Assembly: GCA_031257775.1 (NCBI GenBank)
Contig: JAIROA010000040.1
Span: 1 to 38,894, forward strand
Length of the DNA stretch: 38,894 nt
Reading direction: 5' to 3'
Source of the DNA: Synergistaceae bacterium
GTDB taxonomy: Bacteria; Synergistota; Synergistia; Synergistales; Synergistaceae
Part shown: piece by piece, positions 1 to 38,894 of the stretch
How the letters are laid out: the number at the start of each line of letters is the position of its first letter
How positions within the stretch are numbered: the first letter of the stretch is position 1
Made by a program: the position numbers and the translations under genes
The notes under the pieces: generated by a model
Seen by the model: only the letters and a program-made list of their open reading frames with translations
Databases searched by the model: none
Told to the model about the DNA's origin: nothing

Positions 1-186
1 AGGTATCATCGCCGGAATTTGCTGCCGTAAGGTACTCTGGCGAGATCGTCATTCCGGGCGGCGGGGGCGGTGGCGTCGGATGCGATGCCGGCGCCGGCAT
101 TTTCGCCGTGAGGTTATTGCCGCTGGTAAGCCTTTTGGGGAAGAGGAAAACCATTCTTCCCAAAAAGTAAAATCAGTTGTGTTGAT

Positions 187-228
187 CGGCCGCTATGTGA
201 GCGAGGCCGCTCGCCCGCATAGCGGCCG
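187..228. repeat. GC-rich nested inverted repeat (CGGCCGCTATG...CATAGCGGCCG, with inner GAGCG...CGCTC)
   Basis: 11-bp perfect arms 187-197/218-228 with nested 5-bp arms 199-203/208-212; lies next to repeat copy 1. Confidence 0.7.
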
Positions 229-245
229 TGACAGCGCAACGCAAT

Positions 246-325
246 GTTGCGCCCAACGCGAAGCGCCCGAGGTTTTTTCCAAATCAACTCGTCTGTCATG
301 AGTTGATTTGGAATTAGGATTATAT
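246..325 (+). repeat. Dispersed hairpin repeat, copy 1 (long form)
   Basis: CCAAATCAACTC-gtctgtcat-GAGTTGATTTGG hairpin (279-311) flanked by GTTGCGCCCAACGCGAAGCGCCCGAGGTTTTTT and AATTAGGATTATAT; about 70 nt apparently identical to the reverse complement of copy 3. Confidence 0.9.
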
Positions 326-373
326 GAGTATCGGGGCCGCGCGCCGCGGTTTTGCCCGTGACGCGCGGATACG

Positions 374-1093
374 TCACTTGAACGTGCCTATTTCCGTGAA
401 ATCGGGGAACTCGCGGGCCGTTTCGGGGCGGCACATGGCGACGATGCACGTTGCCGGTCCCGCGGAGGCGGACAGGTCGACGCCGCAAGCTTGAGGGACG
501 AAAGAGAGCCCGTGTAATTCGGCTAGCAGGTTTGCCTCGTACATGATTCCCTTCGAGCCGGCCGGAACGATCTCGACTACGTCCTCGCAATCGAGCAGTC
601 TCGCGAGCTTCGCGTAGCATCCGTCGTCCGAGATATCGACTCCCGAACCCACAGCAGGCGTACCGGCCAGCAACGCTGCATCGCCCGGCTGGCCGGTACC
701 GAAGCGAAGCCCGCCTTTCTCGGCGATGCCCAGCACCGTGAGCCCTATGCCGGTCATCGACGTCGGAAAGTTCTCCTCGGTGGAGCCGGTCAGCATGACG
801 CCGCTCAGCCCGCAAACGGCTATCTCGTCCTCTATTCCTCTCATGATGCCCTTCCCAGTCGGATTCATCTCGCAGCACAGCCCGTCGGACACTGCGATCG
901 GCCTTGCCCCGGAGGCCATCACTTCGAGCAGAGCCACGCGGACGGTGAATTTACCGACCAAGTACGGGGCGCATGACATGACGTCTCCCGGTTTAAAGCC
1001 CAACCCTCCGCAGCTGTCGCAGGCGAGAACCATGTTTCGCTCTTCGCCGAGCGGTATTATAACCAGATCCCTTCGTTTGTACGGCGCGTTCAT
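374..1093 (-). CDS. AIR synthase/PurM-like ATP-binding protein (possible CblS-type kinase; substrate unknown)
   Basis: 239 aa; N-terminal 'RDLVIIPLGEERNMVLACDSCGGLGFKPGD...VGKFTVRVALLEVMASGARPIAVSDGL' resembles the AIR synthase-related N-terminal domain; starts at the end of the upstream PHP gene. Confidence 0.65.
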   Translation of the reverse strand: MNAPYKRRDLVIIPLGEERNMVLACDSCGGLGFKPGDVMSCAPYLVGKFTVRVALLEVMASGARPIAVSDGLCCEMNPTGKGIMRGIEDEIAVCGLSGVMLTGSTEENFPTSMTGIGLTVLGIAEKGGLRFGTGQPGDAALLAGTPAVGSGVDISDDGCYAKLARLLDCEDVVEIVPAGSKGIMYEANLLAELHGLSFVPQACGVDLSASAGPATCIVAMCRPETAREFPDFTEIGTFK

Positions 1094-2172
1094 TATTTAT
1101 CACAGCCTCTATAAATGTGTCGAATGGGCCCGATCCCCTCGCGGTTTTTTTGCTCCGGGGACGGAGTCACTGGGGCTTTTCGTGATTCGGGGACGTCGAG
1201 CCATATCGGGTTCGTGAAGGATTTTCCGCCGCGCTCGTCGAAGCACTCCGCCCGCACGTACAGCTCGTCTCCCCGGAGAGGGGACACGAATTCGGTGAGA
1301 AGCGCCCCCCCGGGGTCCGCCAGCTTCCATCGCATATGACGCGCCCGTCCGCCGAAATAGACGCGCGCAGCCGGCGAACAATGAAAATGAACGCGGCCGC
1401 CGTCTACGTAAAAATCGTATATTTCAGGGCCCCCGGCGCTGCCGTAAAAACTCCCGGAGACGAGGGCCGCCGTTATATCGTCGAGGGACAGGGATTCGGC
1501 CTTTGCCACGACGTAACCGCCGAACGCGTCATAGCCTCCCGAATTTTCCGGGAAAAAATGATGCGCGTCGTCGACGGAAGTGCCCAGCATATGGACGCCA
1601 TGCCGGAGGACGGCATCCCAGCACTGAAACGCTTCGCCCGTGTTCTCCAGGGCCGACGAGCAAAAATTGTATACTTCGATGGCCGAGATGTTCGTGAAAG
1701 ACAGCACCTGGTCATATTCAACCCTGGACCAGTACGGATGGTTCAAGGTTACCCAGCACCCCCTCATGACGGCATCGTCTATGATCGGCTGGAGATATTC
1801 CACCGTGTGCAACGGTTCAAGCTCCAGCCTGAAATCGTGCCCGTACGGAGGGAGAGGCGCGTTATCACGCATCTCCCTGGTGCCCGGAAGCGCCAGAAAA
1901 TGATACTCTGTGTCGTTGCCGGCCTGCGGCGGCGCGTTTATCTCCATGCCGGGCAGCATGAGGAAATCGCCGCTGTTGAAATCGTTGAAATCCGCGTATA
2001 TGTTGTGATCCGTTATGGCCATGAAGTCATATCCGTGTTCCCGGTACTCCCTCGCGACGTCATGGGGGCTCTTTCTGCCGTCCGAGCGCGTCGTGTGGGT
2101 GTGGAGATTGCCCTTGTAAAATTTGCCGCCGCGCAGGAAATTCGTTTTCACGCCTTTACCCTGTCCCGGCAA
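1093..2172 (-). CDS. PHP-domain phosphoesterase/metallohydrolase (CehA/McbA-like)
   Basis: Motifs 'GNLHTHTTRSDG', 'MAITDHNIY', 'LPGMEINA', 'TLNHPYW', 'GTSVDDAHHF' typical of PHP metal ligands. Confidence 0.8.
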   Translation of the reverse strand: MPGQGKGVKTNFLRGGKFYKGNLHTHTTRSDGRKSPHDVAREYREHGYDFMAITDHNIYADFNDFNSGDFLMLPGMEINAPPQAGNDTEYHFLALPGTREMRDNAPLPPYGHDFRLELEPLHTVEYLQPIIDDAVMRGCWVTLNHPYWSRVEYDQVLSFTNISAIEVYNFCSSALENTGEAFQCWDAVLRHGVHMLGTSVDDAHHFFPENSGGYDAFGGYVVAKAESLSLDDITAALVSGSFYGSAGGPEIYDFYVDGGRVHFHCSPAARVYFGGRARHMRWKLADPGGALLTEFVSPLRGDELYVRAECFDERGGKSFTNPIWLDVPESRKAPVTPSPEQKNREGIGPIRHIYRGCDK

Positions 2173-2173
2173 T

Positions 2174-3517
2174 TCAATCGGGGTTTTCGTCCATTACCTT
2201 CTGGCAGGCAGAAGAGGCGCTTTCCATGGCTTCCGCCGCGTCCGCGCGTTTATCCGACAGACATGCTTCCAGTTCCTCGACTATGATGCCGTACATATTC
2301 TTCCAGTTTTTCGTAAACGGGCGTCTGTGGGCGTATTCCATCTGTTCTATGACCGTCCGGTACTCCGGTTTTTCCGACAGCATGGCGCTCAGTTTTTCCG
2401 AGTTCATGGCCGTCTTTGTTATGGGCAGATATCCGGTCAGCACGGCATATTCGCCCGCGTACTCGTCACGCGCCAGAAATTCCAGTAACTTGCCGGCGGC
2501 CGCTTTCTGCTCCCGGCTCGCGTTCCGAAACACCGCGATATTGCCGCCGCCGGTGGCGATGGACGGCGTCCCGCCGGACGAGGGATGCATGGCTATGCCA
2601 AGCTCGAAACCGGCATCCGCCATCCACTGCGAGTAAAGGGAATACATGCCGTTCGACCCCAGCATCATGCAGGCACGCCCTTGCAGTACCTCCGTCGCTA
2701 CGGTTATCCAGGGATCCTCCTGATGATCGTACGGGCTGAAAAGAGTCCCCTCCTCCTTCATCTCCTGGAAAAATTTCACTATATCGGACGCCTTCCCGCC
2801 GTCGTTGAACACGACTCTTTTGTTCGTGCCGTCCAATATATCGCCGCCCCAGGAATAGAGTATCGATTCGAATATCCATGCGTCGGTGTCCCAGCAGAGG
2901 CCGGCGCCCCTGATGCCGCGTTCCGCGTCGGATATGGCCTTCGCGGCCTCCCTGAATTCATCCCAGGTGGCGGGCGGCGTTTGCAGCCCGGACGCCTCGA
3001 ACATGGTCTTGTTGTAAAACAGCACAGGCATGGAGCGATTGAAAGGCACGGCGTACAGCTTGTCCCCGACATACCCGGAGGCCAGCAGTCCGGGCTGGTA
3101 ATTCGCGATAACGTCACTCGGCAAATACTCCGAAAGGTCCGCGGCTATGGGATGGAACCTGCCCAGGAACGTTTCCTCGATTATGGCCATCGTAGGAAGG
3201 TTCCCGCCGGCGGACGCGGCTTCCAGGCGCTCCGCTATGGCATCATAGCCGCCCTGCCCGCTGACGGTGATTTTAATGCCGGGATTTTCCTTCATGAAGT
3301 CCTCGGCCGCTTTTGCCAGGAAAACGCCTGTACTGCTTTCGTCGGCGAATACATTCCAGAACAGAACTTCCACCACCCCGCCGTTTTGCGGCGTTTCATC
3401 GGGCGAACTCCCGACAGTCTCGGGAACGCCGTCATTAGGGAACTGCCGCCACGCTACGAACGCCAGTGCCAGTACAATAACCGCCGCCAATAACATAAAA
3501 GATTTCTTCACTTTCAT
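2174..3517 (-). CDS. Extracellular solute-binding protein, family 1 (sugar/glycerol-3-phosphate type)
   Basis: N-terminal hydrophobic signal/anchor; 'YVGDKLYAVPFNRSMPVLFYNKTMFEASGLQTPPATWDEFREAAKAI' UgpB/MalE-like signature; adjacent permeases. Confidence 0.88.
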   Translation of the reverse strand: MKVKKSFMLLAAVIVLALAFVAWRQFPNDGVPETVGSSPDETPQNGGVVEVLFWNVFADESSTGVFLAKAAEDFMKENPGIKITVSGQGGYDAIAERLEAASAGGNLPTMAIIEETFLGRFHPIAADLSEYLPSDVIANYQPGLLASGYVGDKLYAVPFNRSMPVLFYNKTMFEASGLQTPPATWDEFREAAKAISDAERGIRGAGLCWDTDAWIFESILYSWGGDILDGTNKRVVFNDGGKASDIVKFFQEMKEEGTLFSPYDHQEDPWITVATEVLQGRACMMLGSNGMYSLYSQWMADAGFELGIAMHPSSGGTPSIATGGGNIAVFRNASREQKAAAGKLLEFLARDEYAGEYAVLTGYLPITKTAMNSEKLSAMLSEKPEYRTVIEQMEYAHRRPFTKNWKNMYGIIVEELEACLSDKRADAAEAMESASSACQKVMDENPD

Positions 3518-3574
3518 TCCTCCCTGATTTATCCGGCGCGCTCCGCCGTTTTTTGCATATCATGAAACATAACG

Positions 3575-4423
3575 TCAAGATCTAGGAGCTTCGAGGTCTT
3601 TGCGGCCGGAGAATATCAAGCCGCTCTTGATCGCCCTGTTCGCCAAAACGTACACCGCCAGCATAGGGACGAGCGCCATCACGTTTCCCGCCATTATTAT
3701 ATGCCACTCCCTCGCCGAGTGACCTACCGGCATCAGGTTCTGTACCGCCATCGGCAGGGTGCGCACCGCCTCGTCGGTGGTGAGTATCGAGGTCCAGAAG
3801 TAATCGTTCCATTTGTAGACGAAAGTGAATATCATCGCGGTTATTATGATGGGTCTCGCCATAGGGGCCATGATATGTGTGATCACGCGAATCTCGGAAC
3901 ATCCGTCGAGCCTCGCCGCGTCCAGTATTTCATCGGGTATCGTCCTGAAATACTGGACGAGGGAGAAAATGGTGAACGCTGAATAAAAAAACGGCGCGGT
4001 GAGTCCTCTCATGGTATTTATCCACCCGATCCTGCTCTCCAATATATATATCTGAAGAAATATCGTCTGCGCGGGCACTATGAGGTCGAACAGGACAAGG
4101 CAGTAAAGCGTTTTTTTGAATCGGAACTGTTTCTTCGCGAACGCGTACGCGCAGGGCACACACACGACCAGCTGTCCCGCTATGGTGATGAATGTGGAGA
4201 GCAGCGAGTTGCGCAGATAGTGGACGAAGTTCATCCTGCTCCACGCCGTAGCGTAATTCTCCGGGTGAAACTCGGACGGCAGCAGCGCGGGCGGCGTCAT
4301 ATTCACCTCGTACCGGCTCATGAACGAAGCCGAGACCATGAAGAACATCGGAAACACGAAAATCAGAATGAGGGCTGTGAATCCGGCCGCCCGCGCCGCC
4401 GCCCTCATAAAGCCTCCGTTCAT
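3575..4423 (-). CDS. Carbohydrate ABC transporter permease (UgpE/MalG type)
   Basis: Multiple TM segments; EAA-like 'EILDAARLDGCSEIRVITHIMAPMARP'; start set at MNGGFMRAAARA, overlapping the upstream permease by 4 nt. Confidence 0.88.
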   Translation of the reverse strand: MNGGFMRAAARAAGFTALILIFVFPMFFMVSASFMSRYEVNMTPPALLPSEFHPENYATAWSRMNFVHYLRNSLLSTFITIAGQLVVCVPCAYAFAKKQFRFKKTLYCLVLFDLIVPAQTIFLQIYILESRIGWINTMRGLTAPFFYSAFTIFSLVQYFRTIPDEILDAARLDGCSEIRVITHIMAPMARPIIITAMIFTFVYKWNDYFWTSILTTDEAVRTLPMAVQNLMPVGHSAREWHIIMAGNVMALVPMLAVYVLANRAIKSGLIFSGRKDLEAPRS

Positions 4424-5295
4424 TGGTAGTGCGCGCGCCTGTCCATCAGCGCGAAGTTCACCGCCGAGACGACGGAGAGAAACAGAATCAACACTACAGC
4501 CCCAGCCATCGCCCTGCCTATTTGAAAATGCAGGAAGCCCGTCCTGTATATCCAATATACCATCAGATTTGACGAATTTCTAGGGCCGCCCTCCGTCATG
4601 AATTTGACAATGTCGAATGTGCCGAACGCTGATATCGCGCTTGTCGTGACGAGGAACACGAGAACCGGTGAGATCGTCGGCAGCGTTATATGAAAAAACA
4701 TCCCGGCCCGCGTCGCGCGATCCAACCGGGCCGACTCGTACAGTTCGGCCGGTATTTTTTGAAGTGCGGCTATGACGATAAGCGTGTTGAAGCCCGTTGT
4801 TTTCCATACCGCCACTATAACGAGCGACAGGAGCGACGTGCCGGGATCCAGCAGCCATCTCAGCGGGGGGAGGCCAAAAAGCCCCAGCGCGTAATTCAGG
4901 ATCCCGTACCCAGGATCCATCATGAACATCCAGAGTGTCGCCACGGCTATGAACGACACTATATGAGGCGTGAAGATCACGCTCTGGGTGAGGTTGTGGA
5001 TGAAGCGGTTCCTGTTGAGAAAGAGAGCGGCTGCCACTCCCAGCGGCACGGAAAGCGCGACGGAGCAGAACATGAATACGACGCTGTTTCCGAACACTTT
5101 TAAAAAGACGCCGTCCGTAAAAATAGATCTGTAGTTCGCGAGCCCGACGAATTTATCGGTGCCGGCAACGTAATCGACGCTGCGGAAGCTGTCGCGTACC
5201 GACATCACGGTCGGGCCTATGCTGAAAATCAGGCACAGTGCGATCGCGGGCAGAATCAGGATGTATGGTGAACGGGCGGACGCGCCGGGTTTCAT
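4420..5295 (-). CDS. Carbohydrate ABC transporter permease (UgpA/MalF type)
   Basis: TM segments; EAA-like 'PAELYESARLDRATRAGMFFHITLPTISPV'. Confidence 0.88.
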   Translation of the reverse strand: MKPGASARSPYILILPAIALCLIFSIGPTVMSVRDSFRSVDYVAGTDKFVGLANYRSIFTDGVFLKVFGNSVVFMFCSVALSVPLGVAAALFLNRNRFIHNLTQSVIFTPHIVSFIAVATLWMFMMDPGYGILNYALGLFGLPPLRWLLDPGTSLLSLVIVAVWKTTGFNTLIVIAALQKIPAELYESARLDRATRAGMFFHITLPTISPVLVFLVTTSAISAFGTFDIVKFMTEGGPRNSSNLMVYWIYRTGFLHFQIGRAMAGAVVLILFLSVVSAVNFALMDRRAHYQ

Positions 5296-6308
5296 GGCGC
5301 CGCCCCTCCCGGCGTTCTCACCTCCGCGCGGATCCCTCTTTCATCGAAGGCGTGCAGGTCATTCCTTTTGACGAACATATCGAGATGCCGCCCCACCTCC
5401 ACGCGTTCTGAGTGACGCATCTCGAACTGGGTGCCGTCCTGAGCCGTTATCCTGTACCGGTACGCGTCCCCTAGATTCTCCCTGGACGAAACCGCGCCTT
5501 CGATAAAGATACCGTCGAGCCCGGCGGGCCGCCCTATACCGACTTTCTGTCCTCTGAAACCTATGTACCTCCCGTCTTTCAGCGGCAGTATATTCATCCC
5601 CGGATCCCCTATGAACCTGGCGGTGAAGATATTGGCCGGGAGGTCGTAAATATCCTCGGGCGTGCCGTACTGCATTATCCTGCCGCCATCCATGACGGCG
5701 ATATGGTCGCCGAGGCTCATCGCCTCCGCCTGATCGTGAGTGATATAGACGAACGTCGCGCCCAGTTTTTGGCGGAGGCGCGCGAGTTCGCCGCGCATCT
5801 GCGCCCTCAGCGGAGCATCGAGGTTCGACAGCGGTTCGTCCATCAGGAATACGTCGGGGCTTTTCGATATGGCCCTCGCCAGGGCGACACGCTGACGCTG
5901 CCCGCCGGAGAGGGCTGACGGTTTTTTCCCCGCGTGTTCCGTCAGCCCGACCATTTCGAGCACCTCCGCCAGGATTTTTTTAATCTCGTCCTTACCGCGG
6001 CCGAAATTCCGCAGCCCGAACGATATATTTTTCTCAACGGTCATGTGTGGATAGAGCGCGTAGTTCTGAAAGACCACCGCGACACCCCTGTCTCCGGGCT
6101 CGTGACGCGTCACGTCCTTCCCGGCTATCCATATCGAGCCCTCGGTGACGCGCTCCAGCCCAGAAATCAGGCGGATGAGCGTAGTCTTGCCGCACCCCGA
6201 AGGCCCGACCAGCACTGTGAACGACCCGGGTTCTATTTCGAGATTGAAGTTCTCCATGACTGTAAATCCGTTCGGATATGTTTTTTTCAGATTGCGAATG
6301 GAAATCAT
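5292..6308 (-). CDS. ABC transporter ATP-binding protein (UgpC/MalK type)
   Basis: Walker A 'GPSGCGKTT', signature 'LSGGQRQRVALARA', Walker B 'VFLMDEPLSNLD'; start at MISIRNLKKTYPNG preceded by GGAGAG, shorter than the 6413 ORF call. Confidence 0.92.
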   Translation of the reverse strand: MISIRNLKKTYPNGFTVMENFNLEIEPGSFTVLVGPSGCGKTTLIRLISGLERVTEGSIWIAGKDVTRHEPGDRGVAVVFQNYALYPHMTVEKNISFGLRNFGRGKDEIKKILAEVLEMVGLTEHAGKKPSALSGGQRQRVALARAISKSPDVFLMDEPLSNLDAPLRAQMRGELARLRQKLGATFVYITHDQAEAMSLGDHIAVMDGGRIMQYGTPEDIYDLPANIFTARFIGDPGMNILPLKDGRYIGFRGQKVGIGRPAGLDGIFIEGAVSSRENLGDAYRYRITAQDGTQFEMRHSERVEVGRHLDMFVKRNDLHAFDERGIRAEVRTPGGAAP

Positions 6309-6399
6309 GCCATCTCTCCTGTCTCGGAAGAGTATATCATCATCCGTGCCGCCATTCACCGTCCTTCGGCAGTGGCATGGCCTTTCGGATATGGCTGTT

Positions 6400-6456
6400 G
6401 AGGTTTTTTCCAAATCAACTCGTCTGTTATGAGTTGATTTGGAATTAGAATTATAT
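6400..6456 (+). repeat. Dispersed hairpin repeat, copy 2 (core form)
   Basis: GAGGTTTTTT-CCAAATCAACTC-gtctgttat-GAGTTGATTTGG-AATTAGAATTATAT; contains the stop codon of the MATE gene. Confidence 0.9.
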
Positions 6457-7818
6457 AGCCTTCATTTTTCTGTCGTAAACGCGTTTGCTAAAAAACGCGC
6501 AGAGGGCGAGCGTCGCTACCTCCGTTATCGGAAACGACCACCATATGGCGTTCACCTTGCCGGACAGTGAGAGGAGGTACGCTATCGGCAACAGGAGGAG
6601 CAATTGCCGGGACGCTGCCACGATAAGGCTCTCCTGGCCGTTTCCAAGGGCCTGAAAGACGGAAAGCGACACGATGCAGAAGCCGGCGAACAAAAAGTGA
6701 ATGCTGATGATGCGAAGGGCCGGCACCCCTATCGCCAGCATGTCCGGAGCGGCGTTGAACTGAGCGAGCAGTTCTTTTGGGAATAGCTGAAAAGCCGCGG
6801 CGCCGATCAGCATGATGCCTACGGCGCACATGGCGCTGAGTCTTATCGTCTGCATGACGCGTTCTTTTTTCTTGGCGCCGTAGTTGTAGGCGATGATCGG
6901 GACCATGGCGTTGTTGAGCCCGAATATCGGGAGGAACACGAAGCTCTGCAGCTTGAAGTAGACGCCGAAAACAGCCACGGCTGTGGAAGTGAAGGAAAGC
7001 AGGAGCCGGTTTAAGCCGTAGGTCATAAACGAGCCCAGCGAGGCCATCAGGATCGATGGAAGGCCTACGGCGTATATCCTCTTTATGATTACGGCGTCGG
7101 GCCTGAAGCCGCGAAGGGACAGGCATATTTCAGGATTATGGCGGATGTTGAAGTAAAGCGCCAGAGAAGCCCCCACCGTCTGGCCTATCACCGTCGCGGC
7201 AGCGGCGCCGGTCACCCCCATCGCCGGGCAGCCTAGAAGGCCGAATATCATGATCGGGTCTAAAATGATATTCGTCACGGCCCCGGCGCTCTGGGATATC
7301 ATGGCGTAAAACGTCTTGCCCGTGGAAATGAGAAGCCTCTCCAGCATTATCTGGCTGAACATGCCAAACGACAGGCCGCAGATGACGCTGAGGTAGTCGC
7401 GCCCGTATCCCGTGATCTCGCCGATGTCCGTCTGAAACGCGAAAAACGCTTCGCTCCCGGCGAGGCCAAACGCCATAAAAGCGGCGCAGCTGACCCAGGC
7501 AAGGAAGAGGCCGTTTCGAGCGGATTTGTTCACGACGGCGAAATTTTTCTCTCCAAGGCTTTTAGACAAAAAAGCGTTCACCCCAACGCCTGTCCCGACG
7601 CCTACGCCGATCATAAAGCTCTGAATGGGGAACGCGAGCGACACCGCGGTCAGCGCGTGCTCGTTTATTCTTGCGACGAATATGCTGTCAACCACGTTGT
7701 AAAGGGCCTGTACCATCATGGATATTATCATCGGGATCGACATGTCCAGCAACAGCTTCGGGATCGGCATGACGCCCATTTTGTTCTCTTTTGGCTTTGG
7801 GGGCTGGATTTCCGTCAT
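6451..7818 (-). CDS. MATE family efflux transporter
   Basis: 455 aa polytopic protein; 'MIISMMVQALYNVVDSIFVARINEHALTAVSLAFPIQ' is characteristic of the MATE N-terminus. Confidence 0.93.
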   Translation of the reverse strand: MTEIQPPKPKENKMGVMPIPKLLLDMSIPMIISMMVQALYNVVDSIFVARINEHALTAVSLAFPIQSFMIGVGVGTGVGVNAFLSKSLGEKNFAVVNKSARNGLFLAWVSCAAFMAFGLAGSEAFFAFQTDIGEITGYGRDYLSVICGLSFGMFSQIMLERLLISTGKTFYAMISQSAGAVTNIILDPIMIFGLLGCPAMGVTGAAAATVIGQTVGASLALYFNIRHNPEICLSLRGFRPDAVIIKRIYAVGLPSILMASLGSFMTYGLNRLLLSFTSTAVAVFGVYFKLQSFVFLPIFGLNNAMVPIIAYNYGAKKKERVMQTIRLSAMCAVGIMLIGAAAFQLFPKELLAQFNAAPDMLAIGVPALRIISIHFLFAGFCIVSLSVFQALGNGQESLIVAASRQLLLLLPIAYLLSLSGKVNAIWWSFPITEVATLALCAFFSKRVYDRKMKAI

Positions 7819-8432
7819 ATAGCGCCGCCAGCCTGTTTGGGCTTTAAAAATTCAAGGACGTAGTCTTTTAAGACGCGGGCGGAGGCCTGAATTCCGATGC
7901 CGCTGTCTATGCATAGGTTGTAATTCTGGGCTATGCCCCACTTCTTCTGCGTGAAAAAATCGTAATACGCGGCACGGCACTTGTCTTGCTTGCGTATGTA
8001 CTCCTTGAGGTCGCCGTGGCCCTCATGATATTCGTCCCTCACTGTCCTTATCCGAGTCTCGATGTCAGCGTAGACAAAGACGCGTACGCAGTTTGCCATC
8101 TCGGAAAGCACGTAATCGGCGCATCTGCCGATTATGACGCACGAGCCTTTTTTCGCGAGGGACTTTATCACGTTCGACTGAGCGAGGAAAACCTGCTCCG
8201 GGATCGGCAGTTCCTGGGTGTGCATGAAAAGGTTATAGAAGAACCCGGAAGCCTTTTTCTGTTCCATTGTCTGGATAAAATCCACGTGAAACCCGCTCTC
8301 CTCTGAGGCAAGCGCTATTATCTCCTTGTCGTAGAAATCGACGCCAAGATCCTCCGCGAGCTTCCGTCCTATAAGGCGCCCACCGGAACCGTACTCGCGC
8401 GCTATTGTTACGGCAAAGCAATCCACTTTCAA
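7815..8432 (-). CDS. Cytidylate kinase-like family protein
   Basis: 'FAVTIAREYGSGGRLIGRKLAEDLGVDFYDKEII...GSCVIIGRCADYVL'; overlaps the MATE gene by 4 nt. Confidence 0.85.
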   Translation of the reverse strand: MKVDCFAVTIAREYGSGGRLIGRKLAEDLGVDFYDKEIIALASEESGFHVDFIQTMEQKKASGFFYNLFMHTQELPIPEQVFLAQSNVIKSLAKKGSCVIIGRCADYVLSEMANCVRVFVYADIETRIRTVRDEYHEGHGDLKEYIRKQDKCRAAYYDFFTQKKWGIAQNYNLCIDSGIGIQASARVLKDYVLEFLKPKQAGGAI

Positions 8433-8614
8433 GCCTCCCTCTTTAAAGCCGGCCGTTTCTTCCTGAACATTCGCCTAGCTTTATTGTTGAAATTGGGGGC
8501 ATTCTAGCATATTTTGATCTGACAGGCTTTAGTCATTTGTGATAGAATATTTGAGTTCGCTTAAGGGAATACTGAATCGTGCGGCAAGTTCGCGGCAAAA
8601 TAAAGGTGAATGAT

Positions 8615-9820
8615 ATGAGCTTAAACGATACTCCATCGTCCGAACGGGTTCACATAGGCATTTTCGGATGCCGCAACGCGGGCAAGTCGAGCCTTCTGAA
8701 CGCGGTTACTGGACAGCCGCTTGCAGTGGTGTCCGTGACTAAAGGCACCACCACTGATCCGGTGCGGAAATCCATGGAGCTTCTGCCAATAGGGCCGGTT
8801 CTTCTCATAGACACGCCAGGGTTCGACGATGAGGGCGAGCTTGGCTCAAAAAGGGTGGAGAAAACCCGCCAGACGCTGCGCCAGACAGACGTGGCACTGC
8901 TCGTGGTTGACGCGTCGGAAGGAAAGTCGGAATCGGACGAAGAGCTGGAAAGGCTCTTTAAAGAAAACAACGTCAGGCACCTAATCGCTTTTAACAAGTG
9001 CGATCTGCTTCCGTCAAGGCCGGCGCCTCAAGAGGGAGAGATATACGTGAGCGCCGCGACCGGCGAGAATATAGGCAAACTAAAGGAAATTATAGCCTTG
9101 CTTGCCGAATCGGACGAACGGAAACTTCGCATAGTGGGGGATCTAATATCCCCGGCTGACTTCGTGGTGCTGGTGACGCCCATAGACAAGGCCGCTCCGA
9201 AAGGACGCCTCATACTGCCTCAGCAGCAGACGATCAGGGATATTCTGGAAGCGGATGCCGCGGCGATAGTCGTGAAGGAGTTCGAGCTGCGCGAGACGCT
9301 TGACATCCTTGGGAAACGCCCGAGGCTCGTCATCACCGACAGCCAGGTCTTCGCCAAGGTCTCGGCCGATGTCCCTCCTGATGTGCCGCTCACGTCGTTT
9401 TCGATCCTGATGGCCCGTTACAAGGGCCTTCTTGACTCTTCGGTCATGGGCGTCAAAGCCTTGGATAGCGTGAAGGACGGCGACAGGATACTCATTTCCG
9501 AAGGCTGTACACATCATCGCCAGTGCGACGACATCGGCACCGTGAAGCTTCCCCGCTGGATAAAATCATACACAGGGGCCAAGCCTGAGTTCGAATTCAC
9601 GTCAGGCGGCGGTTTTCCGGAGGATCTGAGCGGGTATAAGCTCATCGTGCATTGCGGCGGGTGCATGTTAAACAGCCGCGAGATGAAGTTCCGTCAGAGG
9701 GCGGCGCTCAATGGAGGCGTTCCGATGACGAACTTCGGCGTCTTAATAGCGCACATGCAGGGAATTTTGAAGAGATGCCTCTCGGTGTTCCCGCACCTCC
9801 AGGCGGAGCTGGAGGGATAG
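8615..9820 (+). CDS. hydF: [FeFe] hydrogenase H-cluster maturation GTPase HydF
   Basis: GTPase motifs 'GCRNAGKSSLLNAVTGQ', 'DTPGFDDEG', 'NKCD'; C-terminal 'EGCTHHRQCDDIGTVKLPRWI' and 'VHCGGCMLNSREM' (CxHx(n)CxxC cluster ligands). ORF could start at GTG 8579. Confidence 0.95.
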   Translation: MSLNDTPSSERVHIGIFGCRNAGKSSLLNAVTGQPLAVVSVTKGTTTDPVRKSMELLPIGPVLLIDTPGFDDEGELGSKRVEKTRQTLRQTDVALLVVDASEGKSESDEELERLFKENNVRHLIAFNKCDLLPSRPAPQEGEIYVSAATGENIGKLKEIIALLAESDERKLRIVGDLISPADFVVLVTPIDKAAPKGRLILPQQQTIRDILEADAAAIVVKEFELRETLDILGKRPRLVITDSQVFAKVSADVPPDVPLTSFSILMARYKGLLDSSVMGVKALDSVKDGDRILISEGCTHHRQCDDIGTVKLPRWIKSYTGAKPEFEFTSGGGFPEDLSGYKLIVHCGGCMLNSREMKFRQRAALNGGVPMTNFGVLIAHMQGILKRCLSVFPHLQAELEG

Positions 9821-9822
9821 GG

Positions 9823-11160
9823 TTGCGCGTCGAGAGGGACACGCTGGGGGAAATGAGCCTGCCGGACGACGCCCTTTACGGCGCGTCGAGCGCGAGGGCA
9901 AGAGATAATTTCGCCCTGTCCGGCAGGCCGGTCAACCTCAGGCTCATTCACGCCATCGTTAAGATCAAAAAAGCGGCTGCCGTCACGTATGAGAAACTTG
10001 GGGCAGGCAAGCCCGGCGTGTATGCCGCCATAGCCGGCGCGTGCGATTTCGTGCTGTCCCGCGATGCGTCACAGGCCGGCGTGATGTTCGTCACAGACGC
10101 GCTGCAGGGCGGGGCCGGCACGTCCACGAACATGAACGTGAACGAGGTGCTGGCGAACGTTGCCTTGGGCATCATGGGCAAGCGGCCCGGGGAGTATGGC
10201 TTCATACACCCGCTGGACGACGTGAATAGGGGACAGTCGACTAACGACGTCTATCCTACGGCGCTCCGGATAGCGGCGATAGAGCTTCTGCGGGCGCTTA
10301 GTGAGCGTTGCGCGAGCCTCCAGTCAGCCTTGCAGGCACGGGAGAACGAGTTTGAGGATATTCCGAAACTTGGCCGGACTGAGCTTATGGACGCGGTGCC
10401 CATCACCCTTGGCGATGAATTCGGCGCGTGGGCGCAGGCAATAGCGAGGGATCGGTGGCGCATTTATAAAGTCGAGGAACGGCTGAGGCAGGTAAATCTC
10501 GGAGGCGCCGCCGTCGGATTGCCGGACCGCGAGACGCGAAAGTACAGATTCGCCGTGGTGGAGGAGCTTCGCGCGATGACAGGCATAGGGCTGGCCGCGT
10601 CGGAGTATCCGATGGACGTCACGCAGAACTGCGACGTGTTCGTGGAGGCGTCCGGGCTGCTTAAAGCACTTGCGGTAAATCTCATGAAGATATCGAACGA
10701 CCTGCGCCTGATGAATTCCGGGCCTCACGGAGGCTTTGGCGAGATTTGCCTCGCTGCGCTCCAGGTCGGAAGCAGCATCATGCCGGGCAAGGTAAACCCG
10801 GTAATGCCCGAAATGGTCATGCAGGCCGCGATGAAGGTCATGGCTGGCGATGTCGCGATCTCCGCCGCCGCCTCACACGGAGAGTTCGAGCTGAACGCTT
10901 TTTTGCCGCTTATCGCTGATACGCTGCTTGAAAACATATCCCTCCTGGAGCGGGCCGTGGCGCTGTTTGAGGAAAAATGCGTGCGGCTGCTGTCCGCTGA
11001 CAGGGAGCGATGCGCCTATTTGCTCGGGTCGTCATGCGCGTTTGCCGCGTCCTACGTCCCCCTGCTGGGTTACGACAGGGTGGCTCGGATCGTTGGCGGG
11101 AGTGACGCCGTGAAAATAAAAGAAGAGCTGGATCGGGCCGCAAGGGAAGCGGGCATATGA
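9823..11160 (+). CDS. aspA: Aspartate ammonia-lyase
   Basis: 'GGAGTSTNMNVNEVLAN' and 'GSSIMPGKVNPVMPEMVMQ' fumarase/aspartase signatures; probable TTG start 3 nt after the hydF stop. Confidence 0.92.
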   Translation: MRVERDTLGEMSLPDDALYGASSARARDNFALSGRPVNLRLIHAIVKIKKAAAVTYEKLGAGKPGVYAAIAGACDFVLSRDASQAGVMFVTDALQGGAGTSTNMNVNEVLANVALGIMGKRPGEYGFIHPLDDVNRGQSTNDVYPTALRIAAIELLRALSERCASLQSALQARENEFEDIPKLGRTELMDAVPITLGDEFGAWAQAIARDRWRIYKVEERLRQVNLGGAAVGLPDRETRKYRFAVVEELRAMTGIGLAASEYPMDVTQNCDVFVEASGLLKALAVNLMKISNDLRLMNSGPHGGFGEICLAALQVGSSIMPGKVNPVMPEMVMQAAMKVMAGDVAISAAASHGEFELNAFLPLIADTLLENISLLERAVALFEEKCVRLLSADRERCAYLLGSSCAFAASYVPLLGYDRVARIVGGSDAVKIKEELDRAAREAGI

Positions 11161-11176
11161 ATATCCGGGGCGGGAA

Positions 11177-13306
11177 ATGCGGAAATTAATCGATATCTAT
11201 AATAAATATGTCTTTTCGGACGAGTTCCCATTTGGGGCGCGCGTCCTCAATATGGTTTGCGCGTTTGGCATAGTAGCCGTCTTTGCGGCTTCCGCGGCAA
11301 GGCTTATAGAGGGTTCCCACATCATAACGCTGCTCGCGATGTTCATGATGGGCGTTGCGGTAGTGGCTATTTTGTATGTCAGCAACCGCTTTGGCTTCTA
11401 CAGGCAAACCACGTTGATCACCATTATAGCGATATGCGACGTCTGTTTCCCTCTCGTATTCATGACGAACGGCGGGATAGACAGCGGGATGTCGGCGTAT
11501 TTTGTCATGTGCGCCGTCGTTATTTTCCTGCTGTCGAGCGGGAGAACCTGCTTCATACTTGTCTTGACGAATATCATCATCAGCGTGTCGTGCTACATGA
11601 TTAATTTCTATAATCCCAGCCTGATCCTGCCTCTTAACAACGCTCAGAGGTATGTGGACAATATCCAGTCCTTCGTCATCAGCGGCCTTTTTTGCGGCTT
11701 CGTAATCAAAACCCTCAGCATCATGTATCACGAGGAAAAGAAGAAAGCGGAGAGGGCAAGCAGTGCGAAGGGCGACTTCCTGGCGCAGATGAGCCACGAG
11801 ATGAGGACGCCGATGAACGCGATCATAGGCATGACGTCAATAGCGAAATCGGCGGCGGATCCCGAAAGGAAAGACTATTGCCTCAATAAAATAAGCTCCG
11901 CGTCCGCCCACCTTCTGGGCGTCATAAACGACATACTCGACATGTCGAAGATAGAGGCAAACAAGTTCAGCCTTTCGCCGGAGGAATTCGACTTCGAGGG
12001 CATGCTTCAAAGAGCCGTGAACGTCATAAACTTCCGCGTCGACGAGAAAAACCAGGATCTCAAGGTGATTGTCGACGAAAAAATCCCCCGCACCCTGATC
12101 GGCGACGATCAGCGGATGGCCCAGGTCATCACGAACCTTCTCTCCAACGCCGTCAAATTCACCCCGGAAAACGGCAGCATACGGCTTGAAGCGGGCCTGA
12201 AAGAGGAGAAGGACGGCGCCTGCGCCATAGAGATAAGCGTGACGGACAACGGGATAGGCATCAGCGCCGAACAGCAAAAGAGGCTGTTTACGTCATTCGA
12301 GCAGGCGGACAACACCACGTCGCGCAAGTTCGGCGGGACGGGGCTCGGCCTTGCCATATCCAAGCGGATTGTCGAGATGATGCGCGGAAGCATATGTGTA
12401 GAGTCGGCGCCGGGAAAGGGCTCGACGTTCGCTTTCACGGTGTGGGTGAGGCATTTGGGGGATATCGGACGGAAAAGGCTGCTGGATTCCGGCGTGGACC
12501 GGAGCAATATGCGCGTGTTGGCAGTCGACGACGATCCGTGGGTTCTAGAGTATTTCAGCGAGATCATGAGGCAGTTTGGAATGCCGTGCAGCTTAGCTGA
12601 AGGCGGGGAGGAAGCCGTGAAGCTGATTCAGGATAATGGCGGCTTCGATCTTTATTTCATCGACTGGAAAATGCCTGGCATAGACGGTATAGAGCTGACG
12701 CGAAGGATAAAGGAGGGCGGACGTCCTAAATCAGTGGTCATAATGATTTCGGCGATGGAATGGAGCGCCATGGCGGACGAGGCGAAACTTGCCGGCGTCG
12801 ACAAGTTTTTGCAGAAGCCGCTCTTCCCTTCCGCGATCGCGGACTGCATCAACGAGTGCCTCGGGGTCGGCCGCCTGATGCGCGAAACTGAGAGCCCCTG
12901 CGGGGATGTGGAGTGTTTCGATGGCTGCACGGCGCTGCTGGCTGAGGATGTGGAGATCAACAGGGAGATTGCAGTGACGCTCTTCGAACCCACGCGTCTT
13001 AAGTTCGAATGCGCGGAAAACGGGGCGGAAGCCGTCCGCATGTTCAGCGAGTCTCCGGATAAATACGACGTGATCCTAATGGACGTGCAGATGCCCGAGA
13101 TGGACGGATACGAGGCGACGAGGCGCATCCGGGGGCTTGGCTTTCAGAAGGCGAAAGACATCCCGATCCTGGCTATGACGGCGAACGTGTTTCGCGGCGA
13201 CATAGAAAAGTGCATTGCGTCCGGGATGACCGCTCACATTGGAAAACCGATAGTCTTCGATGAGGCCGTGAGGAAACTGCGTCTGTGTCTTGCGAAAAAA
13301 AACTAA
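11177..13306 (+). CDS. Hybrid sensor histidine kinase with two receiver domains
   Basis: N-terminal TM segments; H-box 'FLAQMSHEMRTPMNAIIGM', N-box 'NLLSNAVKFTPE', G-box 'GTGLGLAISKRIVEMM'; receivers 'LAVDDDPW...YFIDWKMPGIDG' and 'LLAEDVEIN...VILMDVQMPEMDG'. Confidence 0.95.
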   Translation: MRKLIDIYNKYVFSDEFPFGARVLNMVCAFGIVAVFAASAARLIEGSHIITLLAMFMMGVAVVAILYVSNRFGFYRQTTLITIIAICDVCFPLVFMTNGGIDSGMSAYFVMCAVVIFLLSSGRTCFILVLTNIIISVSCYMINFYNPSLILPLNNAQRYVDNIQSFVISGLFCGFVIKTLSIMYHEEKKKAERASSAKGDFLAQMSHEMRTPMNAIIGMTSIAKSAADPERKDYCLNKISSASAHLLGVINDILDMSKIEANKFSLSPEEFDFEGMLQRAVNVINFRVDEKNQDLKVIVDEKIPRTLIGDDQRMAQVITNLLSNAVKFTPENGSIRLEAGLKEEKDGACAIEISVTDNGIGISAEQQKRLFTSFEQADNTTSRKFGGTGLGLAISKRIVEMMRGSICVESAPGKGSTFAFTVWVRHLGDIGRKRLLDSGVDRSNMRVLAVDDDPWVLEYFSEIMRQFGMPCSLAEGGEEAVKLIQDNGGFDLYFIDWKMPGIDGIELTRRIKEGGRPKSVVIMISAMEWSAMADEAKLAGVDKFLQKPLFPSAIADCINECLGVGRLMRETESPCGDVECFDGCTALLAEDVEINREIAVTLFEPTRLKFECAENGAEAVRMFSESPDKYDVILMDVQMPEMDGYEATRRIRGLGFQKAKDIPILAMTANVFRGDIEKCIASGMTAHIGKPIVFDEAVRKLRLCLAKKN

Positions 13307-13315
13307 GCGAGAGGG

Positions 13316-15235
13316 GTGGGGAACTTGAGCTGCGCGCTTGATGGATTTGTCAGGGTAGCCGCCGTTGCCCCGTCAGTCCGGGTGGCGGATTGCAGGCATA
13401 ACGCGGCCGGCATCCTCGATGTCATGGAAAAAGCGAACGAGGGCGGCGTCAAGGTTCTCTGCTTGCCTGAGCTATGCCTGACGGGTTACACGTGCGGGGA
13501 TCTCTTCCTTCAGGAAACGTTGCTTTCGAGCGCTCTTGAGGCGCTGGCCGGCCTGATTGAAAAGAGCGCCGGCCTGCCATTGATAACGATGGCAGGGTTG
13601 CCGCTCGCTCATGAGGGGAAACTGTTCAACGTGGCTGCCGTGTTTTGCGGCGGCAAGCTGCTGGGCATAGTGCCGAAGAGCTATATCCCCAACTACGGCG
13701 AATTTTACGAGATGAGGCACTTTTCGCCGGCCCCTAATGAGACTAAAAGAGCGTCTGTCTGTGGCGCGGATGTCCCTATGGGAACAAAAATCATTTTCCG
13801 GAATGAAAAAATGCCCGCTCTTAAAATCGGGGTGGAACTGTGCGAGGATCTATGGATCCCGGTGCCTCCAAGCTCTTTTCACGCGATGGCCGGCGCCTCC
13901 GTGATCGCTAACCTGTCGGCGAGCGACGAAGTGATCGGAAAAGCCGCTTACAGGAAAAATCTTGCGGCCACGCAGTCGGGGCGGCTCGTGTGCGCCTATC
14001 TGTACTCAAACGCCGGGCGCGGCGAGAGCACCACGGATATGGTATTTTCCGGGCACGGCCTTGTCTGCGAGAACGGGGAGGTGCTGTCTGAGTCCTTGCC
14101 GTTTAGCGGCGGATGGGCCGAGGCCGACATCGACCTGCACGCTCTCAGGCATGACCGCAGGAGATTCAACACCTGGGGCGTGGAAGCCTCCGGCTACGAG
14201 ATCGTGCCGTTTTCGCTTGAGACGAAGCCGGCATCGCTTAAAAGGCATTTCGCGATGCATCCGTTCGTCCCGGGCGATGAGGGCGAGAGGAACATGCGGT
14301 GCGAGGCGATCCTGGACATGCAGGTGGCAGCTCTCGGAAAAAGGCTTGAGCATAGCGGCGCAAAGTCCGCGGCGGTCGGCGTGTCCGGGGGGCTGGACAG
14401 CGCCCTGGCCCTTATCGTTTCCGCGCGGGCAGCTCAAAGCATGGGCTGGCCCGCGTCTCGCGTCACCGCTGTCACCATGCCGTGCTTCGGGACCACGAGC
14501 CGCACAAAGGAGAACGCGCGCCTTCTCTGCGACGCGCTCGGCATTTCCTGCCGCGAGATAGATGTCACGGATTCCGTGAGGGCGCACTTGCGGGATATAG
14601 GGCATGACGAGGCAGATCGTGACGTCGTCTACGAAAACGCGCAGGCCCGCGTCCGGACGCTCGTCCTCATGGATCTGGCGAACGGGATAGGCGGCATCGT
14701 CGTCGGGACCGGGGATCTGTCCGAACTTGCCCTTGGGTGGTCCACGTATAACGGCGACCACATGAGCATGTACGGAGTGAACGCCGGAGTGCCGAAAACG
14801 CTCGTGCGCCACATAGTAAAGTACGTCGCGGACACGTCGCCGGCACTCTCGGCCGTGCTGACGGACATACTCGACACACCGGTGAGCCCGGAGCTTTTGC
14901 CCTCGTCCGGAGGCGATATCGGGCAACGGACGGAGAATATCGTCGGCCCTTACGAGCTGCACGATTTTTTCCTTTATCACATGATCCGCTGGGGGCGCCG
15001 TCCCGGCGAGGTGTTCGGGCTTTGCCGCGCCGCTTTCGGCGGGCTTTACGAGCCCTCGGAGATTCTGGGGTGGCTGCGCGTCTTTTACGAGCGCTTCTTT
15101 GCGTCGCAGTTTAAGCGCAGCTGCCTACCGGACGGGCCGAAGATCGGCTCGGTCAGCCTCTCGCCGCGAGGCGACTGGCGGATGCCGAGCGACGCCGTCT
15201 GCGGCGCCTGGCTCGCGGAGCTGGACAGCCTGTAG
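13316..15235 (+). CDS. nadE: NAD(+) synthase (glutamine-hydrolysing; nitrilase-like plus synthetase domains)
   Basis: 'CLPELCLTGYTCGDLF', 'GVELCEDLWIP', 'GVSGGLDSALALIV', 'GTGDLSELALGWSTYNGDHMSMYGVNAGVPKTLV'. Confidence 0.95.
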   Translation: MGNLSCALDGFVRVAAVAPSVRVADCRHNAAGILDVMEKANEGGVKVLCLPELCLTGYTCGDLFLQETLLSSALEALAGLIEKSAGLPLITMAGLPLAHEGKLFNVAAVFCGGKLLGIVPKSYIPNYGEFYEMRHFSPAPNETKRASVCGADVPMGTKIIFRNEKMPALKIGVELCEDLWIPVPPSSFHAMAGASVIANLSASDEVIGKAAYRKNLAATQSGRLVCAYLYSNAGRGESTTDMVFSGHGLVCENGEVLSESLPFSGGWAEADIDLHALRHDRRRFNTWGVEASGYEIVPFSLETKPASLKRHFAMHPFVPGDEGERNMRCEAILDMQVAALGKRLEHSGAKSAAVGVSGGLDSALALIVSARAAQSMGWPASRVTAVTMPCFGTTSRTKENARLLCDALGISCREIDVTDSVRAHLRDIGHDEADRDVVYENAQARVRTLVLMDLANGIGGIVVGTGDLSELALGWSTYNGDHMSMYGVNAGVPKTLVRHIVKYVADTSPALSAVLTDILDTPVSPELLPSSGGDIGQRTENIVGPYELHDFFLYHMIRWGRRPGEVFGLCRAAFGGLYEPSEILGWLRVFYERFFASQFKRSCLPDGPKIGSVSLSPRGDWRMPSDAVCGAWLAELDSL

Positions 15236-15455
15236 CGCAAGGCGCGAAGCTGCCGGCTCGTTACGCGAATCGGATCGCTCATACATCTCTGTCCTGTGCT
15301 GATTCACCGCACTCGTCCGGCACTCCAGAATTGGCATTTAAGCGTTATATGGGATTTTAAATACTGTAAAAACACGTTACGCGGATGCGGCGGAGCGGTT
15401 AGAATGCCAGCGTATTAATTAGAATTACATATCAATATACGTGGGAGGGTTTGAG

Positions 15456-15707
15456 ATGGATTATGCTCTGCTTGTATTGCGTATCAACTACCGGGAGGAC
15501 ACAGCGCTTGAAATTCAGAAAATCCTCACTGCCCATGGGTGCAAGATCATGACGCGGCTTGGGTTGCACGATCATGGCAGCGCGACATGCTCTCCGTGCG
15601 GCACGATAATTCTGCAGCTTTCCTGTTCCTCGGAAGAGCGCAAAGCCGTCGAAGCCGACATCTTGAAGATTGGCGGAGTCAAAGCCAGATTCGTGGATTT
15701 CGATTGA
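15456..15707 (+). CDS. Small ACT-like protein resembling the TM1266 family (iron-only hydrogenase system putative regulator)
   Basis: 83 aa; ferredoxin-like pattern 'MDYALLVLRINYREDTALEIQKILTAHGCKIMTRLGLHDHGSATCSPCGTIILQLSC'; RBS GGAGGG upstream of ATG 15456. Confidence 0.7.
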   Translation: MDYALLVLRINYREDTALEIQKILTAHGCKIMTRLGLHDHGSATCSPCGTIILQLSCSSEERKAVEADILKIGGVKARFVDFD

Positions 15708-15725
15708 CACGATGCTTTGAATCGT

Positions 15726-15751
15726 AGGGACGAACCTGCGTGTTCGCCCCT
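15726..15751. repeat. Small GTTCGCCCCT-type hairpin
   Basis: AGGGACGAACctgcGTGTTCGCCCCT, imperfect inverted repeat 19 nt after the small ACT-protein stop codon. Confidence 0.55.
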
Positions 15752-15829
15752 TTAATTCTAATTCCAAATCAACTCATGACAGACGAGTTGATTTGGAAAA
15801 AACCTCGGGCGCTTCGCGTTGGGCGCAAC
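15751..15829 (-). repeat. Dispersed hairpin repeat, copy 3 (long form, inverted)
   Basis: TTTAATTCTAATT-CCAAATCAACTC-atgacagac-GAGTTGATTTGG-AAAAAACCTCGGGCGCTTCGCGTTGGGCGCAAC, the reverse complement of copy 1. Confidence 0.9.
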
Positions 15830-15853
15830 ATATGCCTTCGCCAGCCGCATTCT

Positions 15854-16819
15854 TTACAAATTTTTCAGCTCGTATGATTCGGCGAACGCAAACAGCCTAT
15901 AGCGGCGGGCAGACTCCGGGATGTCCGGGGCATACTCCTCCGGCCAGCCTGAAGGGGTGCCCGCCGTCTTGATGCCCTCATATCTCCTGTCGCCCCTCAC
16001 GAGCAGCGCGACATATAGCATCTTCCGGCCCTCGTCCATTCTGAATCTGGCGTCTATGATTCCGTTTTCCTTCGGCTGCCTTCCGCCTCCCCTGAAATCT
16101 TTGACGTAAAATATCGCGTCGCCCCCGAACGCACTGACCTGGCATTCAATGGCGCATATATAGTAAAGCCCGTCGTTGCGGTGGAAGTTTATGCTGCCGT
16201 CCGCTGACGCGGGCTTGTTCCAGTTGAGCGTCAGCTTCTTTATGCTGGTATATCCCTCTATTTTATCGGAAATCCACATAGGATGCTGAAGCGGCAGGGA
16301 CGAACCGAAGAGTACCCAGTTCTTGAGCAGCGTGGGTTTTTCGGACGCGGGCTCGATCCATTCCAGGATAGTCCCTTTCCCATAGGCCGTAAGCTGGAAT
16401 TTGTCCGCGGAGGCGGTTGTGTCCTTCATCACGTGAGCGCCGGAAGCCAGGCAGTAAACAATCCTGCACGTGCCGTTTTTGCGGTAAACGCCCTTGCTTA
16501 TTTCCGTATCGGCGATGCTTATGGCACCGTCCCAGCTGAACGGCGCTTTGTCGCTGACGTTAGCGAAAGCCTCCCTGTAGAGCGCGGCGCTGCCCGGCAT
16601 CCCGTAGCCGCAGAGGTCGGCCGGGCGCTTCAGCATGGAGAAAACCTGGTCGGCCCTGTCATAAGCGGCGCCAACGTCCGCCACGTAATGGCCGATTTCC
16701 AGGATGGCAATCGCGCCCGTCGTTATCCCGGCCGCTATCATGGAAAGAATCGACAGCGACGCTATGGCCTCCAGCAGTATGAAAGCGCTGGATGATCGCT
16801 TTAAATTCACTGGATTCAT
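15854..16819 (-). CDS. Prepilin-type N-terminal domain protein (orphan pseudopilin-like)
   Basis: 'NLKRSSSAFILLEAIASLSILSMIAAG' resembles a type IV pilin N-terminus with Glu near +5; start M preceded by GGGGAGGG. Confidence 0.65.
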   Translation of the reverse strand: MNPVNLKRSSSAFILLEAIASLSILSMIAAGITTGAIAILEIGHYVADVGAAYDRADQVFSMLKRPADLCGYGMPGSAALYREAFANVSDKAPFSWDGAISIADTEISKGVYRKNGTCRIVYCLASGAHVMKDTTASADKFQLTAYGKGTILEWIEPASEKPTLLKNWVLFGSSLPLQHPMWISDKIEGYTSIKKLTLNWNKPASADGSINFHRNDGLYYICAIECQVSAFGGDAIFYVKDFRGGGRQPKENGIIDARFRMDEGRKMLYVALLVRGDRRYEGIKTAGTPSGWPEEYAPDIPESARRYRLFAFAESYELKNL

Positions 16820-16955
16820 GACTTTCCCTCCCCTGATTTCGCGCGGTAAATTTACGTTAATCAACTAAAATCAAAAGAATTACTCCCATAACGCTACAGC
16901 GGCATTGATTATTTTGCATCCGCAAGAATATCGTGAAATTTGCGGAACTTGCGTT

Positions 16956-16984
16956 TTGAAAGGGAGGAATTGATGCGGTAAAAT
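16956..16984 (+). promoter_or_regulatory. Putative sigma-70-type promoter for the peptide ABC operon
   Basis: TTGAAA (16956-16961), 17-nt spacer, TAAAAT (16979-16984), upstream of 17059. Confidence 0.5.
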
Positions 16985-17058
16985 AACTTACACTATATAA
17001 TAAAGCGCCGATTCTTGTTCTTAGGGGGAGGCAAAAAACTGAAAAGGAGTGGTTCGCA

Positions 17059-18774
17059 ATGAAGAAGGGTTTGATCGTTCTTGCAGTTATCGTAGTGTTG
17101 CTTGTTGGCTGGCAGATTTCAAAAAGCCAAAACGCAGAGCAGGCCGAACCGCCCGCGACGCAGGTCGCGGAATCGCAGGCGACGGATTCGCAGGATACCG
17201 CGGCGGAAGATGGGAAACCCGTGTACGGCGGCGTTCTCAGGTGGCACGAGGTGGCGAACCCGCCGAAACTTGACGTTCACATGGCTACAGACACCACATC
17301 CGCGCGCGTTATCTACTGTATCTTCGAGAACCTTGTCACCAATAGCCTTGACGGCCAAAACGTCATCCCGCAGCTCGCCGAGAGCTGGAGCGCGTCCGAG
17401 GACGGGCTTACCTGGACCTTCAGCCTGCGGAAGGGCGTCCGTTTCCACAAGGAGACCGAGGGCGGCAAGCCGACAGAAAACGGCGGGCGGGAAGTTACCG
17501 CCGAGGACTGGAAGTGGACGTTTGAGCGCATGATCCGCGACAATTCGCCCCGCGCTTATTTCGTCGACTGCATCGCTGGCTACGATGAGATGGCCGATGG
17601 CAACGCGGAAGAGTGGTCAGGAATCAGGGCAGTCGACGACTACACTCTTGAGTTTACCCTCAAACAGCCGTTTTCGCCGTTTCTCACGGTGCTTTCCTAC
17701 AACTCGTTCGGCGTCGTCCCGAAAGAAGACGTTGAAAAGTGGGGCGCTGACTTCAACTTCCATCCTGTGGGGACCGGCCCGTTTGTGTTCGAGGAGTGGG
17801 TGCAGGATCAGCGCGTCACCCTCAAGAAAAACCCGGAATATTGGGGAAAGGATGAGGACGGCAATCAGCTTCCGTACCTCGATGGCTGGGAGCTGGTCGT
17901 GATACCGGACGGCACGGTCGCGTGGGAGGAGTTCAAGAAGGGCAATATCGACATCATGCGCGACGTGCCGGACAATCTCGTGAGCGACGCGCGCAGCCTT
18001 CTTGGCGATAAAATGCTTGACGGCCCTCAGCCAGGAACGTATTACTTCGGCTTCAACATGCAGAAGGAGCCGTTCAAGAGCAATAAAGCGCTTCGGCACG
18101 CCTTGAACTACGCGGTGGACCGCGAGAGGATAAACGATCTCGTCCTTGAGGGCCTCTGGTTCCCGGCGAAAGGCATACTGCCTCCCTCCATGCCCGGTTA
18201 CAACCCGAACCTGGAGAGCTACTCCTATGACCCGGAAAAGGCAAAGGAGCTTTTGACGGAGGCCGGATTCCCTGACGGCTTCGAGACGACGCTGCAGGTC
18301 AACCAGAACGTCAGGCATAGGGCAATCGCTGAGGCTGTGCAGGCTCAGGTCGCGGAACTCGGCATAAAGCTCAACGTCCAGATGGTGGACTGGGGCGTTC
18401 ACCTCGACACGCTGGATCGCGGCGAGTACGACGGCATGTACCGAATGGGCTGGGTCGTGGATTACCTTGACCCCGATAACTTCCTCTACGTCAACCTGCA
18501 CTCCAGCAATTTCGGGGCAAAGGGCAACTACTCGTTCTACAGCAATCCGGAGGCGGACAAGCTGATGGAAGAGGGGCGTACCGAGACTGATCCTGCCAAG
18601 CGCGTGGAGATATACCAGAAGGCTGAACAGACTATAGTCGACGACGCTCCGTGGCTCTTCCTGTTCTACTACTACAACAACATAGCGACGCAGAAGTGGG
18701 TAAACGGCGCAACCCTGCCGGCGTTCGGCAACTATACAGCCAGGATGGATAACGTCTGGATGGCCGAGAAGTAG
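17059..18774 (+). CDS. Peptide/dipeptide ABC transporter substrate-binding protein (family 5)
   Basis: 'DGLTWTFSLRKGVRFH', 'NYAVDRERINDLVLEGLWFPAKGILPPSMPGYNPNL', 'LLTEAGFPDGFETTLQ'. Confidence 0.95.
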   Translation: MKKGLIVLAVIVVLLVGWQISKSQNAEQAEPPATQVAESQATDSQDTAAEDGKPVYGGVLRWHEVANPPKLDVHMATDTTSARVIYCIFENLVTNSLDGQNVIPQLAESWSASEDGLTWTFSLRKGVRFHKETEGGKPTENGGREVTAEDWKWTFERMIRDNSPRAYFVDCIAGYDEMADGNAEEWSGIRAVDDYTLEFTLKQPFSPFLTVLSYNSFGVVPKEDVEKWGADFNFHPVGTGPFVFEEWVQDQRVTLKKNPEYWGKDEDGNQLPYLDGWELVVIPDGTVAWEEFKKGNIDIMRDVPDNLVSDARSLLGDKMLDGPQPGTYYFGFNMQKEPFKSNKALRHALNYAVDRERINDLVLEGLWFPAKGILPPSMPGYNPNLESYSYDPEKAKELLTEAGFPDGFETTLQVNQNVRHRAIAEAVQAQVAELGIKLNVQMVDWGVHLDTLDRGEYDGMYRMGWVVDYLDPDNFLYVNLHSSNFGAKGNYSFYSNPEADKLMEEGRTETDPAKRVEIYQKAEQTIVDDAPWLFLFYYYNNIATQKWVNGATLPAFGNYTARMDNVWMAEK

Positions 18775-18781
18775 GTTTGGC

Positions 18782-19717
18782 ATGTTCTCTCACGTCGTAA
18801 GAAAACTGCTGCAATCTATTCCGGTCGTTTGGGGAGTCGTGACCGCGGTCTTCATACTGATGGCTGTCGTCCCCGGAGACCCGGCGCGCCTTATGGCCGG
18901 TCAGCGAGGCGATCCTGCGACGATTGAGAGGATCAGGCATGATCTGGGGCTCGACCTCCCTATCATGAAGCAATACACTAAGTTCGTCGGCGAGCTTCTT
19001 CACGGCGATCTTGGCATGTCGTATCGTAACAATGAGCGCGTCGCCTCCGCGATAAAGACGCGCTTTATCGCCACAATCAGGCTTACCATGTGGGCGATGC
19101 TCATCGCGGTCGCCATAGGCCTCACGACCGGCATAATATCGGCGGCGAAGCCCAACTCCGCCTTTGACTACAGCGCTATGTTCGTAGCCATTTCGGGCGT
19201 AAGCGCTCCGGTTTTCTGGGTCGGGCTTCTGCTGCTCCTGGTGTTCGCGTATAACCTGAACTGGATTCCCGGCATTGGCGCCGGGGACGGAAGCTGGAAG
19301 TACCTCGTGCTTCCGGCAGTGACGCTGGGAGTGAGGCCGGCGGCGATTATCGCCCGCCTCACCAGATCCTGTATGCTGGAGGTCATGAGCCAGGATTATA
19401 TCCGCACGGCACGGGCAAAGGGCGTCAAGGAGAGTACGGTCGTTATCGGACATGCCCTTAAAAACGCCATGATACCGGTCGTCACGATCATAGGCACGTC
19501 TGTCTCGGATCTTTTGTCCGGCGCCGTTCTGACGGAGAGCATTTTCGCGTGGCCCGGCCTGGGGCGTCTTGCGGTGGAAGCCCTCGTCAACAGGGATTTT
19601 CCAATGATACGTGGAGTCGTGATAGTGATGGCTCTTACATTTCTCGTGGCGAATCTTTTAGTGGACATATCGTACGGTTTCTTTGACCCGCGGGTGCGCT
19701 ACGAGGGGGAGAGTTGA
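18782..19717 (+). CDS. Dipeptide ABC transporter permease (DppB type)
   Basis: 'KLLQSIPVVWGVVTAVFILMAVVPGDPARLMAGQ...DLGLDLPIMKQYTKFVGELLHGDLGMSY'. Confidence 0.95.
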   Translation: MFSHVVRKLLQSIPVVWGVVTAVFILMAVVPGDPARLMAGQRGDPATIERIRHDLGLDLPIMKQYTKFVGELLHGDLGMSYRNNERVASAIKTRFIATIRLTMWAMLIAVAIGLTTGIISAAKPNSAFDYSAMFVAISGVSAPVFWVGLLLLLVFAYNLNWIPGIGAGDGSWKYLVLPAVTLGVRPAAIIARLTRSCMLEVMSQDYIRTARAKGVKESTVVIGHALKNAMIPVVTIIGTSVSDLLSGAVLTESIFAWPGLGRLAVEALVNRDFPMIRGVVIVMALTFLVANLLVDISYGFFDPRVRYEGES

Positions 19718-20631
19718 TCCCCATGACAGCCAATAAAGCCGTCACGGCGCAGATCCGCGCCGAAGCCGGGGAGAGCCTCCTTAAGGAAGCGTGGATCCGG
19801 TTCCGGCGCAACAAGCTGGCCATGATAGGGCTCGTCATGACGATCTCAATAATATTGGCCGCGATATTCGCGGGGGTGCTCGCGCCGTATGACCCAAAGG
19901 CTCAGCTCGCTTTTACCGTGGATCCGGCGCTCAAGCTCGCCGCGCCTTCCGCGCGGCATCCTATGGGCAACGACCTATACGGGCGCGACATATTGAGCCG
20001 CGTGCTTTACGGCGCGCGCATATCGCTTGAGATAGGCATATTCGCCACGCTCGTCACTATCATCATAGGGGTGCCGCTCGGAGCCATAGCGGGGTATATG
20101 GGAGGAATATGGGACGACCTGATATCGTGGCTCGTCAACGTGATATTTGCCTTCCCGTTCATACTGTTCGTCCTGGCGGTCGTCTCGGTTTTCCGGAACC
20201 CGAGCCTCTATCTGGTGTTCGTTGCGATAGGCTTAGTCAACTGGGTCGCTCTCTGCAGGATAACGCGCGGCCAGTTCATAGCGTTGCGGGGAAGCGAGTT
20301 CGTCGAGGCGGCCCGCGCGCTGGGCCTTCCGACTGGGAGGATCGTGTTCCGCCACATACTGCCCAATGCGATAGCACCGATAATAGTGCAGGCCACGCTT
20401 GGGATGGGCGGGATCATCACGCTGGAGGCCGGGCTTGCGTATCTTGGTTTCGGCGCCCAGCCGCCGACCCCTTCGTGGGGGCTGATGATATCGGAAGGGC
20501 AGCAGTACCTTGCCAGAGGGCAGTGGTGGTGGTCGATGTTCCCCGGAATCGCGATCATGTATACGGTCCTCGCCTTCAACTTCCTCGGCGACGGCCTGCG
20601 CGACGCGCTTGACGTGCGTCAGAAGAGGTAA
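19714..20631 (+). CDS. Dipeptide ABC transporter permease (DppC type)
   Basis: '[27 protein letters not shown]', '[16 protein letters not shown]'; overlaps the DppB gene by 4 nt. Confidence 0.95.
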
Positions 20632-20635
20632 TGGC

Positions 20636-21590
20636 ATGCCGCTTTTAGAGATTAAGGATCTCAGCACCGTATTCGACACGGACAGGGGAATCGCTAGGGC
20701 TGTGGACGGCGTGTCGTTTTCCATTGAACCTGGAGAAACGCTGGGAGTGGTAGGGGAGTCTGGATGCGGAAAGAGCGTCACGGCGCTCTCCGTCATGCGC
20801 CTCTTGCAGAAACCGACCGGGCGCGTGGAAGGCGGCGAGATATTCATGGAGGGCCGCAGCCTTCTTGGCCTTTCCGAGCCGGAGATGCGCAAGATAAGGG
20901 GCAACAGTATATCCATGATATTCCAGGAGCCCATGACGAGCCTGAACCCTGTCTATACCGTGTGCAGCCAGATATCGGAGCCGCTGATACTCCACCAGGC
21001 GCTCGGCAAGCGCGAGGCCCGGCTGAGGGCGATAGAGATGCTCGACACCGTGGGCATACCGAACGCGAAGTCCCGCATAGACGAGTACCCCCATCAGTTT
21101 TCCGGCGGCCAGCGTCAGAGGATAATGATAGCGATGGCACTGGCCTGCAAACCGGCGCTTCTGATAGCGGACGAGCCGACGACGGCGCTTGACGTAACCG
21201 TGCAGGCTCAGATACTGGATCTCATGAATGAGCTTAAGGCTGAATTTGGCTCCGCCGTAATGCTCATAACGCACTCTCTGGGCGTCGTCGCGGAGACTGC
21301 CCAGCGCGTCGTCGTCATGTACGCCGCGAAGGTCGTGGAGGAAGCCTCCGTGCGCGCGCTTTTCGGGAATCCCATGCATCCGTATACTAGAGGGCTTCTG
21401 ACATCAATACCGAGGATGGATAGCGACGTCAAAAGGCTTCCTGTCATACCAGGGATCGTCCCGAGCCCGTTTAATTTTCCAAGCGGCTGCAGATTTTGCG
21501 ACCGCTGCGGCGAGCGAATAGGCAAATGCGCCGATCAAGCGCCGCCGCTATTCGGCATAGGAGACGCCCACACGGTGCGATGCTGGCTTT

Positions 21591-21619
<29 letters not shown>
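20636..21619 (+). CDS. Oligo/dipeptide ABC transporter ATP-binding protein (DppD type)
   Basis: '[18 protein letters not shown]', '[34 protein letters not shown]', C-terminal CxxxC...C region; true start MPLLEIKDL at 20636. Confidence 0.95.
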
Positions 21620-22598
<979 letters not shown>

Positions 22599-22636
22599 CC
22601 CGAAGCAGCCTGGAACGCCCAAAATTGGCATTAAAA

Positions 22637-22673
22637 AAACCGCAGGATTGTTTCCCTGCGGTTTGCCTTTTTT
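22637..22673. terminator. Bidirectional intrinsic terminator between convergent dppF-type and lrp-type genes
   Basis: AAACCGCAGG-attgtttc-CCTGCGGTTT hairpin with A-tract upstream and TGCCTTTTTT downstream. Confidence 0.88.
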
Positions 22674-23148
22674 AGTCAGTCATGCTTACGCGCGGCGGAT
22701 GCACGATGCGGCGTTTCGCGGAGCTGGGCAGGACTATGCTCGTCATGAGCTTGCCGTAGCGCGACAGATCTGACAGCAGTTCCTCCAGAAATTCAAGCGA
22801 GGGTACCTGAATCTCCAGCATGAAATCGCTGGTCCCGGTGAGCGACCAGCATGACAGGATCTCAGGTATGCTGGTCAGCGACTCGTTTATGATCTGCTCG
22901 CTCCCTGGGTTCGCGGCCAGGTTTATTATCGCGGACAGTGTATAGCCGACCTTGCGGGGATTGACAACAGCGCTGTACCCGGTGATGATCCCCTCGTCCT
23001 CCATCCGCTTCACCCGTTCGATGACCGCGGTTGGCGAAAGGTTCACCATTTCGGCTAGCTGCTTGAACGAAACGCGCCCATTTTTCTGAAGCTCGTCCAG
23101 TATCTTCCATCCTATTTCGTCAACGCTGCGCAATTCCTTATCCGACAT
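22672..23148 (-). CDS. Lrp/AsnC family transcriptional regulator
   Basis: 'DEIGWKILDELQKNGRVSFKQLAEMVNLSPTAVIERVKRMEDEGIITGYSAVVNPRKVG'. Confidence 0.95.
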   Translation of the reverse strand: MSDKELRSVDEIGWKILDELQKNGRVSFKQLAEMVNLSPTAVIERVKRMEDEGIITGYSAVVNPRKVGYTLSAIINLAANPGSEQIINESLTSIPEILSCWSLTGTSDFMLEIQVPSLEFLEELLSDLSRYGKLMTSIVLPSSAKRRIVHPPRVSMTD

Positions 23149-23264
23149 GTTTTCACCTCATCCTTATTCTATTATAGAAAAATGTTATAAAAAGAGCAGC
23201 CCGATCCCAGCCGGCTGGCAAGGCAAAGGGCTGCTATATTATTGTTTAGCGTAACACGAAACGT

Positions 23265-23316
23265 TGAGGTTTTTATACGGATCAACTTGTTTTGAACAAG
23301 CTGATTTGCAATTAAA
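23265..23316 (+). repeat. Dispersed hairpin repeat, copy 4 (diverged)
   Basis: GAGGTTTTTATACGG-ATCAACTTGTT-ttg-AACAAGCTGAT-TTGCAATTAAAA; stem retained with different sequence; contains the adh stop codon. Confidence 0.65.
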
Positions 23317-24466
23317 ACGCTTCTTTGTAGAGCGCCAGCAAATCCTCTTCAGTGACGTCCCGCGGGTTGCCGGGGGTGCAGACGTCCCTTATCGCGGCTG
23401 CCGCAAGCGCTGACAGATCCTCTTTTTTCACGCCCAGCTCGTGCAGTTTCTCCGGCACGCCTACGTCGATCGAAAGCTGGCGGACAGCGGCTACCGTGGC
23501 TTTCTGGGCTTCCTCAAGAGACATGTCGTCAATCCCCGGGACGCGCATTGCCCGCCCGATGTCGCGGAATTTCTCGCCGCATGCCGGGGCGTTGAACGCC
23601 ATGACGTATGGGAGAAGAAGGGCGTTCGCGACTCCGTGCGGAATATCGTAAAATCCGCCGAGCGGATGCCCCATGCCGTGGACGGCGCCTAGCCCGACGT
23701 TCGAATAGCCCATGCCGGCGATGTATTGCCCGAGGGCCATCTGCTCCGCGGCCTTGCCGTCATTTTCAAGAACGGACGCGCGGAGGTTTGCCGCGATAAG
23801 CTCGATGGATTTCAGCTCCACCATGTCGGAGAGTTCCCACGCGCCCTTTGTGAGGTAGCCCTCTATCGCGTGGGTGAGCGCGTCCATCCCGGTAGCGGCC
23901 TTGAGGCCTTTCGGCATGGATTCCATCATCTCTGAGTCGACTATCGCCAAGATCGGGATGTCATGCGGGTCTACGCAGACGAACTTGCGGCGGTTCTCCA
24001 CGTCGGTGATGACGTAGTTGATGGTGACTTCCGCAGCCGTTCCGGCAGTGGTCGGGATCGCGATCAACGGGACGCCCCTTTTTTCTGTCGGCGCGACGCC
24101 TTCAAGGGAGAGGACATCGGCGTACTCCCTGTTGTTGGAGATGATGCTGATGGCTTTGCCTGTGTCGATCGATGAGCCTCCGCCTACCGCTACGATGCAC
24201 TCCGCCGCCGAGTTCCTGAACGCCTTCACGCCGGCCTTTACGTTGTCGACTGTCGGGTTTTGCTTGATGTCGTCGAAGATCTCGTATTTTATTCCGGCTT
24301 CCTTCAGCACGTCCTCGACCTTAGTAGCGACCTTGAACTTGATGAGATCCTTGTCAGTCACGAGAAGGACCTTTTTGAAACCTCTGCTCCGAAGCTCTCC
24401 GGGGAGAACCGAAATAGCTCCCGCGCCAAAATACGACATCTCATTAAGCACAATGCGATTTGCCAT
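23312..24466 (-). CDS. Iron-containing alcohol dehydrogenase (FucO/lactaldehyde reductase-like)
   Basis: 'GGGSSIDTGKAISII', 'PTTAGTAAEVT', 'GMDALTHAIEGYLTKGAW', 'GAVHGMGHPLGGFYDIPHGVANALLLPYVM'; start at MANRIVLN with RBS GGAGGG. Confidence 0.95.
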   Translation of the reverse strand: MANRIVLNEMSYFGAGAISVLPGELRSRGFKKVLLVTDKDLIKFKVATKVEDVLKEAGIKYEIFDDIKQNPTVDNVKAGVKAFRNSAAECIVAVGGGSSIDTGKAISIISNNREYADVLSLEGVAPTEKRGVPLIAIPTTAGTAAEVTINYVITDVENRRKFVCVDPHDIPILAIVDSEMMESMPKGLKAATGMDALTHAIEGYLTKGAWELSDMVELKSIELIAANLRASVLENDGKAAEQMALGQYIAGMGYSNVGLGAVHGMGHPLGGFYDIPHGVANALLLPYVMAFNAPACGEKFRDIGRAMRVPGIDDMSLEEAQKATVAAVRQLSIDVGVPEKLHELGVKKEDLSALAAAAIRDVCTPGNPRDVTEEDLLALYKEAF

Positions 24467-24583
24467 CTGACATCCCTCCATAGATTTTGATAGGTAAGCG
24501 ATGGTTATATTAAAACTCAAATATCAATAAAATTCAAGCGGCAAACTTCTATATATAATTCTAAACCGGCGCGTCGGGATATT

Positions 24584-25336
24584 TCAGCGCGTCCGCCGCC
24601 TGTCTGGCACAACGACTCCGCCGTGATAGCAGATGAAGCGATCCGCGTTCAATCCCGCGAGTTTTTTCGCGGATGCTTTTGCCTCTTGGACGTTCATGGC
24701 GTAACTCGGGTTTGCCAGCCGCAGCCTGCCGTTTATAGCCACTAGGGCGTCTCCGGTCACGACAGTCCTGTGCGCTCTTACGTAAAGCGAGATATGCCCC
24801 GGCATGTGTCCGGGCGTCGCCACTATCTCAGTCCCGCCGCACCAAGGGAACGAGTCTCCATCACGGACAGCGATGTCGACCTTGACGGGCCTTAGCGCCT
24901 CCAGCGAATCCTGAAAAAACTTCGCTTCCGGACGCAGATGCTCCGGCAAGGTGTCATACACAGCCTCTGAATGGGCGAGCCTCAGATTTTTCTTTTCCTT
25001 TTCAATGTACGGGGCATCCAGCTCCGAGGCGATGACGCGTATGCGCGGATACTTTTCTGTCAGCTCGAAAAGACCTCCGCAGTGGTCGTAATCATGGTGG
25101 GTGATGATGACGGACGTTATCTTGGGCAGGGGGCAGCCAGCCATGTCCGAGGCTTCCTCCAGCTTACGCAGGAAGCCGGGGTAGCCGCAGTCTATTAAAA
25201 TTTTTTCGCCGAGGCCGTCCCCGCACGCCAGCACGGCAGGGAAAATGGCGTTTTCCTCCCCGCCGTCATCGATGAAAGGGATTTTTAGGATGAGGATATC
25301 CCCGATATTTTTTGAGCTGTTTGATCTGTCCGTCAT
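24584..25336 (-). CDS. MBL-fold metallohydrolase
   Basis: 'ITHHDYDHCGG' (HxHxDH-type motif, first His region ITHHDYDH), 'TPGHMPGHISLYV', 'TGDAL'. Confidence 0.88.
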   Translation of the reverse strand: MTDRSNSSKNIGDILILKIPFIDDGGEENAIFPAVLACGDGLGEKILIDCGYPGFLRKLEEASDMAGCPLPKITSVIITHHDYDHCGGLFELTEKYPRIRVIASELDAPYIEKEKKNLRLAHSEAVYDTLPEHLRPEAKFFQDSLEALRPVKVDIAVRDGDSFPWCGGTEIVATPGHMPGHISLYVRAHRTVVTGDALVAINGRLRLANPSYAMNVQEAKASAKKLAGLNADRFICYHGGVVVPDRRRTR

Positions 25337-25531
25337 GTCATCCTCTTTTTCAAAATATCATGCACCTTTGCCACGAACGCCCGTTTTAAAGCAACGCATT
25401 ATTGCGCATAAATGCATTAAACATTATATAATAGCATCATGTAAAGAACGCGACTATATATCTATACGCGGTAAAGAGCCCATTAGCCTGGCAAGTGTAG
25501 AGTTTTGCCGCGTGGATAAGGGGAGACGGGA

Positions 25532-26095
25532 ATGGGACCCAAAAAAATCGTTCGCAGGTTCTGGGGTGATATAGATGCCAGGAGGTGGGATAATCTCGCC
25601 GCCTACTTTTACAAGAAGGCACGGATTGAACTGCCGAACACCGGCGAGCGTTTCGACGCCTTGGGATTCCGCGATCTCAACAGCAACTGTCCCGGCTATT
25701 GGCACGTCGAAATCGAAAAAATCATCCGTTCCGGACGGTTTGTCATATCAGTCGTTAAGGTAGCTAACAACGCGTCATCTTTCCACGCCACGTCGTTTTT
25801 CACGTTCAGGGGGAAAAAAATCCTCTCCCTGCTCGAATATTGGGGAGAGGACGGCAGGTTTTACCGCCGTCACGTGAAAAACGTCCCAGAGATGACTGAA
25901 GCCGCGAGCGCCCTGCCCGCTGACGGGAGCCAAGATATCGACAAGGTACAGCCCAGCCTGCCTAACCAGGCTCACGAAGCCCGTCAGGATAGTAAACCTC
26001 GCCAAATCCATAAAGAAGCTGATATCGTCACGATGCCGAAGACAGTCAAAAAATCGGCATGGACTCGCTTGTTTTTCCCTGACGACGCCGTGTGA
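25532..26095 (+). CDS. NTF2/SnoaL-like small protein with charged C-terminal extension
   Basis: 'VRRFWGDIDARRWDNLAAYFYKKARIELPNTGERF...FFTFRGKKILSLLEYWGEDGRFYRRHV' resembles SnoaL-like folds. Confidence 0.55.
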   Translation: MGPKKIVRRFWGDIDARRWDNLAAYFYKKARIELPNTGERFDALGFRDLNSNCPGYWHVEIEKIIRSGRFVISVVKVANNASSFHATSFFTFRGKKILSLLEYWGEDGRFYRRHVKNVPEMTEAASALPADGSQDIDKVQPSLPNQAHEARQDSKPRQIHKEADIVTMPKTVKKSAWTRLFFPDDAV

Positions 26096-26165
26096 TATGC
26101 CTCCTTTGCAGCACTTCTTGCAGCGTCGGGATTCTGGATTTCCTCGAAAGAGTTAATCTCGCACG

Positions 26166-26660
26166 TTATTTTTTTATATCCTCGACGGCACCGCCGGTAA
26201 TTTCGAGCAGCTCGCCGGGGGATATGGGGAATACGTCGCGGTGGCTTCCGGCTGCCGACCAGACTATGGCGTATTGAAAGAGGTCGCGGTCAAGCAGCGC
26301 CCTTGGCTGTGCCGGGTATCCGACAGGAGGGACGCCGCCAGGCTCGAAGCCTGAGAATTCCCGTATGGCCTCCGCCGTTCCCATGCGGACTTTGCGCGCG
26401 CCCGTGATTTCCTTTATCTTCTTGTCGTTGACTCTGTTCGTGCCGGACATCAGAGCTAGCACCCACTCTTCCCCAGAGTCGGTCTCCGCCAGAAAAAGAA
26501 GGCTCTTTAAAATTTCTCCCGGCGGGGCGCCGATTTCCTTGGACGCGTCATCCACCGTAAAGATGGTTTCTTTGGTGTGAATCACCTCGCTCTCGCATGA
26601 GACGCTTTTGAGAAACGCCCGCACCCTCTCCACTGGGTCGGCAATCTGAGTCAGATCCAT
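26166..26660 (-). CDS. YbaK/EbsC-type aminoacyl-tRNA deacylase
   Basis: 'DPVERVRAFLKSVSCESEVIHT', 'GAPPGEILKSLLFLAE', 'GTNRVNDKKIKEITGARKVRMGTAEAIREFSGFEPGGVPPVGY'. Confidence 0.9.
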   Translation of the reverse strand: MDLTQIADPVERVRAFLKSVSCESEVIHTKETIFTVDDASKEIGAPPGEILKSLLFLAETDSGEEWVLALMSGTNRVNDKKIKEITGARKVRMGTAEAIREFSGFEPGGVPPVGYPAQPRALLDRDLFQYAIVWSAAGSHRDVFPISPGELLEITGGAVEDIKK

Positions 26661-26716
26661 TCCTGAACCCCCTTTTGTATAATTCTTTATCATTCATCTA
26701 TGTCTTCTGTAAAACG

Positions 26717-28807
26717 TCAGTCCTTCCATAACATCCTGTATACCTCTATGTTTCGGAGGACGGCTTTGACGTAGCCCCGGGTTTCCGCGTATCCGATATC
26801 CTCCACCCATTCCGCCATGTCCGATATCGGCTCGGCGCTCCACCTGGCGACGGGCGTCCCGCCTGCGTTGTACGCGGCAAGGGCGCGTGGCGCGTCTTTG
26901 AACCTTGCGAAGAGGCCTGCTAAGTGATTGGCGCCGAGCAGCACGTTACCGCTTACGCTCCTGTAGGAGTCCGCGTCCATGTCTAGCTTCTTCGCTTCCG
27001 CGCGGGCCGTGCCTGGCATGAGCTGCATAAGGCCGTAAGCGCCGGCGGAGCTTGTCACGTCCGGCTCATATAAACTTTCCTGTCTCATAACGCCCCATAT
27101 TATAGCCGATTCGATGCCGGTCCGCCTGGATGCCTCCCTTACCTCCTGCTCGAACGCTTTCGGGAAGTAGGATTTCAATATTTCCGACGAGGCGTACTCG
27201 TCTGCCGGAATTGCCCTCTGGATAGCGCCAAAGCCCCTTGCCGCCGATGAATAGTCCCCTTCCCAGAGAGCGAGGCTTGCGGAGCGGTAAAGGCTTGGAA
27301 TATTTACCTTGCCCACTTGCCCTATATCGCCGGACGATGCCGGCGCCTCTCCGGCAAGCCTCGCGTATGTGACGAAGCCCCACTCCTCAAGCATGTCGCA
27401 GCTTTTATAGCCAGCCGGCACGTCCGCGCTTATGACGCCGCCCATCGGGTCAGCGAGGAATGTATGATATTCCGCCGGGTACCACTCGGCCAGGTTGCGC
27501 TTTGCCGTTTCCGATGCCACAGGGCTTCCGATTTTCTCAAGCGCCCGCGATTGCCAGTACAGGAGCCTCGATGCCAGCTCTCTGTTCCTTATGTCGCGGG
27601 AAAAACCGTTTGACCACTCTTCGTAGGCGGCATTGTAGTTTTTAGCCTTCCAGTGCTTCCATCCGCTCTCCCATCGCGCCGTGGCGGCCTGGTTCGTGCC
27701 GGCGAATTTTGAGTATAGCTCTTCCCGCGCATCGGACGCCGTTTTCCCCTCGCCGAGGCGGATCAAGCCGACGAGCGCGTCCGCCGCCAAGTCTGGGAAG
27801 CCCGTCCTTGCCGAGGTTTTGCGCAAAACATCCAGCACCTCTTTCGTCAGGCCCCGGCTGGCAAGGGCGCTCAGGCGCTGCACGGATCTTTGGGGGAATT
27901 CGTCGCCGGAAAGGGCTATGCCGGACCAAAGGGAGAGGGCAAGCCGGTTTTTCTTCTCGCGGTACGCTGCGTAAGCGTGGTAATAGCGCGCGGCTTCCCC
28001 ATAAACGACGTCTTGAGAGGCCATCTCGAAACGGGACATGGCCGATCCGTATTTTTTATTCAGGTAATCGCTGTAGCCCAAGGCATAATCCGCGGCTGAC
28101 GAGCTTCCTCGCGGAAGCGCCGCGCAGAAGGCAAGGGCCTTCGCGTTCGACGGGGAAGCGGCCAAAAGCTCCGCCGCCTCGTCGGCGTTTACCCCCTTTG
28201 TCTCTATCAGCTGGGCCAGGGCGCTAACCCTCCGCTTTTTGTCGGGGGAGAACTCGAGCATTCTGCGGAACCACTCTTCCGATTCGTCCGTGATCGCGAG
28301 GTCGCGCGAGAGCCTTGCGAGCGCGAAGGCAAGGTAATATTTAAGAGGCCCGGGAGACGCGTTCCACAGCGTCCAAGCGTTTTCGTAAGCCTCGCCCTTC
28401 CTTCCGGTGCGCTCCTGCCCAAGCACGAGCAGCATTCCCGCGTAAGGGCGCAGTTCCTGAGGAAAACCGGCGTCCCCGCTATTCAGCATGTCCTCGAGGA
28501 TCGTCACGCCGTCCGCGTATCGCCCCTGAAGCCAGAGAGCGTTTAAGTAAAGGGATCGATCCCGCGAGGAGATCTGAGGCGCGTCCGCAGAAGAAGCGCC
28601 CCTGTAAATGGAGTCCATGAGGCCCCAGTCGCGCTTCCAGAAAGCACTCCGCATCGGCGCCCCGTCGTCCGCGGACGATGAATGCGGGGCTATGAAGAAA
28701 AAAATCAGCAAAATCAGAAAAAACAGCCGCCGGCTGATGCCGGAAAGAGGGAATATGTCATGGTAAAATTCTTTATGGGATGTTTTGGAAAAGCCCAATA
28801 TAGCCAT
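26717..28807 (-). CDS. Soluble lytic murein transglycosylase (Slt-type)
   Basis: C-terminal SLT domain 'IIWGVMRQESLYEPDVTSSAGAYGLMQLMPGTARAEA...GANHLAGLFARFKDAPRALAAYNAGGTPVARW'; long helical N-terminal domain. Confidence 0.92.
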   Translation of the reverse strand: MAILGFSKTSHKEFYHDIFPLSGISRRLFFLILLIFFFIAPHSSSADDGAPMRSAFWKRDWGLMDSIYRGASSADAPQISSRDRSLYLNALWLQGRYADGVTILEDMLNSGDAGFPQELRPYAGMLLVLGQERTGRKGEAYENAWTLWNASPGPLKYYLAFALARLSRDLAITDESEEWFRRMLEFSPDKKRRVSALAQLIETKGVNADEAAELLAASPSNAKALAFCAALPRGSSSAADYALGYSDYLNKKYGSAMSRFEMASQDVVYGEAARYYHAYAAYREKKNRLALSLWSGIALSGDEFPQRSVQRLSALASRGLTKEVLDVLRKTSARTGFPDLAADALVGLIRLGEGKTASDAREELYSKFAGTNQAATARWESGWKHWKAKNYNAAYEEWSNGFSRDIRNRELASRLLYWQSRALEKIGSPVASETAKRNLAEWYPAEYHTFLADPMGGVISADVPAGYKSCDMLEEWGFVTYARLAGEAPASSGDIGQVGKVNIPSLYRSASLALWEGDYSSAARGFGAIQRAIPADEYASSEILKSYFPKAFEQEVREASRRTGIESAIIWGVMRQESLYEPDVTSSAGAYGLMQLMPGTARAEAKKLDMDADSYRSVSGNVLLGANHLAGLFARFKDAPRALAAYNAGGTPVARWSAEPISDMAEWVEDIGYAETRGYVKAVLRNIEVYRMLWKD

Positions 28808-28851
28808 TACGGTCACCACACCCTTCTGGGAGATACGAGGTACAGTGTACA

Positions 28852-29790
28852 TTGAAAACTCAAAACGAAAATTTTGCAACTGCTATTGGCGCCCTTGCCG
28901 CAATGTCGACTTTCATCGAGATAGCCACGGCGCCAAAGCCGGGCCTTGTGGACTCTTACGGGAATGGCGCTCATAGCGATATGGATTGGGCATTGTTTAT
29001 GGTTAGCGCAAGCGCGCTCGCGCCTTACTGGCCGCAGCAGATTCTGGACGGGATGATTTGCGGGGAAACGGGCCGCTTCGCGGATCTGTTCGGGAAGCTC
29101 AGAGCGCGGGGAATCAAGATGGAGCAGGCCATGCTCAGCGCAACCGGCGGCATCAACACCCATAAGGGCCTCATATTCGCGCTGTCGCTTTTAGCAGGCG
29201 CCGCTGGGGTATGCCTGAACGACGGCGACTGCGCGCCAGAGGAAATCAGGAAAAAATCCTCCGAGATAGCGTATCCGTTTATGGAGGAGGATTTCGAGCG
29301 GATAAAAACCCGCGGTGCCAGGCGCGGCAGGCGCGGCGGGCAGGTCACTCACGGTGAGAAAATATTTTTAAAGCACGGCATAGGCGGCATCAGGAGCGAG
29401 GCGATGAAGGCGTTCCCGTCGCTCGGGCCGTCGCTCGAAGCTTACGAAAAGGCGCTTGGCGCGGGCGCAAGGGCGAACGACGCGGCGCTTTTAGCTCTTT
29501 TGACTCTCATGACCATATGCGAGGACACGAACGTCATACATAGGGCCGGGATAAAGTTCTGGCGCGGCGAGTATTTAAAGAGGGTTAAGGAAACCCTGAA
29601 AAATTTCGATCCCCTCGAAGCCGACTACGGGCCGCTCTTCAGGCTTGACGATTTCCTGGTGAGAAATAACGCGAGCCCCGGCGGCGCGGCGGATCTATTG
29701 TCCTGCACGCTTTTTCTGTATCGCAGTAAAATCCCTGAAAACGTAACGCCGAACGAACCGCCTTTTACGCGCCGCCCTTCAGGCCTTTAG
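28852..29790 (+). CDS. citG: Triphosphoribosyl-dephospho-CoA synthase (CitG/MdcB-like), likely TTG start
   Basis: 'IATAPKPGLVDSYGNGAHSDMDW', 'SATGGINTHKGLIFALSLLAGAAG', 'TLMTICEDTNVIHRAG'. Confidence 0.88.
   Translation: MKTQNENFATAIGALAAMSTFIEIATAPKPGLVDSYGNGAHSDMDWALFMVSASALAPYWPQQILDGMICGETGRFADLFGKLRARGIKMEQAMLSATGGINTHKGLIFALSLLAGAAGVCLNDGDCAPEEIRKKSSEIAYPFMEEDFERIKTRGARRGRRGGQVTHGEKIFLKHGIGGIRSEAMKAFPSLGPSLEAYEKALGAGARANDAALLALLTLMTICEDTNVIHRAGIKFWRGEYLKRVKETLKNFDPLEADYGPLFRLDDFLVRNNASPGGAADLLSCTLFLYRSKIPENVTPNEPPFTRRPSGL
29687..29751 (+). repeat. Direct repeat unit A (inside the 3' end of citG)
   Basis: cggcggatctattgtcctgcacgctttttctgtatcgcagtaaaatccctgaaaacgtaacgccg; ungapped match to 29819-29883. 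Confidence 0.85.
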
Positions 29791-29818
29791 TTTCAACATT
29801 TAGTTTCAAATAGGCATT

Positions 29819-29883
29819 CGGCGAATCTATTGGCCTGTACGCTTTTTCTGTGTTGTAGTAAAATCCCTGATAACATGATTCCG
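29819..29883 (+). pseudogene. Direct repeat unit B: out-of-gene duplicated citG tail
   Basis: cggcgaatctattggcctgtacgctttttctgtgttgtagtaaaatccctgataacatgattccg; about 54/65 identical to unit A; exact 132-nt offset keeps the citG frame (SANLLACTLFLCCSKIPDN vs GAADLLSCTLFLYRSKIPEN). Confidence 0.7.
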
Positions 29884-29899
29884 GTAGGGGGGCTATGAT

Positions 29900-30241
29900 A
29901 TGAGTTTAGGACGCAGGCTTAGGATTCTGCGGAAAAGCAGCAAGCTCACGCAGCAGGGGCTTGCGGACGCCGCCGAGGTCAGCCGCATATATATTCAGGC
30001 TCTCGAGAGCAACAGGCGCATGCCGTCGATGAAGCTCCTGAACCGGCTTGCGGAAGTGCTTGGCGCGTCGGCGGGCGACATCATGGACGACCTTCCGAAC
30101 AAGGCGGGCAGGGTGCAGCTTGAGGAATTGCTTTCGCCCGGGGAGATGGATGTCTGGTATAGGGACAAAAAACTCACCGATAGGGATCTAAGGCTGACGG
30201 AGAGGGTCATCGCCGCCCTTCTGTACGATCCTGAATCATAG
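29900..30241 (+). CDS. XRE-family HTH transcriptional regulator
   Basis: 'LGRRLRILRKSSKLTQQGLADAAEVSRIYIQALESNRRMPSMKLLNRLAEVLG' HTH_3. Confidence 0.93.
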   Translation: MSLGRRLRILRKSSKLTQQGLADAAEVSRIYIQALESNRRMPSMKLLNRLAEVLGASAGDIMDDLPNKAGRVQLEELLSPGEMDVWYRDKKLTDRDLRLTERVIAALLYDPES

Positions 30242-30267
30242 AAGCAAGGCATAATGGCGCCTGTTCA

Positions 30268-31287
30268 ATGAAACGGCTCGCTTTTTTTATCCCGTTTCAG
30301 GGCTGCGGGCGGCGATGCGTCTACTGCGACCAGCGGGCGATAACGGGCGTAAGCTCAGGCATGGCAACGCCGGAAGAGGTGAGATCCATCGCGGGGCGTC
30401 AGGTTTTGCCCGTTGAGATTTGCTTCTTTGGCGGCAGCTTCGCGAAAATCGAGCCAGGCCTCATGGAGAGGTATATAGAGGCACTCACGCTTGCGCCGGA
30501 GGGAAGCCGCGTCACGTTCTCATCCTATCCCGGCGACTTTGAGGGCGAGCGCGGCGCGCTCGCGATCGAAACGCTTAAAAAATATCCGATAGGAACGATA
30601 GAGCTGGGCATCCCGTCGCTTGACCCGGCCGTCCTCCGTCAGTGCAATAGGGACGACGATCCCGAGAAAATTAAAAACAGCATAGAGGCCCTGCGGAGCG
30701 CCGGGTTTCATATCGGAGCGCAGACGATGATAGGGCTTCCGGGGCAGACGTTCGAGAGCGCCGTGCGTGACCTTGAAACGATAGCTTCCCTGATGACGGG
30801 CACGAGTGACGCCAGCTCGCCAGGGAGGGTAAATTCTTGCGCTTTGCCCGTTAAGCCGCTGGCTTTAAATCCCAATGCGACGTGGGATTTGAGAATTTAC
30901 CCCTGCCTGGTTCTGCGCGGGACGGAACTGGAATCGCTCTACAGGAGCGGCAAGTACGCGCCGCTTGCTTTAGAGGAAGCCATACGGCAGGCGGGGACTC
31001 TTTTGCGCGTCGCGTCGAGCCTGGGATTCAGCGCTATAAGGGTGGGGCTGCTGGAGTCGGACTCCCTGCGCCGGTCCGTCGTCGCAGGGCCGCATCATCC
31101 GGCTTTTGGCGAACTGGCCCTCTCGGAGAAACTCGCTCTTGAGCTTGCCGCGCAAGACATCCCGTGGAAGATTGGCTCAGGGAAAATATCCCAGCTCACA
31201 GGGCACGGAGGCCGAGGGCTGCGCCGCCTCGCGGAGCTTGCCGGCATCGCTCCTGAAGCTGCCAGGAAATTGCTCACGGTAAGATAA
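30268..31287 (+). CDS. Radical SAM protein (Elp3-like N-terminal family)
   Basis: 'FIPFQGCGRRCVYCDQRAITG' (CxxxCxxC), 'FFGGSF', 'GIPSLDPAVLRQCNR', 'GAQTMIGLPGQT'. Confidence 0.92.
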   Translation: MKRLAFFIPFQGCGRRCVYCDQRAITGVSSGMATPEEVRSIAGRQVLPVEICFFGGSFAKIEPGLMERYIEALTLAPEGSRVTFSSYPGDFEGERGALAIETLKKYPIGTIELGIPSLDPAVLRQCNRDDDPEKIKNSIEALRSAGFHIGAQTMIGLPGQTFESAVRDLETIASLMTGTSDASSPGRVNSCALPVKPLALNPNATWDLRIYPCLVLRGTELESLYRSGKYAPLALEEAIRQAGTLLRVASSLGFSAIRVGLLESDSLRRSVVAGPHHPAFGELALSEKLALELAAQDIPWKIGSGKISQLTGHGGRGLRRLAELAGIAPEAARKLLTVR

Positions 31288-31308
31288 CACGAAAGGATCG
31301 GTGTCGTT

Positions 31309-32769
31309 GTGATGACGAAAAATGAGCAGAGCGGCCTTTATGCGCTTATCCTGGCCGGCGGCAGCGGGACGCGCCTCTGGCCGCTGTCGAGGGAGGAGAT
31401 GCCAAAGCAGTTTCTTGCGGTCTGCGGGGACGAAAAGACGCTGCTGCAGCGGACGGTGCTTCGCGTCCTGAAGGTCACAGGCGGCGACCGGCTGCGCGTC
31501 GTAGCCTCAGGCAGATGGAGGGCGCTCGTTTCTCATCAGCTCCACTCGATAGGCCTGAATGGCGATTTCATAATCGAGGAGCCGGAGGGCAGAAACACCG
31601 CGCCGGCCATAGCGCTCGGGATGTCCAGCCTGCTTGAGTCAGGCGCTTCTCGGGATGACCTTGTCCTCGTCTGCCCGAGCGATCATCTCATAAAGGACGA
31701 GGATCGTTTCGTCAAAGCCGTCCATGCCGCGACTGAGGCGGCGGAAGCAGGGAATCTCGTCACGTTCGGGATAAAGCCTGTGAGGCCGGATACGGGTTTT
31801 GGCTATATAAAGACCGCGCCGACTGAGCATCTCTGGCTCGCGGCGGAGGAATTCGTGGAAAAACCGGACTTGAATACGGCGGAGCAATATATCGAGCGGG
31901 GCGGGTATTTTTGGAACGGCGGCATTTTCTGCTTCCGCTTCTCCGACATGATAGCGGCCTTCGAGGCATATTTCCCGGAGGGTGCCGCCATATTCACGGC
32001 AAGCGGAGAAGGAAGCCAAAACGGAGAAAATAGCGAAAACCTCGTGACCCGTTTCCTCGCCGCTCCTAAGAGATCCATTGACTACGCCGTGATGGAAAAG
32101 GCCAGAGACATCGCCTGCGTCCCCCTTGACGCCGGCTGGTCCGACGTGGGCTCGTGGGACTCCGTGTTCGAGAATTCCCCGAAGGACGGCTGCGATAACG
32201 CTTCGGCCGGCAACGTATTTCTCAGCGGGAGCAGCGATAATCTGATAGTGGGCTGCGACAGGCTGATTTGCGGCCTGGATCTCGAATCCATGATAGTGGT
32301 CGACACGCCGGACGCCCTTTTTATCTCGCCAAAAGGCTCGTCCCAGAAACTGCGCGGCGTCGTAAAAGACCTCAAGGATTCAGGACGCCCGGAAGTGGAC
32401 GAGTCCCCTATGAGCGCGCGCCCGTGGGGCACGTACCGCGTGCTTTCGAAGGGAGACAGGCAGAAGATAAAGAAGCTGGAGGTCTCGCCCGGCAAACGCC
32501 TCTCGCTCCAGTACCACGTGCACCGCTCCGAACACTGGATAGTGGTGAAGGGCACGGCTTTAGTCACTATATGCGATCACGGCGAGGACGCGAGCGGAAA
32601 GGGAACCTTCGTTCACGAGGGCGAGAGCGTCTTTGTCCCTAAGGGCAAAATCCACCGCCTGGAGAACCCAGGCAAGATCCCGCTTGAGATAATCGAGGTT
32701 CAGATCGGCGAGTACGTGGGAGAGGATGACATAAACAGGGTGGCGGACGATTTCAGGCGGACGGTCTGA
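31309..32769 (+). CDS. manC: Mannose-1-phosphate guanylyltransferase / mannose-6-phosphate isomerase
   Basis: 'LILAGGSGTRLWPLSREEMPKQFL', 'EPEGRNTAPAIAL', 'FVEKPD', C-terminal 'PWGTYRVL...KKLEVSPGKRLSLQYHVHRSEHWIVVKGTA'. Confidence 0.95.
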   Translation: MMTKNEQSGLYALILAGGSGTRLWPLSREEMPKQFLAVCGDEKTLLQRTVLRVLKVTGGDRLRVVASGRWRALVSHQLHSIGLNGDFIIEEPEGRNTAPAIALGMSSLLESGASRDDLVLVCPSDHLIKDEDRFVKAVHAATEAAEAGNLVTFGIKPVRPDTGFGYIKTAPTEHLWLAAEEFVEKPDLNTAEQYIERGGYFWNGGIFCFRFSDMIAAFEAYFPEGAAIFTASGEGSQNGENSENLVTRFLAAPKRSIDYAVMEKARDIACVPLDAGWSDVGSWDSVFENSPKDGCDNASAGNVFLSGSSDNLIVGCDRLICGLDLESMIVVDTPDALFISPKGSSQKLRGVVKDLKDSGRPEVDESPMSARPWGTYRVLSKGDRQKIKKLEVSPGKRLSLQYHVHRSEHWIVVKGTALVTICDHGEDASGKGTFVHEGESVFVPKGKIHRLENPGKIPLEIIEVQIGEYVGEDDINRVADDFRRTV

Positions 32770-32882
32770 GAAATATAACGGAAGCGACACCGCTGAAAAA
32801 GACGTCACTAAGCGCCGCTGCGGAATAATGTCCCATATGAAATTTTCAAGGTGCTGTGAAGCCACTCTAGATTAAGTATCAT

Positions 32883-32965
32883 GAGGACATTTTTATTGTC
32901 CCGTTACGCCATGACATTATCACTGTCTGGCGACAATTTTTCAGATTAGACACAATTTTCACTGC
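32883..32965. repeat. Cluster of short GACA...TGTC repeats, possible insertion-sequence end remnant (IS21-like impression)
   Basis: GACATTTTTATTGTC (32886-32900), GACATTATCACTGTC (32913-32927), then further GACA-starting units at about 32932 and 32948; AT-rich intergenic context. Confidence 0.4.
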
Positions 32966-33064
32966 AATACTAAAATTGATGTTGCAGGGTTTATATATTT
33001 CCCAACGGGAGGGCCGCGATGTATAATTGTAAAACATTATCTTACAAAAAGGGGTGCTTGTTCG

Positions 33065-33565
33065 ATGAAATTACAGAAGGTGCTTATTCTCTTGCTGGCC
33101 TTGTGCTTACTGAGATGGGATATAGGCGTGGCGAGTTCCGAACCTGCCCAACCGTCATCAGATGATATCGTCTCTTTTAGCTCGTTTTTAGGGAATTGGG
33201 AAGCGGTTGAAGGGAAAACTTACACGAAATGGGGCGAATTCCTGCCTCTGAACGCAAGCAAAAGTGCATTGAAAATTATCTCGTCAGGTGGCGACAGCGT
33301 CACGATTGATCTTTACGTTTATTACGAAAATGCTAGAAAAAATGCGTGGCAAGGTAGGCGCGGCACGCACAAAGTGGAAATCTCAGCACTTCAGGGCGCA
33401 TTACCCAAAACGATAAGATGGAAAGAGACAAAAGAAATGACAGTTAATGGCAGAAAAACAGCGGACGTGTTATATCGTTATACAATAGAATTTAAAACTC
33501 TAGGCACGGCGTCGATTAGAGTTTTTGACGGTTATTCTGATTCTACTGCCACATTTAAACTTTAA
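33065..33565 (+). CDS. Small secreted/exported hypothetical protein
   Basis: 166 aa with signal peptide 'MKLQKVLILLLALCLLRWDIGVASS'; upstream RBS AAGGGG; noticeably lower GC than neighbours. Confidence 0.7.
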   Translation: MKLQKVLILLLALCLLRWDIGVASSEPAQPSSDDIVSFSSFLGNWEAVEGKTYTKWGEFLPLNASKSALKIISSGGDSVTIDLYVYYENARKNAWQGRRGTHKVEISALQGALPKTIRWKETKEMTVNGRKTADVLYRYTIEFKTLGTASIRVFDGYSDSTATFKL

Positions 33566-33694
33566 AAATGAAAATCGACACTTGGGGGAAGGGGGAAACA
33601 TTTTAACGTACTCCCTTTCTCCTTGCAAAGGTTTTACGCGCAAAATCCAGCCATTTTGACGAAATTAGTCGCAGACAAATGGCTTGCGTAAGTG

Positions 33695-33844
33695 TCAGTC
33701 CATAAGTTCACGGTTTTTCTCACGAGAAAAGCCGGAAATTTCCGCTACGGTATCTAAAGACAACCCTGTATTTCTCGCCACGACTTCGGGGGCGATCCCG
33801 TCAGAGAGTAGATTTTTCGCGATCTCTTTTCCCGACTTTGACAG
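33695..33844 (-). pseudogene. C-terminal remnant of an Rpn/PD-(D/E)XK nuclease-transposase family protein
   Basis: Minus-strand translation LSKSGKEIAKNLLSDGIAPEVVARNTGLSLDTVAEISGFSREKNRELMD*, with an in-frame stop immediately upstream and no start. Confidence 0.6.
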
Positions 33845-33955
33845 TTAAGATGAGTAAGACAGAACAACTGTAAGGCTTCAGAGATTATGTGGTCTTTGGA
33901 ATTTATACAACGTCCATTAGGTGAAGCGCGCCAAAGTTTTTTGCTCTCCCCGCGC

Positions 33956-36430
33956 TCAATTCGTGTGCCGGCCCTCGGCGCCGGAATTCATCAGCTCCAC
34001 ATATTCCTCTTTCGTGTTGAAATTTTTCAATTCCGCGGCCTGCCCGGGAGAGAGGCCGAAATACTTCATCCTGACCTTGGCGTAAGCCAGCGCGATCTTA
34101 TAGCGGATGCCCTCTATTAGCTCCTTGAAAACAGGAATCATGCTTTTATGGTATACCCCGCAGAGAGAATGCACCCGCCCGTTTTCCTCCCGTGCCACGC
34201 AGCACTGGTATCCCTCGGCGGCACGGCACATCTCGCGTATCAGGGAAGCGCTCAAAAATGGCGTGTCGCACGCGGTGACGAAGAGATATTCATGCCTGCT
34301 CGCGACAAGCGACGAGTATATGCCCCCGATGGGCCCCGCTCCCGGGTAAATGTCCGGCACGATCCGGGCATTTACCCCTCTGTACTTTTCGTGTCCGGCA
34401 GATGAAATCATGACGTCCGGGAACATCGAGAGGGTCTGCAGTGTCGTCTCAAGGAAATTTTTCTCCCGCAGCTTCAGAAGCGCCTTGTCCGTCCCCATGC
34501 GGAGGCTTTGCCCTCCCGCAAGCACTACGGCGCTCATCATGCCGGGAAGGCCCGATGCCAGCCATTCCAGCGAAAGCGACTTTAGCTTTTCCGGCGGCGG
34601 ATTGCCGGAAGGCCCGTCCCATCCGCAGAGGGAGTAATAAAGTTCCCTTGCCTCGTCGAAATTGCGCCTGTCGACCCGCGCGCCTTTGGACGGGCCGTCG
34701 GGCAGAGGGTCGAAAAAACGGCTTGGCAGCGTATCGTCTTTTTTCGTGAAGCCCTCCCTGGCGTTAAAATGCCGCATCATGTTGAGCTTCCTCTCCCCGA
34801 TTTCCATCAGTTCCTCGACCGAAGTCTTCCACCCGATGCCGGACGAGGCCAGGTCAAGGATATCATCCGGCCCCAGTGCCTGCCAGCTCGGCCCCCACAC
34901 GAACTGGCACATGCAGAGCGTATCGAGCAGGGAATAGAAGCGCTGAGTGAGAAGGGCAAATCGCACCCTCAGCTCGTCCAGCTCCGTCTTATCCCGGGAT
35001 CCCGGAATCCTGAAACTTTTGTCGCTCACCCCTAAAGACGAGAGCCATCTTCGGGCAGGGCTGCCCATTGGGGCAAAGAGCATCGTGTCGTGCTCGCTGG
35101 ACTGATGATCCGCTCCTGTCGGGTTTACGGCATATATCAGGCCCAAAGACGGTTTCATCTGGGGCATATGAGCCGGGAGTTCCTGCCCCTTCGACGCGGG
35201 GACAAGCTCTCGCGACTTACATCCTATGATTTCGGCGGCTCTTTTGCTGCCCTCCGCCAGTATGTTTCCGATGCCCTCCCTGCGAGCTATCATCATCATG
35301 AGCCTGTGAACCGATTCGGAATCCCCGAAAGCGAGCTTCATTCCGGCATCCCTTTCAGAGATCAGCCCCTTCGAAAAGCACTCTATGGCAAACGAGATGG
35401 TGGCCCCGCATGATATAGTGTCCATCCCGTACATATTGCAGATCTGGTTCGACATGTTTATGGATTCGCCCGACGTTATGCCGCAATACGAACCCACCGC
35501 CGCTATGGTCTCGTATTCCGGTCCTCCGTAGCGGGGCTCCAGTTTGGGCGATTTTTCGGCGATCCTCTTGCATTCAAGCGGACAGGCGTAACATTTCCCG
35601 CCGCCTTTTACGCTCAAGCCCGCAAAATCAGGGAACCAGCCGCTGCTGAAGTTATTTGTGGGCAGATATCCCATATCGCGCAAAGGCCCCACGTTGCCGG
35701 GAGTGCCATGAGCGCTGAAATCCTTCCAGAACGGGTCGCCAAGCCTTTCAGCGGCCCTGCGGTTTATGCCGCCCAAAGCGCCCGGATCGGCTGGAGTGGG
35801 TTTTGGGGCACAGGATACGGCAAGAGCGCGGAGATTTTTCGAACCCATCACCGCCCCTATGCCTGTCCTGCCATTCGCCCTGGAACAGTTGTGGACGACG
35901 CAGGCAAATCGCACGAGATTTTCCCCCGCGGGCCCGATTTGCGCTATTTCGGCATTGCCGCCCAGTTCCCGGCTGATGATGTCCTCCCCGTCCCCCGTCG
36001 TCTTTCCCCATATATGCGCGGCTGGCCGGATCTCGGCGTTTCCATCTTTTATATGTATGTATGCGGGGCGTTCCGACCTGCCGCTCACGGCTAACGCGCT
36101 TATGCCATTGGCCGCGAACTCGGCCGGCAGGAAACCTCCCGCCTGGCTGTCGCCGATGCCTCCGGTGAGAGGGCTTTTCGCGGCCGCCACTATGCGGCTC
36201 AATCCGGCAACGGGAAGGCCCGTAAAGGGGGAAACCGCAAAGACGAGCAGATTATCGCATGAGAGGGCATCCGTCCCGGGACGCACCCTTTCAAGCAGCA
36301 GGCGGACAGCAAGGGCCGAGCCGCCCGGATAGAGCCTGTAATCCCGGCCCGGGATAGTTTCCCTCCAGACGGCGCCCCGGCTGAGGTCGACGTTCAATAT
36401 AACGGCGTCGGGAAAATCAAAACTATTCAT
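33956..36430 (-). CDS. Fusion protein: aldehyde:ferredoxin oxidoreductase (tungsten/Mo-pterin) with C-terminal MobA-like molybdenum cofactor guanylyltransferase
   Basis: AOR features: 'GGSALAVRLLLERVRPGTDAL', 'SPLTGGIGDSQAGGFLPAEFAANGISALAVSG', 'GRTGIGAVMGSKNLRALAV', [4Fe-4S] 'CYACPLECK', 'LDTLCMC'. MobA features from about 34540 down: 'SAVVLAGGQSLRMGTDKALLKL', 'IYPGAGPIGGIYSSL', 'VTACDTPFLSASLI'. Start set at MNSFDF overlapping the mobB stop. Confidence 0.9.
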   Translation of the reverse strand: MNSFDFPDAVILNVDLSRGAVWRETIPGRDYRLYPGGSALAVRLLLERVRPGTDALSCDNLLVFAVSPFTGLPVAGLSRIVAAAKSPLTGGIGDSQAGGFLPAEFAANGISALAVSGRSERPAYIHIKDGNAEIRPAAHIWGKTTGDGEDIISRELGGNAEIAQIGPAGENLVRFACVVHNCSRANGRTGIGAVMGSKNLRALAVSCAPKPTPADPGALGGINRRAAERLGDPFWKDFSAHGTPGNVGPLRDMGYLPTNNFSSGWFPDFAGLSVKGGGKCYACPLECKRIAEKSPKLEPRYGGPEYETIAAVGSYCGITSGESINMSNQICNMYGMDTISCGATISFAIECFSKGLISERDAGMKLAFGDSESVHRLMMMIARREGIGNILAEGSKRAAEIIGCKSRELVPASKGQELPAHMPQMKPSLGLIYAVNPTGADHQSSEHDTMLFAPMGSPARRWLSSLGVSDKSFRIPGSRDKTELDELRVRFALLTQRFYSLLDTLCMCQFVWGPSWQALGPDDILDLASSGIGWKTSVEELMEIGERKLNMMRHFNAREGFTKKDDTLPSRFFDPLPDGPSKGARVDRRNFDEARELYYSLCGWDGPSGNPPPEKLKSLSLEWLASGLPGMMSAVVLAGGQSLRMGTDKALLKLREKNFLETTLQTLSMFPDVMISSAGHEKYRGVNARIVPDIYPGAGPIGGIYSSLVASRHEYLFVTACDTPFLSASLIREMCRAAEGYQCCVAREENGRVHSLCGVYHKSMIPVFKELIEGIRYKIALAYAKVRMKYFGLSPGQAAELKNFNTKEEYVELMNSGAEGRHTN

Positions 36431-36954
36431 CACGCACCTGCCTGACTGCTGCACAGATATGTCTTTACAATAAGCTCCGCGACGTTATGGTAATCGTCAA
36501 GGCCAAAAACAGGCACCGTGCCGGGCAGGTCAGGAAAAATCCCAACATCGCTGACGACGGCGACCAGGTCTCGCGGATCCGTGACCACGTCCGTCCCTTT
36601 TTCCGCGCGCACGACCTCGATTTTCGGCCTGTCCGCTCCTTTATAGCCTTCGACAAGAATGATATCGACATTCTTCAGCATGGCCGCTACTGTTTCCAGG
36701 TCTTCCTTGTCAGGTGTTTTCTGAATCAGCGCGTAGGCCCCCGGTCCGATAATAGCCGTAGCCTTCGCGCCCGCCTGAGTAAACCGCCACGTATCCTTGC
36801 CCTCCCGATCCATCTGCATTTCGTGGCTGTCGCTCTTGATCGTGCCAACGGAATATCCTCGCGCCGTCATCTCCTCCACGACCTTCTCCAAGAGCGTTGT
36901 CTTGCCCGTCCCGGAACGCGCCGCCACGAAACATACGACAGGAGCGGCCGTCAT
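36430..36954 (-). CDS. mobB: Molybdopterin-guanine dinucleotide biosynthesis protein B
   Basis: 'CFVAARSGTGKTTLLEKVVEEMTARGYSVGTIKSDSHEMQMDREGKDTWRFTQAGAKATAII', 'IILVEGYKGADRPKIEVVR'. Confidence 0.93.
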   Translation of the reverse strand: MTAAPVVCFVAARSGTGKTTLLEKVVEEMTARGYSVGTIKSDSHEMQMDREGKDTWRFTQAGAKATAIIGPGAYALIQKTPDKEDLETVAAMLKNVDIILVEGYKGADRPKIEVVRAEKGTDVVTDPRDLVAVVSDVGIFPDLPGTVPVFGLDDYHNVAELIVKTYLCSSQAGA

Positions 36955-38195
36955 TTCAATTGCCCGTTCCCTATCTCGAAATTCCCCGCCCGCGTCACAT
37001 AAGCCTTAATGCGCGTTCCGGGAGGGATAGGGCCGCTGCCTTCCGGGATCATTCCCAAAAGCGCGGTGCCGATGAACGAATCCAGAACCCCGTTCCCCTG
37101 CTTTTCGGCCGTTATCATGACTGACCTGCCGTCTTCTACGGCAAGGCGTCCGCGCACGAACCGTTTGTGGAAGCTCGGCTTATTGATCCCGCTCTTCAAT
37201 GCTACGTCGATTTCTTCGTTCTGCCACCGGGAGCGTCCTGCCATACGGCAGACATACGGAGAGGCGAGCAGATGAAAACTGAGCATGGCCGCTGCGGGGC
37301 TTCCGGAAAGGCACAGGATCATCTTGCCGTATTTCCGGGCAGCCAGGACTGCCCCGCCGGGTTTGATGCGGATGCGCCAGAAGATGGCACGGGCGCCGAT
37401 TTTTTGAAGGGCTTCTTGCATTAAGTCGTAATCTCCGACTGAGACGCCTCCTGTCGTGATTATCATATCGGCGTCCCTCAGGCCGCTCTCAACAGCCGCG
37501 CCAATCGCTTCCGTCTCGTCGCGCGCGATGCCCAGAAAAACCGGTTTTGCCCCTATCGCCAGCAAAGCGCCTGCCAGGGCATACGTGTTGCTGTTGCGGG
37601 TTTTGCCCTGCGTCAGTTCCGCTCCGACCGGCACGACTTCGTCGCCCGTGCTGAGAATCGCTACGTTAGGCTGCCTGTATACCGGGACGTCCTCCATGCC
37701 CAAAGACGCCATCATGCCGATTAGGGCGGGGTCGATCACCGTGCCTTTTGGGGCGATCATGGTGCCTTTTGCTATGTCCTCGCCTATCGGGATAATATTC
37801 TGGCCTGATTTACACTGAGCGGATACGATTATGCCGTCGCCGTCCTCGCGGGTTTCCTCAAATTTTACGACGCAGTCAGCGCCTGCCGGGACCGGAGCGC
37901 CTGTCATGATCTTCGCAGCCTGGCCGGGGCTCACCTCCAGCCTCGGCATGTGCCCGGCGGGAACTTCCTCAGTGACGCTGAGCGTAACGGGCCGCTCCCG
38001 CGACGCCAATGCAAGATCTGCCGCCCTCATGGCATAGCCGTCAAAGGGCGAGCGGTTGAATGGCGGGACATTTTCCCCAGCCAGGATATCTTGCGCCAGC
38101 ACCCTGTAGAGCGCGTCCATTAAGCACACATTTTCAGTGCCGATTTCCTGGCGCATCTCGGACATGAGTCTGGAAGCTTCCTCCAGACTGACCAT
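36951..38195 (-). CDS. moeA: Molybdopterin molybdenumtransferase
   Basis: 'FNRSPFDGYAMRAADL', 'GQAAKIMTGAPVPAGADCVVKFEET', 'ILSTGDEVVPVG', 'ITTGGVSVGDYDLMQEAL', 'LSGSPAAAMLSF'; start MVSLEEASRL; 4-nt overlap with mobB. Confidence 0.95.
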   Translation of the reverse strand: MVSLEEASRLMSEMRQEIGTENVCLMDALYRVLAQDILAGENVPPFNRSPFDGYAMRAADLALASRERPVTLSVTEEVPAGHMPRLEVSPGQAAKIMTGAPVPAGADCVVKFEETREDGDGIIVSAQCKSGQNIIPIGEDIAKGTMIAPKGTVIDPALIGMMASLGMEDVPVYRQPNVAILSTGDEVVPVGAELTQGKTRNSNTYALAGALLAIGAKPVFLGIARDETEAIGAAVESGLRDADMIITTGGVSVGDYDLMQEALQKIGARAIFWRIRIKPGGAVLAARKYGKMILCLSGSPAAAMLSFHLLASPYVCRMAGRSRWQNEEIDVALKSGINKPSFHKRFVRGRLAVEDGRSVMITAEKQGNGVLDSFIGTALLGMIPEGSGPIPPGTRIKAYVTRAGNFEIGNGQLK

Positions 38196-38685
38196 CGTTT
38201 TCAAGCGCGCGCACCTCCCATGCCTGAGCGGCATATCGCTAACAGGCATATAAGGCTAGCGTGCCTTGTGCCAACAGCACAAAATCTACATGACATCTTT
38301 TCGGTCATCTCCTTCGCAAATGGGCAAGCAGCGCGATTTCTCCCGCTACTCCGTGGGCTTGCAGCCCAGGCCTCGGATCCGTGGCTTATGAAGCGCGGTC
38401 GCGCCCGCCGCTTTAGGATATCGAGGCTTGGAGAAATTTTCGTCATGGCATTTTTAAAATGATTATTTACAAATCCTCACGATCATTATATCGCATTAAT
38501 GGCACTCGTAAAGCATCGAAAATATGTGATGTCACCCCGGTGTCATTACCATTTTCAGACACGGAATCACCCTTTGCGGGAGTCTTTTTTGAGCGCCCGG
38601 CGTTCTCCGCGCTACAGCACCCATTGCCTCAAGGCTTTCAACTCTTCTGGGATTTTTTCAACGCAGACCGGCAGAAAACCGCCGT

Positions 38686-38880
38686 TCATTCCGCATCCGC
38701 CTTTCGCCTGTACTCTCTTACCTTCGCTGCGTCCCAGCGCGTCATGCGGCGCTCCCTGACGCTTGGCTGAGGAAAATCAGGCTCAACCCTCAGCTTCTGC
38801 CATACGGTGTTTTCGCTCAAGCCCAGGAACGACGCGACCTGCTTCACTCCGACAAGCCCGTCAGCCGGGAATTGGGGCAA
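38686..38880 (-). CDS. AlpA/excisionase-like helix-turn-helix DNA-binding protein (may extend past the window edge)
   Basis: 'GLVGVKQVASFLGLSENTVWQKLRVEPDFPQPSVRERRMTRWDAAKVREYRRK' resembles HTH_17/AlpA proteins. Confidence 0.7.
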   Translation of the reverse strand: MPQFPADGLVGVKQVASFLGLSENTVWQKLRVEPDFPQPSVRERRMTRWDAAKVREYRRKADAE

Positions 38881-38894
38881 AATCTGGGCGAAGG

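Follow-up and report, generated by a model that had tools for sequence, protein, structure and literature searches.

The window, i.e. the whole stretch of 38,894 nucleotides that was analysed, carries on its minus strand a unit of a riboswitch, moeA, mobB and an open reading frame in which an aldehyde oxidoreductase (AOR) is joined to MobA. The features are as follows.

38293..38445, minus strand: Moco/Wco riboswitch RF01055, 61.9 bits at a gathering score of 36
36951..38249, minus strand: moeA, molybdopterin molybdo/tungsto-transferase (Pfam MoeA_N, MoCF_biosynth and MoeA_C)
36430..36954, minus strand: mobB (PF03205, 5e-43; TIGR00176 above cut-off)
33956..36430, minus strand: aor::mobA fused ORF, 824 aa (ORF scan, Pfam, PDB alignments)
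34559..36400, minus strand: AOR part, residues 11-624 (alignments to 1aor, 9g7j and nine relatives)
34541..34558, minus strand: linker ASGLPG, six residues (junction alignment with G001, G002 and G030)
33959..34540, minus strand: MobA part, residues 631-824 (PF12804, NCBIfam MobA models, alignment to 2e8b and 1e5k)

The genes moeA, mobB and aor lie on the same strand with successive overlaps of one to four bases, and the fused ORF ends the operon. The likely start of moeA is about 18 codons internal at MVSLEEA; the gene is 70% and 67% identical to its counterparts in G001 and G002, two genomes of the same genus. RF01055 is located directly upstream of moeA in the window and also precedes moeA in G001 and G002. 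A hairpin occupies its P3 position, and P3 was associated with Moco rather than Tuco sensing in the original description of the element (PMC2408646). By P3, the assignment of which is our reading of the alignment, this copy would be of the Moco type.

The fused ORF is an uninterrupted minus-strand frame from 36430 to 33956 that encodes an AOR (residues 11-621) and a MobA domain (residues 634-772 and beyond), both complete, far above chance. In its longest form the frame begins at GTG 36454; the likelier start is ATG 36430, which shares TGATG with the stop of mobB, and the end is at 33956. ORF scan, Pfam and PDB alignments thus bore out the single-ORF fusion of AOR and MobA put forward in the original prediction, and its coordinates and motifs, i.e. 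cluster cysteines, MobA signature and DTPF, were all correct. The prediction did not mention that a riboswitch, moeA and mobB lie upstream or that relatives have two genes.

In the AOR part Pfam detected AFOR_N with 8.1e-65 (residues 11-205, 218.7 bits at a cut-off of 29.8) and AFOR_C with 3.6e-106 (residues 233-621, 356 bits at a cut-off of 27). The P. furiosus enzyme 1aor was found as a PDB relative with 1.5e-97 across residues 12-621. The [4Fe-4S] cysteines C280, C283, C287 and C508 (CxxCxxxC plus a distal Cys) were invariant in ten aligned AORs. E312 and H448 of 9g7j, the catalytic residues named in PMC12727526, correspond to Glu307 and His442. The fused protein is thus an AOR-family member in both domains, the cluster cysteines and the catalytic Glu and His.

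The MobA part contains the motifs LAGGQSLRMGTDKA, CDTPF and, near the C-terminal end, NFNT. NTP_transf_3 (PF12804) matched residues 634-772 with 1.4e-33, far over cut-off, and the MobA structures 2e8b and 1e5k were PDB relatives of the C-terminus. NCBIfam MobA models scored 96-131 bits, those for MocA 37.7 bits; the curated MobA equivalog cut-offs were missed with 96.3 of 151.85 bits for TIGR02665 and 131.3 of 379 bits for PRK14489. By sequence the C-terminal part is MobA-like, with MocA a much more distant match, and it presumably has the function of MobA. An AlphaFold model based on a 19-row alignment was good for the AOR and of low confidence at the junction (pLDDT below 50 for residues 626-635), and MobA was poorly resolved because the alignment was shallow. 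The model agrees with two domains that are independent and joined by a flexible tether; it is silent on docking.

Among 61 genomes around that of the window (G000) the best matches were found in G001, G002 and G030, the last of the same family, with identities of 81-84% for AOR and 69-78% for MobA. Each of the three has aor and mobA as two separate, overlapping ORFs, and the adjacency of the two genes was seen in four genomes, that of the window included. The junctions differ by one base. In G001 and G002 the AOR ends at TGA inside ATATGACC or the equivalent (ATATGA), and an ATG within the same stretch can open MobA. In G030, with the junction ...CCAAAATGATGAGC, the TGA that ends the AOR lies inside the ATGATGAGC that starts MobA (ATGATGA). 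The window reads ...CGGGCCTTCCCGGCATGATGAGC; here ATGATGAGC is kept as in G030 with one additional base upstream, and because of this extra base the AOR frame continues into MobA. The fused junction is EWL-ASGLPG-MMSAVVLAGGQSLRMGTDKA, and the MobA part opens with a retained ATG ATG, the start of the ancestral separate gene. The alignment with the three relatives places the extra base within the linker, in the GGG at 34551-34553; dropping one G from this run brings the AOR stop exactly to ATGATGA as in G030.

The same observation may be read as a sequencing or assembly error, i.e. a base wrongly added in GGG 34551-34553 of a genome that in truth has two overlapping genes. Deletion of one G yields a stop/start overlap identical to that of G030, every relative with the aor and mobA pair is unfused, and the source assembly is fragmented (2.12 Mb in 144 contigs, 80% complete). 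On the other hand, the G run is just three bases long, no frame break is evident in moeA, mobB or the other long ORFs of the window that have Pfam matches, and an indel between stop and start is lightly constrained, so that a real one would be easily tolerated. We clearly favour a real fusion that would exist in the living population, and consider an error unlikely, if by no means negligible.

A real fusion would have arisen as follows. The ancestral state would be a moeA-mobB-aor-mobA operon under control of a Moco riboswitch, with aor and mobA translationally coupled via the ATGATGA stop/start overlap. In the genome of the window, insertion of one base directly ahead of the overlap would have merged the two frames, so that a single protein with a short, flexible linker would now be made from aor and mobA.

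Selection was assessed by dN/dS (Nei-Gojobori). The window compared with its relatives gave 0.13-0.15 for AOR and 0.16-0.19 for MobA; the corresponding values among the unfused relatives were 0.09-0.14 and 0.15-0.23. Both parts are under purifying selection like those of the unfused relatives. The similarity of the values argues that both parts are functional and that the fusion has left no selective mark; nothing in dN/dS pointed to a fusion that is old or under special selection.

Other fusions were sought with a probe of 274 aa that spans the C-terminus of the AOR and MobA; a joined match would rank high within the listed matches of this probe. Among the matches listed, no joined AOR-MobA match was present in 188 Synergistota genomes, in 40 genomes with the nearest AORs, in a class-level sample of 391 genomes around an Acidaminobacter locus or in 400 genomes of the phylum of a Thermoflexus locus, which we took as Chloroflexota. 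In these roughly 1,000 genomes the listed matches were separate AOR or MobA matches only. Two long frames with MobA in the class-level sample (G489 and G343) consist of a formate dehydrogenase, a stop codon and a separate mobA and are not fusions. When the 80 nearest AOR loci on GTDB-based contigs were inspected, mobA was detected nearby in the three Synergistaceae loci only; at the 77 further loci, with AORs of about 45-54% identity, no mobA was detected in the flanking sequence covered, which extended up to 6 kb to either side. A fusion common to more than one species, on which a Rosetta-stone argument is built, was absent from the genomes searched. A search of the open-access literature yielded no paper on an AOR::MobA fusion, and the fusions tabulated in the accessible part of a survey of molybdoprotein fusions belong to the DMSOR, SO and XO families, none of them with MobA.

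The suggestion that the fusion is more than an artefact or private mutation was not upheld, since all three relatives carrying the pair have two separate genes. Most likely the fusion either arose recently and privately in this genome or is an assembly error, and it is not evidence for a new kind of cofactor.

Enzymes of the AOR family have been described with two pterins and no nucleotide (PMC10413684, PMC12727526). The AOR of the window aligns end to end with such nucleotide-free AORs, and Pfam detected no dinucleotide-binding domain in it. YdhV of E. coli is a further member of the AOR family. It takes bis-MPT and not bis-MGD, and E. coli MobA converts its bis-MPT to bis-MGD in vitro (PMC9103625).

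According to the original prediction the AOR might use an MGD-type cofactor. This would mean that the AOR of the operon receives a nucleotide-bearing cofactor from its own MobA, in line with aor and mobA lying side by side in four genomes and with G030, which keeps both genes without another visible MGD client. Yet the domain for the dinucleotide was not detected, the end-to-end alignment is with nucleotide-free AORs, YdhV fails to bind bis-MGD (PMC9103625), a single one of the genomes searched has the fusion, the MobA motif of G030 is unusual in spite of a conserved AOR, and 77 AOR loci do without a detectable mobA nearby. We therefore regard an MGD-type AOR as very improbable, and the claim was not sustained.

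A second possibility is that the AOR serves as a carrier or scaffold that holds bis-MPT and hands it to the tethered MobA for conversion to bis-MGD, destined for formylmethanofuran dehydrogenase (Fwd), i.e. substrate channelling. MobA does turn bis-MPT derived from YdhV into bis-MGD in vitro (PMC9103625), and the catalytic Glu was lost in three unfused orthologs as if catalysis were no longer selected. By contrast, the fused protein retains catalytic Glu307 and His442, and AOR and MobA are separate proteins in the relatives. A hand-over of this kind appears most unlikely. The loading or chaperone role named in the original prediction is conceivable but drew no support from the analysis. It is just as doubtful that an AOR-fold protein was drawn into the assembly of bis-MGD, with the fusion making the hand-over explicit and the Glu loss in the orthologs foreshadowing it; we nevertheless find a scaffold more interesting than a nucleotide-bearing AOR.

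As to the glutamate itself, the codon of Glu307 is located at 35512-35510 on the minus strand and corresponds to E312 of 9g7j. The residue was present in 91 of 94 AOR loci examined, and the unfused orthologs L085, L086 and L087 have Gly, Ala and Gly, respectively, at this position. A second AOR of 725 aa is encoded in the genome of the window (contig C125, locus L182, 5305-11698) near two MoeA-like genes and a gene that from its sequence we take to be ThiF/MoeB-like; mobA is absent there.

The cofactor of archaeal Fwd is bis-MGD, as seen in the structure 5t5i. Contig C21 of the window's genome (locus L083, 2971-7174) encodes FwdD, FwdB and FwdA together with Ftr. FwdB matched the tungsten FwdB of 5t5i with 4.7e-120, including the region of the CHGP motif, and TIGR03129 with 510 bits; FwdD has the dinucleotide-binding domain. 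Fwd, i.e. FwdB/FwdD, is the only recognised bis-MGD client in this genome, which is 80% complete so that others may be missing. A formate dehydrogenase was rejected as a client, there being no PF00384 match above cut-off.

The relatives are informative as well. In G001 the fwd-ftr cluster follows at about 5 kb past moeA, and in G002 it is no more than 10 kb away. In G033, with an FwdB of 89% identity, the end of moeA (69% identical in its C-terminal part) is followed by mobB and then by a MobA match, with no aor between them. In G003, of the same genus and 93% complete, this aor, mobA, moeA and Fwd are all absent together. The linkage in G001 and G002, the operon of G033 without aor and the joint absence in G003 therefore suggest that MobA is in the service of Fwd. 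A counter-case is G030 (87% complete), where aor and mobA are present and a Fwd, PF00384 or PF01568 protein is not. The MobA of G030 (locus L067, contig C81) reads RMR where every other listed copy has RMG or RFG, which is suggestive only and may indicate decay, MobA being no longer needed while the AOR is conserved. G001 and G002 each carry a PF00384 enzyme of 718 aa; hence Fwd is not the sole possible client there. For a tungsten bis-MGD enzyme, an order of MoeA1-MobB followed by MobA has been proposed on the basis of deletion and interaction data (PMC13197769).

Taken together, MobA most likely supplies bis-MGD to Fwd, as far as can be judged from gene content and linkage, and aor would be a further member of the cofactor operon. 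Of the three explanations offered originally, loss of a stop with MobA serving other enzymes fits best, in the form of a one-base frame merge at an overlapping junction. Service to another enzyme is supported, but the proposed formate dehydrogenase has to be replaced by Fwd, because the genome has no PF00384 protein above cut-off and contains FwdB and FwdD.

Several loci nearby in content were noted. Fwd was also found in G001 (contig C123), G002 (C50) and G033 (C130), and FwdB proteins of 46-50% identity occur elsewhere in the phylum. Archaeal-type FwdD/B/A and Ftr represent a C1 module of the tetrahydromethanopterin type in gut-type Synergistaceae; a literature search for the Fwd module in such Synergistaceae gave no paper. 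The second MobA-like gene of the window's genome, on contig C3, is an NTP transferase of the DVU_1551 type and not MobA; on this contig (locus L084, 4031-9465) a modABC-type transporter lies beside an HD-domain NTP transferase of the DVU_1551 family and a MoCF_biosynth protein. In G489 (locus L185, 2577-6648) a formate dehydrogenase, mobA and an FdhD-like gene stand in a row, a precedent for mobA adjoining a bis-MGD client; the names of these genes are our assignment from their sequences. The next closest MobA, about 60-63% identical, is found in G144 (locus L068, 925-8086), where its neighbours are moeA and a pyrogallol-hydroxytransferase-like PF00384 enzyme and there is no AOR.

The AORs of P. 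furiosus (1aor) and C. autoethanogenum (9g7j) share with the fused protein full-length AFOR_N and AFOR_C, the four cluster cysteines and the catalytic Glu and His, whereas the C-terminal MobA extension and the cofactor operon context are particular to the latter; in addition, Asn93 and Lys450 of 1aor correspond to Gln96 and Ser444 of the fused AOR. The MobA proteins of E. coli (1e5k) and Aquifex (2e8b) likewise have LAGGxSxRMGxDKA, CDTPF and NxN-type C-terminal motifs in one NTP_transf_3 domain; the MobA of the window differs in being under the NCBIfam equivalog cut-offs. Known MobA proteins are standalone or fused to MobB or MoaC, whereas this one is attached to an oxidoreductase. YdhV resembles the AOR part as a bis-MPT-binding family member in a cell that contains MobA, but it is separate from MobA, and no MGD is formed from its pterin to serve YdhV itself. 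The late tungsten-cofactor pathway of M. extorquens (MoeA1, MobB, MobA, FdhD) has the moeA, mobB and mobA steps to a bis-MGD enzyme in common with the window; its client, however, is formate dehydrogenase with no AOR in the set, compared to the proposed Fwd.

We consider it reasonably probable that the locus is a frame-merged operon end with an ordinary nucleotide-free AOR and an ordinary MobA that makes bis-MGD for Fwd. The most probable role of the AOR part would be that of an ordinary oxidoreductase for aldehydes or a related reaction, its W or Mo cofactor being a nucleotide-free bis-pterin. MobA, tethered to it, would most likely be an ordinary GTP-dependent guanylyltransferase that provides bis-MGD for FwdB/FwdD, and the function of the fused protein most likely the sum of its parts.

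If real, the fusion would clearly exemplify how a single base can join two operon genes that were coupled in translation, in an architecture that we did not find described in the open-access literature. Taken alone, the fusion leaves standing the rule of a nucleotide-free pterin in AORs. A better lead than the fusion is the surrounding module of riboswitch, moeA, mobB, aor and mobA, linked to Fwd in relatives, by which an AOR is connected with the provision of tungsten/molybdenum for a C1 pathway in gut Synergistaceae.
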